Assembly: GCA_022791975.1 (NCBI GenBank)
Contig: JAAWAC010000044.1
Span: 141,230 to 205,229, forward strand
Origin: Lachnospiraceae bacterium
Lineage (GTDB): Bacteria; Bacillota; Clostridia; Lachnospirales; Lachnospiraceae
Reading direction: 5' to 3'
DNA length: 64,000 bases
Numbering within the stretch: position 1 is the first letter of the stretch; the number at the start of each line of letters is the position of its first letter. The position numbers were made by a program, and so were the translations under genes. The notes under the pieces were generated by a model that was not told the DNA's origin, did no database searches, and saw nothing but the letters and a program-made list of their open reading frames with translations. Positions 1 through 64,000 of the stretch are shown piece by piece.

Positions 1-23
1 ATCTTACAGGAGCATCTGAAGCT

Positions 24-1283
24 ATGGATAGGATAGGAGAGTGGCTGAGGCGCACCATATGGAATCGGGGAATTCTGCTGCTGCGCTGGCTTTTTATTTC
101 GGTGACCACAGGCATTGGCCTGGGACTTGTGGGGGCCTGGTTTGCCAAATCCATTCACTGGGTGACTGACTTTCGGAAGCTTCACCCCCAGATTTTGTAT
201 GGCCTTCCCCTGGTTGGGCTTATCATTGTATATTTTTACCATTTTGAAAATAAAGAGGAGAAAAGCAGCACCAATCTGGTGTTGGATGCCATTCATGCGG
301 AAAAGCATATTCCCTTCCTCACGGCGCCTCTAATATTTGTCAGTACCATTCTCACCCATCTGGTGGGAGGCTCCGCAGGGCGGGAGGGAGCAGCTCTCCA
401 GCTGGGAGGCAGTATCGGAGAAACTCTGGGAGAGGCCTTTCACATGGATCAGGCGGACCAGAGGGTAGTGGTGATGTGTGGGATGAGCGCAGCCTTTGCG
501 GCGCTCTTTGGGACTCCTTTGGCGGCGGCTATCTTTCCCATGGAAGTGGTGAGCGTGGGGATCATGCATTATGCAGCCTTGGTTCCCTGTGTGGTGGCAG
601 CTCTGACGGCCTCTGCTGTGGCTGCCAGCCTGGGCGTGATGCCGGAGACGTTTTTTTTGGCAGAGCTTCCGGCTTTTACCACGGATATTGCCATCCGGAC
701 CATCTTGCTGGGGATTTTATGTGCTGCGGTGAGCATTTTTTTCTGTGTGGCCATACATCGGACCGAACATGAGATGAAGCATTTTTTCCCCAATCCCTAT
801 GTGCGCATTGCTGTGGCAGGAGGGATACTCTTAGGTCTGATTGGGATTTTCGGCACAGATTATCTGGGTGCCGGGATGGATTTAATAGAAGGATATATGG
901 AAGGACATGTGGTGGTCTGGGCCTTTATCCTGAAGATTCTCTTCACGGCAGTGACATTGGGAGGCGGCTTTAAAGGAGGAGAGATCGTGCCTACCTTTTT
1001 TGTGGGAGCAGCCTTTGGAAGCTTTATGGGGAATCTTCTACAGATTCCCCATGATTTGGCGGCGGCCTGTGGTATGGCAGCCGTATTCTGTGGCGTGACT
1101 AACTGCCCCATATCCTCCCTGTTAATTAGCCTGGAGCTTTTTGGCTTTGAGGGTGCCTGGTTTTTTCTGCTGGTAATCGCTATCAGCTATATGCAATCCG
1201 GATACTATGGCCTCTATCACAGCCAACGGATTGTATATGCCAAGGACAAGACAAAGTTTATCAACCAAAATACCAAGGAGTAA
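24..1283 (+). CDS. ClC-family chloride channel or H+/Cl- antiporter
   Basis: A 419-residue polytopic membrane protein of the ClC family, which moves chloride or fluoride across the cytoplasmic membrane. Two family signatures are visible: GREGAALQLGG (about residues 119-129), which contains the gating-glutamate position of the GREGP motif, and GGGFKGGEIVP (about 312-322), the ion-pathway loop before the last helices. No CBS domains follow, so this is the short bacterial form. The start is preceded by AGGAG at 8-12. It converges on the next gene with only 3 bases between the stop codons. Whether it is a channel or an exchanger, and its ion preference, cannot be decided from sequence alone. Confidence 0.9.
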   Translation: MDRIGEWLRRTIWNRGILLLRWLFISVTTGIGLGLVGAWFAKSIHWVTDFRKLHPQILYGLPLVGLIIVYFYHFENKEEKSSTNLVLDAIHAEKHIPFLTAPLIFVSTILTHLVGGSAGREGAALQLGGSIGETLGEAFHMDQADQRVVVMCGMSAAFAALFGTPLAAAIFPMEVVSVGIMHYAALVPCVVAALTASAVAASLGVMPETFFLAELPAFTTDIAIRTILLGILCAAVSIFFCVAIHRTEHEMKHFFPNPYVRIAVAGGILLGLIGIFGTDYLGAGMDLIEGYMEGHVVVWAFILKILFTAVTLGGGFKGGEIVPTFFVGAAFGSFMGNLLQIPHDLAAACGMAAVFCGVTNCPISSLLISLELFGFEGAWFFLLVIAISYMQSGYYGLYHSQRIVYAKDKTKFINQNTKE

Positions 1284-1286
1284 TGG

Positions 1287-1661
1287 CTATTTCATAAAGC
1301 TTTTGGCCATCTGGACCATTTGCTCCATGCGGGCCACCTCCTCCGGAGATTTTCCCTGCTTTAGAGTCTCAAAAATCGTATCAAATTCGTCCTGCGACAT
1401 AGGTTTGTCGTCCTTTCTCACAGAGGAAAGGATTTTTTGAAATTCCTGGGGATTCATGGCATCATTTCCTTTCGAAGAAGAATTGGGGTGAGGGGATCCG
1501 GTGTCACCACCTGGCGACAGATCCCGCATCAGATTGGAATAGGTCATATAGGTCTCCAGCATCTCCAGCATATGTAGAATGGAGTCAACCTTCTGGCTGA
1601 TTTCGCTGCATTTGGCCTGTACCTCGTATAGAACTTGAAAGGGTTCTTCCCTGGCGTGCAT
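1287..1661 (-). CDS. conserved hypothetical protein, small helical
   Basis: I do not recognise a named family. The 124-residue product is soluble and strongly helical. Its N-terminal half resembles a coiled coil (residues about 8-45, heptad-like L/I/M spacing), followed by a Pro/Ser/Gly-rich linker and a second helical segment ending in KQGKSPEEVARMEQMVQMAK. The start at 1661 is chosen because AAAAGGAAA lies just upstream. An in-frame ATG at 1682 and longer forms to 1718 have no comparable site. The gene is divergent from the small gene at 1776 and ends 3 bases from the ClC gene stop. The composition suggests a structural or scaffolding protein, but no function can be assigned. Confidence 0.6.
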   Translation of the reverse strand: MHAREEPFQVLYEVQAKCSEISQKVDSILHMLEMLETYMTYSNLMRDLSPGGDTGSPHPNSSSKGNDAMNPQEFQKILSSVRKDDKPMSQDEFDTIFETLKQGKSPEEVARMEQMVQMAKSFMK

Positions 1662-1775
1662 GGCAGTTTCCTTTTCATACATTTGTAAAATATATGTGCG
1701 GAAATGGGAAATATGCATATTCTGATACCAGAGAAAGGCCTTGGGGCCGGTAGAAGAAAAGGAGGTGCCAGGAGA

Positions 1776-1913
1776 ATGGGCAGGCTTGTAATAGAAGAGG
1801 ATACGGTATATGAGGTAGATGAAGACTGCCTGTGCAAAAGGGAGGAAGAAGAAAACACGGTAGAGCCAGAAGAGACATCCTCCAAAGGAGCATCTGGGAA
1901 TGGCGATTCATAG
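1776..1913 (+). CDS. small acidic hypothetical protein (45 aa)
   Basis: A short ORF starting MGRLVIEEDTVYEVDEDCL and ending in a Glu/Ser-rich tail. It is supported by a strong ribosome binding site AGGAGGT at 1760-1766 and by a perfect hairpin terminator a few bases after its stop. No homologous family is identified with certainty, though short proteins with a similar start (RLVI-E-VYE-DEEC) occur in Lachnospiraceae as I recall them. It is divergent from the 1287-1661 gene and convergent with the Gly/Cys-rich gene at 1986-2231. A longer form from 1704 is possible but lacks a binding site. Confidence 0.5.
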   Translation: MGRLVIEEDTVYEVDEDCLCKREEEENTVEPEETSSKGASGNGDS

Positions 1914-1929
1914 TCTTTGAAAGCACAGA

Positions 1930-1959
1930 AAAGGAGCCGGCCTAAGCCGGCTCCTTTTG
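1930..1959. terminator. bidirectional rho-independent terminator
   Basis: Perfect 13-bp inverted repeat AAAAGGAGCCGGC / GCCGGCTCCTTTT with a CTAA loop. It sits between the convergent small genes ending at 1913 (+) and 1986 (-). Both flanks are A/T runs, so it can terminate transcription from either side. Confidence 0.85.
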
Positions 1960-1985
1960 ATGGAGAAATTTCTCCAAAGGTGGAA

Positions 1986-2231
1986 TTAGCAGCATCCGCC
2001 ACCAAAGCCGCCATTGCCGCATCCGCCACAGAAGAGCAGAAGCAGGATGATCCAGCAGCAATCTCCGCCAAAGCCGCCATGTCCGCAGTCACTTCCGCAA
2101 CCACCGTTGCCACCGCAGAAGCAGAGAAGCAGGAGAATCCAGATCAGGGAAGAGCAGCTGTTGCCCCCACCAAAGCTTACACCATTGTCGTTGCATCCAC
2201 ATCCACAGTTTGTAGCAGTTAAATCACTCAT
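1986..2231 (-). CDS. Gly/Cys-rich HCB-type small protein
   Basis: An 81-residue protein made almost wholly of Gly, Cys, Leu and Asn. It contains two tandem copies of a unit with a hydrophobic WILLLL/WIILLLL core flanked by CGG-G-GG(F)GG-CC blocks. Similar proteins in clostridia are annotated as chorion-class high-cysteine HCB proteins; their role is unknown, and a spore or envelope location is only a guess. The start at 2231 follows GGAGG at 2239-2243 with 7-base spacing. A start at 2246 would put the binding site inside the gene. It stands alone, transcribed away from the phospholipase-family gene and toward the bidirectional terminator at 1930-1959. Confidence 0.75.
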   Translation of the reverse strand: MSDLTATNCGCGCNDNGVSFGGGNSCSSLIWILLLLCFCGGNGGCGSDCGHGGFGGDCCWIILLLLFCGGCGNGGFGGGCC

Positions 2232-2323
2232 GAAAAATGCCTCCATTTATTTTTTATACACTTCATACTATGTGGATTTGGAGGTTGTGTGAAATGTTTT
2301 TAGAAAAAATGGGCAAAATGATT

Positions 2324-2352
2324 TTTACATTTCCCGAGGAATGGCTTATAAT
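2324..2352 (+). promoter_or_regulatory. sigma-A promoter for the phospholipase C family gene
   Basis: TTTACA (2324-2329), 17-bp spacer, TATAAT (2347-2352). The predicted start near 2359 lies downstream of the ATG at 2341, which rules out that longer reading and supports the ATG at 2389. Confidence 0.8.
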
Positions 2353-2388
2353 AAAGAAAAAGACCAGATGGGAAAGGGGAAGATACGG

Positions 2389-3177
2389 ATGCCTGCAACC
2401 TACGCACATTATCTCTTTGGAAAAAAAGTTTATAGGAAGCTGCCAAAGGAGTTGCGGCTACTTATACGAAACAACAGGGAGGGCTATTTTCTGGGACTAC
2501 ACGGGCCTGATTTGTTGTTTTATTATCGCCCTCTAGGAAAAAATCGCATCAATCAGATGGGTAGTTTGATGCATCATGAGCTGGCTTCCGATTTTTTTGA
2601 AAACAGCCGTGGAGTTTATCAGCAACATCCAAAGCCGGTGCTATTGTCCTACCTTCTGGGCTTTATCTGTCATTTTACTCTGGACAGCGAATGCCATCCC
2701 TATATTAGCCGGTATATGGAGAATTATGGGGTGAGTCATTCGGATATTGAGACAGAGCTTGATCGGGCTCTGATGGAGAAAGAGGGAAAGGATCCCAGAA
2801 CCTGGAACTATACCTGGCACCTTCGGGGAAACAGGCAAACGCAGGAGGCCATTGCCTCCGTGCTGAAAGGGGTGACTGTCCGACAGGTGGATGAGAGTAT
2901 TCGGGAGTTTTCCTGGGTTATCCGGTTTTTTCAGGGGCCAGGGCAAAAGAAGGAGCATTTGCTGCGATTCCTTTTTGGACTTATCGGGCAGAGGGCATAT
3001 TTTGGCGGTATGCTTATGACTGGGCGGACCCATATAAAATGTGAAGCCAGCAATTCTTTTCTGGAGCAGAGGCTTGAGGATGCGGTGGAGACGGCTGTGG
3101 CGCTCATAGAGGAGTACACAGACAAGATAGAGACCCAACAGGCTCTGTCCCGGCGGTTTATGCGGGACTTTGAGTAA
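2389..3177 (+). CDS. zinc-dependent phospholipase C family protein
   Basis: A 262-residue protein of the bacterial zinc-dependent phospholipase C-like family. The start MPATYAHYLFG, the GLHGPDLLFYY segment (about residues 34-44), the MHHEL histidine (about 58-62) and the HFTLDSECHPYI block are the expected metal-ligand regions. No signal peptide is visible, so the protein is probably cytoplasmic rather than a secreted toxin-like lipase. The ATG at 2389 follows GGAAAGGGGAAG and lies after the predicted transcription start. The downstream MFS gene begins 20 bases after the stop and is probably co-transcribed. Actual substrate unknown. Confidence 0.8.
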   Translation: MPATYAHYLFGKKVYRKLPKELRLLIRNNREGYFLGLHGPDLLFYYRPLGKNRINQMGSLMHHELASDFFENSRGVYQQHPKPVLLSYLLGFICHFTLDSECHPYISRYMENYGVSHSDIETELDRALMEKEGKDPRTWNYTWHLRGNRQTQEAIASVLKGVTVRQVDESIREFSWVIRFFQGPGQKKEHLLRFLFGLIGQRAYFGGMLMTGRTHIKCEASNSFLEQRLEDAVETAVALIEEYTDKIETQQALSRRFMRDFE

Positions 3178-3196
3178 AAAGAAAGGGAGAAGGAAA

Positions 3197-4450
3197 ATGA
3201 AAAGACTGACAGCCTTGGAAAAGAAATGGATCTTGTATGACGTGGGAAATTCGGCTTTTGTGTTGCTGGCGTCTACCATTATCCCCATTTACTATAAAAA
3301 TCTGGCCTCTTCCGCCGGACTTTCCGGTGCTGATTCCACCGCATATTTAAGTTATGCCACTTCTCTGGTAACCATTCTAGTGGCTGTGCTGGGGCCTGTG
3401 CTGGGAACCCTGGCTGATACCAGAGGCTTTAAGAAGCCGGTATTTACCATGTTTTTGATGTTGGGGGTGTTGGGCTGTGCCGGACTGGCCCTTCCCAAGG
3501 GATGGCTTGCCTTTCTTGGGGTATTTGTGATTGCCAAGGTGGGGCTCAATGCCAGCCTAATTTTCTATGATGCCATGCTCAATGATGTGACCACCGATGA
3601 GCGCATGGATCTGGTTTCTGCCCAGGGGTATGCCTGGGGGTATATTGGAAGCTGCATTCCCTTTGTATTCAGCCTGGTATTTGTATTATTTTCAGACAAG
3701 TTGGGAATTTCCATGGGCCTGGCCATGACCTTGGCCTTCTTAATTAACGCCCTCTGGTGGCTTTTGGTAACCATTCCCCTCCTAAAAAGCTATCAACAGA
3801 AATTCTATGTGGAATTGTCAGACCATCCGGTTAAGGATAGCTTTGGCAGGCTAAAAAGAGTTTTTGTTGAGATCCGCCGAGAGCCCCGAATTTTTTATTT
3901 TCTCCTGGCCTTTTTCTTCTATATTGACGGGGTATATACCATCATTGACATGGCTACCTCCTATGGGAAGGATGTGGGGATCAGCGATACCAATCTGTTG
4001 CTGGCGTTGCTTTTGACCCAGGTGGTGGCGTTTCCCTGTTCCATATTGTTTGGCTATCTCTCCAAACGAATCACCAATGTACGACTTATTCAAATATCTA
4101 TTTTGGGCTACTTTGCCATTGTGCTGTTTGCCCTGCAGCTTGATAAAACCTGGGAATTCTGGTTTCTGGCGGTCTGTGTAGCCGTGTTCCAGGGGGGAAT
4201 TCAGTCTCTTTCCCGATCCTATTACTCTCTGATTATTCCCAAGGAGCGCTCCACAGAATATTTTGGCTTTTTTGATATTTTCGGCAAGGGCGCGGCCTTT
4301 TTCGGGACTCTTCTTATGGGAATTTCTACCCAGCTGTTCGATACCTCCAAGGCAGGGGTAGCTATGTTGGGGCTTTTGTTTTTGTTGGGGTTTTTCCTGT
4401 TTCGATTGGCAGTGGGAAGGAATTCTGCATATGATAAAGAAAAGAGTTGA
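3197..4450 (+). CDS. MFS transporter, UMF1/Atg22-like
   Basis: A 417-residue major facilitator carrier with about 12 hydrophobic segments. The N-terminal WILYDVGNSAFVLL segment and the later YSLIIPKERSTEYFGFFDIF loop are typical of the UMF1 (Atg22-related) subgroup, whose substrates are poorly defined. The start at 3197 has GGGAGAAGGA directly upstream; a TTG at 3170 overlapping the previous gene is an unlikely alternative. The stop overlaps the start of the next gene in the TGATG arrangement, indicating translational coupling to the subtilase. Confidence 0.85.
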   Translation: MKRLTALEKKWILYDVGNSAFVLLASTIIPIYYKNLASSAGLSGADSTAYLSYATSLVTILVAVLGPVLGTLADTRGFKKPVFTMFLMLGVLGCAGLALPKGWLAFLGVFVIAKVGLNASLIFYDAMLNDVTTDERMDLVSAQGYAWGYIGSCIPFVFSLVFVLFSDKLGISMGLAMTLAFLINALWWLLVTIPLLKSYQQKFYVELSDHPVKDSFGRLKRVFVEIRREPRIFYFLLAFFFYIDGVYTIIDMATSYGKDVGISDTNLLLALLLTQVVAFPCSILFGYLSKRITNVRLIQISILGYFAIVLFALQLDKTWEFWFLAVCVAVFQGGIQSLSRSYYSLIIPKERSTEYFGFFDIFGKGAAFFGTLLMGISTQLFDTSKAGVAMLGLLFLLGFFLFRLAVGRNSAYDKEKS

Positions 4451-5370
4451 TGGTGACATGGGATATGAACCGTGTAAGAGAACAACTCCAGGCCGCCTAT
4501 GCCTATGAGAGGGGAATTACCGGGGCGGGAGTAGGGGTGGCAGTGCTGGATTCCGGGATTGCCGCCTCTCATCCGGACCTGCGAGGGCGGGTAGCTTTGG
4601 AGAGACGCTTTGGTTCCCAAACGGAGCTTATAGACACTTGTGGGCACGGCACACATATCAGTGGAATTATTGGAGGAAACGGAACGGCATCCGGTGGGAG
4701 ATATCAGGGTCTTGCACCAGGATGTCATTTTATTTCTCTTAAGGTGCTGGATCACAAAGGAAATGGACGAACCGGAGATTTGGTGGAAGCCCTGTATTGG
4801 CTGACCGAGCAGGGGAAGGACTATCAGGTGCGGATTGTGAATATTTCCATGGGAGGCACCATGCAGGGGACAGAGGCCCAGGAGCTTTTGCGGGCAGTGG
4901 AGGAGACCTGGAAAGCTGGCTTTGTGGTCTGTGCGGCTGCGGGAAATCAGGGACCTGGAAGACAAAGCATTACTGTGCCAGGGACCAGCCGCAAAATTAT
5001 TACTGTGGGGTCCAGTGATGACCAGGAGCCGGTGCACATGGCAGGGAAGAGAAAGACCAATTATTCTGGTAGGGGACCCACCAGGACCTGCATCTGTAAA
5101 CCGGATGTGGTGGCGCCTGGGGCCTATGTAGTATCCTGCAACGCAAAATGGAACCGCAGGGGCGGAGGAAGCTACTGCACCAAGTCCGGCACTTCCATGG
5201 CAACCCCGGTAGTCTGTGGGGCGTTGGCTTTACTCTTGGAGCAGAGGCCTTTGCTCAGCAATAAGGAGGTAAAACTTCGCCTCTCCCGTACCTGTCGGGA
5301 TCTGGGACTTCCCAGGAATCAACAGGGCTGGGGAAAAATTCACATTCCTTCCCTGTTGGGGGAAGATTAG
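4450..5370 (+). CDS. S8 family serine peptidase, compact subtilisin-like
   Basis: A 306-residue subtilase with a complete catalytic triad: Asp34 in VAVLDSGI, His66 in GHGTHISG, and Ser249 in GTSMATPVVCG. The oxyanion Asn lies in AAGNQGP. No signal peptide or prodomain is visible, so this is an intracellular protease like Bacillus IspA rather than an exported enzyme. The ATG at 4450 overlaps the TGA of the upstream MFS gene. A TTG one codon earlier is possible but the choice hardly matters. Its 3' end overlaps by 4 bases the convergent DUF606 gene. Confidence 0.9.
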   Translation: MVTWDMNRVREQLQAAYAYERGITGAGVGVAVLDSGIAASHPDLRGRVALERRFGSQTELIDTCGHGTHISGIIGGNGTASGGRYQGLAPGCHFISLKVLDHKGNGRTGDLVEALYWLTEQGKDYQVRIVNISMGGTMQGTEAQELLRAVEETWKAGFVVCAAAGNQGPGRQSITVPGTSRKIITVGSSDDQEPVHMAGKRKTNYSGRGPTRTCICKPDVVAPGAYVVSCNAKWNRRGGGSYCTKSGTSMATPVVCGALALLLEQRPLLSNKEVKLRLSRTCRDLGLPRNQQGWGKIHIPSLLGED

Positions 5371-5813
5371 GCTTTGGGGTCCTGGGACGCACAGATTTTA
5401 TTGTCCCAGAAGATACCGGCGGTTACCAGTAGAATACCAGCCAGCTTGACTAGGGTGAAATTCTGAAAAACCAGGATGTCAAAAACGATTCCGGCTGCCA
5501 GCTGACCTACCAAAAGCAGAAGGGTGGATTGAAAAACCTTCATTTTAGCAAGACACACCAGACTGATCACAAAGGCCAAAACGCCGAAGGTACCGCCGGC
5601 ATAGAGATAAAGCGGTGCCGCTACATAGGCCTGGAGATCCACCTGAAGTCCAGTGGTGGCAAGCAGCATGGCAAGAGCCAGAATACTGGCAACCACATAA
5701 TTGACCAGGGAACCGTTCCAGGTGCCCAGCTCCTGGGTGGCCCGGTAATTGATCATCTTGGAGATTACGGTGGCACAGCCGTATAAAAAAGCGATAAATA
5801 TCACAGCAATCAT
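5367..5813 (-). CDS. DMT superfamily transporter, YdcZ/DUF606 family
   Basis: A 148-residue membrane protein with five hydrophobic segments that starts IAVIFIAFLYGCATVISK. It belongs to the YdcZ/DUF606 branch of the drug/metabolite transporter superfamily. Such half-size proteins usually work as dimers, often from paired genes. The second, divergent-sequence copy lies just upstream at 5859-6284 on the same strand. The ribosome binding site is AAAGGAGT 7 bases before the ATG at 5813. Substrate unknown. Confidence 0.8.
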   Translation of the reverse strand: MIAVIFIAFLYGCATVISKMINYRATQELGTWNGSLVNYVVASILALAMLLATTGLQVDLQAYVAAPLYLYAGGTFGVLAFVISLVCLAKMKVFQSTLLLLVGQLAAGIVFDILVFQNFTLVKLAGILLVTAGIFWDNKICASQDPKA

Positions 5814-5858
5814 AAAAAGAACTCCTTTATTTCGACAGTGAGAGTTTCAAAGCGGGGG

Positions 5859-6284
5859 TTACTGGGACAGGTTCAGGAGAAGAATGCCCACTAGGACCAT
5901 GAGGAATCCGGGAATCCGCCTGGTAGAAAAGGGGACCTTGGGAACACGGAACAGCCCATAGTGATCGATGACAGCGGAGATAAAAAGCTGCCCGGACACG
6001 GACAGGCAGGTGGTGGCTGCTGCGCCGATGATTCCCACACAGTAACTGCTGACAGATACCAGCAGAACTCCAAAAAAACCTGCACTGTACAGATACCAGG
6101 GCATTCCCCGCAAGGTGATTTTTTCCCGGATAAACAAAAGCATATACAAAAGTAGCAAAAGCCCTCCCGAGGCATGGACCACCAGGCTTACGCCAAACAG
6201 ACCAATGGATTCTGCCAGAAGGCCGTTAAAGCTTAGCATGGCGGCCTGGAAAACCCCGGCTAGCAGGACAAAAAAGGAATACAT
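5859..6284 (-). CDS. DMT superfamily transporter, YdcZ/DUF606 family
   Basis: A 141-residue, five-segment membrane protein starting MYSFFVLLAGVFQAAMLSFNG and carrying the family's LLVSVSSYCVGIIGAAATTC segment. It is first in a two-gene unit with the DUF606 gene at 5367-5813, 45 bases away, and the two probably form a heteromeric exporter. ATG at 6284 is chosen because GGGAGGG lies 8 bases upstream. A TTG at 6290 is the alternative. Substrate unknown. Confidence 0.8.
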   Translation of the reverse strand: MYSFFVLLAGVFQAAMLSFNGLLAESIGLFGVSLVVHASGGLLLLLYMLLFIREKITLRGMPWYLYSAGFFGVLLVSVSSYCVGIIGAAATTCLSVSGQLFISAVIDHYGLFRVPKVPFSTRRIPGFLMVLVGILLLNLSQ

Positions 6285-6412
6285 ATACAAATCCCTCCCT
6301 TTCAGTTGTAAGGTCTACTGTAGCGAAAAAGTTGGAAATAGTCAAGAATGATTGGGGAAAAACTTTCGAAAATTGAAAAAAAAGAGATTATTTAACAGAT
6401 AAAATCAAAAGA

Positions 6413-6444
6413 TTGTGGAAATTCAGAGAAGCTTATGATATACT
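6413..6444 (+). promoter_or_regulatory. probable promoter of the nucleoside operon
   Basis: TTGTGG at 6413-6418 followed by overlapping -10 candidates TATGAT (6434-6439) and TATACT (6439-6444). Neither gives an ideal spacer (15 or 20 bp), so the exact start is uncertain. The roughly 90-base leader is GC-rich and can form a CCGGC/GCCGG hairpin, but I see no purine riboswitch core. Confidence 0.4.
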
Positions 6445-6538
6445 GATACCATCACAGGAGACCTTCTTCTAAGGGGCCGGCCAGGGTGGAGCGCCGGTGT
6501 TTGAAAGACTTAGCGGAGGCGTCGGAAAAGGAGGATTT

Positions 6539-7246
6539 ATGTCAACACCACATAACGCGGCGAAGATGGGAGATATTGCAGAAACTGTTTTACTTCCGGG
6601 AGATCCCCTACGGGCAAAATTTATTGCTGAAAATTTCCTTACGGATGCAGTGCAGTTTAATACGGTTCGTAATATGTTTGGGTATACGGGAATTTATGAG
6701 GGAAAGAAGGTTTCCGTCATGGGCACTGGCATGGGTTGTGCGTCCATTGGAATCTATTCCTATGAGTTGATTCATATGTATGGAGTAAAGAATTTGATTC
6801 GCATTGGTTCCTGTGGGGCCATGCAGGAAGATGTGAAGCTTGGAGATATTGTGATGGCGGCCGGCGCCAGCACAGATACCAACTATGCTCACCAGTATCA
6901 GCTGCCAGGGACTTTTTCAGCTGTGGCGTCCTTTGGGCTTTTGAGCAGGGCTGTGGAGGAGGCCAAGAAAAATCAGTTCCCCTATGTAGTGGGAAATGTG
7001 GTTTCCTCGGATGTATTTTATGGGGAGACGGAGGAGTGGAAAATTTGGGCCAAGATGGGTGTTTTGGCCGCTGAGATGGAGAGCTTTGCTCTGTACTGCA
7101 ATGCAGCCCGGGCAGGGGTAAATGCCCTGGCTATCTTTACGGTTTCTGATTCCATGATCTCCCATGAGGAGATGTCCGCTCAAGAAAGACAGAATGGCTT
7201 TACGAATATGATGAAGGTGGCCCTGGGAGTGGCCGCAAGCCTATGA
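6539..7246 (+). CDS. deoD: purine-nucleoside phosphorylase, DeoD type
   Basis: A 235-residue hexameric-type purine nucleoside phosphorylase that splits (deoxy)purine nucleosides with phosphate to the base and (deoxy)ribose 1-phosphate. Family landmarks are STPHNAAKMGDIAETVLLPGDP at the N terminus (phosphate-site Gly-Asp-Pro), GMGCASIGIYSYEL, RIGSCGAM, and the EMESFALY segment that contacts the ribose. Length matches DeoD (about 235). ATG 6539 is preceded by AAAAGGAGG. It is the first gene of the nucleoside operon and its TGA overlaps the next ATG by 4 bases. Confidence 0.95.
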   Translation: MSTPHNAAKMGDIAETVLLPGDPLRAKFIAENFLTDAVQFNTVRNMFGYTGIYEGKKVSVMGTGMGCASIGIYSYELIHMYGVKNLIRIGSCGAMQEDVKLGDIVMAAGASTDTNYAHQYQLPGTFSAVASFGLLSRAVEEAKKNQFPYVVGNVVSSDVFYGETEEWKIWAKMGVLAAEMESFALYCNAARAGVNALAIFTVSDSMISHEEMSAQERQNGFTNMMKVALGVAASL

Positions 7247-8649
7247 GAAGAGCTTGGGAATTAGCCGGTGAGCTGTACTGGAATGCCAAGCCTGTGGTGC
7301 GCACAGAGGAGGAGCAAACCTGGACGGCGAACCTGGAGACCACCCGGTTTTATGATCAGATCCTCAGTCTGGACTGGGGCAGCAATGTTCCGGGTTCCGG
7401 GGCTCCGGAGAGGATTATGGTAGCAGCGGTGCAGGCTCTGGAAAACCGGGGATACCGGGCTACAAAGCGAACCTATGAACTGCTGGAGGAAGGGCTTATT
7501 GCGCATAAGGAGGGGGATTACGTCCGTCTCCACCAGATTTCGGCAGAGCTTCGCTGGGAGCTTGCGCAGGCAGAAAAGGATGTGGCCTCAGACTATTGGA
7601 AATATAAGAATTATGACTCTTTTCAGGCCTATGAAAAAGCGGTCCGCTTTCCGGAAAGAAAGTCGGTGGATATTTCTGCGCCTGATTTTCGGGACAGGCT
7701 AAAGGGCGCCTGGCTGGCCCAGTTTATAGGGGCGGCTATGGGCACCATGGTGGAGGGCTACACCTCAGAGAATCTATATGAGGCCTTTGGAGAGGTCTAT
7801 GATTATCTCCGGGAGCCCAATACCTACAATGACGATATCACCTATGAGCTGGCTTTCCTTCAAGCTTTTTCCAGGTGTGGTTATAAGGTGACCTCAAAGG
7901 ACATTGCCCTTCAGTGGGCCGGCTACATTCCCTGTGGTTGGTCCGCGGAGGAGATTGCCCTGCGCAATATTAAAAACGGCATTTTTCCGCCGGAGAGCGG
8001 CATCTATCGAAATCCCTTTAGCGAGTGGATTGGTGCCCAGATGAAGGGTGGTATCTGCGGCATGGTGGCTCCCGGAGACGCTTATATGGCTGCAAAGCTT
8101 GCCTGGGCGGACGGGGAGGTGGCCCACGCCAATAATGGCATTTTGGGGGAAGTGTTTAATGCTGTGCTGACAGCCCTGGCTTTTACGGAAAAGGATGTGT
8201 GTGGGCTGGTAAAGCAGGCTATTTCTCTGATCCCGGCGGACAGTGAATACCATTCTGTGGTATCCTTTGCTTGGGACTGCTGTGAGAAATACACGGACTG
8301 GAAGAAAGCTCTAAGTGACTGTGAGGAAAAATATAAGAAATACAACTGGATACACGCCTATCCCAATGCCTGCTGTGAAGTGATTGCGCTTTACTATGGG
8401 AAGGGTGACTTTACGGAGACGCTTCATATCGTAACCATGTGCGGCGTGGATGTGGACTGCAATGCAGGTATGATTATGCCAATTCTGGCGATTCAACAGG
8501 GAATGAGTATCATTCCAAAGAAGCTGATTCATCCGGCATTTTCAGAGCTTATCACCTATATGCGGGGGATGCGAAGAATAACCCTGGAGGAGTTGGCGGA
8601 CGATACTTTTCATAGCATGTTAAATGCAAAAAAAGAAGGAGGAGACTAA
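7243..8649 (+). CDS. ADP-ribosylglycohydrolase family protein in nucleoside operon
   Basis: A 468-residue protein whose C-terminal part (about 148-450) is an ADP-ribosylglycohydrolase (DraG/ARH) fold. It shows KGAWLAQFIGAAMGTMVEG (about 154-172, equivalent to the G-GDA-G entry helix), the metal-binding NDDIT (196-200), and GVDVDCNAG (401-409) matching the second Asp-x-Asp metal motif. Residues 1-147 are an extra helical domain, rich in Trp, Tyr and Glu, that I do not recognise. The ATGA overlap with deoD and the BMP lipoprotein gene 2 bases after it place it firmly inside a nucleoside uptake operon. This suggests hydrolysis of a ribosylated small molecule rather than protein de-ADP-ribosylation, but the substrate is inference. 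Confidence 0.8.
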   Translation: MRRAWELAGELYWNAKPVVRTEEEQTWTANLETTRFYDQILSLDWGSNVPGSGAPERIMVAAVQALENRGYRATKRTYELLEEGLIAHKEGDYVRLHQISAELRWELAQAEKDVASDYWKYKNYDSFQAYEKAVRFPERKSVDISAPDFRDRLKGAWLAQFIGAAMGTMVEGYTSENLYEAFGEVYDYLREPNTYNDDITYELAFLQAFSRCGYKVTSKDIALQWAGYIPCGWSAEEIALRNIKNGIFPPESGIYRNPFSEWIGAQMKGGICGMVAPGDAYMAAKLAWADGEVAHANNGILGEVFNAVLTALAFTEKDVCGLVKQAISLIPADSEYHSVVSFAWDCCEKYTDWKKALSDCEEKYKKYNWIHAYPNACCEVIALYYGKGDFTETLHIVTMCGVDVDCNAGMIMPILAIQQGMSIIPKKLIHPAFSELITYMRGMRRITLEELADDTFHSMLNAKKEGGD

Positions 8650-8650
8650 T

Positions 8651-9805
8651 ATGAAAAAGGTATTAGCAATGCTGCTGGTATTTTCCATGGCATTTTCCAT
8701 GGTGGCCTGCGGCGGAAAAGAAGAGCCTGCACCGGCGGAGGAGGGAACCAACACGCCTGCTGAGAAGGAAGAGGGAGAAAAGACCGAAGCTCCTGCAGAG
8801 AGCGGATCAGGGGATACCTACCGGGCTGCACTTCTGTTAAACGGAACGCTTGGCGACAAGTCCTTCTATGATTCTGCAAACGAGGGATTGACCCGTCTGC
8901 GGGATGAGCTGGGCGCCGATGTGTTTGACTTCAAGGTGGAGCAGATGGGGGGGCAAACTTCCGACGAGCCCAAGTGGGAGCCTACCCTGCTTGATTACTG
9001 CGATTCCGGGGAATACGATGTAATTATTATGGGAACCTGGCAGATGGCCGATCCTCTGGCCAAGGCGGCTGCAGAGTATCCGGATCAGAAGTTTATGTTC
9101 TTTGACGAGCAGTTTGACTTTGCAGGCAACGGAGATCCCACCAATATTTACAACATTCTGTACAAGCAGAATGAGGTGTCCTACCTGGTAGGCGCAGCGG
9201 CAGCCATGATGACTACCGATGATTCTGGCTTCTTTGAAAAGATCGATCCTTCCACCAAGAAGATTGGCTTCCTGGGCGGCATGGACAATGCGGTTATCAA
9301 TGATTTCCTGAAGGGCTATGAGCAGGGTGCAAAGGACATCGATCCGGAGATCGAAGTACAGGTATCCTGGGTGGGCGATTTCGTAGACTCCACCAAGGGC
9401 AAGGATCTGGCGCTGGCTCAGTATCAGGCCGGTGTGGATGTAGGCTACAATGTGGCCGGTAATGCAGGTCTGGGACAGATCGAGGCAGCTGGTGACATGG
9501 ATCTCTACGCTTTTGGTGTGGACTCTGACCAGGCAGCTCTGCTTCCTGATTTTGCCAAGAACATTCCTACCTCTGCTCTGAAGAACGTGGGAAACTCTCT
9601 GTATCGGGCTATTAAGCTTGATCTGGAAGGAAACCTTGCATACGGTACCACCGAGGTGCTGGGCTTTGCAGAGGGCGGCGTGGAGCTGGTAAAGGATGCA
9701 CACTATGAGGAAATGCTTCCGGAGAATATTCGCACCAAGCTTGACGAGCTGGAGCAGCAGATCATTAACGGTGAAATCGTAGTGGATACGGCGATTCAGA
9801 GATAA
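8651..9805 (+). CDS. BMP family ABC nucleoside-binding lipoprotein
   Basis: A 384-residue substrate-binding lipoprotein of the BMP/Med (PnrA, BmpA) family that captures nucleosides outside the cell. It has a lipoprotein signal ending FSMVAC with the acylated Cys20, an acidic Glu/Ala/Pro linker to about residue 55, then the binding domain starting YRAALLLNGTLGDKSFYDSA. Segments such as YLVGAAAAMMT and AGNAGLGQIEA are typical. ATG 8651 follows AAGGAGGAG. A strong hairpin after the stop probably raises its expression over the membrane and ATPase genes behind it. Confidence 0.92.
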   Translation: MKKVLAMLLVFSMAFSMVACGGKEEPAPAEEGTNTPAEKEEGEKTEAPAESGSGDTYRAALLLNGTLGDKSFYDSANEGLTRLRDELGADVFDFKVEQMGGQTSDEPKWEPTLLDYCDSGEYDVIIMGTWQMADPLAKAAAEYPDQKFMFFDEQFDFAGNGDPTNIYNILYKQNEVSYLVGAAAAMMTTDDSGFFEKIDPSTKKIGFLGGMDNAVINDFLKGYEQGAKDIDPEIEVQVSWVGDFVDSTKGKDLALAQYQAGVDVGYNVAGNAGLGQIEAAGDMDLYAFGVDSDQAALLPDFAKNIPTSALKNVGNSLYRAIKLDLEGNLAYGTTEVLGFAEGGVELVKDAHYEEMLPENIRTKLDELEQQIINGEIVVDTAIQR

Positions 9806-9830
9806 GGATAGAATTGAAATGCTGAATTGG

Positions 9831-9869
9831 CAGATACCCTGCGTTTTTTCCAGGGTATCTGTCTTTATT
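9831..9869 (+). terminator. intra-operon hairpin, partial terminator
   Basis: Perfect 11-bp inverted repeat CAGATACCCTG (9831-9841) and CAGGGTATCTG (9851-9861) followed by TCTTTATTT. It sits between the binding-protein gene and the ATPase gene. Such hairpins protect or terminate the abundant binding-protein mRNA while allowing read-through to the rest. Confidence 0.7.
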
Positions 9870-9931
9870 TAAAGGGACTCCGGCAGGAGGGAAGGCCAGG
9901 AAGGGGTCGGCCGGGGCCTTAGAAGGTTGAG

Positions 9932-11494
9932 GTGGCTTGCTTGGAAAAGAATATCGTTTTGCAGATGAACCATATTATGAAAATCTATTCCAACGGCGTG
10001 GTAGCCAACGAGGACGTGAGCATTGAGCTGGAAAAAGGCGAGATCCACGCACTTCTGGGCGAAAACGGCGCGGGAAAAAGTACGCTGATGAAGGTGTTGT
10101 TTGGAATCGAGAGCCCAGATGAGGGACAGATTATTCTGAACGGACAGGAGATCACCATCAAGTCTCCTCAGGATGCCATCAGCAAGGGAATCGGTATGGT
10201 GCATCAGCATTTTATGCTGGTGCCATCCCTGACAGTGGCAGAAAATATAATTTTGGGGGTGGAGCCCAAAAAGGGTGGCTTGTTCATTGATATGGACAGA
10301 GCGGTTTCTGTGGCAGATGAAATTGCCCAGAAATATAATTTTGACATTGATGTAAAGTCTAAGGTGGAAGAGATTCCGGTGGGAATCAAACAAAAGGTGG
10401 AGATTTTAAAGGCTCTCTATCGGGGAGCGGATATTCTGATTTTGGATGAGCCCACGGCTGTGCTTACGCCCCAGGAGACCGATGAGCTGTTTGTCCAGCT
10501 GGAAAAGCTCAGGGACAGTGGACATACCATTATTTTTATTTCCCATAAGCTTGACGAGATCAAACGTATTTGCAATCGTGCCACCATTATGCGCAGTGGT
10601 CGCAGTATGGGGACCTATGAGGTGAAGGATATTTCCACAGAGGATATGTCCCGGCTGATGGTGGGAAGAGATGTGGTGCTTACCTTTGAAAAGGAGGCGG
10701 CAAAGCCTTCCGCTGTGCAGTTAAAGGTGCGGAATCTGTCCGTGCGAAACGGACAGGGAGTTTTGAAGGTGGATGATTTGTCCTTTGATCTGCGTGGGGG
10801 AGAGATCCTGGGGATCGCAGGAGTGGAGGGAAACGGGCAGTCAGAGCTGATCGATTCCATAACCGGCTTAAATAAGAGCTATAAAGGGCAAATTTCTGTA
10901 AAAGGAACGAATATTGAAAAGCACAGTATCAAGGATATTCGGGAACTGAAGCTGGCCCATATTCCTGAGGACCGCATGACCAGCGGGTGTGCGGGGAATC
11001 TGAATATTCTGGAAAATTTGTTTTCCAACCAATATACGGACCCAGCGTATTCCGGAAAAATAATGTTGAAAATGAAGCGGATTCAGGAGCGCTCCAATGA
11101 GCTTATCAAGGAGTATCTGGTCAAATGCAAATCCTTCCGTCAAAATGTGGCTATGCTGTCAGGTGGAAATATTCAGAAGGTAATTGTAGCCCGGGAGTTT
11201 TCCACGGGGCCGGATATTATCATTGCCAACCAGCCTACCCGGGGGGTGGATGTGGGGGCCGCGGAGTTTATTCGCAGACGGTTGCTGGAGTTCCGGGATA
11301 AGGGCTGTGCCGTGCTTCTAGTTTCGGCCGATCTCAATGAGGTCTTTTCCTTAAGTGATCGCCTGGCCGTGATGTACAAGGGAAAATTTTCCGGAATGTT
11401 TATGGATGTAGCTGCTGTCACCGAGGAAGAGCTGGGTCAATATATGCTGGGCTTAAAGCACCAGGAAGAACAGGAGGGCGTGATTTATGAATAG
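9932..11494 (+). CDS. nucleoside ABC transporter ATPase, duplicated (NupA/RbsA type)
   Basis: A 520-residue protein with two fused ATP-binding cassettes, as in sugar and nucleoside importers. The first domain has Walker A GENGAGKST and Walker B ILILDEPTAVL. The second has the degenerate Walker A GVEGNGQSEL and signature LSGGNIQK, followed by IIANQPTRGVD, the usual asymmetry of this class. GTG at 9932 is preceded by AGAAGG; a TTG at 9941 is a weaker alternative. It energises the two permeases encoded directly downstream, which overlap or abut it. Confidence 0.93.
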   Translation: MACLEKNIVLQMNHIMKIYSNGVVANEDVSIELEKGEIHALLGENGAGKSTLMKVLFGIESPDEGQIILNGQEITIKSPQDAISKGIGMVHQHFMLVPSLTVAENIILGVEPKKGGLFIDMDRAVSVADEIAQKYNFDIDVKSKVEEIPVGIKQKVEILKALYRGADILILDEPTAVLTPQETDELFVQLEKLRDSGHTIIFISHKLDEIKRICNRATIMRSGRSMGTYEVKDISTEDMSRLMVGRDVVLTFEKEAAKPSAVQLKVRNLSVRNGQGVLKVDDLSFDLRGGEILGIAGVEGNGQSELIDSITGLNKSYKGQISVKGTNIEKHSIKDIRELKLAHIPEDRMTSGCAGNLNILENLFSNQYTDPAYSGKIMLKMKRIQERSNELIKEYLVKCKSFRQNVAMLSGGNIQKVIVAREFSTGPDIIIANQPTRGVDVGAAEFIRRRLLEFRDKGCAVLLVSADLNEVFSLSDRLAVMYKGKFSGMFMDVAAVTEEELGQYMLGLKHQEEQEGVIYE

Positions 11495-12554
11495 TGCAAA
11501 GCGTTTTGATTTGTTCCGAATGTTATTCTCCGTACTGATTGCGCTGCTCATTTCCTTTGTGCTGATTTTCTTTGTGAGTGAGGAGCCCGTGACAGCCATT
11601 ATCACCCTGATTACGGGACCCTTTAAGAGCAAGAGAAACCTGGGAAATGTGGTGGAGGCTATGGTTCCGCTGATTTTTACCGGTACTGGCGTGTGCATTA
11701 TGTTTTCAGCCAACCAGATCAATCTGGCCACGGAGGGCGGCTTTCATTTGGGGGGACTAGTTGCCGCTGCTGTAGCGTTGAAGTTTGGTCTGCCCGCAGG
11801 TTTAAGCCCCCTTGTGGCTATCTGCTTGGCGGCTCTGGCTGGAGCGGTATTCTGTACGATTCCTGCTCTTATGAAAATTAAGACCAATTCTCCGGAGCTG
11901 GTATCATCCCTGATGATGAATTACCTGTCTTTGTGGTTTTGTACCTTTTTACTGATGCATTTTCTCCAGGACCCCAGTGTAGGATCCGCTTCTTATAAGC
12001 TGCCAGCGGAGTCGGAGCTCTTTACCCTGGTTCAGGGCACCAACATTCATGTGGGGCTTATTTTGGCTATTTTGGTGGCTGTGCTGGGTTACCTGTTTTT
12101 GTTTAAGACCCGCACCGGCTATGAGCTGCGACTTACCGGCGAGAATGAGAACTTTGCCCGGTATTCCGGCATTAACATTGTAAAGGTGGTGCTGCTTTCC
12201 CAGCTGGTGGGTGGACTTGTGGCTGGTATGGGAGGCGGTGTGGAGCTTTTAAGCCCCATCTACTCCCGGTTTTCCTGGGTCTCTCTGCTGGGCTATGGCT
12301 GGGATGCCATTATTATCTGTACCCTGGCCAGAAAGAATCCCCTGTATACCCCGCTGGCGGCTCTGTTCCTGGCGTATCTGCGGACGGGGGCTTCCATTAT
12401 GGCCCGGTATACGGATGTGACGCTGGAAATTGTGCAGATCACACAGGGAATTATCATCCTGCTGGTGGTGGCAGAGCAGTTCTTAAGCGGCATGAAGCAT
12501 CGGATGATAGCAAAGGAAGCAAAAGCATCCTTAAAAGACGGGGAGGTGGCCTAA
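11487..12554 (+). CDS. nucleoside ABC transporter permease (first)
   Basis: A 355-residue permease of the BPD_transp_2 family with about 8-10 membrane segments. Characteristic pieces are VPLIFTGTGVCIMFSANQINLATEGG, GAVFCTIPALMKIKTNSPEL and the coupling region SGINIVKVVLLSQLVGGLVAGMGG. The ATG at 11487 overlaps the ATPase stop by 8 bases with a CAGGAGGG site upstream. The next permease starts immediately after its stop, so the two are translated together and form the heterodimeric channel for nucleosides delivered by the BMP lipoprotein. Confidence 0.92.
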   Translation: MNSAKRFDLFRMLFSVLIALLISFVLIFFVSEEPVTAIITLITGPFKSKRNLGNVVEAMVPLIFTGTGVCIMFSANQINLATEGGFHLGGLVAAAVALKFGLPAGLSPLVAICLAALAGAVFCTIPALMKIKTNSPELVSSLMMNYLSLWFCTFLLMHFLQDPSVGSASYKLPAESELFTLVQGTNIHVGLILAILVAVLGYLFLFKTRTGYELRLTGENENFARYSGINIVKVVLLSQLVGGLVAGMGGGVELLSPIYSRFSWVSLLGYGWDAIIICTLARKNPLYTPLAALFLAYLRTGASIMARYTDVTLEIVQITQGIIILLVVAEQFLSGMKHRMIAKEAKASLKDGEVA

Positions 12555-13475
12555 ATGCTGGAAAATTTATTGAGTCCTGATTTTTTTAACGCCATACTGC
12601 GGGCGACGACACCCATTCTGTTTGCGGCGCTGGCGTCCTCTGTGGCATCAAAGTCCGGCATTACCAACATGGCCCTGGAAGGCATTATGCTGTTCTCGGC
12701 TCTGTTTGGGGTAATCTTTTCGGCTATGACCGGAAACTTTTTCACGGGTCTTTTGCTGACCATGGTGGCCGGCGGGGTGATTGGTCTTTTGCTGGCCTTC
12801 TTTGTCTTAAATCTTAAGACGGACGAGATCCTGGCAGCCATTGCCATTAATATGATGGCTACAGGAGGTACGGTGCTTTTGATGCTGGCTGTGTCTGGGG
12901 ACCGGGGGTCCTCCACCTCTATCTCCAATTTTTCCGCGCCTCGGATCAATATTCCGATTATTGAGCAGATTCCCTTTCTGGGCCAGGTTCTCTCAGGACA
13001 GAATCTGATGACCTATCTGTCCATTGTGGCGGTGGTGGTGATGCATCTTTTCCTGTACAAAACGCCTCTGGGGTTAAAGATCCGTGCTGTGGGGGAGAAT
13101 AAAAACGCAGCGGAGTCCGTGGGGATCAGTTCCCGAAAGATCCAATATATTGCCCTGATTTTAAGCGGTGTGCTGGCAAGTATGGGTGGATTTTTCCTCT
13201 CCGGTGGCTATATGAATATGTTTACCAAGGATATGTCTGCCGGCAAGGGCTATATTGCTCTGGCTGCCAGCGCTATGGGAGGCAATACACCAGTGGGTGC
13301 GTTTCTGGTGTCTCTGCTTTTTGGAGCGGCCCAGGCTCTGGCAAATATCATGCAGTTGACCGAGATTCCTCACGAATTGATTCAGATGGTGCCTTACCTG
13401 ACCACGTTGATCGGTCTTGGCATCTACAGCTATGCAGGTATGAGACGGAGACAGAAGCTTGCCGGGAAGGCTTAG
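12555..13475 (+). CDS. nucleoside ABC transporter permease (second)
   Basis: A 306-residue BPD_transp_2 family permease, shorter than its partner. Its hallmarks are TPILFAALASSVASKSGITNMALEG, LKIRAVGENKNAAESVGISSRKIQ and GKGYIALAASAMGGNTPVGA. It directly abuts the first permease (stop 12552-12554, start 12555) with GGGGAGGTGG inside the preceding codons as ribosome binding site. With the ATPase and BMP lipoprotein it makes a complete NupABC/BmpA-type nucleoside importer. Confidence 0.92.
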   Translation: MLENLLSPDFFNAILRATTPILFAALASSVASKSGITNMALEGIMLFSALFGVIFSAMTGNFFTGLLLTMVAGGVIGLLLAFFVLNLKTDEILAAIAINMMATGGTVLLMLAVSGDRGSSTSISNFSAPRINIPIIEQIPFLGQVLSGQNLMTYLSIVAVVVMHLFLYKTPLGLKIRAVGENKNAAESVGISSRKIQYIALILSGVLASMGGFFLSGGYMNMFTKDMSAGKGYIALAASAMGGNTPVGAFLVSLLFGAAQALANIMQLTEIPHELIQMVPYLTTLIGLGIYSYAGMRRRQKLAGKA

Positions 13476-13536
13476 AATGGCTGGGGAGGGCTGTTTGGAG
13501 CTGGCAAAGTGTGGGATCTTAAGAGGAGAAGCGTGT

Positions 13537-14466
13537 ATGAAGCAGAAGATTTGGATAGATTGCGATCCAGGTATTGACGATGCGGTGGCTATTACGCTGG
13601 CATCTGCCTGTCAGGATCAGCTGGAGATCCTGGGCATCAGCACGGTGGCCGGGAATCAGACTCTTGAGCGGGTGACTGAGAACGCCCGTAAACTTACAAG
13701 CTTTTTGGGAATTTCGCAGGTGCCTGTGGCAAAGGGGGCAAACGGTCCCTTGGTTCGGATACCTAAATTTGCCGGGTATGTTCATGGCAAAACCGGGATA
13801 GGCAATTACTGTTTGCCAGAGACGGACAAACAGGTGGAGAAAGACCATGCAGTTGTGGTTCTTGCCCGGAGGCTTGCGTCTTTACCGCCAGGGGAGAAGG
13901 TGACGCTGGTCCCCATGGGACCCCTGACAAATATTGCCCTTTTATTGCGGGTGTTTCCGGAGGTTGCAGAGCACATTGATAAAATCTGCCTGATGGGCGG
14001 AGCTGCTGTGGGTGGAAATGTAACGCCTACAGGGGAATTTAATATCTGGGCAGATCCGGAGGCTGCACAGATAGTCTTTACCTGCGGACTTCCCATTGTC
14101 ATGTGTGGACTGGATGTGACCAATCTCTGTGGGCTTACCCGGGAGCAGGCCAGGAGTCTGAAGGAGCGTGTAAACCCCGTGACTCGAATGGTGGGGGAAC
14201 TGGTGGAGTTTTATTTCCAAAGCCCTGTATATCAGGGGCGGGAGCTGGCGGCCATCCATGATGCGGTGACCATTACCTATTTGCTGCATCCGGACTGGTT
14301 TACTGGACGGGACATGCGTGTGGAAGTGGACTGTTCGGAAGAGCGGAACCGGGGCATGACTGTGTGCGATTTCAGGGGTGATCCGGGAGAGAAGCATGGG
14401 GTGACCGTGTTGCTGGAGGTTAAGGCGGAGCAGGTGCGGGAGTTTTGGATGGAAAAGCTATGGTGA
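13537..14466 (+). CDS. inosine-uridine-type nucleoside hydrolase
   Basis: A 309-residue calcium-dependent nucleoside N-ribohydrolase that splits nucleosides to base and ribose. The N-terminal DCDPGIDDAVA has the calcium-ligand aspartates Asp10, Asp14 and Asp15; VTLVPMGPLTNIALLL and LMGGAAVGGNVTPTGEFN are core motifs; AIHDAVTI carries the last Asp ligand. ATG 13537 follows AAGAGGAGAAG. As last gene of the operon it offers a phosphate-independent route beside DeoD. Base specificity cannot be read from the sequence. Confidence 0.92.
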   Translation: MKQKIWIDCDPGIDDAVAITLASACQDQLEILGISTVAGNQTLERVTENARKLTSFLGISQVPVAKGANGPLVRIPKFAGYVHGKTGIGNYCLPETDKQVEKDHAVVVLARRLASLPPGEKVTLVPMGPLTNIALLLRVFPEVAEHIDKICLMGGAAVGGNVTPTGEFNIWADPEAAQIVFTCGLPIVMCGLDVTNLCGLTREQARSLKERVNPVTRMVGELVEFYFQSPVYQGRELAAIHDAVTITYLLHPDWFTGRDMRVEVDCSEERNRGMTVCDFRGDPGEKHGVTVLLEVKAEQVREFWMEKLW

Positions 14467-14510
14467 TTAAAGAGACACGTCTGTCGCTTAAATGATGACA
14501 GTCATATGTG

Positions 14511-14563
14511 AAAAAGCCGGAAACTATCTGACAGGCGAAACATCACCTGGTTTCCGGCTTTTT
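14511..14563. terminator. bidirectional terminator between nucleoside operon and PfkB gene
   Basis: Perfect 14-bp inverted repeat AAAAAGCCGGAAAC (14511-14524) and GTTTCCGGCTTTTT (14550-14563), with a 25-base loop. A-rich and T-rich outer flanks allow action for both the operon ending at 14466 and the convergent kinase gene ending at 14627. Confidence 0.75.
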
Positions 14564-14585
14564 CATTGAAGGACTCCGGGAAGCA

Positions 14586-14619
14586 ATTCCCGGCCAGAAA
14601 AAATCAGTGGGCCGGGAAT
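14586..14619. repeat. inverted repeat, 10 bp
   Basis: ATTCCCGGCC (14586-14595) and GGCCGGGAAT (14610-14619) with a 14-base loop lie just past the kinase gene stop. There is no clear U tract on the minus strand, so it may be an mRNA 3' stabiliser that works with the larger terminator beside it. Confidence 0.5.
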
Positions 14620-14626
14620 CCTTTTG

Positions 14627-15526
14627 TCAGGAAAGGCCCAGTCTCTTAAAGGCTTCCTCTGAGAGCAGGGCTCCGTTTGTTTCCACTACAGCGGCGGACA
14701 CCCGGTTGGCGTCACGGATAGCGTCCTCCATCTGGGCTCCCTGCTGGAGACGGGCGATGACAGCGCCAATATGGGAATCCCCTGCGCCGATGGTGTCTAT
14801 CTGCTGGGCTGTAACCCCGGATACATAGGCAGCCTTTTGGCCAGTGTCATAGTAGGCGCCTTTTTCTCCTAGAGTCACTATCACCGTATTTTGGGTCTTT
14901 GTAAAGAGGGACCGGGCCGCCTGCTCAATGGTGGGCTCTCCCGTGTATTCCAACACCTCCGTCTCATTGAGATGAAGGATGGGGGAGAGGGCAAAGAGCC
15001 GATCCAGAAGATTCTGAGAGATGACCTGAATCCGGGGACCAGGGGCAAAGAAAATCCGGTAGGAGGGGTGTCCCTCCAGGTATTGTACAATATTAGGGCC
15101 TGTGGTTTCCTCAATTTCCAGGCCACAGATATAAACGCTGTCAATGGAGTCAGCGTCCAGAAGCTCAAACCACTCTGGATAGAATAGATATTCAGCTCCA
15201 TGATAGGAGGCAAAGGTTCGTTCTCCGGAATTTTCCACAAAACAGTAGCAACAGCCATTTTCCTGCAAGGGCGTGGGAATGGGGCTTTGGATGCCCCGTT
15301 TTTTCAGCTCCTCCCGGACAAAATGGCCGTAGGTGCCGGTTCCCACTGGGGAAAACAGGATATAGGGAACCCCAAAGTGCCGGATGGTATCCGAGGTGTT
15401 ATAGGCGCAGCCTCCCAGAGACATGGTTTGTCCCAGTACATGGACATCCTCGCTGGTTTTGGGAAGATGGGGAAGCTTAATAATGACATCCACTACGGTG
15501 GAGCCGATGACTAATACTTGTTTCAT
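14627..15526 (-). CDS. PfkB family carbohydrate or nucleoside kinase
   Basis: A 299-residue ribokinase-fold kinase. The N-terminal LGGCAYNTS segment corresponds to the substrate-binding GG motif, and GAGDSHIGAVIA near residue 245 carries the catalytic Asp and anion hole of the PfkB family. ATG at 15526 has GGAG upstream; the longer form from 15586 is unlikely. It converges on the nucleoside operon, so ribose, a nucleoside or pseudouridine are plausible substrates, but family membership alone does not tell. Its own promoter must lie in the 15527-15690 divergent gap shared with the flavoprotein gene. Confidence 0.85.
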   Translation of the reverse strand: MKQVLVIGSTVVDVIIKLPHLPKTSEDVHVLGQTMSLGGCAYNTSDTIRHFGVPYILFSPVGTGTYGHFVREELKKRGIQSPIPTPLQENGCCYCFVENSGERTFASYHGAEYLFYPEWFELLDADSIDSVYICGLEIEETTGPNIVQYLEGHPSYRIFFAPGPRIQVISQNLLDRLFALSPILHLNETEVLEYTGEPTIEQAARSLFTKTQNTVIVTLGEKGAYYDTGQKAAYVSGVTAQQIDTIGAGDSHIGAVIARLQQGAQMEDAIRDANRVSAAVVETNGALLSEEAFKRLGLS

Positions 15527-15690
15527 TTGTTTGATCTCCGTGATAGATATTCCCCCAGGTCCAAGGCCGGGGGTACAGACAGGCAAAAACAGTAGAAAGC
15601 TGTCGTTTTATCTTATCACAGGTCCTGTAAAAAAGAAAGTGGAGAGACCATGAAAAGGGAAAAATTCTTGATGGAAAGGTGGAGAAATCG

Positions 15691-16299
15691 ATGAAAATTT
15701 TAATGATAAACGGTTGTATTCGCGGGGAGGAATCCCGGACATGGCAACTGGCGCAGGGATTTTTAGAAGCCATGAGGGCCCATGCGCCGGAGGACATTCC
15801 TTATACGTATACCCAACTTGACTTGGCAGATATGGATTTCAAACCTTTGACTGGAAAATTTTTCCAAGAACGACAACAACTTTTAGAGGAGGGAAATAGA
15901 AGTCATCCCCGGTTTGCCTTTGCCCATCAGTTTGCCCAGGCGGATCGGATTCTGGTGGCAGCGCCCTTCTGGGATTTAAGCGTGCCGGCAGTGGTAAAGC
16001 TGTATATTGAAAATATTTCTCTGGATGGCATAACCTTTGGATGTAATGAGGAAGGGCTCTATGGCATGTGTGAGGCAAAGGAGATGCTATTTTTTACCAC
16101 ACGGGGAGATGTTTACGGAAATGGCCCTCTGGAGCAGGGGGCCCGTTACCTGGAGGCGCTATGTGACATGTTTGGGATTCCAAGATTCCGGTGCATCTGT
16201 GCGGAGGGAATGGATGCCGCGCCAGAGAAGGCGGGAGCGATCATGGATCAGGCTCTCATGGAAGCCCGTGAAGCGGGAGAGCAGTTTTGGAAGCTTTGA
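15691..16299 (+). CDS. flavodoxin-fold NAD(P)H-dependent oxidoreductase
   Basis: A 202-residue flavodoxin-like enzyme of the azoreductase/NQO1 group. The N-terminal MKILMINGCIRGEESRTWQL is the phosphate-binding strand and loop. DRILVAAPFWDLSVPAVVKLY is the conserved P-W-PA-LK region, and FTTRGDVYG is the flavin/NAD-contact loop. It probably reduces quinones, azo dyes or nitro compounds with FMN. ATG 15691 is preceded by GGTGGAGAAA; upstream GTG and ATG codons are weaker. It stands alone, divergent from the PfkB gene, with a terminator or attenuator region behind it. Confidence 0.85.
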   Translation: MKILMINGCIRGEESRTWQLAQGFLEAMRAHAPEDIPYTYTQLDLADMDFKPLTGKFFQERQQLLEEGNRSHPRFAFAHQFAQADRILVAAPFWDLSVPAVVKLYIENISLDGITFGCNEEGLYGMCEAKEMLFFTTRGDVYGNGPLEQGARYLEALCDMFGIPRFRCICAEGMDAAPEKAGAIMDQALMEAREAGEQFWKL

Positions 16300-16614
16300 A
16301 AAAAGGGAAGCTTCCTTCCCAACAGAACTAAAATAGCAATGTTATCGGTGATGCGGCTTTCACCAATTCTATCTTTTCCTTGTGTTTAGCAGGGCGTTTT
16401 AAGATAGGATTGGTTTTTTTTTGTGGAAAAATGGAAAAATGCGGATAAAAAAAGTGATCAAGAACAGTATTCTCTGGGCCGTGGTTGGAAAAGGTAATGA
16501 AGTAATCATTCCTGACCGGGGAAAATTGGCTATCAGCGCAAGGTGAAAGAACTCATCTATGAGACGCAGATAGAAAGCTTCTATCATATGGCGGGAAAGA
16601 AGGAGAGAGCGAGA
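16300..16614 (+). other. gap between flavoprotein gene and PTS gene
   Basis: This 315-base gap holds a short AAGGGAAG/CTTCCC hairpin right after the flavoprotein stop, the terminator or attenuator at 16330-16422, and an A-rich stretch with only weak promoter-like boxes (TTGTGG, 17 bp, GATAAA from about 16421). No reading frame in it looks like a gene. The in-frame extension of the PTS gene back to 16543 lacks a ribosome binding site. Confidence 0.6.
16330..16422 (+). promoter_or_regulatory. candidate attenuator leader of the PTS operon
   Basis: A terminator-like hairpin is formed by ACCAATTCTATCTT (16362-16375) and AAGATAGGATTGGT (16401-16414), one G-U pair, followed by a run of about nine T. 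Overlapping its left arm is an alternative hairpin: ATCGGTGA (16344-16351) with TCACCAAT (16360-16367), extended by AAAATAG with CTAT. The two folds exclude each other, as in LicT/GlcT-controlled PTS leaders. The RNA box does not match the textbook RAT consensus, so it could simply be the terminator of the flavoprotein gene. Confidence 0.5.
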
Positions 16615-18795
16615 ATGAAAGAGAAGAAAAGTGGACAAGCATTTGCTGCTGCCCAGCAAATTGGCAAATCTTTGTTTTTGCCCATTGCAGTGCTTCCCTT
16701 TGCAGGGATTTTGCTTGGGATTGGCAGCTCCTTTACCAATGAGACCACCATAGCTACCTATGGTCTTTCCGGCATTTTACACCAGGGAACCCTTCTGTAC
16801 GGTTTTATGCTGATGCTTTCCAATGCGGGAAATGCCATATTTGGCAATCTGCCACTGATTTTTGCCCTGGCAGTTGCCCTGGGCATGGCGAAAAAGGAAA
16901 AGGGAGTGGCCGTGATGTCCTCGGCTATCTTTTACATGGTAATGCTGATAACCATAAATACCCTGCTGACCCTGGATGGCTCCCTTGTTGACGGTGCTGT
17001 TTCAGAGAGTGTAAAAGAGGGCGCCATTACCTCTATGCTGGGAATTCAGACCTTGCAAATGGGGGTGTTTGGCGGAATTATCGCTGGCATTCTGGCGGCA
17101 ATACTCTGCAATAAGTTTTATAAAATGCAGCTTCCTGCTGCCCTGTCCTTTTTTGCAGGCACCCGCTTTGTGCCTATTGTCAGTATGGCGGTTGCCATTT
17201 TCACAGGCGCAGTGCTTTATGTGGTATGGCCCGTGATTCAGAATGGAATTTTTGCTCTGGGCTCAGTGGTAGAGGCATCGGGATATTTCGGAACCTTTAT
17301 CTATGGTTGTATGGAGCGGGCGCTGATTCCCTTTGGTCTGCATCATATTTTCTATATGCCCTTTTGGCAGACGGGCGTGGGAGGCTCGGCACTTATTGAC
17401 GGTGTGACGGTGATGGGAGCCCAGAATATTTTCTTTGCGGAGCTGGCCTCTCCCAATACCACCCAGTTTTCTGTGGAAGCTTGCCGGTTCCTGACTGGAA
17501 AGTATCCCTTTATGATGGGAGGACTTCCAGGTGCAGCCCTGGCCATGTATGTGACGTCAAGGCCGGAGAAGCGTAAGGAGGTGGGATCTTTGCTGTTTTC
17601 TGTGGCGTTGACATCTTTTATCACAGGCGTTACAGAACCCATAGAGTTTACCTTCTTATTCCTGGCACCCACATTGTTTGCTGTTCATGTGGTCTTTGCA
17701 GGTCTGGCTTTTATGACCTGCCATATTTTGGAGATCTGTGTGGGAACCACCTTCTCCGATGGGCTGATCGATTTGATTCTTTACGGAGTTTTGCCTGGAC
17801 AGGAGAAGTCCAACTGGGTGATGCTGATTCCGGTGGTGGCCGTATACTTTGTGCTATATTTCTTTGTGTTCCGATTTTTTATACGCAAGTGGAATCTGAA
17901 AACCCCTGGACGGGAGGCAGACGGAGAGACTGCACACCTGGTTTCCAAGGACGAATACAGGAAAGCCACAGGTGTAGGCGTAGCCGGTCAAAAGGCATCC
18001 TCTGCTCATTATGATGAGAAATCGGCTGCAATCTTAAGGGGCGTAGGCGGCCTCGACAATCTTATGGACATTGACTGCTGTGCCACTCGTCTGCGGCTGA
18101 CTCTGGCGAACAGTGATAAGGTAAATGAGGCCGTCCTAAAGGGAACAGGAGCTTCCGGTGTTGTGATAAAGGGAGCGGGAATTCAGGTTATTTACGGTCC
18201 CTCGGTGACCATTGTAAAGTCTAATCTGGAGGAGCTGGTGGAGCAGATTCGCTCCGGAGCTCTGTCGGAGTCCCAGTTTATGGACCAGGGATCGGCTGTT
18301 CCGGCCCCTTCTGCCTTGGCAGAGAAAAAAACGGTCAGAAAGAGTGCGGTGTTAGGAGCCCCTATGAAGGGACGGATGTTGCCGATGAATCAGGTCCAGG
18401 ATGAAGCCTTCGCCTCCGGCGCTCTTGGAGACGGAGTGGCTGTGGAGCCCTGGGAGGGAAAGCTTTATGCTCCGGCGGATGGGGTGGTGGAAAGTATTTT
18501 TGACACCAAACATGCCATAGGGATTCTCACAGAGGATGGGACCGAGCTGTTACTTCATATTGGCATTGATACGGTAAAGCTGGGTGGTAAACATTTTGAG
18601 GCTCATGTGGCCCAGGGGCAGAAGGTAAAAAAGGGGGATTTGCTGATTTCCTTTGATTTGGAGGCTATCAAGGCAGAGGGATATCTGTGCACCACCCCTA
18701 TGATTATCTGTAACACAGAGGATTATGATTCTGTACGGCCTCTGGCTATGGGAGAGGTTGAAGCAGGACAGGATCTGCTTGCGATTAACGGGTAA
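16615..18795 (+). CDS. PTS glucose/N-acetylglucosamine-type transporter IIABC
   Basis: A 726-residue fused permease that imports and phosphorylates a hexose. Order: IIC membrane domain (about 10-420, with LPIAVLPFAGILLGIGS and PFGLHHIFYMPFW), IIB (about 465-540, phospho-cysteine Cys489 in CATRLRL), and IIA (about 575-720, phospho-histidine His648 in LLLHIGIDTVKLGG). All phosphotransfer residues are present. The glucose-superfamily type is clear; glucose versus GlcNAc is not. ATG 16615 has GGAG at 16601-16604. HPr and EI genes follow at short distance, so the whole phosphorelay is one unit. Confidence 0.93.
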   Translation: MKEKKSGQAFAAAQQIGKSLFLPIAVLPFAGILLGIGSSFTNETTIATYGLSGILHQGTLLYGFMLMLSNAGNAIFGNLPLIFALAVALGMAKKEKGVAVMSSAIFYMVMLITINTLLTLDGSLVDGAVSESVKEGAITSMLGIQTLQMGVFGGIIAGILAAILCNKFYKMQLPAALSFFAGTRFVPIVSMAVAIFTGAVLYVVWPVIQNGIFALGSVVEASGYFGTFIYGCMERALIPFGLHHIFYMPFWQTGVGGSALIDGVTVMGAQNIFFAELASPNTTQFSVEACRFLTGKYPFMMGGLPGAALAMYVTSRPEKRKEVGSLLFSVALTSFITGVTEPIEFTFLFLAPTLFAVHVVFAGLAFMTCHILEICVGTTFSDGLIDLILYGVLPGQEKSNWVMLIPVVAVYFVLYFFVFRFFIRKWNLKTPGREADGETAHLVSKDEYRKATGVGVAGQKASSAHYDEKSAAILRGVGGLDNLMDIDCCATRLRLTLANSDKVNEAVLKGTGASGVVIKGAGIQVIYGPSVTIVKSNLEELVEQIRSGALSESQFMDQGSAVPAPSALAEKKTVRKSAVLGAPMKGRMLPMNQVQDEAFASGALGDGVAVEPWEGKLYAPADGVVESIFDTKHAIGILTEDGTELLLHIGIDTVKLGGKHFEAHVAQGQKVKKGDLLISFDLEAIKAEGYLCTTPMIICNTEDYDSVRPLAMGEVEAGQDLLAING

Positions 18796-18834
18796 GTGAA
18801 ATAAAATATATAGTATGCAAGGAGGACATTTAGA

Positions 18835-19092
18835 ATGAAGACATTTACGTACACCATTACGGATGAAGTAGGAATCCATGCAAGACCGGCAGGGCTATTG
18901 GTAAAGGAGGCCAAGGCATATGACTCGAAAATCACGGTTACCAAGGATGGCAAAAGCGCAGAGGCGAAAAAGCTGATGGCATTGATGAGCCTGGGGGTGA
19001 AGAAAGGAGATACCATTACGGTTTCCGTGGAAGGCGGAGATGAAGAACTGGTAGCTGGCAAGATGGAAGAGTTTTTCCGGAATAACCTGTAA
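18835..19092 (+). CDS. ptsH: phosphocarrier protein HPr, Lys at position 46
   Basis: An 85-residue HPr that relays phosphate from EI to sugar permeases. The active-site His15 lies in VGIHARPAG. At the place of the regulatory serine (Ser46 of Bacillus, in LKSIMGVMSLG) this protein reads AKKLMALMSLG, so residue 46 is Lys; a serine is present only at 52. This HPr therefore should not be a substrate for HPr kinase at the usual site. The gene lies 39 bases after the IIABC gene with AGGAGG upstream and 13 bases before EI. Confidence 0.93.
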   Translation: MKTFTYTITDEVGIHARPAGLLVKEAKAYDSKITVTKDGKSAEAKKLMALMSLGVKKGDTITVSVEGGDEELVAGKMEEFFRNNL

Positions 19093-19105
19093 GGGGGAAA
19101 GGCTT

Positions 19106-20731
19106 GTGGAGGAGAAATTCGGGAAAAAGATTTTTAATGGCATTGCCATTGGGAAAATTAAATATTACACCAGGGCAGAAAATAAGGTGGTTCGCACAAA
19201 GATCGCGGATGTGGAGGCTGAGCTGGCCCGGTATGAGGCGGCCAAGAAGACTGCGGTGGATCAGTTGCAGGATCTGTACGAGAAGGCTGTAGTTGAGGTG
19301 GGAGAGACAAATGCCGAGATTTTTCATGTGCATGCCATGATGCTGGACGATGATGATTATAATGAGTCTGTACAGAATATCATTGCCACCCAGGGTGTCA
19401 ATGTGGAATATGCGGCAGCGGTGACCGGAGACAATTTTGCTGAGATGTTTGCCAATATGGATGATGAGTATTTCAAGGCCCGTTCGGCAGATATCCGGGA
19501 CATCACGGAGCGGTTGCTTACCATTTTATGTGGCGGTGGGAGAGGGAGTGAGATAGGCGATGAACCGGTGATCCTTTTAGCCGAAGATCTGGCGCCCAGC
19601 GAGACGGTGCAGATGGATAAAAGTAAGCTTCTGGCCTTTGTCACTCGCCTGGGCTCTGCCAACTCCCATACGGCTATTTTGGCCCGCACCATGGGAATTC
19701 CCGCCCTAGTGGGAGTGGATATTAGGCAGGACTGGGACGGCAAAATCGGGGTTGTGGATGGGTATGAGGGAAAATTTATCATCGACCCGGAGATGCCTCT
19801 TTTAGAGTTCTATTTTAAGAAAAAGGCAGTGGATGATGAGCAAAAGGAACTGCTGCAAACGCTGAAGAATCAGGAGAATGTGACAAAATCCGGACAGAAG
19901 ATAAATCTCTATGCCAATATTGGAAATCCGGGGGACCTTCCGGCTGTACTGGAAAATGATGCAGGTGGTATTGGACTATTTCGCAGTGAATTCCTGTACC
20001 TGGAGGCAGAGAAGTATCCCACGGAGGAGGAGCAGTTCCAGGCCTACAAGAAGGTGGTGGAGACCATGGGAGGAAAAAAGGTAATTATCCGCACCCTGGA
20101 TATTGGCGCAGATAAGCAGGTGGACTATTTCCAGCTGGATAAGGAGGAGAACCCGGCCATGGGCTATCGGGCCATCCGTATTTGCCTGACACGGCCGGAG
20201 ATTTTCCGCACGCAGCTGCGGGCCTTGTTTCGGGCCAGCGGCTATGGCAACCTGGCGATTATGTATCCCATGATTATTTCTGTGGATGAGGTGCGTAAGA
20301 TCAAGGAGATTTCCCTTTCCGTCAGAAAGGAGCTTTTAGCTGAGGGTGTGAAGCTTGGGCAGGTGGAGGAAGGGATTATGATCGAGACCCCGGCGGCCGC
20401 CATAATAAGCGACGAGCTGGCCAGGGAGGTGGACTTTTTCAGCATTGGCACCAACGATCTGACGCAATATACACTGGCCATTGACAGGCAGAATGCTAAG
20501 CTTGATACCTTCTATGATTCCCATCATCCCGCAGTACTGTGGCTAATTCAGAGGGTGACAGATAACGCTCATAAGGCGGGCATCTGGGTTGGTATCTGTG
20601 GAGAGCTGGGAGCTGATGTGACCCTGACGGAGACCTTCCTTCGCATGGGAGTGGACGAGCTGTCCGTATCGCCTGGATGCGTGCTTTTGGTGCGAAAGGC
20701 TATCCGAGAGACAGAAATAGCAGATGTATGA
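19106..20731 (+). CDS. ptsI: PTS enzyme I (phosphoenolpyruvate-protein phosphotransferase)
   Basis: A 541-residue EI that takes phosphate from phosphoenolpyruvate and passes it to HPr. The active-site histidine His188 is in GSANSHTAILARTMGIPA. PEP-binding motifs GIGLFRSEFLYL, IIRTLDIGADKQ, GYRAIRICL, EGIMIETPAA and FFSIGTNDLTQY are all present in order. GTG at 19106 follows AAGGGGGAAAGG; the reading has no better ATG. It is third in the PTS unit and is followed by a large terminator hairpin. Length fits the family (about 540-575). Confidence 0.95.
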   Translation: MEEKFGKKIFNGIAIGKIKYYTRAENKVVRTKIADVEAELARYEAAKKTAVDQLQDLYEKAVVEVGETNAEIFHVHAMMLDDDDYNESVQNIIATQGVNVEYAAAVTGDNFAEMFANMDDEYFKARSADIRDITERLLTILCGGGRGSEIGDEPVILLAEDLAPSETVQMDKSKLLAFVTRLGSANSHTAILARTMGIPALVGVDIRQDWDGKIGVVDGYEGKFIIDPEMPLLEFYFKKKAVDDEQKELLQTLKNQENVTKSGQKINLYANIGNPGDLPAVLENDAGGIGLFRSEFLYLEAEKYPTEEEQFQAYKKVVETMGGKKVIIRTLDIGADKQVDYFQLDKEENPAMGYRAIRICLTRPEIFRTQLRALFRASGYGNLAIMYPMIISVDEVRKIKEISLSVRKELLAEGVKLGQVEEGIMIETPAAAIISDELAREVDFFSIGTNDLTQYTLAIDRQNAKLDTFYDSHHPAVLWLIQRVTDNAHKAGIWVGICGELGADVTLTETFLRMGVDELSVSPGCVLLVRKAIRETEIADV

Positions 20732-20770
20732 TGTATGATTTCCAAGGATGTGGGGAATAACCAGTGAGTA

Positions 20771-20838
20771 AATCCCAGCTTTGGAGAGAAGGGGCTTTGA
20801 AATGGGTGGACTTCTCCCTAAAGTTGGGATATTTTTTG
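20771..20838 (+). terminator. terminator of the PTS unit
   Basis: A long two-part stem: AATCCCAGCTTT (20771-20782) with AAAGTTGGGATATT (20821-20834), and inside it GGAGAGAAG (20783-20791) with CTTCTCCCT (20811-20819). An ATTTTTTG tract follows. It ends ptsI transcription before the deformylase promoter. Confidence 0.7.
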
Positions 20839-20862
20839 AAGAAGGAAATGGAAATTTTCCGT

Positions 20863-20890
20863 ATACAAATAAGCTTACGAAGACTATAAT
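20863..20890 (+). promoter_or_regulatory. promoter of peptide deformylase gene
   Basis: TATACA (20863-20868), 16-bp spacer, TATAAT (20885-20890). Transcription would start near 20897, supporting the later start codon at 20942. Confidence 0.6.
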
Positions 20891-20941
20891 AAATGAAAAA
20901 TGGCCTTTGAAAATCTTAAGGAAAGGAGGATGAGAGCTTTT

Positions 20942-21442
20942 ATGGTGAGAGAGATTTTAAAGCTGGGGAATCCCAATCTATATGAGGTGAGTGTAGAGGT
21001 CACTGGGGAGGATACCTCCTTATTGCCTGGATGGATCCAGGATCTGCACGATACCCTGTTAGAGTATCGAAAAATCTATGGGGCCGGCCGGGCAGTGGCA
21101 GCCCCCCAGATCGGTATTCAGAAGCGACTCCTGTATATGTACACGGACAAGCCCTATGTGTTTGTAAATCCAAAGTTGTCTTTTCCAGATAAGGAGAAAT
21201 ATACGCTTTTGGATGACTGTATGTCCTTTCCGGGACTTTTGGTGCGGGTGGAGCGCTACCGTAGAGCGGTGATAGAGTATCTGGATGAGAATTTTGTGCC
21301 TCAGAGGATGGAGCTTACGGGAGATTATGCGGAGCTTTTGCAACATGAATACGATCACCTGGATGGAATTTTGGCCACCATGCGGGCGTTGGATAACAAA
21401 TCTCTGTTTATGGGGCAGATGAAGCGGAAAAATTTGCCGTAG
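20942..21442 (+). CDS. def: peptide deformylase
   Basis: A 166-residue metal-dependent peptide deformylase that removes the formyl group from new proteins. Motif 1 is GAGRAVAAPQIG and motif 3 is LLQHEYDHLDGI, with the two His ligands and catalytic Glu. Motif 2 is DDCMSFPG rather than the usual EGCLS, but the Cys ligand is kept. ATG 20942 is chosen because AAAGGAGG (20922-20929) is correctly placed for it and sits directly against the ATG at 20930. It stands between two terminated units; no fmt partner is nearby, so it may be a second copy in the genome. Confidence 0.9.
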   Translation: MVREILKLGNPNLYEVSVEVTGEDTSLLPGWIQDLHDTLLEYRKIYGAGRAVAAPQIGIQKRLLYMYTDKPYVFVNPKLSFPDKEKYTLLDDCMSFPGLLVRVERYRRAVIEYLDENFVPQRMELTGDYAELLQHEYDHLDGILATMRALDNKSLFMGQMKRKNLP

Positions 21443-21536
21443 GTTAGAAACAACCCAAGAGAGAAGATACGGCTGGAAGTCTGATGTTGAGGAAAAACAC
21501 AAAAATAAGAGAAAAGTTAAGAAAGAGGAGAAGCCT

Positions 21537-22889
21537 ATGAAAACCTTATTGAAGCATGCTATGATTGTAACCATGAACCCGGAGGGTCAGGTGTATCGGG
21601 ATGGAACCCTTTTGTTCCAGGACGATAAAATCGTGCAGGTGGGAAACCAAGACGTGGAGGAGAGCTCCTGTGACCAGGTGGTGGATTTAAAGGGAAAGCT
21701 TATTCTTCCAGGCCTGGTGAATACCCATGTACATACCTCCCAACAGTTGGCTCGGGGATTGGCTGACGATGTGGATTTGCTTACCTGGCTCCATGACCGC
21801 ATCTGGCCCTATGAAAGTCAAATGACGGAGGAGGATTCCTATATTTCCACGTTGTTCTGTGCAGCAGAGCAGATCAAAGCAGGAGTAACTGCCATTGCGG
21901 AGCCAGGGGGACAGTTTGTGTCCGGCATGGCCCGGGGAATTGCAGAGGCGGGAATTCGGGGAAAGCTTGCCAATTCCGTTATGGACTGTGGGGAGGGATT
22001 GCCTAGGGCTTGGCAGCGCAGCACCCAGGAGGAGCTTTCCCGGCAGGTGGAGGATATCCAAAAATTCCACGGCACAGCCAACGGAAGGGTGGAGGTGTGG
22101 TTTGGAATTCGGACTATTTTCAATGCCACGGATAAGCTTCTCCTGGAGACCAAGGAGTTGGCGGAAAGGTATCACACGGGTATGCATATGCATGTGGCGG
22201 AGGCCAAGTCCGAGGTGGATTATGTGAGGGAGCGCCTGGGGGTGCAGACGGTGACCCATCTAAGGGACCTGGGCTTTTTAGGCCCCAATCTTCTGGCAGC
22301 CCACACGGTATGGCTGTCTCATGAGGAGGTGGAGATGTTCCGGGACTGCCAGGTAAAGGTTTCCCACAACCCCGCTTCCGCTATGCGGGTGCTGGGCTTT
22401 GCCAAAATTCCCCGGATGCTGCGGGAGGGAATTTGCGTGGCTATTGGGACAGACGGAGCTCCCACCAATAACCGGATGGATATGGTGGATGAGATGTGGG
22501 TTACCTCCCTGATTCACAAGGGGTGGCGTCTGGATCCTACGGTGGTAAAGGCCCAGGAGATACTTGGCATGGCTACCATTAACGGAGCAAAAGCTCTCCA
22601 GGATGAAAAGCTTTACGGTAGCCTGGAACCTGGTAAGAAGGCAGATCTGATTATTATCAATCCCGATTCTGTGGGCATGCAGCCCATGCATGATCCCATT
22701 GCCAATCTGGTGACTTCCATGCATTCCACCAATGTGGAGAGCACCATCTGCGACGGGAAATGGTTAATGCGGGATCGGCGGATTTTAACCTTTGATGAGG
22801 AGGCACTGATCCAGGAGGCAAAGATTCGGGCGGCCAGCATTCGAAGCCGGGCAGGCATCCAAATGCCAGAGCGCTTTTCCATGGTGTAA
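21537..22889 (+). CDS. amidohydrolase, SAH/5'-methylthioadenosine deaminase type
   Basis: A 450-residue TRZ/ATZ-type amidohydrolase. Metal and catalytic motifs are in order: NTHVHTSQQLARGLADD (His-x-His ligands), MHMHVAEAKSEVDYV, AHTVWLSHEE and IGTDGAPTNNRMDM (Asp ligand). This pattern is that of the MtaD family, which deaminates S-adenosylhomocysteine, methylthioadenosine or adenosine; guanine-type or chlorohydrolase-like activities are alternatives. ATG 21537 follows AGAGGAGAAGCCT. The role fits purine or methyl-cycle salvage, but the immediate neighbours (deformylase, Csp-like protease) are functionally unrelated. Confidence 0.85.
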   Translation: MKTLLKHAMIVTMNPEGQVYRDGTLLFQDDKIVQVGNQDVEESSCDQVVDLKGKLILPGLVNTHVHTSQQLARGLADDVDLLTWLHDRIWPYESQMTEEDSYISTLFCAAEQIKAGVTAIAEPGGQFVSGMARGIAEAGIRGKLANSVMDCGEGLPRAWQRSTQEELSRQVEDIQKFHGTANGRVEVWFGIRTIFNATDKLLLETKELAERYHTGMHMHVAEAKSEVDYVRERLGVQTVTHLRDLGFLGPNLLAAHTVWLSHEEVEMFRDCQVKVSHNPASAMRVLGFAKIPRMLREGICVAIGTDGAPTNNRMDMVDEMWVTSLIHKGWRLDPTVVKAQEILGMATINGAKALQDEKLYGSLEPGKKADLIIINPDSVGMQPMHDPIANLVTSMHSTNVESTICDGKWLMRDRRILTFDEEALIQEAKIRAASIRSRAGIQMPERFSMV

Positions 22890-22947
22890 AAGTGAAATAG
22901 AACTGATGTTTGAAAAGCGCAGATGGAGTTTGATACCAGCGTGATTT

Positions 22948-22978
22948 TTGTGGCAAAAAGCTTTTTTTTGCATATACT
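22948..22978 (+). promoter_or_regulatory. possible promoter of Csp-like protease gene
   Basis: TTGTGG (22948-22953) and TATACT (22973-22978) with a 19-bp spacer. If used, the start lies after the ATG at 22923 and the CDS must begin later, at 23010. Confidence 0.4.
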
Positions 22979-23009
22979 GGCAGGAAAGATTCATACATAT
23001 GGGAGTTAT

Positions 23010-24707
23010 ATGCCGGAAAATTGCAGAGAGAAGATTGTTTCTGAGGAGTATGTGGATTTTCTTTGGAAATCCAGCTGGAATACAAAAGAACTGGAGAAGC
23101 TTTACCCCAATGTTTGTATTCAGGTAGTCAATGATTTTTTTGCGGTTTTTTATGTGAGCATGGATTTTTTAAACAACAGCTCCCGCGTGGAATATGAGTA
23201 TGATGTGTTTCCCTCTCTCTATACCATTCAGGAAAATGAGGCTTTGGAGGCCAGCAATATTATCCGTATCCAGGAGCAATCTATTCTTCAGCTTCGGGGA
23301 GAGGGGGTGATAGTGGGGATTATTGACACGGGTATTGATTACACCAACGACTGCTTCCGAGACCAGGCTGGAAAAACCCGGATTGTGGAGATCTGGGACC
23401 AGACCCTGCAAACGGGACAGACGCCAGAGGGGATTGGCTATGGAACTGTTTTCACCCGGGAGGAAATCAATCAGGCGTTGGAGAGCCAGGACCCTTATCA
23501 GGTGGTGCCTTCCCGGGATGAGCTGGAGCATGGGACGCAGATTGCCAGCATTGCTGCCGGAAGCCGCAACGAGGCCAGCGGATGGACAGGAGCGGCACCT
23601 TTGTCGGACATTGCCGTGGTAAAGCTAAAGCCAGCCAAGAGTTATCTGAAACAGTATTTTGCTGTAAAGCCTGACGCTATCGCCTTTCAGGAAAACGACA
23701 TTATGCTGGCGGTCCGGTATCTTCATGAGTTGGCTTTGCGGATGTATAAGCCTTTGGTGATCTGCATGAGCCTTGGAAGCAATATGGGAGGGCACGAGGG
23801 AAATTCCCCACTTTCCGCCTATCTCAACACAGTAGGGTCCCGGGTGGGACGGTGCATTGTGACCGCTGCGGGCAATGAGGCCAATCAGGGACATCATTTT
23901 TACGGTATGTTAAAGCAAAATGAGTCTTTTCAAAATGTGGAGCTTCGTGTGGAGGAGGGGGAATACGGATTGATGATGGAGCTTTGGGGGAGCACGCCGG
24001 ATGTGCTTTCCATCTCCATGACTTCCCCCACAGGGGAGGAGATTCCCCGTATTTCCTCCAAGAATGGAAATCAAAGATTTAGCTTTCTCTTTGAGCGATC
24101 GGTCGTGTATGTGGATTTTCAGCCCCTGGCGGCCAGAAGTGGGGATCAGCTTATTGTGATCCGCATGTTTACGCCGGCGTCAGGGATTTGGCGTTTGCAG
24201 GTGCACGGGACCAATGTGATAATTGGCTGTTTTAATATCTGGTTGCCAGTGGCAGGCTTTATTTCTGAGGGTACACAGTTTTTAAATTCCAATCCGGATA
24301 TTACCCTGACAGCTCCGGCTAATTCAGAGGTTCCCATTACAGTAGGGGCATACAAAAATGAAAACAACAGTATTTATATTAATTCCAGCCGGGGCTATAC
24401 CAGGAGGGGACGGATTAAGCCGGATATTGCTGCACCAGGAGTGGAGATCAGTGCTTATGCGCCAGGCAACCGAATGGCCACCATGACAGGGACCAGCGCG
24501 TCGGCTGCGGTCACAGCCGGAGCGGCTGCTTTGATGATGGAGTGGGGGATTGTTCGGGGAAACCGTCCGGCCATGGAGACGCTGGAGATCAAACAGCTTT
24601 TTATTCGGGGAGCGCGCAGAATGGCTTCTACCTTATATCCCAATCGTTCTTGGGGCTACGGCATGCTGGATTTATATGCCAGCTTTGTGGCACTGGAGAG
24701 GTTTTAA
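23010..24707 (+). CDS. S8 family peptidase, Csp (germination protease)-like
   Basis: A 565-residue subtilase with a complete triad: Asp106 in VGIIDTGIDYT, His174 in LEHGTQIAS, Ser496 in TGTSASAAVT. A long insertion (about 300-455) between the His/Asn part and the Ser part is the jelly-roll domain typical of clostridial CspA/B/C proteins, which activate the spore cortex lysin SleC during germination. The start MPENCREKIVSEEYVDFL at 23010 has GGGAG just upstream. The ATG at 22923 would add a hydrophobic 29-residue leader and is the alternative. Role in germination is inferred from family resemblance only. Confidence 0.8.
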   Translation: MPENCREKIVSEEYVDFLWKSSWNTKELEKLYPNVCIQVVNDFFAVFYVSMDFLNNSSRVEYEYDVFPSLYTIQENEALEASNIIRIQEQSILQLRGEGVIVGIIDTGIDYTNDCFRDQAGKTRIVEIWDQTLQTGQTPEGIGYGTVFTREEINQALESQDPYQVVPSRDELEHGTQIASIAAGSRNEASGWTGAAPLSDIAVVKLKPAKSYLKQYFAVKPDAIAFQENDIMLAVRYLHELALRMYKPLVICMSLGSNMGGHEGNSPLSAYLNTVGSRVGRCIVTAAGNEANQGHHFYGMLKQNESFQNVELRVEEGEYGLMMELWGSTPDVLSISMTSPTGEEIPRISSKNGNQRFSFLFERSVVYVDFQPLAARSGDQLIVIRMFTPASGIWRLQVHGTNVIIGCFNIWLPVAGFISEGTQFLNSNPDITLTAPANSEVPITVGAYKNENNSIYINSSRGYTRRGRIKPDIAAPGVEISAYAPGNRMATMTGTSASAAVTAGAAALMMEWGIVRGNRPAMETLEIKQLFIRGARRMASTLYPNRSWGYGMLDLYASFVALERF

Positions 24708-24722
24708 CCCCTCTGGTGCCAC
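24687..24722 (+). terminator. hairpin at the 3' end of the protease gene
   Basis: GTGGCAC and GAGAGG pair with CCTCT and GGTGCCAC around the stop codon, with a small bulge. No clean U tract follows, so termination here would be weak. Confidence 0.4.
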
Positions 24723-24748
24723 AAAGCTTTGGTTCCCTGAAAAATTCC

Positions 24749-24778
24749 TTGCTAAACAGCTGCTGTTGGGGCTATAAT
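24749..24778 (+). promoter_or_regulatory. promoter of isocitrate dehydrogenase gene
   Basis: TTGCTA (24749-24754), 18-bp spacer, TATAAT (24773-24778). The leader to the icd start is about 95 bases. Confidence 0.65.
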
Positions 24779-24879
24779 GTATACGGATATATTTGTGCTG
24801 CCGATTTCTTTGAGGGATAGAGGGGGAAGAAGGGTGGCGCTTTTGGGATACAGGATAGCTTTGAGAGGAGACACGGATT

Positions 24880-26088
24880 ATGGAAAAAATTCAAATGACC
24901 ACTCCCCTGGTGGAGATGGATGGAGATGAGATGACACGGATTCTGTGGCAGATGATTAAGGAGGAGCTTTTGCTGCCTTTTGTGGATCTGTGCACGGAGT
25001 ATTATGATCTGGGGCTTGCCCACCGCAATGAGACAGAGGATCAGGTGACGGTGGATGCGGCCAATGCCACCAAAAAATATGGGGTAGCAGTAAAATGTGC
25101 CACCATTACCCCCAACGCAGACCGGGTAAAGGAATACGATTTAAAAAGTATGTGGAAGAGTCCCAATGGCACCATTCGGGCCATGCTGGACGGCACGGTG
25201 TTTCGAGCTCCCATTCTGGTGAGGGGAATAGAGCCCTATGTAAAGACCTGGAAAAAGCCCATTGTTATGGCACGGCATGCCTATGGAGATGTTTACAAAG
25301 CTTCGGAGATACGGATTCCCGGGCCAGGCACCTGCGAACTGGTGTTCACTGGGGAGGACGGGAGCACGCAGCGGGAGACCATTCATCAGTTCCAGGGTCC
25401 TGGCATTGTGCAGGGAATGCACAACCTGGACAGCTCTATAGAAAGCTTTGCCCGCAGCTGTTTTTCCTATGCTTTGGATCAGAATATGGATCTGTGGTTT
25501 GCGGCCAAAGATACCATCTCTAAAAAATATGACCATCATTTTAAGGATGTATTCCAGGATATTTTTGAGGCAGAATATAAGGAAGCCTTTGTGAAGCAGG
25601 GACTGTCTTATTTCTACACCTTGATTGATGACGCGGTGGCCCGAGTGGTGAAGTCTGAGGGAGGCTTTATCTGGGCCTGCAAGAATTATGATGGGGATGT
25701 GATGAGCGATCTCATTGCCACGGCTTTTGGCTCCCTGGCCATGATGACCTCGGTACTGGTGTCTCCGCAGGGGTATTATGAGTTTGAGGCGGCCCACGGA
25801 ACCGTGCAGCGCCATTATTATAAGCATTTGAAGGGAGAGGAGACCTCCACCAATTCTGTGGCCACGATTTTTGCCTGGAGCGGCGCCCTGAAAAAGCGGG
25901 GAGAGCTGGATGAGAATCCTGCCCTGGAGGAGTTTGCCGGGAAGCTGGAGCAGGCTACCCTTCGTACCATTGAGGAGGGAAAGATGACCAAGGATTTGGC
26001 GCTTATCACCACGGTGGAGCATCCTCAGGTGCTCTCCAGCCAAGGCTTTATTCAGGCCATCCGAGAAACCCTGGAGGCCATGCTATAG
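24880..26088 (+). CDS. icd: NADP-dependent isocitrate dehydrogenase, homodimeric type
   Basis: A 402-residue type II (eukaryote-like) isocitrate dehydrogenase that oxidises isocitrate to 2-oxoglutarate with NADP. Visible landmarks are VEMDGDEMTRILWQ at the N terminus, the substrate-binding WKSPNGTIR, KNYDGDVMSD with metal-binding Asp residues, and the nucleotide loop FEAAHGTVQRHY. Length matches this class. It probably supplies 2-oxoglutarate for glutamate in a partial TCA pathway. The MBOAT gene begins 2 bases after its stop, with GGAGG inside the end of icd, so the two may be co-transcribed although unrelated in function. Confidence 0.95.
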   Translation: MEKIQMTTPLVEMDGDEMTRILWQMIKEELLLPFVDLCTEYYDLGLAHRNETEDQVTVDAANATKKYGVAVKCATITPNADRVKEYDLKSMWKSPNGTIRAMLDGTVFRAPILVRGIEPYVKTWKKPIVMARHAYGDVYKASEIRIPGPGTCELVFTGEDGSTQRETIHQFQGPGIVQGMHNLDSSIESFARSCFSYALDQNMDLWFAAKDTISKKYDHHFKDVFQDIFEAEYKEAFVKQGLSYFYTLIDDAVARVVKSEGGFIWACKNYDGDVMSDLIATAFGSLAMMTSVLVSPQGYYEFEAAHGTVQRHYYKHLKGEETSTNSVATIFAWSGALKKRGELDENPALEEFAGKLEQATLRTIEEGKMTKDLALITTVEHPQVLSSQGFIQAIRETLEAML

Positions 26089-26089
26089 T

Positions 26090-27535
26090 ATGCTGTTTAA
26101 TTCCAATGCGTTTTATGTATTTTTGCCGGTTGTGTTTGCTCTCTACTGGGTGATGCCTCAGAAATACCGCTGGGGTGTACTTTTTGTGTCCAGCTATTAC
26201 TTTTATATGAGCTGGAATGTGAAATATGTGGCACTGATTCTTTTGACCACTGTGATTTCCTATGGAGCCGCCCTGCTGATTGAGAGTACAGACCGTGGTA
26301 AGTTAAGAAAGACTTATCTCACAGGCGCTCTGGTGATCTGTCTGGGCGTTCTGTTTTTCTTTAAATATTTTAATTTTCTTACTGGATCTGTGGTGGAGCT
26401 TCTTGAGAGGATGGCCATTCCTGTGCAACCCTTTACCCTGAATCTTATGCTGCCAGTGGGGATTTCTTTTTATACCTTCCAAACCCTGAGCTATGTGATT
26501 GATGTGTACCGGGGGGAGGCAAAGGCTACCCGGCATTTTGGAAAATATGCCACCTTTATCTCCTTTTTTCCCCAGCTGGTGGCCGGTCCCATTGAGCGGA
26601 CCAGAAACCTTCTTCCTCAGATAGAGCGGGAACACACCTTTGACTGTGATAAGGCCATTTCTGGGGCCAAGCTGATTGCCTGGGGATTTTTTAAGAAGAT
26701 TGCCATTGCAGATACCATCTCCGTGTATGTGGATTTGGTTTATAATCAGCTTTCCATTTACCAGGGTTTTCCCCTGGTGGTGGCAACAATTCTCTTTGCT
26801 TTTCAGATTTACTGCGATTTTTCCGGCTACTCGGATATTGCCGTGGGTGTGGCCCGGCTTTTGGATATTGACTTAATGGAAAATTTTTCCAGTCCGTACT
26901 GGTCATCCAGCATCCGGGAATTCTGGAGCCGATGGCATATTTCCCTGTCTACCTGGTTTCGGGACTATGTGTATATTCCATTGGGAGGAAATCGGGTGGG
27001 ACCCTGGCGGCAGAGATGGAATCTTATGGTTACCTTTCTCACCAGCGGACTCTGGCACGGGGCCAACTGGACCTATGTGCTGTGGGGCGGGATTCACGGG
27101 GTAGGCCAGTGCCTGGAGAATCTGTGGAGCCAGGGAAAAAGGAAAAAGCGTACCTGGTATGGTGTCCTTTTTACGTTTGCCTTTGTGTGCTTTGCATGGA
27201 TATTTTTCCGGGCCAACAGTATTTCCGACGCCTGGTATGTGGTAACCCATCTGTTTACGGGGATCAGCCATCCCCGTGCCTATGTGGTGGACGGGATTCT
27301 GGCTTTTCGGGGTTCCGGCATGACGAACGGGCTGGGGCTTGGAGCTCTGTTGCAGGCGGCCGTCTGTATCCTGGTGCTATTGGCCTATGATTTTTTGGCG
27401 TTAAGGCAGAATGTTTGGGCCAGGCTGGGGCGCTTGTCCCGTCCGGTGTGCTATGTCTTGTATTTTCTTCTGCTCTTTGTGGTGCTTTACAGCCGACAGC
27501 TGGGAGAATATGAATTTGTGTATTTTCAGTTTTGA
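26090..27535 (+). CDS. MBOAT family membrane O-acyltransferase (AlgI/DltB-like)
   Basis: A 481-residue polytopic enzyme of the MBOAT family, with about 11-12 membrane segments, that moves acyl groups across the membrane to an extracellular polymer. The family signature is clear: SFYTFQTLSYVIDVYRGE, FFPQLVAGPIER, NFSSPYWSSSIREFWSRWHISLSTWFRDYVY, and the catalytic His323 in SGLWHGANWTYVLWGG. The AlgI-like order of motifs suggests O-acetylation of a surface polysaccharide. It is paired with the single-pass SGNH-like protein 28 bases downstream, the usual transferase partner. Confidence 0.92.
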   Translation: MLFNSNAFYVFLPVVFALYWVMPQKYRWGVLFVSSYYFYMSWNVKYVALILLTTVISYGAALLIESTDRGKLRKTYLTGALVICLGVLFFFKYFNFLTGSVVELLERMAIPVQPFTLNLMLPVGISFYTFQTLSYVIDVYRGEAKATRHFGKYATFISFFPQLVAGPIERTRNLLPQIEREHTFDCDKAISGAKLIAWGFFKKIAIADTISVYVDLVYNQLSIYQGFPLVVATILFAFQIYCDFSGYSDIAVGVARLLDIDLMENFSSPYWSSSIREFWSRWHISLSTWFRDYVYIPLGGNRVGPWRQRWNLMVTFLTSGLWHGANWTYVLWGGIHGVGQCLENLWSQGKRKKRTWYGVLFTFAFVCFAWIFFRANSISDAWYVVTHLFTGISHPRAYVVDGILAFRGSGMTNGLGLGALLQAAVCILVLLAYDFLALRQNVWARLGRLSRPVCYVLYFLLLFVVLYSRQLGEYEFVYFQF

Positions 27536-27563
27536 TGTTCCTGTTGTATAAGGAGAATAGTTC

Positions 27564-28556
27564 ATGAAGCGATTTTTGCGGGCAATGCTGCCCTTTGTGC
27601 TGTTTGTCCTGATCCTGGAGATTGGGATTCCCATGTATGCGGACCCCTACAATGTGTTTCACTGGTCCAAAATCCGGGACAATGGGGTGGAGCCCAACAG
27701 CAACTATATAAAAATGAAGTATATTCTGGCAAATCCGGATAAGTTTGATTCCTTTCTCTTTGGCTCCTCCCGGACGGGCTTTGTGGATGTGGAGCGGATT
27801 CCCGAGGGCAAATGGTATAATATGTCCTATTCTGAGGGACTGCCCAATGAGCATCTGGAAAATTTAAAGGAGATGATTGCTCACGGGATTATTCCCAAAA
27901 ACGTGATGATCGGGGTGGACAATATTTCCTGTTTTGTAAATCCTGCCCTTCACGAAAAGCAGTTCTACCGGATTCCCTATCCCAGGACCAACCTCTTATC
28001 CTTTTATGCCAATTACTTTAGCATTCGGGGAGTGATAAAGGCCCAGGAGGTGACCGGTCATCACCAGGTCACAGACCCGGATTATGTAGAGCGCTATTAT
28101 CGCAGCGGCTGTAGTAACCGGAATCTTGTGGTGGAAAATGATTGGAACAGCGACGCGCCCTATTGGGAGGAATACTATGAGAACCAGCTGTTTAATTCTA
28201 TCCATGATATGGTACGTATCCGGGAGCTCTGTGAGGAGTATGATATAAATCTGATTGTGTTTACCAATCCCATCTACTATACCACCTATCAGCACTCGGA
28301 GCTGTATGGCTATAAGGAGTGGCTGAGCTGGCTGGCCAATGATATGGAATTCTACAATTTTAGCGGCGTCAATGCCATTACCACGGACAAAAATAATTAT
28401 ATTGAGACCAGCCATTACAATATGCAGGTGGGAGATATGATTATCGATCGAATTTTTCATAATAAGACAGATGCAGCGCTGGAGAGTCAGGGCTTTGGAT
28501 TTTATGTAACCTTGGACAACAGGGAGAATTATTTAAAAGCACTGGCCAATCATTGA
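27564..28556 (+). CDS. membrane-anchored SGNH-like partner of the MBOAT enzyme
   Basis: A 330-residue protein with one N-terminal membrane segment (about residues 4-25) and an extracytoplasmic domain. FLFGSSRTGFVD (about 71-82) matches block I of SGNH/DltD/AlgX-type hydrolases. Near the C terminus, YIETSHYNMQVGDMI has His in the block V place but Glu where Asp is usual in the Asp-x-x-His pair. I infer that it takes the acyl group delivered by the MBOAT protein and places it on a surface glycan. ATG 27564 follows AAGGAGAATAG. The 3' end overlaps by 7 bases the convergent ABC-F gene. Confidence 0.7.
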   Translation: MKRFLRAMLPFVLFVLILEIGIPMYADPYNVFHWSKIRDNGVEPNSNYIKMKYILANPDKFDSFLFGSSRTGFVDVERIPEGKWYNMSYSEGLPNEHLENLKEMIAHGIIPKNVMIGVDNISCFVNPALHEKQFYRIPYPRTNLLSFYANYFSIRGVIKAQEVTGHHQVTDPDYVERYYRSGCSNRNLVVENDWNSDAPYWEEYYENQLFNSIHDMVRIRELCEEYDINLIVFTNPIYYTTYQHSELYGYKEWLSWLANDMEFYNFSGVNAITTDKNNYIETSHYNMQVGDMIIDRIFHNKTDAALESQGFGFYVTLDNRENYLKALANH

Positions 28557-30466
28557 GCCAGTGCTTCCCACAGTTTATATTGTTCTTCCAGAAGGGCGTT
28601 GATTTTTTGTTTTTCCCCGTTTAATTCCATGCAGCGGGCCACATTGGTGTAGACCTCTTCCTGGGTCATCAGTTGGTCGATCTCCTTTTCCCGCTCCTCC
28701 AGTTCCAGAATGCGGGCCTCCGCCCGTTTCAAATCATTTTCTTGCTTTCTCTGTCGGGCCAGCTCTTCCTTTTGTTGTTTCCAGTCCAACCGTCCCTCAG
28801 AGGGGACAGCGGTGGTGCCTGCCAGGGATTCTGTTCCGGTGGTGCTGCTTGTTAGGGCCAATTCTTCCTTTTTCTCCAGATAATAATCATAGGTTCCCAG
28901 ATAGCCGGTCAGCGTTTGGTCATGGAGATCCAGAATGCGGGTACAGGTGGTATTGATAAAATACCGGTCATGGGACACATAGAGTACGGTTCCCGTGTAG
29001 CAGTTGAGAGCATTCTCCAGGATCTCCTTGGAGATAATATCCAGGTGATTGGTGGGCTCGTCCAAAATCAGAAAATTGGCCTCGGAGAGCATAAGCTTGG
29101 CCAGGGAGACCCGGCCCCGTTCTCCGCCGCTCAGATCCCCGATGCGCTTAAACACATCATCCCCTGTAAAGAGAAAGGCCGCCAGGGTACTACGGATCTT
29201 GGTGTTGCTTAAGCGGGGATAGGCGTCAGAAATCTCCTCAAACAAGGTCTTTTCCATATGAAGCACCTGATGCTCCTGGTCATAGTAACCGATTTTAACC
29301 CGGGAGCCCAGACGGATGGTTCCCGAATCGGCCGGAATCAAACCGTTTAGAATCTTCAAAATGGTGGTTTTGCCGGTGCCATTGTTGCCGATAAGCGCCA
29401 CCCGTTCGCCCCGCTTGATTTCAAAGTCCAGGTGGGAAAACAGGGTGAGGGGGCCAAAGGCCTTGGACAGGTCGGTGACGGAAAGTACATCGGCGCCACT
29501 TAAAATCTCCGGTTCCAGGGTTAAATGCATTTCTGCTGAAATTTCCGTTGGCTTTTCCAACCGCTGAATTTTATCCAGCATTTTTTCCCGGCTTTCTGCC
29601 CTGCGAATGGATTTTTCCCGGTTAAAGGAGCGAAGCTTCTCGATCACCTCCTCCTGGTGACGAATTTCCCGCTGCTGGTTCAGCCAGGCATGAAGCCGTG
29701 CCTCCCGGATCTGCGCTTTTTTCTGGGAATAATCAGAGTAATTGCCCTGGAATACCTGGACTTCTCCCTGATCCATCTCCACGATTTTGGTAACAATTTT
29801 GTTGAGGAAATACCGATCGTGGGCCACGATAACCACGGCTCCGTCATAGTTGGAAAGGTAGGTTTCCAGCCAGGTGATGGAGGACATGTCCAGATGGTTG
29901 GTGGGCTCGTCCAGAAGGATAATGTCTGGTCGGGTGAGGAGTAGTTTTCCCAGGGATACCCGGGTTTTTTGGCCGCCGGAGAGAGTGGATACGGTTTTGT
30001 CAAAGTCTTCCGGGGCAAAGCCCAAACCCTTTAAAACTCCCACGACCTCACTTTTGTAGGCGTAGCCATTTTGCAGCTCAAATTCATGGCTGAGTCGGGA
30101 ATAAAGATCCAGTTTTTCTGTGAGGGCGTCCCCCTCCAGGCCCTTCATTTCCTGCTCCAAAGCCCGGATACGCTCTTCCATGTTAAGAATATCCCTTTTG
30201 GCGTCCAAAAGCTCTTCATAGATACTCCGCTGGCTGGTAAGATCCTGGTGCTGGGCCAGATACCCCAGAGTTTTCCCCCGGGAGAGAACCACCTCACCTC
30301 CGTCCGGGGGAAGTTCCCCCACGATGATTTTTAAAAGCGTGGATTTTCCCGCACCGTTGATTCCCACAATGGCTGTTTTTTCCCGCTCTTCTATGTGAAA
30401 GGATGCATTTTTTATAATCGACTGTAGGCCGAAGCTTTTCTGAATGTTTTGGCATGCTAAAATCAT
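28550..30466 (-). CDS. ABC-F family ATPase, housekeeping type (YdiF/Uup-like)
   Basis: A 638-residue soluble protein with two ATP-binding cassettes and no membrane domain. The first has GINGAGKSTLL and LSGGQKTRVSLGKLL, the second GNNGTGKTTIL and LSGGERGRVSLAKLML. The linker between domains (about 225-330) is long, helical and basic, and the C-terminal 90 residues form a charged coiled coil, as in YdiF/YfmM/Uup-type translation factors. It probably binds the ribosomal E site and acts in translation quality control rather than antibiotic resistance. ATG 30466 has a GAGGAG site and a consensus promoter upstream. Confidence 0.9.
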   Translation of the reverse strand: MILACQNIQKSFGLQSIIKNASFHIEEREKTAIVGINGAGKSTLLKIIVGELPPDGGEVVLSRGKTLGYLAQHQDLTSQRSIYEELLDAKRDILNMEERIRALEQEMKGLEGDALTEKLDLYSRLSHEFELQNGYAYKSEVVGVLKGLGFAPEDFDKTVSTLSGGQKTRVSLGKLLLTRPDIILLDEPTNHLDMSSITWLETYLSNYDGAVVIVAHDRYFLNKIVTKIVEMDQGEVQVFQGNYSDYSQKKAQIREARLHAWLNQQREIRHQEEVIEKLRSFNREKSIRRAESREKMLDKIQRLEKPTEISAEMHLTLEPEILSGADVLSVTDLSKAFGPLTLFSHLDFEIKRGERVALIGNNGTGKTTILKILNGLIPADSGTIRLGSRVKIGYYDQEHQVLHMEKTLFEEISDAYPRLSNTKIRSTLAAFLFTGDDVFKRIGDLSGGERGRVSLAKLMLSEANFLILDEPTNHLDIISKEILENALNCYTGTVLYVSHDRYFINTTCTRILDLHDQTLTGYLGTYDYYLEKKEELALTSSTTGTESLAGTTAVPSEGRLDWKQQKEELARQRKQENDLKRAEARILELEEREKEIDQLMTQEEVYTNVARCMELNGEKQKINALLEEQYKLWEALAQ

Positions 30467-30506
30467 GAGAACTCCTCAGTTATCTTTCCTTGCGTAGTCT
30501 TACCCT

Positions 30507-30534
30507 ATTATAAAGGAAATAGAAAAAAAGTCAA
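30507..30534 (-). promoter_or_regulatory. promoter of the ABC-F gene
   Basis: On the minus strand, TTGACT (30534-30529), 16-bp spacer, TATAAT (30512-30507). It is back to back with the rex promoter 50 bp away. Confidence 0.75.
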
Positions 30535-30584
30535 CAACAGAGGGAAAATCCTGGGAAACCAAAGAACAAACATAAGCCTTTATA

Positions 30585-30613
30585 TTGACAAGTTTTTGGC
30601 AAGCCGATATAAT
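30585..30613 (+). promoter_or_regulatory. consensus sigma-A promoter of rex
   Basis: TTGACA (30585-30590), 17-bp spacer, TATAAT (30608-30613): a full consensus match. I see no clear Rex palindrome (TTGTTAA...TTAACAA) over it, so autoregulation is not evident. Confidence 0.9.
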
Positions 30614-30649
30614 GAAAAAAAATGAGTGAGAAGGGTACGGGGAATCCAA

Positions 30650-31294
30650 ATGGAAGAACGGGAAATTTCAAAGGCAGTTATCAAGCGATTGCCCAGATAC
30701 CATCGGTACCTGGGGGAGATACTGGAGAGTGGGGTAGAACGGATTTCCTCCAGTGAGCTGAGCGGTCGTATGAAGGTGACGGCTTCACAGATTCGGCAGG
30801 ATCTGAATAACTTCGGAGGTTTTGGACAGCAGGGGTACGGCTATAACGTAAAATACCTTTACGAGGAGATCGGCAAGATCTTGGGGTTGGACAAGCAGCA
30901 TAATATGATTATTGTGGGTGGAGGAAATTTGGGTCAAGCCCTGGCCAATTATGTGGACTTTGAGAAAAAGGGGTTTGTGATCAAAGGGATTTTCGATGTC
31001 AATCCTGTGCTCAGAGGCTTAAGTGTGCGGGGAATTCAGATTCATATGCTGGAGGATTTAAAGGATTTTATCCGGGAGGAGGAGATCCAGATCGCAGCCT
31101 TAACCCTGCCAAAATCCAAGGCGGAGGAGATGGCGGAGCTTTTGGTGCGCTATGGTATCAAGGCTATCTGGAATTTTGCCCATGTGGATTTGCAGGTGCC
31201 GGGGGACGTGCTGGTGGAAAATGTGCATCTCTCGGAGAGTTTGATGCGGTTGTCCTACAATATTACAAGATATGAGAAAGAGCATCTGGAATGA
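30650..31294 (+). CDS. rex: redox-sensing transcriptional repressor Rex
   Basis: A 214-residue NADH-responsive repressor of fermentation genes. The N-terminal winged helix includes RISSSELSGRMKVTASQIRQDLNNFG, whose ASQIRQDL is the recognition helix. The C-terminal Rossmann domain has the dinucleotide loop IIVGGGNLGQALANY, the FEKKGFVIKGIFDVNP strand-turn, and the final swapped helix. ATG 30650 follows GGGGA; a GTG at 30626 is the alternative. A terminator overlaps the last codons. Rex is monocistronic here and may govern redox genes elsewhere in the genome. Confidence 0.95.
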   Translation: MEEREISKAVIKRLPRYHRYLGEILESGVERISSSELSGRMKVTASQIRQDLNNFGGFGQQGYGYNVKYLYEEIGKILGLDKQHNMIIVGGGNLGQALANYVDFEKKGFVIKGIFDVNPVLRGLSVRGIQIHMLEDLKDFIREEEIQIAALTLPKSKAEEMAELLVRYGIKAIWNFAHVDLQVPGDVLVENVHLSESLMRLSYNITRYEKEHLE

Positions 31295-31306
31295 TGCTCT
31301 TTTTTC
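31277..31306 (+). terminator. terminator overlapping the end of rex
   Basis: AAAGAGCATC (31277-31286) and GATGCTCTTT (31293-31302) form a perfect 10-bp stem with a 6-base loop, followed by more T. The stem begins inside the rex coding sequence and includes its stop codon. Confidence 0.9.
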
Positions 31307-31349
31307 GGAACAAAAGGGAAGCAAAAACATAGAATAAAGGAGGAGAACC

Positions 31350-32513
31350 ATGAAGGGAGTGAAGGCAGTAAGCCGTGTCCAGGCCGCTATTGATCTGGAT
31401 GCAGTGGAGCATAATTTTATACAAATGAGGCAAAATCTGCGACCGGGAACAAAGATGATAGCGGTGATAAAAACGGACGGCTATGGGCATGGGGCGCTTC
31501 CCATAGCAGAGCTTGTGGAGTCCTGGGAGGATATCTGGGGATTTGCTGTGGCCACGGTGGAGGAGGCCTGTGCTTTGCGGGAGGGAGGGGTGCAAAAGCC
31601 CATCCTGCTTTTGGGATATACGTTTCCCGAGCATTTTGAGGAGATTGTGCGGCAGGAACTCAGGCCAGCCGTATTTCAGCTGGAAACCGCCAAGCTTTTA
31701 TCCCAGGAAGCCTTGCGGCAGGGAAAAAAGGTGCGGATACATATAAAAGTGGATACAGGTATGGGGCGTATCGGCTTTTCGGATCAGAGGGAGAGCGTGG
31801 AGACCATCCGCAAAATCGGAGAGCTTCCCCAGGTGGAGCTGGAGGGGATTTTTACTCATTTTGCCCGGGCAGATGAGAGGGATAAAACCAGCGTGAATCA
31901 GCAGCTGTCCCGATTTGTAAGCTTTGTGGGGCTCTGCGAGAGGGAGGGGATTTCTTTTGCCCTGCGCCATTGCTCCAACAGCGCTGGCATCGTGGAGCTT
32001 CCCAAAGCTCATATGGACGCTGTGCGGGCCGGGATTATTATCTATGGCATCTATCCCTCCGGGGAGGTGGACAGGGAGAAGGTACGTCTCAAACCGGTGT
32101 TGTCCTTAAAGAGTCATATTGTCTATATCAAGGAAGTGGAGCCGGGAACCAGCATTAGCTATGGGGGAACCTATACGACGGATACTCTGCGGCGCATAGC
32201 CACCATCCCTGTGGGGTATGGGGATGGGTATCCCCGACAGCTCTCCAACAGAGGCTATGTGTTGGTGGCTGGAAAAAGAGCGCCCATTCGTGGAAGAGTC
32301 TGCATGGATCAGATGATGGTGGATGTCACCGAAATACCGGAAGCCCAGGAGGGAATGGAGGTTACACTGGTTGGAGAGGAATTAGGAGGACACATTTCTG
32401 TGGAAGAGTTAGGAGAGCTGTCAGGACGATTCCCCTATGAGTTTGTGTGCTGTATTACCAAGCGGGTGCCCCGGGTTTATTACTGCGGGGGAAAAGCCCT
32501 GGGTATGAGCTAG
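31350..32513 (+). CDS. alr: alanine racemase
   Basis: A 387-residue PLP enzyme that makes D-alanine for peptidoglycan. The PLP lysine is Lys41 in MIAVIKTDGYGHGA; KVDTGMGRIGF, the HCSNSAG loop, the catalytic Tyr in SYGGTYTTD, and IPVGYGDGYPR are all in place. Length is normal. ATG 31350 follows AAAGGAGGAG. It is followed at 75 bases by mazF, the same alr-mazF order as in Bacillus but without the antitoxin gene between. Confidence 0.96.
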   Translation: MKGVKAVSRVQAAIDLDAVEHNFIQMRQNLRPGTKMIAVIKTDGYGHGALPIAELVESWEDIWGFAVATVEEACALREGGVQKPILLLGYTFPEHFEEIVRQELRPAVFQLETAKLLSQEALRQGKKVRIHIKVDTGMGRIGFSDQRESVETIRKIGELPQVELEGIFTHFARADERDKTSVNQQLSRFVSFVGLCEREGISFALRHCSNSAGIVELPKAHMDAVRAGIIIYGIYPSGEVDREKVRLKPVLSLKSHIVYIKEVEPGTSISYGGTYTTDTLRRIATIPVGYGDGYPRQLSNRGYVLVAGKRAPIRGRVCMDQMMVDVTEIPEAQEGMEVTLVGEELGGHISVEELGELSGRFPYEFVCCITKRVPRVYYCGGKALGMS

Positions 32514-32588
32514 GGAGAAAAAAGTCTGAATCCACCGGAATACGAAACGATATTTTGGAAATACTTTCATTATTCTAAAATTCGGAGA

Positions 32589-32942
32589 GTGAATCAGGTG
32601 ATTATCAGACGAGGAGATATTTTTTATGCAGACCTGCGGCCCGTGGTGGGTTCCGAACAAGGGGGAATCCGTCCAGTGCTAGTGGTACAAAATGACACAG
32701 GCAACCGGCACAGTCCTACGGTTATCGTGGCAGCCATTACCTCAAAAATGAATAAGGCAAAACTGCCCACCCATATTGAGCTGAGCACAAGACAGTGTAA
32801 TATTGTAAAGGATTCGGTGATTTTGCTGGAGCAGCTTCGGACCATTGATAAACAGCGGCTGAAGGATAAGGTCTGCCATCTGGACGAACAGCTTCTGGCA
32901 CGGGTAGATCGGGGGCTGCGTGTGAGCCTGGATTTGGATTGA
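32589..32942 (+). CDS. mazF: MazF/PemK-family endoribonuclease toxin, no adjacent antitoxin
   Basis: A 117-residue MazF-type mRNA interferase closely resembling Bacillus NdoA. Shared blocks are [50 protein letters not shown] and [16 protein letters not shown]. The catalytic Arg (GGIRPV) and Thr (AAITS) are present, so it should be active. GTG 32589 is used with CGGAGA before it; a GTG at 32598 is also possible. Upstream alr ends 75 bases earlier and no MazE/EndAI-like frame exists in that gap or just downstream. Confidence 0.92.
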
Positions 32943-32969
32943 GGGAATTTGGATGGAATACATATTTGC

Positions 32970-32998
32970 TTGCCAATCCAGTCAAATGGTGCTAAAAT
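32970..32998 (+). promoter_or_regulatory. promoter of yebC-type gene
   Basis: TTGCCA (32970-32975), 17-bp spacer, TAAAAT (32993-32998), about 50 bases before the start codon of the regulator gene. Confidence 0.65.
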
Positions 32999-33055
32999 AG
33001 ATGAGACATTTTGTCGTAGAGGGGTTGTAACGAGAGAAAAGGAGTGTTAGTTTAC

Positions 33056-33784
33056 ATGTCAGGACATTCAAAATTTGCCAATATTAAGCACAAAAAGGAA
33101 AAAAATGATGCGGCCAAGGGCAAGATTTTTACTATTATCGGACGTGAGATCGCCGTGGCGGTGAAGGAGGGTGGAGCTGATCCGGCCAACAATAGCAAGC
33201 TTCGGGATGTGATTGCTAAGGCCAAGGCCAACAATATGCCCAATGATACCATTGACCGGGGCATTAAGCGGGCAGCCGGGGATGCCAATGCAGTAAATTA
33301 TGAGTATGTGACCTACGAAGGCTATGGTCCCAGCGGCACAGCCATTATTGTGGACGCCCTTACGGATAACCGGAACCGGACGGCAGCCAATGTGCGCAGT
33401 GCTTTTACCAAGGGCGGAGGAAGCGTGGGAACCACAGGCTGTGTGTCCTATATGTTTGATAAAAAGGGACAGATTGTCATCGACAAGGAAGAATGTGATA
33501 TGGAGGCGGACGATTTGATGATGCTGGCTCTGGATGCAGGGGCAGAGGATTTCTCAGAGGAGGAGGACTGCTTTGAGGTAATCACCCATCCCGATGATTT
33601 CAGCGCCGTGCGCCAGGCCCTGGAGAACCAGGGAATTCCCATGGCGGAGGCTGAGGTGACCATGATTCCCCAGACCTATGTAACCCTTACAGATGAAGCG
33701 GATCTTAGAAATCTCCAGCGGACCCTGGATTTGCTGGAGGAGGATGACGATGTACAGGCTGTGTACCATAACTGGGAAGAATAG
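33056..33784 (+). CDS. YebC/PmpR family protein
   Basis: A 242-residue YebC/TACO1-family protein starting [21 protein letters not shown], with [17 protein letters not shown] and the [19 protein letters not shown] core. The family was first described as transcription regulators. Recent work on relatives links them to relief of ribosome stalling at proline stretches, so a translation role is equally likely. ATG 33056 follows AAAGGAGTG; an upstream frame start at 33044 is unlikely. It heads a likely unit with the CFI-box gene 27 bases downstream. Confidence 0.93.
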
Positions 33785-33811
33785 CAGGCAGCCCGCCAAG
33801 GAGGAAGAAAA

Positions 33812-34591
33812 ATGGATGTTGTAGCCTATGGAGATACCTATAACCAGGCGATGCAGGGACTGGAGGATATGCTTTTTGAGCTGGAAAACCCCATGGCACA
33901 GTTTAAGAAGTCCAGCTATCCTTCCATGTTTCAGACCTATTTTCACAAACACGAGCATGTGGTGGCTGCTATAGAGGATGTATACCAGATGGAGGAAGAG
34001 CCTGATGGATGGTGTGGAAAGCTGGCTACTCGTCTGGCGGATTTGGCTCAGGAGCATCTGAATTCCATCCCCAAAAAATCAAGGCGGGAGGATCAGCTGC
34101 TGAATTTCAACATGATTCTGGTGACCTATCTGTTTCCGGCCATTCTGGAATACAAGGGGAGAAGCGCTGAACCAGTGACGGATGCTATGGTTAAGGTGTG
34201 GAACGACCGATTTAAGACTACCATCGGAAAGGCTTCCTATGAGAAGATCGAGGAGGGCTTTCACCGGAAATTTTGCTATATTACCACGGCTGTCTGTGAA
34301 AGCTTGGGAAAGCCGGACGACTGCTATGAGCTGGAATTGCTCCGCCATTACCGGGACACCTATCTGTTGACAACTAAGGAGGGGAGAGCGCTGGTGGAGG
34401 AATACTATAATATTGCCCCTACCATTGTAACCCGGATCAATAAGCAGGCGGATGCTTCCTCTGTATATGAGAAGATCTGGAATACGTATTTGGAGCCCTG
34501 TATCCGGTATATTGAGCAGGAAAAGCAGGCGGACTGCCAGCACTGCTACATGGATATGGTGCAGGAGCTGAAAGGGAGGTACATAGCATGA
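33812..34591 (+). CDS. CFI-box domain protein of unknown function
   Basis: A 259-residue soluble protein. Residues about 152-210 read FCYITTAVCESLGK, then LELLRHYRDTYLL, EYYNIAPTIV. This is the CFI-box pattern (C-F/Y-I-x-TA, LR-FRD, YY-SP), a conserved domain in many otherwise unlike bacterial proteins whose function is unsettled. The N-terminal 150 residues are helical and not recognised. The C-terminal tail has a Cys pair in ADCQHCYMD. It lies after yebC and its TGA overlaps the metY ATG by 4 bases, so it is translated together with a sulphur-assimilation enzyme. Confidence 0.75.
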   Translation: MDVVAYGDTYNQAMQGLEDMLFELENPMAQFKKSSYPSMFQTYFHKHEHVVAAIEDVYQMEEEPDGWCGKLATRLADLAQEHLNSIPKKSRREDQLLNFNMILVTYLFPAILEYKGRSAEPVTDAMVKVWNDRFKTTIGKASYEKIEEGFHRKFCYITTAVCESLGKPDDCYELELLRHYRDTYLLTTKEGRALVEEYYNIAPTIVTRINKQADASSVYEKIWNTYLEPCIRYIEQEKQADCQHCYMDMVQELKGRYIA

Positions 34592-35859
34592 GAATGGATA
34601 CCATCTGTGTGCAGTCTGGATGGAAGCCCAAAAAGGGAGAGCCCCGGGTGCTTCCCATTTACCAGAGCACCACATTTAAATATGATACCACTGAGGAGAT
34701 GGGCAGACTGTTTGATTTGGAGGACAGCGGGTACTTTTATACCCGGCTTCAAAATCCCACCAATGACTGTGTGGCGGCAAAGATTGCAGAGTTGGAGGGT
34801 GGCGTGGCAGCGATTCTCACCTCCTCTGGCCAGGCGGCAAACTTTTACGCCATTGCCAATATCTGTCAGGCAGGGGACCATATTGTATGCGCCTCCACCG
34901 TGTATGGGGGTACCTTCAATCTCTATGCAGCTACCATCAAGAAGCTTGGCATTTCCTGCACCTTTGTGGACCCGGACGCGCCGGAGGAGGAGATAGAACG
35001 GGCGTTTGAGTCCAACACCAAGGCTGTGGTGGGGGAGACGGTGGCCAATCCGGCGCTGGTGGTTTTGGATATCGAGAAATTTGCACGGCTGGCTCATAGA
35101 CATGGCTGTCCGCTGATTGTGGATAATACTTTCCCCACTCCCATAAATTGTCGTCCCTTTGCCTGGGGCGCCGATATTGTCACCCATTCCACCACCAAAT
35201 ACATGGATGGCCATGCCATGTCTGTAGGGGGCTGCGTGGTTGACAGTGGCAATTTTGACTGGGAGGCTCATAAGGAGCGTTATCCGGGCTTGACCACACC
35301 GGATGAGACCTACCATGGCATTGTGTATACAGAAAAATTTGGAAAAGGGGCTTATATTACCAAGATGACAGCCCAGCTTATGCGGGATCTGGGAAGCATT
35401 CCTTCTCCTATGAATGCCTTTTTGTTGAATGTAGGTTTGGAGACCCTGGCGCTTCGGATGCCCCGGCATTGCAGCAATGCCCAGAAGGTGGCGGAATTTT
35501 TGCAGGCCCATGAAAAGGTGGAGTTTGTGAATTTTGCAGGTCTGCCCGGAGATAAATACTATGCATTGGCACAGAAATATATGCCCAATGGCACTTGTGG
35601 GGTGATTTCATTTGGATTGAAGGGAGGTCGCCAGGAGGCTGTGCGTTTTATGGACAGTTTGAAGCTGGCTGCTATTGTGACCCATGTGGCGGATGCCCGT
35701 ACTTGTGTGTTGCACCCGGCCAGCCATACCCATCGGCAGATGAATGATGACCAGCTTCGGGAGGCAGGCGTAACCCCGGGACTTATTCGGTTTTCCGTGG
35801 GAATTGAAGATCCCAGGGATATTCTTGCGGATCTTGAGCAGGCTTTGGAACAGATTTAG
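34588..35859 (+). CDS. metY: O-acetylhomoserine sulfhydrylase-type PLP enzyme
   Basis: A 423-residue Cys/Met-metabolism PLP enzyme that probably joins sulfide to O-acetylhomoserine to give homocysteine. The start DTICVQSGWKPKKGEPRVLPIYQSTTF, the YTRLQNPT and TSSGQAANFYA blocks, the PLP Asp in VDNTFPTP and the PLP lysine Lys204 in HSTTKYMDGHA are typical of MetY. LRFSVGIEDPRDI closes the fold as in relatives. Cystathionine gamma-synthase activity is the main alternative. It overlaps the upstream CFI-box gene (ATGA). Confidence 0.88.
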   Translation: MRMDTICVQSGWKPKKGEPRVLPIYQSTTFKYDTTEEMGRLFDLEDSGYFYTRLQNPTNDCVAAKIAELEGGVAAILTSSGQAANFYAIANICQAGDHIVCASTVYGGTFNLYAATIKKLGISCTFVDPDAPEEEIERAFESNTKAVVGETVANPALVVLDIEKFARLAHRHGCPLIVDNTFPTPINCRPFAWGADIVTHSTTKYMDGHAMSVGGCVVDSGNFDWEAHKERYPGLTTPDETYHGIVYTEKFGKGAYITKMTAQLMRDLGSIPSPMNAFLLNVGLETLALRMPRHCSNAQKVAEFLQAHEKVEFVNFAGLPGDKYYALAQKYMPNGTCGVISFGLKGGRQEAVRFMDSLKLAAIVTHVADARTCVLHPASHTHRQMNDDQLREAGVTPGLIRFSVGIEDPRDILADLEQALEQI

Positions 35860-35869
35860 GATGGGGGCT

Positions 35870-36547
35870 ATGAGAAAATATCACACGGTTTTGTTTGATC
35901 TGGATGGAACCCTCACAGATTCCCAGGAGGGAATCACCAAGTGCGTACAGCATGCTCTTTCCTACTTTGGTATCCAGGAGCAGGATGAGGAGAAGCTTAA
36001 ACTTTTTATTGGACCGCCACTGGATGACATGTTTATGGAGCTCTATGGATTTTCTCCGGAAAAAGCCAGAGAAGCCCGGGAGAAATACCGGGAGCGGTTT
36101 TCCACTGTGGGATTGTTTGAGAATAGGCCCTATGAGGGAATCCGCGAGCTTTTGGTTACTCTCAAAGAACAGGGGGTTATCCTGGGGGTGGCCACATCGA
36201 AACCGGAAATCTTTTCCAGGAAAATTCTGGAAAAATTTAATCTGAATTCCTATTTTACTGTGATTTCCGGGGCTGATTTGGAAGGAATTCACGGTTCCAA
36301 GGCGGATGTGATCCGGGGAGCTCTGAAGCTTTTAAACAGGAGGCCGGAGGAAACGGAAGGAATCCTCATGGTGGGAGACAGAAAATATGATGTGGAGGGT
36401 GCCCGGGAATGCGGCCTTCCCTGCGTGGGAGTAGGCTTTGGATTTGCTCCTCCCGGGGAGCTTTGTGAGGCTGGGGCAGCTTATTATGCAGAAACAGTAG
36501 CCGATTTAAAGGAGCTGTTAGTTGCATTGACCAGGGATGTGGACTGA
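35870..36547 (+). CDS. HAD family hydrolase, phosphoglycolate phosphatase-like
   Basis: A 225-residue HAD phosphatase. Motif I is LFDLDGTLTDS (nucleophile Asp10, Asp12), motif II is the Thr/Ser in GVATSKPE, and motif III/IV is Lys before MVGDRKYDVEGA. A four-helix cap sits between motifs I and II as in Gph/PgmB-like enzymes. Likely substrates are small phosphorylated metabolites. ATG 35870 gives the tightest N terminus; ATG 35861 three codons earlier is equally possible. The gene follows metY by 10 bases and ends inside a terminator hairpin. Confidence 0.85.
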   Translation: MRKYHTVLFDLDGTLTDSQEGITKCVQHALSYFGIQEQDEEKLKLFIGPPLDDMFMELYGFSPEKAREAREKYRERFSTVGLFENRPYEGIRELLVTLKEQGVILGVATSKPEIFSRKILEKFNLNSYFTVISGADLEGIHGSKADVIRGALKLLNRRPEETEGILMVGDRKYDVEGARECGLPCVGVGFGFAPPGELCEAGAAYYAETVADLKELLVALTRDVD

Positions 36548-36571
36548 ATGTCTGCATCCTTTCTTTTTTTC
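36535..36571 (+). terminator. terminator at the end of the HAD gene
   Basis: GGATG (36535-36539) pairs with CATCC (36555-36559), and GAC pairs with GTC inside, with symmetrical mismatches between. The T-rich tract 36560-36570 follows. The stem overlaps the last codons of the HAD gene. Confidence 0.7.
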
Positions 36572-36585
36572 TTGGATAAGTGAAG

Positions 36586-36606
36586 ATTCTTTTGAAATTC
36601 TTTTGA
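36586..36606 (+). repeat. tandem direct repeat ATTCTTTTGA x2, 11-bp period
   Basis: Two exact copies of ATTCTTTTGA at 36586-36595 and 36597-36606, spaced one helical turn apart, 145 bp before the response-regulator gene. The arrangement is that of binding sites for OmpR-family regulators, so autoregulation is possible. Confidence 0.45.
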
Positions 36607-36750
36607 TTTTTCTTTAGGCGGTCTTTGGATTTCCCCGGTAAGCTATTACCAGAGCAGGAAAGGGGGAAAGATACTTGAATAAAAAACAGGCTTACAAAGG
36701 AAGGTGGCTTTATGCTACAATAGTGTCAAAAAGGATAGAGGAGAGCAGAC

Positions 36751-37467
36751 ATGGAACAACAATATCAGGTGCTGGTGGTAGAGGATGACAAAGAAATTCG
36801 GGAGGGCATTGCCATTTACCTGCGCAGTCAGGGATACATGGTACAGCAGGCGGCTGATGGGATCGAGGGACTGAAAGCTATACAGCAGAGCCCACCGCAT
36901 CTGGCGATTGTGGATGTGATGATGCCTCGGATGGATGGAATCCGTATGGTAATGAAGCTACGGCAAAAATATGATTTTCCGGTGATTATGCTTTCCGCTA
37001 AATCTGAGGAAGTAGATAAAATTATGGGGTTAAATATGGGGGCAGATGATTATGTGACCAAGCCCTTTACTCCGTTGGAGCTTTTGGCCCGGGTGAATTC
37101 CCAGTTGCGCCGGTATTCAAAATATCTGAAGGCCCTGGGAGATCAGGAGCAGAAGAAAGACGAACATCTGTTCTCTGTTGGGGGTCTGGAACTAAACGAT
37201 GAGACCAAGGAGGTCTTTGTGGACGGTCAGCCGGTAAAGCTGACTCCCATGGAATTTAAAATTTTGCAGCTATTAATAAAAAGTCCTGGCAGGGTTTTTT
37301 CGGCGGAGGAGATTTACGAGAGGGTTTGGAATGAAAACCCTGTGGGAACGGATACCATTATGGTGCATATCCGGAATATCCGCGGAAAAATAGAGTTAAA
37401 CCCCCGGGAACCCAAATATTTAAAGGTGGTGTGGGGAGTTGGATACAAAATTGAAAAGCAGGCGTAG
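36751..37467 (+). CDS. OmpR-family response regulator
   Basis: A 238-residue two-domain response regulator. The receiver (1-120) has the acidic pair in VEDDKE, phospho-acceptor Asp55 in LAIVDVMMPRMDG, and the switch Thr/Ser and Lys in MLSAKS and DYVTKPF. The C-terminal winged helix (about 145-238) includes LTPMEFKILQLLIKSPGRVFS and TIMVHIRNIRGKIE. The preceding base run GAGAGCAG supplies the ribosome binding site. It overlaps by 29 bases the sensor kinase that must be its partner. Resemblance to VanR-type regulators is general only. Confidence 0.93.
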   Translation: MEQQYQVLVVEDDKEIREGIAIYLRSQGYMVQQAADGIEGLKAIQQSPPHLAIVDVMMPRMDGIRMVMKLRQKYDFPVIMLSAKSEEVDKIMGLNMGADDYVTKPFTPLELLARVNSQLRRYSKYLKALGDQEQKKDEHLFSVGGLELNDETKEVFVDGQPVKLTPMEFKILQLLIKSPGRVFSAEEIYERVWNENPVGTDTIMVHIRNIRGKIELNPREPKYLKVVWGVGYKIEKQA

Positions 37468-39751
37468 AAGCCTATATCTGGTTATGCTTCTAATTAGCCT
37501 GGCCTTAGCATGCATAGCCATTTTTTGTTACAATTTCATTCAGACAGGAGCGCAGAGGCAGCTAAAGCAGCTTGAAAAGGAATGGAATACAAGACAGGAA
37601 GAGCTTAACAAAGAGATGGTGGATACAGATTCCTATACTGTGCGCAGTATGGTGCAGAATGGGTATCTGTTCTATGTGGATTTTCAAAAGATGGCAGCTG
37701 AGGAGCCTATTCTGACAGAGGAAATCCTCATACCAAACGCCCGCAATATGGTACAGTCCGAGAGATGGGGAGCGGAAACAATCCGTGACTACACAGCACT
37801 TTCGGAAGCCTTGGCCAGCTCCGTTGCCCTGTGGAAGGAGGATTTTCTGAATATGGAGGCCGCCGGCTGGGACTATGTGGCGGAGGAACTGGAAGGCGGA
37901 CGGACCATTACAAACATTGTGGATGAAACGGTGCTGAATTGGATTGATGGACAGATGGAACAGCCCGGTATGAGTCTGGAAAAGGGGCCTTATTATGATG
38001 GCTACCTGATCTTTCGGTATGATGAGGCCGGAGAGCTTAAGCTGATTGGGGCATCCAATATGGATTCCGAGGGTATTTACCGGAATATCCAGAGCCAGCG
38101 GTACCGGAACATGCTGGAGAACTTTTATATTTCTGACGGGCAGCCTCCGGAGCTTACCCGCCCCAAAAATATGCAGGTATTTTACGGATATACATCACCA
38201 GAGGTGGAGGAATTTTTTGACCAATATTGGGGAAGCTATTATCTTTACACGGACAATGGAGCCGACCTTCTTCCCTTTGGCATTGCCCTGCTGGCCCTGC
38301 TGGCAGCAGTAGGCATGGGAATCTGGGGAAGAAAAAGGCAGGTGTTAGGTAGAGGAATTTTGTCCTTTCCCATGGAGGGGGCATTGGTAGGCTTTTTCCT
38401 TTTTGTCCTGCTGTATACCTTAAGCTTGGAAGCGTTGGTACAAACTTGTAATGGAATGTTTTTGGAAGAGCTGATGGAGCAGAACTTTCTGGAGAGCTCT
38501 GCAAATGTGCTGATTTATGGGTATAATATCTTTTTATGGGTCCTATTATCTCTGGTGTGTATGTGGTCCCTGTTGATTGTTTGGCCCAGAACAGAGGGTG
38601 GCCTTTGGAGCTATCTCAAGGAGCGCAGCTTGATTCTTCGAATCTTTCCTGCCTGCCGGCGTTTATATGGAGCATTTTACAGTTACATGACTCGGTTTGA
38701 TATCTCAGAATCCATAAATAAAACTCTGACCAAGTGGGTGCTTGTTAATCTGGCTATTTTGACAGTGCTGTGCTGTGCCTGGTTTTTTGGACTTCCGGGG
38801 CTGATTTTGTATTCCATCGGGCTGTACTTGACTCTGCGGAAGTATCTGGGAACCATCCAACAACAATATCAGACCATGTTGGAGGCAGCCAAACACATGG
38901 CGGAAGGCAATCTGAATACGGAGATTTTGGAAGATATGGGCGTCTTTGAGCCGCTAAAGGTGCAGCTTCTCAAGGTTCAGGATGGATTTAAAGCCGCTGT
39001 GGAAAAGGAAGTAAAAAGCCAGCGCATGAAAACCGAACTTATTACCAATGTGTCCCATGATCTGAAAACGCCTTTGACTGCTATCATTACCTATGTGGAT
39101 CTCTTAAAGGGAGACGGGGTGACTGACGAGGAGCGGGTGTCCTATATTCACACCCTGGAGAAGAAGTCCAACAGGCTGAAGGTACTGATCGAGGATCTGT
39201 TTGAGGTGAGTAAGGCGGAAAGCCAGAACGTGACTATGCACCTGGAAAGCGTGGATCTGGTGAATCTTATCAAACAGGTTTGTCTGGAGATGGAGGATAA
39301 GATGGAGGACTCCAACCTACAATTTCGTTGGAATCTGCCCCAGAAAAAGGTGATCTGTATGCTGGATGGACAGCGGACCTACCGGGTGTTTGAGAACCTT
39401 ATTGGCAATGTGATCAAATACTCTATGGAGGGCTCTCGGGTTTATATGGATCTCTATGAAACGGAGACGCAGGTACAGATTGAGTTGAAAAATATCTCAG
39501 CCACAGAGCTGAATTTTGACCCGGAGGAAATCACCGAGCGCTTTGTGCGGGGGGATTTATCCCGGAACACAGAAGGGAGCGGGCTTGGATTGGCCATAGC
39601 CCGAAGCTTTGTGGAACTCCAAGGAGGTGCCTTCCAGATTGAGATAGATGGGGATTTATTCAAGGTGAAAATTGTTTTTCAACGGAATACACAGGAAAAA
39701 CAACAAGAAACCAAGGAAATCAAAGAGGAGGAAACGCCCCAAAACCTCTGA
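37439..39751 (+). CDS. membrane sensor histidine kinase
   Basis: A 770-residue sensor. One membrane segment at about 10-32 and an extracytoplasmic domain (33-275) are followed by several membrane segments (about 280-480), then a HAMP-like linker. HisKA has phospho-acceptor His540 in TNVSHDLKTPLTA. The ATPase domain has an N box with FENLIGNVIKYS and a G box GSGLGLAIARSF. The start is TTG at 37439, overlapping the regulator gene; a TTG at 37451 is the alternative. The signal is unknown. A promoter and a membrane-protein pair of unknown function follow. Confidence 0.9.
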   Translation: MDTKLKSRRRSLYLVMLLISLALACIAIFCYNFIQTGAQRQLKQLEKEWNTRQEELNKEMVDTDSYTVRSMVQNGYLFYVDFQKMAAEEPILTEEILIPNARNMVQSERWGAETIRDYTALSEALASSVALWKEDFLNMEAAGWDYVAEELEGGRTITNIVDETVLNWIDGQMEQPGMSLEKGPYYDGYLIFRYDEAGELKLIGASNMDSEGIYRNIQSQRYRNMLENFYISDGQPPELTRPKNMQVFYGYTSPEVEEFFDQYWGSYYLYTDNGADLLPFGIALLALLAAVGMGIWGRKRQVLGRGILSFPMEGALVGFFLFVLLYTLSLEALVQTCNGMFLEELMEQNFLESSANVLIYGYNIFLWVLLSLVCMWSLLIVWPRTEGGLWSYLKERSLILRIFPACRRLYGAFYSYMTRFDISESINKTLTKWVLVNLAILTVLCCAWFFGLPGLILYSIGLYLTLRKYLGTIQQQYQTMLEAAKHMAEGNLNTEILEDMGVFEPLKVQLLKVQDGFKAAVEKEVKSQRMKTELITNVSHDLKTPLTAIITYVDLLKGDGVTDEERVSYIHTLEKKSNRLKVLIEDLFEVSKAESQNVTMHLESVDLVNLIKQVCLEMEDKMEDSNLQFRWNLPQKKVICMLDGQRTYRVFENLIGNVIKYSMEGSRVYMDLYETETQVQIELKNISATELNFDPEEITERFVRGDLSRNTEGSGLGLAIARSFVELQGGAFQIEIDGDLFKVKIVFQRNTQEKQQETKEIKEEETPQNL

Positions 39752-39759
39752 AATGTGCT

Positions 39760-39788
39760 TTGACAAGCGCTCTGCAAAATGATAGACT
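39760..39788 (+). promoter_or_regulatory. sigma-A promoter of the membrane-protein pair
   Basis: TTGACA (39760-39765), 17-bp spacer, TAGACT (39783-39788). Transcription starting near 39795 would exclude the GTG at 39794 as start and supports ATG 39830. Confidence 0.75.
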
Positions 39789-39829
39789 AGAACGTGAAGT
39801 CTAATGCTTTTACAGGGAGCGTGAAACAA

Positions 39830-40558
39830 ATGAGAAAAAAATATCAGGGGCGTTTATGGTTTCGGGTTCTGGTATTGCTGGCTGTAACGGTTATCTATGT
39901 GGTAAGGCCGGAGCAGTTTGCAGTGTTGGAGCCCGGACATTTTTTTGCAGGGCCTTCTGCCCTGCATCTTTTATGGATCATCTGGATGGGAGATATGGTT
40001 TTAAAGCTTTTTCCCATTCCAGGCACACTGGCTCTGGGAGCGGCCAAACAGCTGCCAGCCTATTATGTGCCTGCAAAGAAGCCGGCAAAGCCCCAGGTGC
40101 AGAATGCTTATTTTCGGGAAAATAACAGGCGGGCTCTGGTGGTTTTTATGGTGTGGTCTTTTGTGGGCCTTGGGCTGGCAGGGCTTTGGAAGCTGGGAAT
40201 CCTGGGAAACGAAGAGCTTTTGTTGGTGACGGTTTTCTTTTACGTATCCGATTTGTTTTGTGTGGTTGTCTGGTGTCCTTTCCGGGTGTGGTTTCTTAAA
40301 AATCGCTGCTGTACTACCTGCCGGATTTTCAACTGGGATCATCTGATGATGGTAACACCTCTGGTCTGCGTGAATAGCTTTTACAGCTGGAGTCTTGTGG
40401 TGGCCGCTAGCTTTGTATTGCTTTTGTGGGAGTATCGGGTATACCGGTATCCACAGCGATTTTTTGAGGGAAGCAATGAGGCGCTGAAATGCAAAAATTG
40501 CACAGATTTGCTGTGTGGTAGGAGAAAAACTACCGGGGAAGGGGCGAAGAAACCATGA
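39830..40558 (+). CDS. conserved membrane protein with cysteine clusters
   Basis: A 242-residue protein I cannot assign to a named family. It has about five to six hydrophobic segments and two soluble cysteine groups: NRCCTTCRIFNWDH (about residues 158-171) between membrane segments and CKNCTDLLC (about 220-228) near the C terminus. These could bind a metal or an Fe-S cluster. ATG 39830 follows AGGGAG; earlier GTG codons precede the predicted transcript. Its stop overlaps the DUF554 gene by 4 bases (ATGA), so the two are coupled. Confidence 0.7.
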   Translation: MRKKYQGRLWFRVLVLLAVTVIYVVRPEQFAVLEPGHFFAGPSALHLLWIIWMGDMVLKLFPIPGTLALGAAKQLPAYYVPAKKPAKPQVQNAYFRENNRRALVVFMVWSFVGLGLAGLWKLGILGNEELLLVTVFFYVSDLFCVVVWCPFRVWFLKNRCCTTCRIFNWDHLMMVTPLVCVNSFYSWSLVVAASFVLLLWEYRVYRYPQRFFEGSNEALKCKNCTDLLCGRRKTTGEGAKKP

Positions 40559-41274
40559 TTGGCCTTGGGACAGGGATCAATGTAGCCGGCATTTTGGTCG
40601 GGGGATTTTTGGGGTTACTGATGGGGAAGGGACTTTCCCAGCGGTTTCAGGAGATACTGACCCAAGCGGCGGGGCTCTGTGTGCTGTTTTTGGGAATCGC
40701 CGGGGCTATGGAGCACATGCTGATTCTTAAGGATGGCAGTCTTGGCAGCCAGGGGACTATGATGGTTATCGGCTCCTTTGTGGCAGGTGCTTTACTGGGA
40801 GAATGGCTGAATCTGGAACAACATATGGAAGATTTTGGCATCTGGCTGCGGGAAAAAACCAAGAGCCAGGGAGATACTCGGTTTATTGAGGGATTTTTAA
40901 ATACCTCCTTTACGGTCTGTATCGGTGCCATGGCTGTTGTGGGCTCCATTCAGGACGGAGTCTTTGGGGATTACTCGATTTTGACAGCCAAGGCAGTGCT
41001 GGATCTTATCATTGTATTTGTGCTCACGGCCTCCTTGGGAAGGGGCTGTATTTTTTCGGCCATTCCCGTGGCTCTGTTTCAGGGAAGCATCACCTTTTTG
41101 TCACGGTTTCTGGAACCGTTTTTGACAGATCTGGCCATGGATAACCTTTCCCTGACCGGATCGATGCTGATTTTCTGTGTGGGTGTAAATCTGATCTGGG
41201 GAAAGAAAATCAAGGTGGCCAACCTTTTGCCAGCTATTCTTGTGGCAGTAGCCTGGGCTTTTTTGCCTTGGTAA
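40555..41274 (+). CDS. DUF554 family membrane protein (YdfK-like)
   Basis: A 239-residue DUF554 protein with seven or so membrane segments. The N terminus GLGTGINVAGILVGGFLGLLMGKGL, FLNTSFTVCIGAMAVVGSIQDG in the middle, and the C-terminal ANLLPAILVAV are family blocks. A transport role is usually assumed but not shown. It overlaps the upstream cysteine-cluster membrane gene by 4 bases and ends before the purine-gene promoter. Confidence 0.88.
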   Translation: MIGLGTGINVAGILVGGFLGLLMGKGLSQRFQEILTQAAGLCVLFLGIAGAMEHMLILKDGSLGSQGTMMVIGSFVAGALLGEWLNLEQHMEDFGIWLREKTKSQGDTRFIEGFLNTSFTVCIGAMAVVGSIQDGVFGDYSILTAKAVLDLIIVFVLTASLGRGCIFSAIPVALFQGSITFLSRFLEPFLTDLAMDNLSLTGSMLIFCVGVNLIWGKKIKVANLLPAILVAVAWAFLPW

Positions 41275-41286
41275 AGGGGAAACTGG

Positions 41287-41315
41287 TTGCCAAAAGAAGA
41301 ACAGAATGCTATAAT
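41287..41315 (+). promoter_or_regulatory. sigma-A promoter of the purine genes
   Basis: TTGCCA (41287-41292), 17-bp spacer, TATAAT (41310-41315), 52 bases before the IMP cyclohydrolase gene. No PurR box or purine riboswitch is seen. Confidence 0.8.
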
Positions 41316-41366
41316 AAATGCGGTAATAAGAAAGATGTATGAGAAATGTTTATGGAGGAGAATTGA

Positions 41367-42077
41367 ATGGATTTTAGTTGGATGCAGAGGGAATTAAAGG
41401 AAAATGCATATCCTGGTAGGGGGATTCTTATGGGCAGGACCGCAGACGGAGGGAAGGCAGTTACTGCTTATTTTATTATGGGAAGAAGTGAGAACAGCCG
41501 AAACCGGATCTTTGTGGAGGACGGTAAGGGAATTCGCACCCAGGCCTTTGACCCTTCCAAGCTTTCCGATCCCAGTCTGATTATTTATGCGCCCGTGCGG
41601 GTGCTGGGGAATAAGACCATTGTGACCAACGGGGATCAGACAGATACCATCTATGAGCTGATGGACAACCAGCACACCTTTGAACAGGCCTTGCGCACCC
41701 GGGAGTTTGAGCCAGATGCGCCCAATTATACCCCCCGGATTTCTGGTATTATGCATGCGGAGAAGGGTATCTGTAATTACGCCCTGTCTATCTTAAAGAG
41801 CAATGAGGGAGATCCCTCCTCCTGTCAGCGTTTTACCTATACTTATGAGAATCCCAAGAAAGGGGAAGGACATTTGATTCACACCTATCGCTGTGATGGC
41901 AATCCTCTGCCAAGTTTTGCAGGAGAACCCAAGAAAATTACCATAGCCGATGATATTGACGTGTTTACCCGTCTTCTCTGGGAAAACCTGAACGAGGAGA
42001 ACAAGGTTTCCCTGTTTGTGCGGTATATTCATATTGAGGATGGAAGCTACAAGAGCCGGATTGTAAATAAAAACTAA
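41367..42077 (+). CDS. IMP cyclohydrolase, PurO-like
   Basis: A 236-residue protein of the archaeal-type PurO family that closes FAICAR to IMP, the last step of purine synthesis. Typical segments are [33 protein letters not shown], and NYTPRISGI. This is a stand-alone enzyme, unlike the cyclohydrolase half of bacterial PurH. GGAGG precedes the ATG. The AICAR transformylase gene 76 bases downstream supplies the preceding step, which makes the assignment coherent. Confidence 0.88.
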
Positions 42078-42153
42078 AAAGCTGTCGGGAAAATGCCAGA
42101 GAAGCCGCTCGGATCAAAGGCAGGCCAGATCAGAGGAAAGAGGAGAGAACACA

Positions 42154-43329
42154 ATGAAAGAATTGGAATTAAAATATGGATGTAACCCAAACCAGAAGCC
42201 GTCCCGGATTTTTTGCCGGGAGGGAGAGCTTCCCATTCAGGTGCTGTCCGGGAAGCCGGGATATATAAACTTTATGGATGCCTTAAACGGCTGGCAGCTG
42301 GTAAAGGAATTAAAGAAGGCCACAGGGCTTCCTGCTGCCACCTCCTTTAAGCATGTTTCCCCGGCTGGCGCCGCCGTGGGCCTGCCTCTAACGGACACCT
42401 TAAAAAAAATTTACTGGGTGGAGGATGCGGGGGAGTTGTCTCCCCTGGCCTGTGCTTATGCCAGAGCCCGAGGCGCGGATCGGATGTCCTCTTTTGGGGA
42501 TTTTATTGCTCTGTCTGATGTGTGTGACGCATCCACAGCCCTTCTCATTAAACGGGAGGTCTCTGACGGGGTGATTGCTCCTGGCTATACGCCGGAAGCA
42601 CTGGAAATCCTAAAGCAGAAGAAAAAGGGCAATTATAATGTGATTCAAATGGACGAGGGCTATGTGCCCGCGCCGGTGGAATGCAAGGATGTGTTTGGCA
42701 TTACCTTTGAGCAGGGGAGAAATGAGCTGGTAGTGGATGATGCCCTGTTTTCCAAGATAGTCACAGAGAATCGGGATCTTCCGGAGGCGGCCCGCATAGA
42801 CCTGGCTGTAGCTTTGATTACCCTGAAATATACCCAGTCCAATTCCGTGTGCTATGTAAAGGGGGGCCAGGCCATTGGCATTGGCGCCGGGCAGCAGTCC
42901 CGGATTCACTGTACCCGACTGGCAGGAAGCAAGGCGGACAACTGGTTTTTGCGTCAGTCTCCCCAGGTGCTGAGTCTTCCGTTTGTGGGGGGCATTGGCC
43001 GGGCAGACAGGGACAACGCTATAGATGTGTATATTGGCGAGGAATATGAGGATGTACTGGCTGAGGGCACCTGGCAGCGTCTGTTTCAGGTAAAGCCGCC
43101 GGTATTTACCCGGGAGGAGAAGAGGGCCTGGTTAAATCAGATGGAGGATGTGGCCTTGGGCTCCGATGCCTTCTTCCCCTTTGGAGATAACATTGAGCGG
43201 GCTCACAAGAGCGGGGTAAAATACATTGCCCAGCCGGGAGGTTCCATTCGGGATGACCATGTAATTGAAACCTGTAATAAATATGGGATGGTAATGGCCT
43301 TCACAGGAATCCGGCTGTTCCATCACTAA
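42154..43329 (+). CDS. stand-alone AICAR transformylase (PurH C-terminal domain only)
   Basis: A 391-residue protein that matches the formyltransferase half of PurH and converts AICAR to FAICAR with 10-formyl-[15 protein letters not shown] carries the Lys-His pair of the active site, [28 protein letters not shown] is the second core motif, and [27 protein letters not shown] ends the fold. The N-terminal inosinicase domain of ordinary PurH (about 200 residues) is absent and replaced by the separate upstream cyclohydrolase. ATG 42154 follows GGAAAGAGGAGAG. Confidence 0.93.
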
Positions 43330-43362
43330 GACGGAAACAAGAAAAGGCGGGAGGGATAAGAC

Positions 43363-44679
43363 ATGGGTTTGATAAGAGCATTGCAGGCAGCAGGAGGCTC
43401 TGTGCTGGGAGATCAGTGGAAAGAGTATTTTTATTGTGATTCCATGGACGCAGATACCTTAGCTGTCAAGGGACAGAAAAAGGTGTCCGGACGCAGCTCC
43501 AACAAAAAGGGATCGGACAACATTATTACCAATGGCTCCGTAATTGCCGTCAACGAAGGCCAGTGTATGATCATTGTGGACCAGGGACGGGTGGCGGAGG
43601 TGTGCGCAGATGCGGGGGAATTCATCTATGACACCTCCACAGAGCCCAGCATTTTTTATGGAAGCCTGGGAAATGGTATTTTGGACAGCTTTCAGACTCT
43701 GGGCCGTCGGTTCAGCTTCGGAGGTGATACGGCCAAGGACCAGAGGGTTTACTTTATAAATCTGAAAGAGATTATGGGAAATAAATATGGCACTTCCAAT
43801 GCAGTGCCTTTCCGGGTGGTGGACCAGAATGTGGGGATTGACATTGATATTGCTATCCGCTGTCACGGAGAGTACTCTTATCGGATTACCGATCCCATTT
43901 TGTTTTACACAAATGTGTGTGGCAATGTGGAGGATTCCTTTGAGCGGGATCAGTTGGACAGTCAGCTGAAAGCAGAACTTTTGACAGCTTTGCAGCCAGC
44001 CTTTGCCCGGATATCTGCCATGGGTATTCGGTATAGCGCGTTGCCAGGGCATACCATGGAAATGGCGGCTGCTTTGAATGATATTCTTTCACAGAAATGG
44101 CGGGGACTGCGGGGGCTTTCCATTGTCTCCTTTGGCATCAATTCCGTGAAGGCTTCCGAGGAAGATGAGGCCATGCTAAAGGAGCTCCAGCGGACAGCCA
44201 TTTACCGGAATCCCAATATGGCGGCAGCTCAGCTGGTAGAGGCCCAGGCGGAGGCTATGAAAACGGCGGCCGGAAACAGTGCCGGAGCTATGATGGGCTT
44301 TATGGGCATGAATATGGCCTCCCAGGCCGGTGGTGCCAATGTGCAGGGACTTTTCAATATGGGTGCTCAGCAGCCGGGAGTGGGCCAGCAATCAGGATAT
44401 GGCCAGCAGCCGGGAATGGGTCAGCAATCAGGGTATGGCCAGCAGCCGAATATGCAGCAGGCTACCGGAACGCCTGCACCAGATGCTTTTGGCTGGACCT
44501 GTAGCTGTGGCACTTTTAATAAGGGAAAATTCTGTATGGAATGTGGGCAGCCTAAGCCTGCAGGGGCAAAGACCTACCGCTGTGATAAGTGCGGCTGGGA
44601 GCCGGAGGATAAAACCAAGCCTCCCAAATTCTGCCCAAATTGTGGAGACCCTTTTAATAATGAGGATATTGTGGGCTAA
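43363..44679 (+). CDS. SPFH-domain protein with C-terminal zinc ribbons
   Basis: A 438-residue protein with an SPFH (band 7)-type domain (about 45-270), a helical region (270-310), a Gly/Gln/Tyr/Met repeat region (about 335-365) and two zinc-ribbon-like blocks near the C terminus, CSCGTFNKGKFCMECG and CDKCGWEP...CPNCGDP. Related proteins are sometimes annotated virion core protein or YdjI and occur with the zinc-ribbon membrane protein encoded next. A membrane-associated scaffold is plausible. There is no obvious N-terminal membrane segment. GGAGGGATAAG precedes the ATG. Confidence 0.82.
   Translation: MGLIRALQAAGGSVLGDQWKEYFYCDSMDADTLAVKGQKKVSGRSSNKKGSDNIITNGSVIAVNEGQCMIIVDQGRVAEVCADAGEFIYDTSTEPSIFYGSLGNGILDSFQTLGRRFSFGGDTAKDQRVYFINLKEIMGNKYGTSNAVPFRVVDQNVGIDIDIAIRCHGEYSYRITDPILFYTNVCGNVEDSFERDQLDSQLKAELLTALQPAFARISAMGIRYSALPGHTMEMAAALNDILSQKWRGLRGLSIVSFGINSVKASEEDEAMLKELQRTAIYRNPNMAAAQLVEAQAEAMKTAAGNSAGAMMGFMGMNMASQAGGANVQGLFNMGAQQPGVGQQSGYGQQPGMGQQSGYGQQPNMQQATGTPAPDAFGWTCSCGTFNKGKFCMECGQPKPAGAKTYRCDKCGWEPEDKTKPPKFCPNCGDPFNNEDIVG
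44383..44454 (+). repeat. in-frame tandem repeat, 2 x 36 bp
   Basis: Two 36-bp copies (44383-44418, 44419-44454), each made of two related 18-bp halves. They encode GQQSGYGQQPGM-type units in the linker of the SPFH protein. A partial copy lies just upstream at about 44361-44382. Copy number may vary between strains. Confidence 0.8.
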
Positions 44680-44717
44680 GATATGGGAAATAGGAAGAAA
44701 AAGCAGGGATAACAGAT

Positions 44718-45836
44718 ATGAGGGATACATGGAGGGAACCTTTGGAGCAGCAAGAGCCAGAGGTGGTAAGGACAAAAGAGGAGACAGACAGGAAATGTCC
44801 GGACTGTGGGGGCACCATGGATTTCGATCCGAGAACCGGGGGCCTTTCCTGCCCCTACTGTGGGCACAAGGAGGAGATTGTCAGCCGGGAGGAGATTCGT
44901 TCAGCTAAAGAGCTGGATTTCTCTAAAGCAGAGGAGACAGGAAACTGCAACTGGGGTGTGGAAAAGAAAGTGGTTATCTGCAAGTCCTGCGGGGCGGAGT
45001 CTGTGTACGATGCCCTGGAGATCGCCAGTGAGTGTCCTTATTGTGGTTCCAACCAGGTTATGGAGGAAAAGGGCAAAAACACTTTGGCTCCTGGTGGGGT
45101 TTGTCCCTTTCGGGTTGATAAAAAGCAGGCAGGACAGCGCTTTAAAAACTGGATGAAACATAAGTGGTTTTGTCCCAGGGAGGCCAAGGAAAAGGCAAAA
45201 CTAGAGGCATTTCAGGGTATTTATCTGCCAGCCTGGACGTTTGATACCCAGACCCGCTCTAAATATCGGGCCGCCTACGGTATCCATCGTACAGTAAAAA
45301 CCAAAAATGGCAGCCAGATCAGGACAGAATGGCATCATACCAGCGGTATGTATCAGGAGTTTATTGACGACCAGCTGGTCTTTGGAAGTGATCGGTATGA
45401 CAGAGGGATTTTGAACCAGATTCAGCCCTTTGCCACAGAGCAAAATGTGGAGTATAAGCCGGAGTATGTGGCCGGCTTTGGGGCAGAGCGGTATTCTGTG
45501 GGACTTAAGGAAGCCTGGGAGCGGGCCAAGCAGCTGATCACCAATCGTCTACAGCAAAATGTAGAAGACAAGGTTCGCAGAGAGACCCAGGCAGATGAGG
45601 TAGCACAGGTGCAGCTTCAAACCAGCTTTTCCCAGGTGACCTATAAATATCTTCTCCTGCCTGTGTGGATTTCCTCCTTTACCTACCATGGAAAGGTCTA
45701 TCAGATTATGATCAACGGCCAGACAGGAAGAGTAGGTGGTCGGACCCCTGTTTCCTGGGTTAGGGTGGTCCTTGTGGTTCTGGGAGTTGTCCTGTTTATG
45801 TTGCTGGTTTATCTTCTGAATAATTATGTGTTTTAA
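44718..45836 (+). CDS. zinc-ribbon membrane protein, partner of the SPFH protein
   Basis: A 372-residue protein with two N-terminal zinc ribbons, KCPDCGGTMDFDP...CPYCGHKEE and CKSCGAESVYD...CPYCGSNQV. A central soluble region (about 120-330) with conserved aromatic residues (IYLPAWTFDTQTRSKYRAAYG) follows, and one C-terminal membrane segment (about 345-368) makes it tail-anchored. It resembles TFIIB-type zinc-ribbon proteins found beside SPFH genes. It starts 38 bases after the SPFH gene. Function unknown. Confidence 0.78.
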   Translation: MRDTWREPLEQQEPEVVRTKEETDRKCPDCGGTMDFDPRTGGLSCPYCGHKEEIVSREEIRSAKELDFSKAEETGNCNWGVEKKVVICKSCGAESVYDALEIASECPYCGSNQVMEEKGKNTLAPGGVCPFRVDKKQAGQRFKNWMKHKWFCPREAKEKAKLEAFQGIYLPAWTFDTQTRSKYRAAYGIHRTVKTKNGSQIRTEWHHTSGMYQEFIDDQLVFGSDRYDRGILNQIQPFATEQNVEYKPEYVAGFGAERYSVGLKEAWERAKQLITNRLQQNVEDKVRRETQADEVAQVQLQTSFSQVTYKYLLLPVWISSFTYHGKVYQIMINGQTGRVGGRTPVSWVRVVLVVLGVVLFMLLVYLLNNYVF

Positions 45837-45875
45837 CCCTGTTTTAGCTATCCTCCCAATTCGAAAATTTCACGC

Positions 45876-45904
45876 TTGTCAAACCTTCCAAAAAGAGGTA
45901 TACT
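45876..45904 (+). promoter_or_regulatory. sigma-A promoter of the Nudix gene
   Basis: TTGTCA (45876-45881), 17-bp spacer, TATACT (45899-45904), 42 bases before the start codon. Confidence 0.75.
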
Positions 45905-45946
45905 TTTCATAGTCTAAGGACACACCAGTATACGGGAGGATTTGCA

Positions 45947-46399
45947 ATGATTGAGGCAACCAGTTGCGGCGGTGTGGTAATATTTCGGGGGAAGATTCTG
46001 CTTTTATATAAAAATTATAAAAACAGATATGAAGGCTGGGTTCTTCCTAAAGGAACGGTGGAGCAGGGGGAGGACTTTAAGGATACGGCCATTCGGGAGG
46101 TCCGTGAGGAAACAGGAGTGGATGCAGCCATTATTAAATATATTGGGAAGAGCCAATATTCGTTTAATGTTCCTGAAGATACTGTAGAGAAGGATGTCCA
46201 TTGGTATTTGATGATGGCTGATAACTATTACAGTAAACCACAGCGTGAGGAATATTTTGTGGATTCCGGGTATTATAAATTTCATGAGGCCTATCATCTG
46301 TTAAAGTTTTCCAACGAAAAGCAGATTTTAGAGCGGGCCTACAATGAATATCTGGATTTGAAAAAGAGCAATCTTTGGGGAAACCGGAAATACTTTTAG
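45947..46399 (+). CDS. Nudix hydrolase
   Basis: A 150-residue Nudix enzyme. The Nudix box GTVEQGEDFKDTAIREVREETG (about residues 36-57) has all the metal-binding Glu residues. The N-terminal ATSCGGVVIFRGKILLLYKNY strand is typical of (di)nucleoside polyphosphate or Ap4A-type members. Substrate not determinable from the sequence. It has its own promoter, and a hairpin terminator begins at its stop codon. GGGAGGA precedes the ATG. Confidence 0.9.
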   Translation: MIEATSCGGVVIFRGKILLLYKNYKNRYEGWVLPKGTVEQGEDFKDTAIREVREETGVDAAIIKYIGKSQYSFNVPEDTVEKDVHWYLMMADNYYSKPQREEYFVDSGYYKFHEAYHLLKFSNEKQILERAYNEYLDLKKSNLWGNRKYF

Positions 46400-46430
46400 G
46401 GGCTGTTGTGTTTCGCAACAGTCCTTTTTT
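46399..46430 (+). terminator. terminator of the Nudix gene
   Basis: GGGCTGTTG (46400-46408) and CAACAGTCC (46416-46424), one G-U pair, with a 7-base loop, then TTTTTT at 46425-46430. Confidence 0.9.
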
Positions 46431-46444
46431 AAAGGAATATCGTG

Positions 46445-46792
46445 ATGAATTGGGCAGAGAATTTATATCTCAGTGATAAAACTGCGGAAAAAAAGGAAAG
46501 AATTATAAAAAAGGCCCAGCTGGGTGTGGGAATGGTGCAGGTGTATCTTATCACTCTGGCTTCCAATGAGAAAAATCTTCTGGATATTTTTCATGCCGCC
46601 CACTTAAAACAATCGGCCTTTTATCACCAGGAGCTTAATGTGGTGGGAATTGCCAAAGGCTTGGAGGATGCTCAGGAGCTGACGCTTCAAATAATCAGGG
46701 ATATTTACGAGCAGACAGGAGGCTTTGATGTCCGAAGCTATTTTGTTTTTCCGGCCGGAGAACGGAAAAGACGAAGGAAAAGGGCAAGGTAG
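46445..46792 (+). CDS. conserved hypothetical protein (115 aa)
   Basis: I recognise no domain. The product is a soluble, mixed alpha/beta protein of 115 residues with an amphipathic helix at the start, a central GMVQVYLITLASNEKNLLDIF strand-helix, and a very basic C terminus (ERKRRRKRAR) that could bind nucleic acid or membrane surfaces. ATG 46445 is used, with AAGGA 8 bases upstream; GTG at 46442 adds one residue. It is 9 bases before the DUF2953 gene and so probably belongs to the ytfI-ytfJ unit, which hints at a link to sporulation. Confidence 0.65.
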   Translation: MNWAENLYLSDKTAEKKERIIKKAQLGVGMVQVYLITLASNEKNLLDIFHAAHLKQSAFYHQELNVVGIAKGLEDAQELTLQIIRDIYEQTGGFDVRSYFVFPAGERKRRRKRAR

Positions 46793-46801
46793 GAGAAATC
46801 T

Positions 46802-47746
46802 ATGTGGCATATGATTGTCATAATCTTAAAAATCATAGGAATTGGGCTGCTGCTGATTCTAAGTCTGCTTTTATTGGCTCTTCTGGCGTTCCTGTTTGTT
46901 CCCGTGCGCTACGATATCTGGGGAAAGACCCAGGGAGACATCCAGGGAAGGCTTAAGATCACCTGGCTGCTCCATGCGGTAAGTGTCCCCATACTTTATC
47001 AAAAGGGGCAGCTAACCGTAAAGGTAAAGCTTCTGGGCATTCCGATTATGCGCATTCCCGACAGTAGGGACAAGCCTTCTGATGAGAAAGCAGATAAGGC
47101 AGAAAAGGACCAGGAAGCCAGGGCTCCAGAGGAGGAAGAGACAGCTGCTGTTGTAGAAGCGGAGAGAACAGCCAGGGAGCAAGAGCTTTCTTTACATCCG
47201 GTAGAGATTTCTCAGCAGCCAGGAAGCCAGGAAGATCCTTTTCCAGGAGATACCGGGGGAAAAAAGAGAAAGAGATTTTCTCTGGCGGATATCCTAGTTG
47301 GAATTAGGGAAAAATTAAAAAAACTTCAATATACAATCTGCCAGTTCTGTGCTAAAATAAGGGAAGGCAGACAGCAGCTTGCAAAGATCAAGGAGTTTAT
47401 TATGCTGGACTCCACCCGAGCGGCTCTTAGGCTGTGCAAGGGCCAGCTTTTTTATCTGTTGAAGAAGATAAGACCCAGAAAAATCCAGGGGTGGGTGCAT
47501 TTTGGAACTGGTGATCCGGCCCTGACAGGAGAGATTTTAGGAGGCATCAGCGCATTATACGCCATCTGGCCTTGCCGGCTTATGCTACAGCCGGATTTTC
47601 AGCATCGGGTGCTGGAAGGAGAGATCCGCATCAGGGGAAGAATGCGCATGTGTACCTTTGTGGGCATGGCGTGGCGTCTCTGGCGGGATAAGAATATAAA
47701 AGCCGTTTATAAGAAAATACGAGAAAGTGCGCGGGGGCGCAAATAA
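46802..47746 (+). CDS. DUF2953 family protein (YtfI-like)
   Basis: A 314-residue protein with one N-terminal membrane segment (about residues 5-30) followed by FVPVRYDIWGKTQGDIQGRLKITWL. The end of the domain (about 215-290) contains YLLKKIRPRKIQGWVHFGTGDPALTG, the core of DUF2953. A charged Glu/Lys/Ala-rich low-complexity linker (about 95-160) separates them. In Bacillus the relative YtfI is encoded next to YtfJ, and the same order holds here, 12 bases apart. A role in sporulation is inferred from this pairing. Confidence 0.8.
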   Translation: MWHMIVIILKIIGIGLLLILSLLLLALLAFLFVPVRYDIWGKTQGDIQGRLKITWLLHAVSVPILYQKGQLTVKVKLLGIPIMRIPDSRDKPSDEKADKAEKDQEARAPEEEETAAVVEAERTAREQELSLHPVEISQQPGSQEDPFPGDTGGKKRKRFSLADILVGIREKLKKLQYTICQFCAKIREGRQQLAKIKEFIMLDSTRAALRLCKGQLFYLLKKIRPRKIQGWVHFGTGDPALTGEILGGISALYAIWPCRLMLQPDFQHRVLEGEIRIRGRMRMCTFVGMAWRLWRDKNIKAVYKKIRESARGRK

Positions 47747-47758
47747 GGAGGTTTTTTC

Positions 47759-48154
47759 ATGAACAACAATAATTTTGAGACAACCGTGGCATCTCTGTTT
47801 AAGGGGATGGACAGCTTTGTCACCACCAAAACTGTGGTGGGAGATGCTGTTCACATTGGAGATACCATTATTCTGCCTTTGGTGGATGTATCCTTCGGTG
47901 TGGGAGCCGGGGCCTGGTCTGATGATAAGAAAAATAATGGGGGCGGAGGCTTGGGAGCCAAGATTACCCCCAGCGCTATTCTTGTGATTGCCAATGGCAC
48001 CACCAAGCTTGTCAATGTAAAAAATCAGGATACCATCACAAAGATTCTGGACATGGTTCCGGATATTGTAGACAAGGTTACAGGAAAGAAGAAAACAGAG
48101 CAGACCCCTGTGGCCGATGCGATTCAGGACGCGGTGGACACCATAGAGTCATAA
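47759..48154 (+). CDS. ytfJ: sporulation protein GerW/YtfJ family
   Basis: A 131-residue GerW/YtfJ-family protein. The pattern TVVGDAVHIGDTIILPLVDVSFGVGAG followed by a Gly-rich GGGGLGAKITPSAILVI and the V(K)NQD(T)ITKILDMVPDIVDK tail is diagnostic. Relatives are made in the forespore or spore and affect germination with L-alanine. AAGGAGG lies just before the ATG. Its 3' end overlaps by 6 bases the convergent MATE gene. Its presence is good evidence that the host sporulates. Confidence 0.92.
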   Translation: MNNNNFETTVASLFKGMDSFVTTKTVVGDAVHIGDTIILPLVDVSFGVGAGAWSDDKKNNGGGGLGAKITPSAILVIANGTTKLVNVKNQDTITKILDMVPDIVDKVTGKKKTEQTPVADAIQDAVDTIES

Positions 48155-49504
48155 CTCCTGCCCAGGGGTCTTTGGAAAGCGAAGAAGCTCCTGGCATTTT
48201 AGTCGGTAGTACAGAAGGCCGGCCAGATCCGCCAGCACCCAACCTATGGGAATCGCCATCCAGATTCCCACGACCCCTATATATGCGGAAAGCACATAGG
48301 CAAGAAGGACCCGGGTGCCCAGGGAGATAACCGTAAGAACCACAGACATGCCAGGCTTTTTCACGGCCCGGTAGAGTCCATACAAAAGGAACAGGCAGCC
48401 GATTCCCCAATAGAAGGAGCCTTCCACCCTTAGATACAGGACACCTTCCGTCAGAATTTCCGTTTCATGAGGCTGTACAAAGATCAGCAAGAGAGGCCTG
48501 GCCAGAAGAAAGACCAGCAGGGAAATTACCACACAGAACAAAACTGATACCTTTATGGCGCTGGAAATGCCCTGCCGAATGCGCTGGGGCCTGCCAGCGC
48601 CGTAATTTTGTGCAATAAAGGTGGAAAAAGCGTTTCCAAAATCCTGAACTGGCATATAGGCAAAGGAATCAATTTTGACGGCAGCGGCAAAGGCTGCCAT
48701 AACCACTGGGCCAAAGCTGTTTACCAGGCCCTGCACCATGAGAATACCAAAGTTCATCACAGACTGCTGAATGCAGGTAAGGGTGGAAAATTGGGTAATC
48801 TCCAGGAGGGTGGAAGAGTTCCAGACCATGTGTCTTTGCTGCACCCGAAACTGAGGACAGCAAAGAAGAGTGTAAAGGCAGATTCCAATTCCTGAGACAA
48901 ACTGGGAGATGACTGTAGCCATGGCTGCGCCTCCCACACCCAACTTAAGGGAAATCACAAAGTACAAATCCAGCCCAATATTTAAAAGGGCGGAAACTCC
49001 CAAAAACACCAGGGGAATCAGAGAATTTCCCACAGCACGCAGAAGGCAGGCAAAAAAGTTGTATAAAAAGGTAGCGCTGATGCCAAAGAAGATGATCCAG
49101 AGATATTCCCGCATAAGTCCATAGATCTCCTCTGGCACTCGCAGAAAGACCATAATGGGATCGATAAAGAGAAACACAGCTCCGTTGATAACCAGAGTTA
49201 TAATGGCGATGAGCACAAAGGAGACAAACAGGCTGTTTTTTAGCTGTTCCATCTGCTGTCCTCCAAACTGGATGGAGAACAGGGCCCCGCACCCCATGCA
49301 CAATCCCAGCAAAATAGAGGTTAAAAAAATCATCAGGGTGTAAGCGGAACCTACAGCGGCCAGGGCGTGACTGCCCAAAAACTTTCCCACAATCAGCGTG
49401 TCTGCAATATTATAAAATTGTTGCAGCATATTTCCTGCAATCATGGGAAGAGAGAACAGCAACATGGTTTTTAGAATCGGTCCTTTTGTTAAATCCTGGT
49501 TCAT
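48149..49504 (-). CDS. MATE family efflux transporter
   Basis: A 451-residue multidrug/metabolite exporter with twelve membrane segments. The N-terminal GPILKTMLLFSLPMIAGNMLQQFYNIADTLIVGKFLG is the classic MATE opening, and the symmetrical second half begins near FGNAFSTFIAQNYGAGRPQRI. It probably exports cationic compounds by Na+ or H+ antiport. ATG 49504 has AGGATGG upstream; ATG 49516 is the alternative. A 48-residue membrane protein is encoded upstream on the same strand. Substrate unknown. Confidence 0.9.
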   Translation of the reverse strand: MNQDLTKGPILKTMLLFSLPMIAGNMLQQFYNIADTLIVGKFLGSHALAAVGSAYTLMIFLTSILLGLCMGCGALFSIQFGGQQMEQLKNSLFVSFVLIAIITLVINGAVFLFIDPIMVFLRVPEEIYGLMREYLWIIFFGISATFLYNFFACLLRAVGNSLIPLVFLGVSALLNIGLDLYFVISLKLGVGGAAMATVISQFVSGIGICLYTLLCCPQFRVQQRHMVWNSSTLLEITQFSTLTCIQQSVMNFGILMVQGLVNSFGPVVMAAFAAAVKIDSFAYMPVQDFGNAFSTFIAQNYGAGRPQRIRQGISSAIKVSVLFCVVISLLVFLLARPLLLIFVQPHETEILTEGVLYLRVEGSFYWGIGCLFLLYGLYRAVKKPGMSVVLTVISLGTRVLLAYVLSAYIGVVGIWMAIPIGWVLADLAGLLYYRLKCQELLRFPKTPGQEL

Positions 49505-49611
49505 TTTGAACACCATCCTATGTAAAATATGGTGGGCTATGAAAAACCCTCCTTATTTTATCACACGGATTGGGGCAGGGCAACTGAAACCTACATAAGG
49601 AGTGGTTCCTG

Positions 49612-49758
49612 TCAGCAGCGAGAAAAAAGGTTATAGCCTATAAGAATAAGGAGAAAGGCTGCCAAAGCCCGGAGAAACCAACCCTCAGAGGGCATAAAAA
49701 AGGTCAGCAGGATGCCGATTCCCATCCAAAATAAAACAAAGCCAACCAGTTGCTTCAT
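49612..49758 (-). CDS. small membrane protein (48 aa)
   Basis: A short reading frame on the minus strand, MKQLVGFVLFWMGIGILL..., with a first hydrophobic segment (3-22), a turn FMPSEGWF, and a second hydrophobic segment (30-43) ending NLFSRC. AGAAGGCAGG precedes the ATG. Short proteins of this build are common in Lachnospiraceae. It lies upstream of the MATE gene in the same direction with a 107-base gap and divergent from rarA, so it may be an accessory of the transporter. Function unknown. Confidence 0.6.
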   Translation of the reverse strand: MKQLVGFVLFWMGIGILLTFFMPSEGWFLRALAAFLLILIGYNLFSRC

Positions 49759-49852
49759 GGGATCGCCTGCCTTCTTTTTTCCTTATTACAGCATATGCGT
49801 TGGAGGGAAAAAAGTTCCCTGGAATTCATATATGCAGAAAGGAGTCCCATGG

Positions 49853-51202
49853 ATGGAACAGCTTAGCTTATTTGATCAGCAGGAGACGAGAGCACCCCTG
49901 GCCAGCCGTCTGCGCCCGGAAACTCTGGAGGAGTATGTAGGACAAAGCCATTTACTGGGAAAGGGGAAAATGCTTCGTGGCCTTATGGAGAGGGATCAGA
50001 TTTCCTCCATGATTTTCTGGGGGCCGCCGGGGGTGGGAAAGACTACCCTGGCACGGATTATCGCGGGAAGTACCCGGGCGGATTTTGTGGAGTTCAGCGC
50101 GGTGACCAGCGGCATTCGGGAGATTAAGGAGGTCATGGGCCGGGCGGAGAGTAGCCGACAGATGGGACTGCGCACTCTGCTCTTTGTGGACGAGATCCAC
50201 CGGTTTAATAAGGCGCAGCAGGATGCATTTCTACCCTTTGTGGAAAAGGGCAGCATTATACTGGTGGGGGCTACCACAGAAAATCCCTCCTTTGAGATCA
50301 ATTCCGCTCTCTTGTCCCGGTGTAAGGTTTTTGTGCTGAAGGCGTTGGAGGCGGAGGAGATTGTCAGGCTGCTCCAAAATGCGCTGAAAAATCCCAGGGG
50401 ATATGGAAACCAGGCGATTGCCATGGAGGAGGAGCAGCTTATGGCGATTGCCCGGTTTGCAAACGGGGATGCCAGGACAGCGCTGAACACGTTGGAAATG
50501 GCGGTTCTCAACAGTCAGATACAGAAAAGCGGGGAAATTGCCGTGACAGATCAGGTACTCTCTGAGTGCATGAATCGCCGTTCTCTGCTCTATGATAAAA
50601 ATGGAGAGGAGCATTATAACCTGATTTCCGCCCTGCACAAATCCATGCGAAACAGCGACCCGGATGCGGCCGTGTATTGGCTGTGTCGGATGCTGGACGG
50701 AGGGGAGGACCCTCTGTATATTGCCCGCAGGCTGGTGCGGTTTGCCAGCGAGGACGTGGGAATGGCGGATTCCCAGGCCCTGGGAGTGGCTGTGGCGGTA
50801 TATCAGGCCTGCCATTTCCTGGGGATGCCGGAATGTGACGTTCACCTGACCCACGGGGTTACTTATTTGTCTATGGCACCCAAGTCCAATGCCCTTTATC
50901 AGGCTTGTGAAAGGTGTAAACAGGATGTGAGGGAGCTGCCAGCACAGCCGGTGCCATTGCAGATCCGCAATGCCCCCACTTCCCTTATGAAAGGGTTGCA
51001 CTATGGGGAGGGTTATATTTATGCTCACGACACCAAGGAGAAGCTTTCCACCATGCAATGCCTCCCAGATGCGCTGAAAGACCGCCGGTATTATGCGCCC
51101 ACGGAGGAGGGGCAGGAGGCTCAGGTGAAAAAGCGGCTGGAGGAAATCCTAGAATGGAAAAATCAGGAGGTATTATCATATGACAACGGAAATGATCATT
51201 GA
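49853..51202 (+). CDS. rarA: replication-associated recombination protein A
   Basis: A 449-residue AAA+ ATPase of the RarA/MgsA/WRNIP1 family that acts at stalled replication forks. Walker A is GPPGVGKTTLA, Walker B LLFVDEIHRFN, sensor I GATTENPSFEIN, with the arginine finger in LLSRCKVF. The C-terminal tetramerisation region begins near YNLISALHKSMRNSDPDAAVYWL. ATG 49853 follows AAAGGAG; upstream in-frame codons are not supported. Its 3' end overlaps by 23 bases the YgjV-type gene, so at least three genes (rarA, YgjV-acetyltransferase, aat) are translationally linked. Confidence 0.95.
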   Translation: MEQLSLFDQQETRAPLASRLRPETLEEYVGQSHLLGKGKMLRGLMERDQISSMIFWGPPGVGKTTLARIIAGSTRADFVEFSAVTSGIREIKEVMGRAESSRQMGLRTLLFVDEIHRFNKAQQDAFLPFVEKGSIILVGATTENPSFEINSALLSRCKVFVLKALEAEEIVRLLQNALKNPRGYGNQAIAMEEEQLMAIARFANGDARTALNTLEMAVLNSQIQKSGEIAVTDQVLSECMNRRSLLYDKNGEEHYNLISALHKSMRNSDPDAAVYWLCRMLDGGEDPLYIARRLVRFASEDVGMADSQALGVAVAVYQACHFLGMPECDVHLTHGVTYLSMAPKSNALYQACERCKQDVRELPAQPVPLQIRNAPTSLMKGLHYGEGYIYAHDTKEKLSTMQCLPDALKDRRYYAPTEEGQEAQVKKRLEEILEWKNQEVLSYDNGNDH

Positions 51203-51839
51203 ATTGGTGGGATATCTGGGCTCTCTCATTGTGCTGGTTTCCTTTTTAATGTCCTCTGTGGTGCGGTTGCGAATTGTGAACGCGGTGGGAGGGCTGATCT
51301 TTGCCATTTACGCCATAATTATTCATTCCTATCCCACAGCCCTGATGAATTTTTGCCTGATTGGTATTAATATTTACTATCTGATTCGGCTAACCCACTC
51401 TACCAGGCATTATTCTCTTTTGGAGGGAAATCTTCTGGATGCCTACCTACAGTATTTTCTTCAGTATTATAGGGAGGATATCCGGGTTTATTTTCCGGAG
51501 GCGCCTCTTCATCAACCGGAGAAACACGGAATCGACAGAGCATATCTGGTATGCTCTGACGCGGTTCCTGTGGGACTTTTGCTGGGCAAAAGTAAGGAGG
51601 AGGGGACCCTGGAGATCTGTGTGGATTACAGCACGCCTGAATACCGGGACTGCTCTGTGGGCGCCTATCTATATGATAAACTTTCGTCCCAGGGAATCCA
51701 AAGGCTTACTTTTCCCTTTGCATCTCAAAACCATGAGGGGTACTTAAAGAAGATGGGCTTTGAGAAAGAGAATGGCGTCTATACAAAGGTGCTGGAAGGA
51801 GGAAACGGAAATGCCCGTATTTCGTCTGCGAGAAAATGA
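51180..51839 (+). CDS. YgjV-type membrane domain fused to a GNAT-like domain
   Basis: A 219-residue two-domain protein. Residues 1-75 are three membrane segments of the YgjV family (VGYLGSLIVLVSFLMSSVVRLRIVNAVGGLIFAIYAIIIHSYP). Residues about 100-205 look like an acetyltransferase: ICVDYSTPEYRDCSVGAYLYDKL is the strand and pyrophosphate helix, and NHEGYLKKMGFEKENGVYTK is the terminal GNAT motif. It overlaps rarA by 23 and aat by 29 bases. The acetyl-transfer role and substrate are inference. Confidence 0.7.
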   Translation: MTTEMIIELVGYLGSLIVLVSFLMSSVVRLRIVNAVGGLIFAIYAIIIHSYPTALMNFCLIGINIYYLIRLTHSTRHYSLLEGNLLDAYLQYFLQYYREDIRVYFPEAPLHQPEKHGIDRAYLVCSDAVPVGLLLGKSKEEGTLEICVDYSTPEYRDCSVGAYLYDKLSSQGIQRLTFPFASQNHEGYLKKMGFEKENGVYTKVLEGGNGNARISSARK

Positions 51840-52500
51840 AATCAGCTTTCCCTATCCCACACAGGCCCGGGAGGATGGGCTTTTGGCTGTAGGGGGAGAT
51901 TTAAGTGTGGATCGCCTTTTGCTGGCCTATTCCCATGGCATCTTTCCCTGGTTTCAGCCGGGGGAGGAAATTCTATGGTGGTGTCCTAAGGAGCGCTATC
52001 TGATTTTCCCGGCGCATATCCATGTGTCACGCTCCATGAAAAAATACAGAAAGCAGCATGCGATTCATACGGTTCTGAACCGAGACTTTAGGGATACCAT
52101 GCACCAGTGTCGGATGCAGCGGGAGGACAAGGAGGGCACCTGGATTGGAGACGAAATGGAGGCAGCTTATCAGGCCCTTCACCGGGCAGGCTTTGCTCTC
52201 AGTCTGGAAGCCTATGAGGATGGACAGTTGGCCGGAGGGCTCTATGGCGTGGTTATGGGTGCCTGCTTTTTCGGGGAGAGCATGTTTTCTAAAAAGACCA
52301 ACGGCTCTAAGTTGGCGCTGATTGCCCTGGCGGAGCTACTTGAAGCCAAAGGTTTTCTTTTTATTGATTGTCAGTTTTACACAGAGCATCTATGTAGTAT
52401 GGGAGGTCAGTATGTGTCCTGGGAGGCCTATGAGGAGCTTTTAAAAAAGGGACTGCCAGAAATCATTGAAAGCCGACAGCCCCTGATTTTTACAGTGTAA
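51811..52500 (+). CDS. aat: leucyl/phenylalanyl-tRNA-protein transferase
   Basis: A 229-residue enzyme that adds Leu or Phe from tRNA to proteins with N-terminal Arg or Lys, marking them for ClpS/ClpAP. The family string FPYPTQAREDGLLAVGGDLSVDRLLLAYSHGIFPWF is plain, as are WWCPKERYLIFP, GLYGVVMGACFFGESMFS and FIDCQFYTEHLCSMGG. Length is normal. ATG 51811 follows AAGGAGGAAACG within the end of the previous gene. Its 3' end overlaps by 11 bases the convergent ABC-F gene. It implies an active Leu N-degron pathway. Confidence 0.95.
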   Translation: MPVFRLRENEISFPYPTQAREDGLLAVGGDLSVDRLLLAYSHGIFPWFQPGEEILWWCPKERYLIFPAHIHVSRSMKKYRKQHAIHTVLNRDFRDTMHQCRMQREDKEGTWIGDEMEAAYQALHRAGFALSLEAYEDGQLAGGLYGVVMGACFFGESMFSKKTNGSKLALIALAELLEAKGFLFIDCQFYTEHLCSMGGQYVSWEAYEELLKKGLPEIIESRQPLIFTV

Positions 52501-54016
52501 TGGTTTGGGTTGCTATTCTTTCCCGAAAGCGCACATCGTGCTCCACAAAAAGCAGGGTTGGTTTGTACTCCAGAAGCAGCTTTTCCAGTTGCATCCGGGA
52601 AAATACGTCGATGAAATTTAAAGGCTCATCCCACAGGTAAAGATGGGCAGGGGTGAGGAGGCTGGCAGCCAGTAGAATTTTCTTTTTCTGCCCCTCCGAA
52701 TAGTCCTCCATATTCTTAGAAAATTGTACCCGATCCATGTCCAACTGTCGAAGAATGGAGCAAAATAGGCTTTCCTCTAAATGCTCTTCCTGGCAGAAGT
52801 GGGATATACTACCTTTTAGTTGAGAGGTGTCCTGGTTTACATAGGAAATCACCAGTCCGGAGGCTGTCTCACAGCACCCGGATTCCCTGACAGGTAGGTC
52901 CTCCTCTATGGTCTTGGCCTGTCGAAGAATCATGCGCAGCAAGGTGGATTTTCCGCAGCCGTTTTCTCCGTGAAGGGCTATGCGTTCCCCCTGGCACAGG
53001 GAAAAGGTAAGCCCGGTAAAAAGGGGTTCTTTTGCATCTTGGTAGATGAGCTCGTAGTCTCGTATGTCCACCAGAGTGTTTTTGTGGTGGGACAGGGGCA
53101 TTAGTTTTAAATCCACTGTCTGTTCCAGACCCACCAGAAGCCCTTCCTTCTCCTGAATCTCCCGGTTTATCCGCTTTTCCATCTGCTTTACCCGGCTCTG
53201 CATCTTTTTGGTTTTTGCCCCGATGTAGGCCCTGGTCCCCATATTCCGATCGTGGTTTTTGATGGGATCATAGCCAATCTTGGTGCTCTCGTTTTTCTCC
53301 GCCCACCGGGAGGAGCGGGAGGCGGCCTGGCGAAGCTTTCCGATTTCTTTCAAGTGTTTTTCATTTTCCGCCAGGGCAAACTGATCCTTACGCTGGCGAT
53401 TCTCCCACCAGCTGGAAAAATTTCCACTCTGTACTTCAAGAGACTTTCTGTTTAAGGCCAGAATATGGTCCACACAGGCATCCAGCAGGTCCCTGTCATG
53501 GGAGATTAGAATAAAGCCCTTTTTATGGCTTAAATAATTCTTTACCTGCTCCCGGGAATCCTGATCCAGATGGTTGGTGGGCTCATCAATCAGAAGAAAA
53601 TCCTGGTCTCCGGAAAACAGGACTGCCAGAAGGACTTTTGTTCGCTCCCCGGGGCTGAGAGTCCGAAAAGGCCGGTATAGGATTTCCGATGATTCCTCCA
53701 GCTTCTCCAGCTCCCGCAGCACACGCCAGGATGCACAGCCAGCTTTGATGTCCTCCATAAAGTCTGCCCCTGTCTGATCCATCTGTTCCGGGGGAATAGG
53801 CCTGGGAAAGTAATCAAAGGCCGTGGGGGCAGTAATGCTCCCGCTGTAAGGATATTTTCCCATCAGCAGTTGTAAAAAGGTGGTTTTTCCTTTTCCATTG
53901 CGACCTACAAAGCCTAGTTTCCAGTCTGTGTCTATGGAAAAGGAGACATTTTCAAATATGGTATCGAAATGACCCTCATAAGAAAAGGTCAGATTGTTTA
54001 CGCGAATTTGTGACAT
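52490..54016 (-). CDS. ABC-F antibiotic-resistance ribosome-protection protein, Lsa-like
   Basis: A 508-residue ABC-F protein of the antibiotic-resistance group (Lsa/Vga/Msr type), which dislodges lincosamides, pleuromutilins or streptogramins from the ribosome. The opening IRVNNLTFSYEGHFDTIFENVSFSIDTDWKLGFVGRNGKGKTT closely follows Lsa proteins. Signature motifs are LSPGERTKVLLA and YSEGQKKKILLAAS. The linker (about 205-305) is long and basic, and there is no C-terminal coiled coil. It is preceded by an attenuator with two tiny leader ORFs, the hallmark of drug-inducible members. GGAGG precedes the ATG at 54016. Which drug is affected cannot be told from sequence. Confidence 0.88.
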   Translation of the reverse strand: MSQIRVNNLTFSYEGHFDTIFENVSFSIDTDWKLGFVGRNGKGKTTFLQLLMGKYPYSGSITAPTAFDYFPRPIPPEQMDQTGADFMEDIKAGCASWRVLRELEKLEESSEILYRPFRTLSPGERTKVLLAVLFSGDQDFLLIDEPTNHLDQDSREQVKNYLSHKKGFILISHDRDLLDACVDHILALNRKSLEVQSGNFSSWWENRQRKDQFALAENEKHLKEIGKLRQAASRSSRWAEKNESTKIGYDPIKNHDRNMGTRAYIGAKTKKMQSRVKQMEKRINREIQEKEGLLVGLEQTVDLKLMPLSHHKNTLVDIRDYELIYQDAKEPLFTGLTFSLCQGERIALHGENGCGKSTLLRMILRQAKTIEEDLPVRESGCCETASGLVISYVNQDTSQLKGSISHFCQEEHLEESLFCSILRQLDMDRVQFSKNMEDYSEGQKKKILLAASLLTPAHLYLWDEPLNFIDVFSRMQLEKLLLEYKPTLLFVEHDVRFRERIATQTITL

Positions 54017-54057
54017 AGCAATTCCTCCTTTCTAGGTTCCAAACTGCCTAAAAAGGC

Positions 54058-54092
54058 AAAAAAAGAACCCTTTGCTGCCAAAAGAGTTCTTT
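54058..54092 (-). terminator. attenuator terminator of the ABC-F leader
   Basis: On the minus strand AAAGAACTCTTT (54092-54081) pairs with AAAGGGTTCTTT (54073-54062, one G-U), loop TGGCAGC, then seven T (54064-54058). It lies about 40 bases before the start codon and would stop transcription before the resistance gene. Confidence 0.9.
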
Positions 54093-54226
54093 ATATTCCA
54101 TAGCCATATGGATCCTTTTGAGGAATATTTCCGCACAAAAAGAGAGACTATGAGAACATAATCTACTTTTGGCAGCATGACAAAAATGCAGGATCATAAG
54201 ATTCCCGCGATCTTTTTCCCTCATGC
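54074..54226 (-). promoter_or_regulatory. antiterminator and competing stem of the ABC-F leader
   Basis: Reading the minus strand, GCTGCCAAAAG (54176-54166) is perfectly complementary to CTTTTGGCAGC (54084-54074), which forms the loop and right half of the terminator stem's left arm. Pairing of the two destroys the terminator. Competing with this, GCATGA (54226-54221, the end of the second leader ORF) pairs with TCATGC (54180-54175), and AAAAA (54217-54213) with TTTTT (54186-54182). A ribosome halted on the leader ORF would block the competing stem and free the antiterminator, switching the gene on. Confidence 0.75.
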
Positions 54227-54238
54227 AAACAAAAGCAT
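54221..54238 (-). CDS. leader peptide ORF 2 (MLLFA)
   Basis: ATG CTT TTG TTT GCA TGA, five codons, with AGGAGA 5-6 bases upstream as ribosome binding site. The last two codons lie in the RNA stem that competes with the antiterminator, as expected of a ribosome-stalling control peptide. Expression is inferred from position and signals. Confidence 0.6.
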   Translation of the reverse strand: MLLFA

Positions 54239-54239
54239 A

Positions 54240-54251
54240 TTATCTCCTCAT
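54240..54251 (-). CDS. leader peptide ORF 1 (MRR)
   Basis: ATG AGG AGA TAA, three codons, preceded by AGAGGTGA. Its AGG AGA codons are themselves the Shine-Dalgarno sequence of the second leader ORF, whose ATG begins one base after this stop. A ribosome on ORF 1 would hide the binding site of ORF 2. Confidence 0.5.
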   Translation of the reverse strand: MRR

Positions 54252-54280
54252 CTTTTCACCTCTCTCCGTTTGATGGGACG

Positions 54281-54309
54281 ATAATATCACACTCTCTTTT
54301 ATTTGTCAA
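54281..54309 (-). promoter_or_regulatory. promoter of the resistance ABC-F leader
   Basis: On the minus strand TTGACA (54309-54304), 17-bp spacer, TATTAT (54286-54281). The -35 box overlaps by five bases the -35 box of the divergent sensor-kinase promoter. Leader transcript length to the start codon is about 258 bases. Confidence 0.85.
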
Positions 54310-54331
54310 GTGAGGAAGATTATGGTATAAT
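54303..54331 (+). promoter_or_regulatory. promoter of the hybrid sensor kinase gene
   Basis: TTGTCA (54303-54308), 17-bp spacer, TATAAT (54326-54331), 31 bases before the ATG. It shares positions 54304-54308 with the -35 box of the ABC-F promoter, so two polymerases cannot bind at once. Confidence 0.85.
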
Positions 54332-54361
54332 GAATTATCTTTTACAAGGAGGGCAAAGCTT

Positions 54362-56764
54362 ATGGAGGGATTAGAAATAAGCAGAGTACAGGAGCAGGAG
54401 GGGCTTTTTCATGCCCTGGAAAATACGGATATCTGTACCTTCTGGTATTATCCCCAAAAGAAGCTTATCACTATTGATGACAGGACAGCCCAGATGTATG
54501 GCTGTAAAAATGTGTACCCGGATATGCCCACAAGCTTTGCCGAGGATTTTGTACACCCTTCCACCAGGGCGGTATTTTGTGAGATGTATTACCGGATTGA
54601 TCGGGGAGATCGGACAGCTCAGGCATCCTTTAGCAGCCAAGACAGGAGGAACTGGTGTACGGTTACCCTTACCACAGTTGCCTATGATGAGCAAGGACGG
54701 CCAGAGAAAACCTATGGCATTATCCAAAATATATCAGATTTGAAGCTTCAGGAAGCAGAGTACCACAGCAATAGTATGCGGCTGATAAACATTATCAGCG
54801 CGCTCAGCAAGATTTACATGTTTAATTATTTTATAGATCTGCAAACCGGCACCTTTATGGAGATCGTGGGACTGGACTATATCACCAAGGTTTTGGGGAC
54901 CGAAGGGGATGTGGTCTCTGCTTTTAGGCTTTTTTGTGACACCCTTATTGAACAGAATTCCAGGGCAGAATTTGAGGCGTTTGTGGATGTCAGCACTTTG
55001 GCGGAGCGAATCGGCAGCCAGCAAAACATTTCTCTGGAATACTTAAGCATCAAGCAGGGGTGGTGCCGAAGCAACTTTATAGTGGTGAAGCGGGATGACT
55101 CCGGCCGAGCCATTCAGGTGGAGTTTGTGGTGGAAAATATCAGTGCCCAGCGGGAAAAGGAGCTGGAGGATAAGGAAGCTTTGGAAAAGGCCTATGCGGA
55201 GGCCAATAAGGCAAACGCCAGTAAATCTGCTTTTTTAAATAATATGTCCCATGACATCCGAACCCCTATGAATGCCATTGTGGGCTTTTCCGCCATAGCA
55301 GCTTCCCATATTGAGGACCAGGAAAGAGTGCGGGATTGCATTGATAAGATCACGGCTTCCAGCAAACATCTGTTGTCCATAATCAATGAAGTGCTGGATA
55401 TGAGCCGGATTGAGAGCGGGAAGATCGAGCTTCAGGAGCAGGAGGCGAACCTTCCTACTATTCTCCATGACTTTATGAATATGATCCAGGAACAGGTTCG
55501 GATAAAGGGACTGGCTCTTTCCATTGATACCATGAATTTGTCCCATGAAAATGTATATGCGGATGAGGGAAGAATTCACAGGATTCTTTTGAATCTGGTG
55601 GGAAATGCCATTAAATTTACCCCAGTGGGAGGCAGCATTTTTATCCGTCTGGCGGAAAAGCCTCAGACTTCTCCCAAATATGGCAATTATGTGATTTCTG
55701 TCAGGGATACGGGAATTGGAATGAGCGAGGAGTTTCTGCCCCATGTGTTTGAGGCCTTTGAGCGGGAGCGGACCTCCACCATCAGCAAGATGGAGGGTAC
55801 AGGACTGGGGATGGCCATTACCAAGAACATTATTGAGATTATGGGTGGCACCATTCAGGCGGAGAGCCGGCAGGGAGAAGGATCTGTGTTCACGGTGGAG
55901 CTTCCTCTAAAGCTTATAGAAAAGAGGTTGGAGAATCCCAGGATTGAGCGGCTGGCAGGCCTTCACGCCATGGTCATTGACGATGATTACAATGTTTGTG
56001 ACAGTGTTTCCAAAATGTTGGATAAAATTGGTATGGAGCCGGAATGGATCATGTCGGGAAAGGAGGCACTTCTCCACACCAAGTTGGCCCTGGAGATGGG
56101 GCGGAGTTTTTCTGCGTTTTTTGTTGACTGGAAAATGCCGGATATTCGCGGAGTTGAGGTGGTCCGTCAGCTTCGGGTTTTGGTGGGTCCCAAAGTGCCC
56201 ATTTTTATTCTCACTGCCTATGATTTCAGTGATATTGAACAGGAGGCCGTGGAGGCTGGAATGACTGGCTTTTGTCAAAAGCCTCTGTTTTTATCAAAGC
56301 TTCGCAGAGTGCTTTTGGAAGCCTTTGGCGAGGGAGAAGAGGAAGAGGTAGTCCTGGATGAGAGCTGGAAGGAAGGCCTGAAGGGAAAACATATTCTTCT
56401 GGTGGAGGATAATGAACTGAATCAAGAGATTGCAGAGGAAATACTCTCAGAGGTTGGATTTGAGGTGGATACAGCGGAAAATGGCAGGATTGCTGTGGAG
56501 AAGTTGGCAAAGGCAGAAGAGGGGACTTATGATCTGGTATTGATGGATATTCAGATGCCTGTGATGGATGGCTATGAGGCAACAAGAACCATTCGGGCCA
56601 TGGAGGCTCCTTGGATACTAAGACTTCCTATTTTGGCCATGACGGCTAACGCCTTCGAGGAGGACAAGAAAAAGGCTATGGAGGCCGGAATGAATGGACA
56701 TTTGTCCAAACCCATTGACACAGAGAAGCTGTTTCAGACGTTGTCAGAAATTTTGATATCATAG
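54362..56764 (+). CDS. cytoplasmic hybrid sensor histidine kinase with two receiver domains
   Basis: An 800-residue signalling protein without membrane segments. A PAS-like domain (about 15-125, ending YGIIQNIS) and a second sensor region (130-265, ending VENISAQREKE) precede HisKA with His297 in NMSHDIRTPMNAIVG. The ATPase domain has GTGLGMAITKNI. Receiver 1 (about 535-660) has Asp589 in FFVDWKMPD; receiver 2 (about 678-798) has VEDNELNQ and Asp729 in VLMDIQMPVMDG. AGGAGG precedes ATG 54362. No output domain is present, so phosphate must go to another protein. It is divergent from the resistance ABC-F gene with overlapping promoters. Signal unknown. Confidence 0.92.
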   Translation: MEGLEISRVQEQEGLFHALENTDICTFWYYPQKKLITIDDRTAQMYGCKNVYPDMPTSFAEDFVHPSTRAVFCEMYYRIDRGDRTAQASFSSQDRRNWCTVTLTTVAYDEQGRPEKTYGIIQNISDLKLQEAEYHSNSMRLINIISALSKIYMFNYFIDLQTGTFMEIVGLDYITKVLGTEGDVVSAFRLFCDTLIEQNSRAEFEAFVDVSTLAERIGSQQNISLEYLSIKQGWCRSNFIVVKRDDSGRAIQVEFVVENISAQREKELEDKEALEKAYAEANKANASKSAFLNNMSHDIRTPMNAIVGFSAIAASHIEDQERVRDCIDKITASSKHLLSIINEVLDMSRIESGKIELQEQEANLPTILHDFMNMIQEQVRIKGLALSIDTMNLSHENVYADEGRIHRILLNLVGNAIKFTPVGGSIFIRLAEKPQTSPKYGNYVISVRDTGIGMSEEFLPHVFEAFERERTSTISKMEGTGLGMAITKNIIEIMGGTIQAESRQGEGSVFTVELPLKLIEKRLENPRIERLAGLHAMVIDDDYNVCDSVSKMLDKIGMEPEWIMSGKEALLHTKLALEMGRSFSAFFVDWKMPDIRGVEVVRQLRVLVGPKVPIFILTAYDFSDIEQEAVEAGMTGFCQKPLFLSKLRRVLLEAFGEGEEEEVVLDESWKEGLKGKHILLVEDNELNQEIAEEILSEVGFEVDTAENGRIAVEKLAKAEEGTYDLVLMDIQMPVMDGYEATRTIRAMEAPWILRLPILAMTANAFEEDKKKAMEAGMNGHLSKPIDTEKLFQTLSEILIS

Positions 56765-56811
56765 GACAAAATAAATATACTGGCAGATGCCGAATTTTTG
56801 TCTACTGTTTC

Positions 56812-56845
56812 CAGGGAGCACAGATGTGCTCCCTGTGTTCTTTAT
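56812..56845. terminator. terminator after the hybrid kinase gene
   Basis: CAGGGAGCAC (56812-56821) and GTGCTCCCTG (56826-56835) form a perfect 10-bp stem with an AGAT loop, then TGTTCTTT. It sits between convergent genes ending at 56764 and 56855 and may serve both. Confidence 0.8.
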
Positions 56846-56854
56846 GTAGAAGCT

Positions 56855-57571
56855 TTATTTTTCCTGAGAGGGCCAGATTCTCTCCCTGGGATCTTGATAT
56901 TCGTACTCATATTCTTCTTCTTCGTCTTCCTCCAAATCAAAGGCATTGATAAGGGCAAACTGATATAAGATCTGCGTTTCTGGACTGAAAAGCAGGGTAC
57001 ATTTGTAATCCAACCCCCGCTGAGTCAGGGACAGATCCCTTTCCTTATAATCCGGAAATATCTCCACTGCTTTTGTCATAGTCAATTCTGTCACAGGTAT
57101 TCCATTTACTAGAACATCGTCTGGCAAAATATTTTTGTCATGGGACAGATGCAATTCAAGCCGGGTAATCACAGCCTCTTTCATGGGAATATCCTCGTCC
57201 TTTGCCTCTATGGAGAGATGGATAAAGATGGAATCCTCAATCCAGAAGAATGCTTCCGTATAGCTGGTATTGGCTGCCAGCATTTCCTCCGGGTCAAGAA
57301 CACGCTTTTTCACCTCATCGTTTTTCACCACAGGTATCATAACCTTAATATCCTGATCAAGAAGGGTTTGCAGCTTGGTTTCTCCCACACGGATTTCCGT
57401 ATCTTTAATTACCACTGGGACCACATGCTCCTGTAGGGTAAATTGGCTGGTGTCTGACTGGGGAAGCGGCTGGGTTGCAATGACAGGCTCTGGCTCCGGA
57501 GTGGGGGAACATCCTGTCAAAAGAACAACAGACAGAATGAGGACAAGACCTTTTTTATATGCTTTAATCAT
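56855..57571 (-). CDS. hypothetical lipoprotein
   Basis: A 238-residue lipoprotein: a signal with VVLLTGC lipobox (Cys about residue 21), a Pro/Glu/Ser linker, then a mostly beta domain of unknown family. The last 25 residues are extremely acidic and tyrosine-rich (EEDEEEEYEYEYQDP). AAGGAGAT precedes the ATG at 57571. It is a single gene between terminators. Extracytoplasmic location is clear; function is not. Confidence 0.75.
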   Translation of the reverse strand: MIKAYKKGLVLILSVVLLTGCSPTPEPEPVIATQPLPQSDTSQFTLQEHVVPVVIKDTEIRVGETKLQTLLDQDIKVMIPVVKNDEVKKRVLDPEEMLAANTSYTEAFFWIEDSIFIHLSIEAKDEDIPMKEAVITRLELHLSHDKNILPDDVLVNGIPVTELTMTKAVEIFPDYKERDLSLTQRGLDYKCTLLFSPETQILYQFALINAFDLEEDEEEEYEYEYQDPRERIWPSQEK

Positions 57572-57789
57572 AATAATCTCCTTGAAGTTATGTATTTTGT
57601 ATGTATATCATACCACAGATCTTTGGAATTTTAAATCCTTTTTTAGTGGCTTGAAAGTGCAGAGATCTATGTAATTTGCACAAATTACAGGAAAATAATT
57701 TAGTATAAGTGTCACTTGCTGTTTTTTGATTCTATGTTAGGATAGTAGGGAAATGACATGATAGTAAGAGGACAGGAAGGAGAGAAGAC

Positions 57790-58929
57790 ATGACGGATTA
57801 TTTTGGAAAGCAAGTTCCCAAGCTTGGCTTTGGCCTGATGCGCTTGCCAAAACAGGACGGACACATGGATCTGGAACAAATCAAGCGGATGGTGGATCTG
57901 TTTTTGGAGGCTGGATTTACCTATTTTGACACGGCTTATGTATATGAGGGCTCGGAGGAGGTGGCCAGAAAGGCGCTGGTGGAGCGGCATCCTCGGGAAG
58001 CTTTTACCCTGGCTACAAAATTAAATACTTCGGTGGCTGCCACAGAGCAGGAGGCCAAAAAGGAGTTTGCTACCAGTTTGGAACGCACTGGAGCGGGATA
58101 TTTTGATTATTATCTGCTGCATGCCCTCAGCCGGAAAAATTATGATAAATACAAGAATTTTCATCTCTGGGATTTTTTGGCGGAACAAAAGGCAAAGGGC
58201 CTTATCCGGTATACCGGTTTTTCCTTTCATGATGAGCCTAAGCTTTTGGATCAGCTTCTCACAGAACATCCCCAGGTGGATTTTGTACAGTTACAGATAA
58301 ATTATGCAGACTGGGAAAATCCTTCGGTGAAGGCCCGGGCTAACTATGAGGTTGCCCGCAGGCATGGGAAATCCATTGTGGTTATGGAGCCAGTAAAGGG
58401 AGGAAATCTGGTGCAGCTGCCAGAGGCGGGGGAGAAGCTTCTGAAAGAATACCACCCGGATATGTCTACAGCTTCCTGGGCTATTCGGTTTGCGGCTTCT
58501 CTGGAGGGAGTTATCACCGTGCTCTCTGGTATGTCCCATGTGGACCAGATGGAGGATAATCTTTCCTATATGAAGGGATTTCAGCCACTCTGTGAAAAAG
58601 AGCAAAGGATTATCCAGGAGGTACAGCGTATCCTGGGGAATTCTTCCACCATTCCCTGTACGGCCTGCCATTACTGTACAAAGGGGTGTCCCCAGCAAAT
58701 TCCCATTCCAGAAATTTTTTCTGCCATGAATCAATGGTTGGGCAACGGCCAGATGACAGAAGCCATAGCAAATTATCGAAAAACCGTTGAGCCGGGTGGG
58801 AAAGCATCCACCTGCGTGGACTGTGGGCAATGCGAGGAGGTCTGCCCCCAGCAGCTTGCTATCCGGGACTATTTGAAGCAGTGTGAGAAGGTTTTAGAAG
58901 CTTCCCATATTCCTGGAGTGCAGCCATAG
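57790..58929 (+). CDS. aldo/keto reductase with C-terminal 4Fe-4S ferredoxin motifs
   Basis: A 379-residue aldo/keto reductase. The barrel includes GFGLMRLP, the catalytic Asp/Tyr region YFDTAYVYEGSEE, Lys in ATKLN, and DYYLLHAL. The C terminus adds Cys clusters CTACHYCTKGCPQQIP (about 295-310) and CVDCGQCEEVCPQQL (about 341-355), giving room for two 4Fe-4S clusters. This YccK/ferredoxin-fused class is common in anaerobes, where electrons may come from ferredoxin. AAGGAGAGAAG precedes the ATG. Substrate unknown. Confidence 0.92.
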   Translation: MTDYFGKQVPKLGFGLMRLPKQDGHMDLEQIKRMVDLFLEAGFTYFDTAYVYEGSEEVARKALVERHPREAFTLATKLNTSVAATEQEAKKEFATSLERTGAGYFDYYLLHALSRKNYDKYKNFHLWDFLAEQKAKGLIRYTGFSFHDEPKLLDQLLTEHPQVDFVQLQINYADWENPSVKARANYEVARRHGKSIVVMEPVKGGNLVQLPEAGEKLLKEYHPDMSTASWAIRFAASLEGVITVLSGMSHVDQMEDNLSYMKGFQPLCEKEQRIIQEVQRILGNSSTIPCTACHYCTKGCPQQIPIPEIFSAMNQWLGNGQMTEAIANYRKTVEPGGKASTCVDCGQCEEVCPQQLAIRDYLKQCEKVLEASHIPGVQP

Positions 58930-59452
58930 GGGCTGCAAAAAATATGTAGAGAAATAGGGGTCAGACCTTTGGGGCGTGGTCCTTTCAGGAGAATGACCTA
59001 TCTTTATCAACAAAATATGAATCCATTTCAGAACCTGCTGCCAATTTGTCACCTGTCCTTTTAAAGGCGACAAATTGGCTATGCGTCTGTTCTATTGGAT
59101 AATTTCTGTAGTGTCTTGCCCTAATTTTGTTTCTATGGGATACATTTTTTCCTGATACAATGCTTATCATATTTTTTAACCCAAAAAGTTATGTTCCGCC
59201 TGTATCTATTCACAAAGTCCGCTTCCCAGTCCCTTTCTGCTGTTGGAGCAGAGAACTTTGCTTATTGACGGGTGCTTCCTCCAATCACAGTCTGTGTGCC
59301 AAACGGCGAAACCATGAGTTGCCTTACCTCTGTGTACGGTCTGAACTTTTGTTCGAATATTGGGGATTTTTAATAGTTAAGACACTAACATACAAAGATA
59401 CGTCACCCAGCCATCGTATATGGCAGGCGTTTAAAAATAGGAGAGTGAATTT
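58930..59452. other. 523-base gap without a recognisable gene
   Basis: No frame here has a credible start site, codon use or known domain, although open frames exist on both strands. The tract is more AT-rich than the DNA to its left. It contains one hairpin (59041-59078). It may be a decayed gene or a long leader of the acetyltransferase gene; I see no transposase or tRNA fragment. Confidence 0.5.
59041..59078. repeat. inverted repeat, 10 bp
   Basis: CCAATTTGTC (59041-59050) and GACAAATTGG (59069-59078), perfectly complementary, with a small CCT/AGG inner pairing in the loop. No T run follows, so a terminator is unlikely. It could be an operator or the remnant of an element end. Confidence 0.6.
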
Positions 59453-60082
59453 ATGACAAACCAAGAACGTAGAGATGCACAGATGGCCTATATTTCCGAT
59501 GCCCATGTTTTGGCAGAGCAGCAGGTATGCAGAAGAAAACTGCATAGGTTAAACTCTATAGCCCCATGGGACTTTGACGGAATCAGAAAAATGGTCAAAG
59601 ATTTACTGGGAAAATCAGAAAATGCCTTTATCAATCCCCCCTTTTACTGTGACTATGGTACACATATTGAGGTTGGAAAGAATTTTTTTGCCAATTATAA
59701 CTGCACAATTCTGGATGTTGCCAAGGTAAAGATAGGAGATAACTGTCTGTTAGCTCCTCATGTAGCTATTTATACAGCGGGACATCCTATTCATCCATTC
59801 AGTCGGAACTCAGCCTATGAATATGGAAAAGAGATAACCATTGGGGATAACGTCTGGATTGGAGGTAATGTGGTCATATGTCCAGGAGTACATATTGGAA
59901 ACAATGTGGTCATTGGCGCAGGCAGTGTAGTCACAAGAGATGTTCCGGATTGGGTTCTTGCGGCTGGAAATCCCTGCAAGGTGATACGAAAGATTACGGA
60001 TAAGGATCGTAAAAAGCTTTTTGGGACAGAGGATATAGATGAGGAGGCTTGGAAGGATATTGAAACTAGGATGAAATATTAG
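59453..60082 (+). CDS. sugar O-acetyltransferase, maltose/galactoside type
   Basis: A 209-residue left-handed beta-helix acetyltransferase of the Maa/LacA/NodL family. The N-terminal MAYISDAHVLAEQQVCRRKLHRLN helices are the Mac domain. FINPPFYCDYGTHIEVGKNFFANYNCTILDV begins the hexapeptide repeats, with the catalytic His in YTAGHPIHP and ITIGDNVWIGGNVVICPGVHIGNNVVIGAGSVVTRDVP ending them. It acetylates a sugar with acetyl-CoA. AGGAGAG precedes the ATG. It stands alone at the left edge of the accessory tract. Confidence 0.92.
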   Translation: MTNQERRDAQMAYISDAHVLAEQQVCRRKLHRLNSIAPWDFDGIRKMVKDLLGKSENAFINPPFYCDYGTHIEVGKNFFANYNCTILDVAKVKIGDNCLLAPHVAIYTAGHPIHPFSRNSAYEYGKEITIGDNVWIGGNVVICPGVHIGNNVVIGAGSVVTRDVPDWVLAAGNPCKVIRKITDKDRKKLFGTEDIDEEAWKDIETRMKY

Positions 60083-60146
60083 ATTTTACCGATGGAAAAT
60101 TGTTTTGGGGATGAGTGAAAACCCCTGTTTGGCAGTGAAAAAACCG

Positions 60147-60210
60147 GTATAAACTTTTGGTTAATACATTTTAAAGCGCATAAAAACTAGTATGAACCAA
60201 AAGTTTATAC
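60147..60210. repeat. long inverted repeat, 21-bp arms with one mismatch
   Basis: GTATAAACTTTTGGTT (60147-60162) is perfectly complementary to AACCAAAAGTTTATAC (60195-60210). The pairing continues inward for five more bases with one mismatch (to 60167 and from 60190), leaving a 22-base loop. No U tract follows, so it is not an ordinary terminator. An operator pair, recombination site or small element end are possible. Confidence 0.8.
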
Positions 60211-60222
60211 TGCGAGATAATG

Positions 60223-60251
60223 AAAAAAGTCAGTTTTTGCTGGCTTTTTTT
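60223..60251 (+). terminator. rho-independent terminator
   Basis: AAAAAAGTCAG (60223-60233) and CTGGCTTTTTTT (60240-60251), one G-U pair, loop TTTTTG. It would end transcription from the acetyltransferase side before the sigma factor promoter. Confidence 0.75.
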
Positions 60252-60264
60252 GACAGTCTGTGCA

Positions 60265-60308
60265 AGTTATACCTGCCTTGCTTGCCGAGTTATACGCACC
60301 CTTATAAT
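60265..60308 (+). promoter_or_regulatory. probable promoter and operator of the sigma factor gene
   Basis: TATAAT (60303-60308) with TTGCTT or TTGCCG upstream at non-ideal spacing (19 or 15 bp). Two exact AGTTATAC copies (60265-60272 and 60288-60295), 23 bp apart, flank the -35 zone and could bind a regulator. Confidence 0.45.
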
Positions 60309-60412
60309 GGCGCAGAAGCGAATGGCACTATGATTAAAATATTTTTAAGTGTTTTCGCTTTTTTTACCGTACTATATATGACCGGTTAGTTTGATAGTAA
60401 GAGGTGATGTCT

Positions 60413-60955
60413 TTGAATGACGAAAGAACAATATCTGCCATCAAAAATCGAGATGAAACGGCGATCAAGGAAGCTATCAAAAAATATTCTAAACTCCTGT
60501 GGTCAATTTCCAGCTCGGTTCTGAGTAATATTGGTTCCACACAAGATGTTGAAGAGTGCGTGGCAGACACGTTTATTTATTTGTGGGAACATCCAGACAA
60601 GTATAACCCGGGGCGGGGGAAATTAAAAACCTGGCTATCGATTATCGCAAGAACGCAGGCGATCAACCGGTGCCGAGAAATTACAAAAAGGAATAGGATT
60701 CCTCTTGCGGATACCACTTTCATGGAGCACCTTGGCATTGTTGATAATATTTTGAAAAAAGAAACCCGGCGGATGTTAATCGATGCAATAAATGCCTTGG
60801 GTGAGCCGGAGCGAGAAATTTTGATCCGCCGCTATTACTATGAGCAAAAGCCAAAGGAAATTGCGCTTACATTGGATATGAGCGCAAAACAAATAGATAA
60901 CCGCCTATACCAAGCAAAGCTGAAACTGCGTGAGGCTCTTTCTAAGTTAAATTGA
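60413..60955 (+). CDS. ECF-like RNA polymerase sigma factor
   Basis: A 180-residue sigma-70 family protein with regions 2 and 4 only. Region 2 runs from about AIKKYSKLLWSISSSVL to the core-binding DVEECVADTFIYLWEHPDKYNPGRGKLKTWLSIIARTQAINRCRE. Region 4 contains LGEPEREILIRRYYYEQKPKEIALTLDMSAKQIDNRLYQAKLKLREAL, a clear helix-turn-helix. The start is set at TTG 60413 because AGAGGTGAT (60400-60408) is correctly spaced for it and overlaps the GTG/ATG pair at 60404-60407. The next gene, 10 bases on, is its probable anti-sigma partner. Confidence 0.88.
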   Translation: MNDERTISAIKNRDETAIKEAIKKYSKLLWSISSSVLSNIGSTQDVEECVADTFIYLWEHPDKYNPGRGKLKTWLSIIARTQAINRCREITKRNRIPLADTTFMEHLGIVDNILKKETRRMLIDAINALGEPEREILIRRYYYEQKPKEIALTLDMSAKQIDNRLYQAKLKLREALSKLN

Positions 60956-60965
60956 GGAGGTCAAT

Positions 60966-62273
60966 ATGGATTCTTTCAATAGAACAAACTTACAGAACAT
61001 CAAAGATATTTTTGAGAAAAAAACTGGTGTTAACCTGGATAGCAGGAGGCACTTCCATCCTTTTAAAATGGCAATGGTTGTAGTGGCTGTGATACTATGT
61101 TGTTGGGGAACCACCGCTTTTGCAGTTAATCTATTTTCCGCGTTGTCCGGGGATGATTTGGGGATTTCCGCTACTTATGAGGGAAATGGAATTGTATCAG
61201 TCCAGGTTGAAAACAGGTCAGACAAAGAACTTCACTTCCAATCTGTGCTGCGGTTGATGCAATGGACAACCAGTGAAGAAATAAAGCCATTTGCAGGGAA
61301 GGATGTATCTTTCAGCAACACGAATATACCAGCTCATTCAAGCGGTACAATGACCATTGACCTTTCGGATGCCTACGATATGGCGCTGTTGGAAACGCCG
61401 CTGGAAGGCAATGATTGGTATTACTTTATCCTGACAAACAATCAGTTTGTTTTTGGCCAGAACTGGATGTGCTCAGTGGATTTTGCAGAATCCAGCATTA
61501 CCCCAACGGAATATACCACGCCTATTACACCTCTTGAGGCGGATGCAGAACTTGTAGCGGAAATTATGGAAGAATTGCGGCCCTACTTTGAAAGCTATAC
61601 CACAGACCCTGCTAAGAGAAATCAATTATCTGATGAGTATTTGGCTCTGTGTCAAAGGTTGCTGGAACAAGTGGATGGAACGATTGTGCCCTCGGTGTCC
61701 CCAGTGGAATTAACCGTAATAGACAGCGATAAAAATCCCACCTTTGACACTTCCGTACCGCTGGATATGCAATTACAGCTTACTAGCCTGCATCGCCGGT
61801 CAACAGACGGTTATGACAAGATAATTGGCGCTTCCCATACAGAACAGGCGTTGGTGCTGAGTGCCTGTATCCCGCAGCAAAAAGGCGACATGGCGGGCGG
61901 TGTGAATGTGCCTTTGATTTACGTTTTCACATACGAAAAAAGTAGAATTACAGACCCACAGAACTACGCGTTCATCCGCGGCCAGCTCCTGACCTTTGAG
62001 CAGATGGAGCAGTACAAGATTTATGAGGATGGACAATATGTTTGCTATGATGTCAGCCATTTGTTCTATTCTGAGCTTGGTCCGTATGTAGAGAGTATGG
62101 TCAGTCAGAGGAGCGATGTCTATTTTGATGAACAGGTTTGGGAACGCATACAAAATATTTATAGTTATTACAAAGAGAACTTGGGAAGACTTCTCGGTTA
62201 CAGAGATTCCGCAAGCTCTGTCGAACCTGAAAGCGAGAGTGATGTTCCTAGTGGAAACAGAAACTCTGAATAA
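60966..62273 (+). CDS. membrane-anchored probable anti-sigma or sensor protein
   Basis: A 435-residue single-pass protein with about 33 cytoplasmic residues, a membrane segment (about 35-56), then a large outer domain. Residues 70-160 look like a beta-sandwich (SVQVENRSDKELHF, PAHSSGTMTIDL), and the remainder has no recognised family. The small cytoplasmic tail and position 10 bases after the sigma factor gene suggest that it restrains the sigma factor, as in other sigma/anti-sigma pairs, but no zinc-binding anti-sigma motif is present. GAGGAGG precedes the ATG. The signal would be sensed outside the membrane. Confidence 0.65.
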   Translation: MDSFNRTNLQNIKDIFEKKTGVNLDSRRHFHPFKMAMVVVAVILCCWGTTAFAVNLFSALSGDDLGISATYEGNGIVSVQVENRSDKELHFQSVLRLMQWTTSEEIKPFAGKDVSFSNTNIPAHSSGTMTIDLSDAYDMALLETPLEGNDWYYFILTNNQFVFGQNWMCSVDFAESSITPTEYTTPITPLEADAELVAEIMEELRPYFESYTTDPAKRNQLSDEYLALCQRLLEQVDGTIVPSVSPVELTVIDSDKNPTFDTSVPLDMQLQLTSLHRRSTDGYDKIIGASHTEQALVLSACIPQQKGDMAGGVNVPLIYVFTYEKSRITDPQNYAFIRGQLLTFEQMEQYKIYEDGQYVCYDVSHLFYSELGPYVESMVSQRSDVYFDEQVWERIQNIYSYYKENLGRLLGYRDSASSVEPESESDVPSGNRNSE

Positions 62274-62280
62274 AAACTAT

Positions 62281-62309
62281 TTTATACTTCTGCTAAGTTG
62301 GTATATAAT
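62281..62309 (+). promoter_or_regulatory. possible promoter of the TfoX-arr pair
   Basis: TTTATA (62281-62286), 17-bp spacer, TATAAT (62304-62309), about 90 bases before the TfoX-domain gene. Confidence 0.5.
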
Positions 62310-62397
62310 AGATCTGGTAACAGATTTACATTGTTAGAGAGAAAATGTAGACAGCTTACTTGTAAAATGTCACCTGTATGTGGCGCGGAGAGAAAAC

Positions 62398-62655
62398 ATG
62401 GCAAAATTAACATCTATGATGAATATTGGCAGGGAAATGGCAAAGAAGTTGGATTCTATTGGGATAAGTTCGTCGGAGGAACTTATCCAGTCTGGCGCTG
62501 AGCAGGCATTCCTGAAATTAAAAGAAGCATATCCCAAGATTTGCTTGGTACACTTGTATGCATTGGAGGGAGCGATCTGTAATATAGAGTTTAACGGCCT
62601 TTCCGAGAGCAGGAAACAGGAACTGAAAGCGTTTAGTGATTTTTTGAAAGTGTGA
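62398..62655 (+). CDS. TfoX C-terminal domain protein
   Basis: An 85-residue protein that equals only the C-terminal domain of TfoX/Sxy: MNIGREMAKKLDSIGISSSEELIQSGAEQAFLKLKEAYPKICLVHLYALEGAI is the helix-hairpin-helix-like core. The N-terminal TfoX domain is missing, which is common in Firmicutes, so a role in competence should not be assumed. ATG 62398 follows CGGAGAG; GTG at 62380 is an alternative. It ends 17 bases before arr and is probably co-transcribed with it. Confidence 0.82.
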   Translation: MAKLTSMMNIGREMAKKLDSIGISSSEELIQSGAEQAFLKLKEAYPKICLVHLYALEGAICNIEFNGLSESRKQELKAFSDFLKV

Positions 62656-62672
62656 TTAGGGGAGGTTTTTGT

Positions 62673-63083
62673 ATGGAGGAAAAAATAATTTTTAGTCCTG
62701 GTTCTTTTTTTCATGGGACAAAAGCGGATTTAAAGACAGGGGATTTATTGACAAGCGGATTTGTGTCTCATTATGAGGACAGGAAGGCAAAGTATGTGTA
62801 TTTTGCGGGGACATTGGATGCGGCGATCTGGGGTGCGGAATTAGCGTCTGGGGAAGGCGAACAGCGGATCTATGTTGTGGAGCCCACGGGAGAGTTTGAA
62901 GATGACCCCAACGTGACAGATAAAAAGTTTCCAGGAAATCCCACCAAGTCTTATCGTACACAGTCACCTTTGAAGATTGTTGGGGAGGTGGTTGGCTGGA
63001 AAGGACATTCGCCAGAAGTTTTACAGAATATGAGGGACAATCTGGAAAGGCTAAAACATATGGGGATTGGGGCAATCGAGTAG
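62673..63083 (+). CDS. arr: rifamycin NAD-dependent ADP-ribosyltransferase
   Basis: A 136-residue Arr enzyme that inactivates rifamycins by ADP-ribosylation. It matches known Arr proteins along its whole length: FFHGTKADLKTGDLLTSGFVSHYED (His14), YVYFAGTLDAAIWGAELA (Tyr43), IYVVEPTGEFEDDPNVTDKKFPGNPTKSYRT (Asp77/78), IVGEVVGWKGH. The His-Tyr-Asp triad of the family is present. ATG 62673 follows GGGGAGG; an upstream GTG at 62652 overlaps the previous gene but is less likely. Lies in the AT-rich accessory tract, which fits horizontal acquisition. Confidence 0.93.
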   Translation: MEEKIIFSPGSFFHGTKADLKTGDLLTSGFVSHYEDRKAKYVYFAGTLDAAIWGAELASGEGEQRIYVVEPTGEFEDDPNVTDKKFPGNPTKSYRTQSPLKIVGEVVGWKGHSPEVLQNMRDNLERLKHMGIGAIE

Positions 63084-63124
63084 TTACTTTTATTATGAGA
63101 ATAATTGTGAAAAGAGGCAACACT

Positions 63125-63298
63125 ATGAAACATTATGGAAGGTTATTGTTATTCTTTTTTGCATTGCTAATAGGCGGCGGATTAGGATATCTGTTGTTGG
63201 CCAATTTTGAACCAATCAAGATGGTTATGTTTGGCATTGTTTGTTTGATATTAGGGGAAGGATTTTATCAGATTGATAAGAGAATACCTAAGAAGTGA
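63125..63298 (+). CDS. small two-segment membrane protein (57 aa)
   Basis: A 57-residue protein with two hydrophobic segments (about 6-24 and 30-48) and a short basic tail. ATG 63125 follows AAGAGGCAA. It lies 41 bases after arr and overlaps or abuts the next membrane gene's upstream frame. No family is recognised. Confidence 0.55.
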   Translation: MKHYGRLLLFFFALLIGGGLGYLLLANFEPIKMVMFGIVCLILGEGFYQIDKRIPKK

Positions 63299-63381
63299 TA
63301 TTTATTTGTGGGAGCAGTGGCTTCCCTTTTATCAGGGAGTTGAATGAGGCAGTCATCAGAAGCTGCAAGAGGGTTTACAGT

Positions 63382-63831
63382 ATGATTATTAAGAATAGTA
63401 TTTGTGTGTTATTGTCAGCCTTGGTTATGTTGTTGTTTCCTTGGTGTGCAGTAACTTTTATAAAAGGTGATGGGGGGATGGCAGGATGTTTCCTGCTGTT
63501 TTTCGCAATAAACCCCATAGTATCCGTGGCTGTTGGAATATTTTCAGGCAGAAATATTCGTGTAGCATGGTTTCAGCCTATGCTGTTAGCCATTTTATTT
63601 CTCTTTGGAACTTGGATTTTCTTTGACATGGGAGAACCAGCATTTATTCTCTATGCGGCAGTTTATTTGTTATTGGGATATGCTGCGATGCTGATATGCG
63701 GCCAGCGGAGTCTCCGGGCTATTATCATGGAGTGCTCCCGTTATCTGTCCAACCGAGCAAAAAGGAATACACCACCTGTGAATGTAGAAGATGGAAACAA
63801 CCAATCGGATAGAGATCATGGAAATCAATAG
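63382..63831 (+). CDS. hypothetical membrane protein
   Basis: A 149-residue protein with four hydrophobic segments (about residues 5-22, 33-55, 62-80, 85-105) and a hydrophilic Asn/Asp-rich tail. ATG 63382 is preferred, with AGAGGG upstream. A GTG at 63295 would add 29 hydrophilic residues and overlap the preceding small gene. No family recognised. It is the last intact gene before a nuclease fragment. Confidence 0.5.
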   Translation: MIIKNSICVLLSALVMLLFPWCAVTFIKGDGGMAGCFLLFFAINPIVSVAVGIFSGRNIRVAWFQPMLLAILFLFGTWIFFDMGEPAFILYAAVYLLLGYAAMLICGQRSLRAIIMECSRYLSNRAKRNTPPVNVEDGNNQSDRDHGNQ

Positions 63832-63879
63832 TTTTGCGAGGCGGCAAGGCGCTTACTACACCACTACTACACCATTTTT

Positions 63880-64000
63880 GAAAGAGCCTTGATGTGATTT
63901 CTGCATTGGCAGAAGATTTGACAAAGGAGTTTGGCAAAAATTATTCCATAAGAAATCTGCATTATTATATCAAATTTTATCAGTGTTTTCCTGATGAGCA
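63880..64000 (+). pseudogene. 5'-truncated DUF1016/YhcG-type nuclease fragment
   Basis: The frame open from 63882 to the window end reads VISALAEDLTKEFGKNYSIR then NLHYYIKFYQCFPDE, which matches the LS-DLT-EFGKGFS-NL---FY-FP segment of the DUF1016 N-terminal domain (YhcG family PDDEXK nucleases). In the full family about 30-60 residues precede this segment, but here a TGA at 63879-63881 lies directly before it and no ATG follows. It is therefore broken at its 5' end, or begins at the GTG at 63894 without most of the domain. The 3' part lies outside the window. Confidence 0.6.

Follow-up and report, generated by a model that had tools for sequence, protein, structure and literature searches.

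The leader of a predicted Lsa-type ABC-F resistance gene in the window (the whole 64,000-nucleotide stretch of Lachnospiraceae DNA that was analysed) appears to be a transcription attenuator, in which a drug-stalled ribosome on the three-codon upstream open reading frame (uORF) MRR would likely uncover an antiterminator and so allow the gene to be read. We assign this reading a probability of roughly 0.86. At the level of sequence, comparison with related leaders establishes the uORF, three segments with competing pairings, a terminator-like hairpin with a T-run, and covariation of both alternative pairings. An earlier reading, made from the letters of the window alone (the sequence-only reading), had proposed a ribosome-controlled attenuator with three competing pairings ahead of this gene. 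That proposal is supported by covariation and by snapshot folds carrying a ribosome footprint, and only partly by full-length folds.

The leader occupies about 260 bases of the minus strand and is flanked by a divergent histidine-kinase-like gene and by the gene for the 508-aa ABC-F protein (Table 1). The elements named in the sequence-only reading (both ORFs, the three pairings, the terminator and its seven T) are all confirmed in position on this strand. We infer a transcription start near 54274. A promoter-like site (11/12 matches) on the plus strand at 54303-54331 is directed toward the divergent gene and overlaps the attenuator's own promoter-like site.

Table 1 Features of the leader and its flanking genes in the window.
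Feature	Position	Strand	Basis or remark
Lsa-type ABC-F ribosomal protection protein, 508 aa	52490..54016	-	NCBIfam models, Lsa(A) match
Shine-Dalgarno AAGGAGG of the resistance gene	54024..54030	-	Sequence; outside the terminator
Intrinsic terminator: hairpin 54092-54062 and seven T 54064-54058	54058..54092	-	Pattern scan; hairpin and T-run recur in relatives
Segment 3, CTTTTGGCAGC	54074..54084	-	Partner of segment 2 (antiterminator) or part of the terminator hairpin
Segment 2, anti-antiterminator 3′ arm (parts 54180-54175, 54171-54150, 54148-54142)	54142..54180	-	Covariation and swap tests
Segment 1, anti-antiterminator 5′ arm (helix 1 54264-54258, helix 2 54251-54230, helix 3 54226-54221)	54221..54264	-	Covariation (alignment A2) and own-versus-swapped test
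Five-codon ORF MLLFA, ATG CTT TTG TTT GCA TGA	54221..54238	-	Sequence
Three-codon uORF MRR, ATG AGG AGA TAA	54240..54251	-	Likely sensor
Shine-Dalgarno GGAGAGAGGTG of the three-codon ORF	54257..54267	-	Sequence; its 54264-54258 form the 5′ arm of helix 1
Promoter-like TTGACA-17-TATTAT, TG before -10	54281..54309	-	Pattern scan, 11/12 matches; near-consensus
Histidine-kinase-like gene	54362-56764	divergent from the ABC-F gene	Named by eye

The pairing of GCATGA (54226-54221) with TCATGC (54180-54175) described in the sequence-only reading is present above the helix that covers the uORF, but it makes up only a fraction of the stem. The full stem is far longer and covers the whole three-codon ORF, such that the Shine-Dalgarno sequence, the start codon, codons 2 and 3, the stop codon and the CTTTTG that comes next face 54171-54142. 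Within segment 2, GCTGCCAAAAG (54176-54166) doubles as the 5′ arm of the antiterminator, where it can form 11 perfect pairs with CTTTTGGCAGC (54084-54074). The minimum-energy fold of the window leader (-79.3 kcal/mol) is far more stable than those of shuffled sequences (-54.4 kcal/mol; z -5.9; 0 of 200 shuffles), and the window gives 0 matches to Rfam 15 families at the gathering score. Taken alone, the terminator pattern is near chance in the window (1 found versus 0.5 expected); support for the terminator comes from the recurrence of its hairpin in relatives, not from the pattern score alone.

For the protein encoded downstream, the best model is the NCBIfam Lsa model NF000167, but the score of 629.3 bits does not reach its curated cut-off of 750, and for this reason we use the label Lsa-type rather than Lsa. 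The generic ABC-F protection model NF000355 is passed (443.7 bits versus a cut-off of 380), and among proteins of known structure Lsa(A) is the nearest in sequence (7nhk, E 1.5e-110).

Related leaders were collected from several sources. Each of 61 genomes near that of the window contains some ABC-F match, and in 27 of them the gene is matched below 1e-100. A family sample of 397 genomes includes 60 with a match at 1e-190 or better. The upstream regions of these 60, together with that of one further genome (G002) and those of the best 80 of 580 relatives from GTDB species genomes, mostly titled Lachnospiraceae, make up 141 regions, 129 of which are distinct. The leader is recognized by motif in 86 of the 129. 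The 43 regions that are not caught include divergent members of the family, at least L125 and L137, in which segment 2 is present, and G344 and G417, which match a covariance model of the stem; other uncaught regions carry different short uORFs, such as MxxR types. Certain more distant Lsa-type loci (L015, L019 and similar) have another leader type, MxxFSC-like, in which a TTTCTTG stretch is found again in the terminator region. These leaders probably use an equivalent logic with another peptide.

Because the uORF motif was used to select the 86 leaders, the presence of the uORF among them is circular. An independent count is provided by 72 leaders anchored on the downstream motif alone, among which a Shine-Dalgarno sequence followed by ATG-x-x-stop lies upstream in 69, compared with 2 of 72 for the opposite-strand control. 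The exceptions are L125, which has no such ORF, L129, whose ORF has two codons (MK), and L137, with a seven-codon ORF. Two hallmarks of a uORF attenuator are thus found here: a conserved short uORF with its own Shine-Dalgarno sequence, and an intrinsic terminator between this uORF and the gene.

Comparison of leaders from relatives for covariation, which the sequence-only reading had put forward as a check, supports both the anti-antiterminator (34 pairs, 62 leaders) and the antiterminator (own versus swapped segments, 57 leaders). For the former we used alignment A2, which holds 62 of 70 non-redundant leaders, the eight with long inserts (L037, L057, L097, L124, L140, L157, L177 and L191) being omitted. 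Standard pairs occupy 94.5% of the cells of the stem (94.0% of those in helix 1). Fifteen pairs have changed on both sides, versus 6.9 in shuffles, and on each of five measures the observed value is reached by 0 of 500 shuffles. When the stem partner is slid by 1-3 columns, pairing is only 41-56%, a comparison that is biased against the slid versions by a structure drawn from the window and the consensus. Relatedness among the leaders is kept by shuffling and removed by sliding.

Furthermore, segments pair better with their own partners than with those of other leaders. The mean energy of the segment 1:2 pairing is -32.4 kcal/mol for own partners and -29.0 kcal/mol for swapped ones (0 of 2000 permutations) in the 81 of 86 leaders with a clear segment 2. 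For the segment 2:3 pairing, the values are -15.4 and -14.2 (0 of 5000 permutations) in the 57 leaders with a terminator score above 20; segment 2 was not used in locating the terminators. Both permutation tests ignore relatedness among leaders. A hairpin with a T-run is present in 61 of the 81 leaders, and the hairpin scan gave none in 20; three of the 57 (L158, L161 and L191) have hairpins that lack the segment-3 motif.

If the attenuator model is correct, the absence of a ribosome from the uORF would leave segments 1 and 2 paired, and folding predicts that the terminator then forms. A footprint at the start or stop codon of the uORF is predicted to free segment 2, whose pairing with segment 3 would precede completion of the terminator. 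Specifically, a peptidyl-transferase drug that stalls a ribosome on Met-Arg-Arg would permit RNA polymerase to continue into the Lsa-type gene. Drugs that halt ribosomes on the start codon or directly after it, namely lincosamides, pleuromutilins and streptogramin A, would be the inducers, by analogy with vmlR, cplR and are5sc.

We folded 57 leaders with and without such a footprint. Snapshot folds stop inside the terminator, at either of two lengths. When no ribosome is present, 2 and 0 of the 57 leaders adopt the antiterminator in these folds. A footprint at the uORF start codon raises these numbers to 53 and 49, and one at the stop codon to 51 and 52, whereas a control mask of similar size placed between segments 2 and 3 gives 1 and 0. 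Together with the covariation and the swap tests, these snapshots argue for mutually exclusive anti-antiterminator and antiterminator structures. Full-length minimum-energy folds contain the terminator in all 57 leaders without a ribosome, and a footprint yields the antiterminator in 11 (uORF start) or 20 (uORF stop) of the 57, the window among them. Such folding is a weak test, and the modelled effect at equilibrium is weak. Since so few full-length folds flip, the switch decision would have to fall during transcription.

The window also holds the second mini-ORF, MLLFA, the ATG of which lies one base past the MRR stop codon with AGGAGA four bases ahead of it. From this arrangement the sequence-only reading derived a nested cascade, in which MRR and MLLFA are both translated, the AGG AGA codons serve as the second ribosome-binding site and a stall on either peptide opens the gene. 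Both ORFs are indeed there, and a footprint on the second one likewise flips the fold of the window. The cascade is nevertheless improbable. An ATG occupies the MLLFA start place in only 1 of the 86 leaders, that of the window; TTG is found in 5, and none of ATG, GTG or TTG in 80 (the triplets are TTA 29, CTG 16, CGA 11, CTA 10, TTG 5, TCG 4, ATG 1 and others). The nearest relative, L002, whose protein is 84% identical, has GTA at this place and instead carries an ATG that overlaps the stop codon and opens a 47-codon frame. The conservation expected of both mini-ORFs therefore holds for the three-codon ORF (69 of 72) and fails for the five-codon one (1 of 86). Moreover, the ATG of MLLFA is accompanied by a weaker stem, because the A of the window leaves column 29 unpaired. 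Standard pairing at this column is seen in 60 of 62 leaders (C-G 29, U-G 28, U-A 3), and the window is one of the two exceptions.

The proposed role of AGG AGA as a Shine-Dalgarno sequence for MLLFA fits the spacing in the window, but such codons are frequent in leaders that lack a second ATG ORF, given that codons 2 and 3 are all purine in 53 of the 86 leaders. An 18-base frame from the MLLFA start place to a stop codon exists in 57 of the 86. This is expected because CTTTTG and CATGA, which holds TGA, are both paired elements, and with the frame already set in this way an ATG needs only one or two base changes. The comparison thus suggests that the MLLFA ORF is probably a by-product of paired sequence and not a sensor; it may be translated in the species of the window. 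The example shows how RNA pairing can yield a second mini-ORF as a by-product.

Another candidate, a TTG mini-ORF (TTG NNN RCA TGA) seen in many leaders, was rejected. No Shine-Dalgarno sequence lies ahead of it, and its spacing to CATG varies, with altered spacing breaking the TTG frame and CATG being kept in G003, G170, L166, L170, L171, L191, L196 and L199. Pairing explains this pattern better than translation, because CATG persists where the frame breaks and there is no Shine-Dalgarno sequence.

The closest published parallel to the proposed cascade is the are5sc leader of Streptomyces, for which passages of PMC12421871 report conserved overlapping uORFs, MLV and MRS, before an ABC-F gene. 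The nested layout, which had seemed unusual in the sequence-only reading, is therefore already in print. The two leaders differ in that the uORF pair is reported as conserved in are5sc, whereas the second ATG here occurs in the window alone among 86 leaders. Toeprints described in the same passages show translation of the first uORF only, which argues further against a cascade.

Codon 2 of the uORF encodes Arg or Lys in 81 of the 86 leaders (Arg 59, Lys 22; AGR 48, AAR 22, CGR 11, other 5). A change from AGR to CGR retains Arg and alters the A of column 19. Among the five CGR leaders in A2, column 19 is unpaired in four and repaired as C-G in one (L131). On a tree of 83 proteins, 10 of them with CGR, built by the fast method FastTree, the distribution of CGR versus the rest needs at least nine changes. 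A G at column 19, which could form a G-U pair but would encode Gly or Glu, occurs in 0 of 86 leaders, and CAR (Gln) at codon 2 occurs in 0, versus 11 CGR among the 59 Arg codons (Fisher p 0.03, uncorrected for relatedness). This pattern suggests that the residue is under selection in addition to the stem, and we regard it as a lead, not proof. It raises a testable question. Passages of prior papers report that the early stalling of ribosomes by lincosamides, pleuromutilins and streptogramin A is largely independent of the next residue; either such stalling is indifferent to this residue, or a basic one is preferred.

The same codons bear on a conventional amino-acid attenuator, of the kind found in biosynthetic operons, in which ribosomes would stall at AGG AGA when charged arginine tRNA is scarce. 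In favour of such a device, both codons between start and stop of the uORF encode Arg, and codon 2 is Arg in 59 of the 86 leaders. However, Lys replaces Arg at codon 2 in 22 leaders, codon 3 is a non-Arg sense codon (mainly Lys and Ile) in 41 of 86, and the downstream gene encodes an ABC-F protection protein, not a biosynthetic enzyme. AGA and AGG (5.8 and 7.6 per 1000 of 17,350 window codons) are also not unusually rare, with CGG the commonest at 19.4. We judge this alternative very unlikely. Equally hard to credit is a ribosome-independent leader, in which a protein or small molecule on the long stem sets termination and the mini-ORF is incidental: the long conserved stem is compatible with a ligand, but 69 of 72 anchored leaders retain the Shine-Dalgarno sequence, start and stop of the three-codon ORF, Arg is kept through AGR-CGR changes that cost the pair at column 19 in four of the five CGR leaders of A2, and the window matches no Rfam family.

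The attenuator reading of the window leader places it within a known type of control, since three- and four-codon uORFs before ABC-F genes are published. Control of ABC-F genes by uORFs is already known, and the window leader adds an example of it. Its layout resembles that of the cplR leader of Clostridioides difficile as outlined in passages of PMC10201436, where a Met-Arg three-codon uORF (MR[I/M]) in a 5′ hairpin precedes a terminator, an antiterminator and an ABC-F gene; MRI (11) and MRM (2) also occur among the 86 leaders. According to these passages, the cplR terminator also hides the Shine-Dalgarno sequence of the gene, whereas that of the window (54030-54024) lies outside the terminator, and CplR is an ARE1 protein whereas the protein of the window is Lsa-type.

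The vmlR leader of Bacillus subtilis, in the account of it drawn from parts of PMC9226507, likewise has a three-codon uORF (MIN) in an anti-antiterminator stem, an antiterminator and an intrinsic terminator. Start-codon and Shine-Dalgarno mutants of this leader are without induction, and a NusG-dependent pause was shown. M-[R/K]-x prevails among the 86 leaders, whereas in VmlR an MRK uORF had a lower efficiency than MIN. The VmlR2 uORF is given as MK[L/Q] in passages of PMC10201436 and PMC9226507. The Lsa(A) leader shares with the window leader a short uORF and the same downstream protein family but has another peptide, with the consensus MAGN, reported for homologues that share 80% or more identity with Lsa(A) (PMC10201436, in part). 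Literature searches on ABC-F attenuators and on this leader gave no description of the present Lachnospiraceae leader family with its covariation, of the codon-2 pattern or of a position before a GNAT-type gene, which does not prove absence from print. With its strong covariation, the family extends the set of uORF attenuators studied ahead of ABC-F resistance genes. Lachnospiraceae with this leader likely turn such genes on only upon ribosome stalling by drugs.

The covariance model of the stem finds matches in 50 of the 397 family-sample genomes, at one place each apart from the mirror strand. In the order sample, 8 of 295 genomes match, one outside the family (G656, weak). The class sample of 391 genomes has 4 with a match, and two of these 4 lie outside the family (G713 and G941, both weak). 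The G656 match is a MINFSCR-type leader ahead of an Lsa-type gene, and G713 has ACG at the expected ATG place of the uORF. Opposite-strand matches were considered as second leaders and left uncounted, as they fall at the same places and mirror the near-palindromic stem.

We also inspected the downstream genes in 17 genomes with pattern or model matches but no strong Lsa match. The leader is followed by Lsa-type genes, with 48-67% identity in the aligned region, in G080, G137, G140, G257, G325, G421 and G656. A different ABC-F group, with about 23% identity to Lsa, stands behind a related leader in G122, G291 and G314 (L212, L214 and L215); the two members that were scored, G122 (289 bits) and G314 (310 bits), fall under the generic protection cut-off of 380. 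The uORF peptides of these three are MRNR, MRK and MSR, respectively. The leader matches of G122 (8.1e-5) and G291 (3.7e-7) are weak, and the G291 gene starts about 410 bases on. The G314 sequence also shows, behind its ABC-F gene, the beginning of a protein related to that of G226.

In this G226 protein (L113:390-1664), a GNAT domain is preceded by a part with a weak match to the uncharacterised family PRK06761 (146 bits, cut-off 270) and with a P-loop-like GxxGxGKST seen by eye. In G077 (L115:1554-2033), the leader precedes a GNAT protein alone. It is possible that GNAT proteins of these types are a drug-modifying enzyme under the same switch. More broadly, the leader could be a portable drug-sensing device of Lachnospiraceae, with a basic residue at codon 2 that is selected and aids the stall, placed before Lsa-type ABC-F genes, genes of a second ABC-F group and one for a GNAT-type enzyme. 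We regard this wider proposal as tentative and somewhat doubtful, because only five CGR leaders are readable against the stem and the non-Lsa cases are few.

Of the remaining matches, a phosphoesterase gene begins about 465 bases on in G074 and may be unrelated, the contig ends at the leader in G261, and G370, with three mismatches and no covariance-model match, was set aside as likely chance. The leader is also present before shortened or interrupted Lsa-type genes: G369 (L116) has an Lsa-type N-terminal piece and then a relative of the G226 protein, and G360 (L121) has an interrupted Lsa-type gene together with a gene that is MATE-like by eye.
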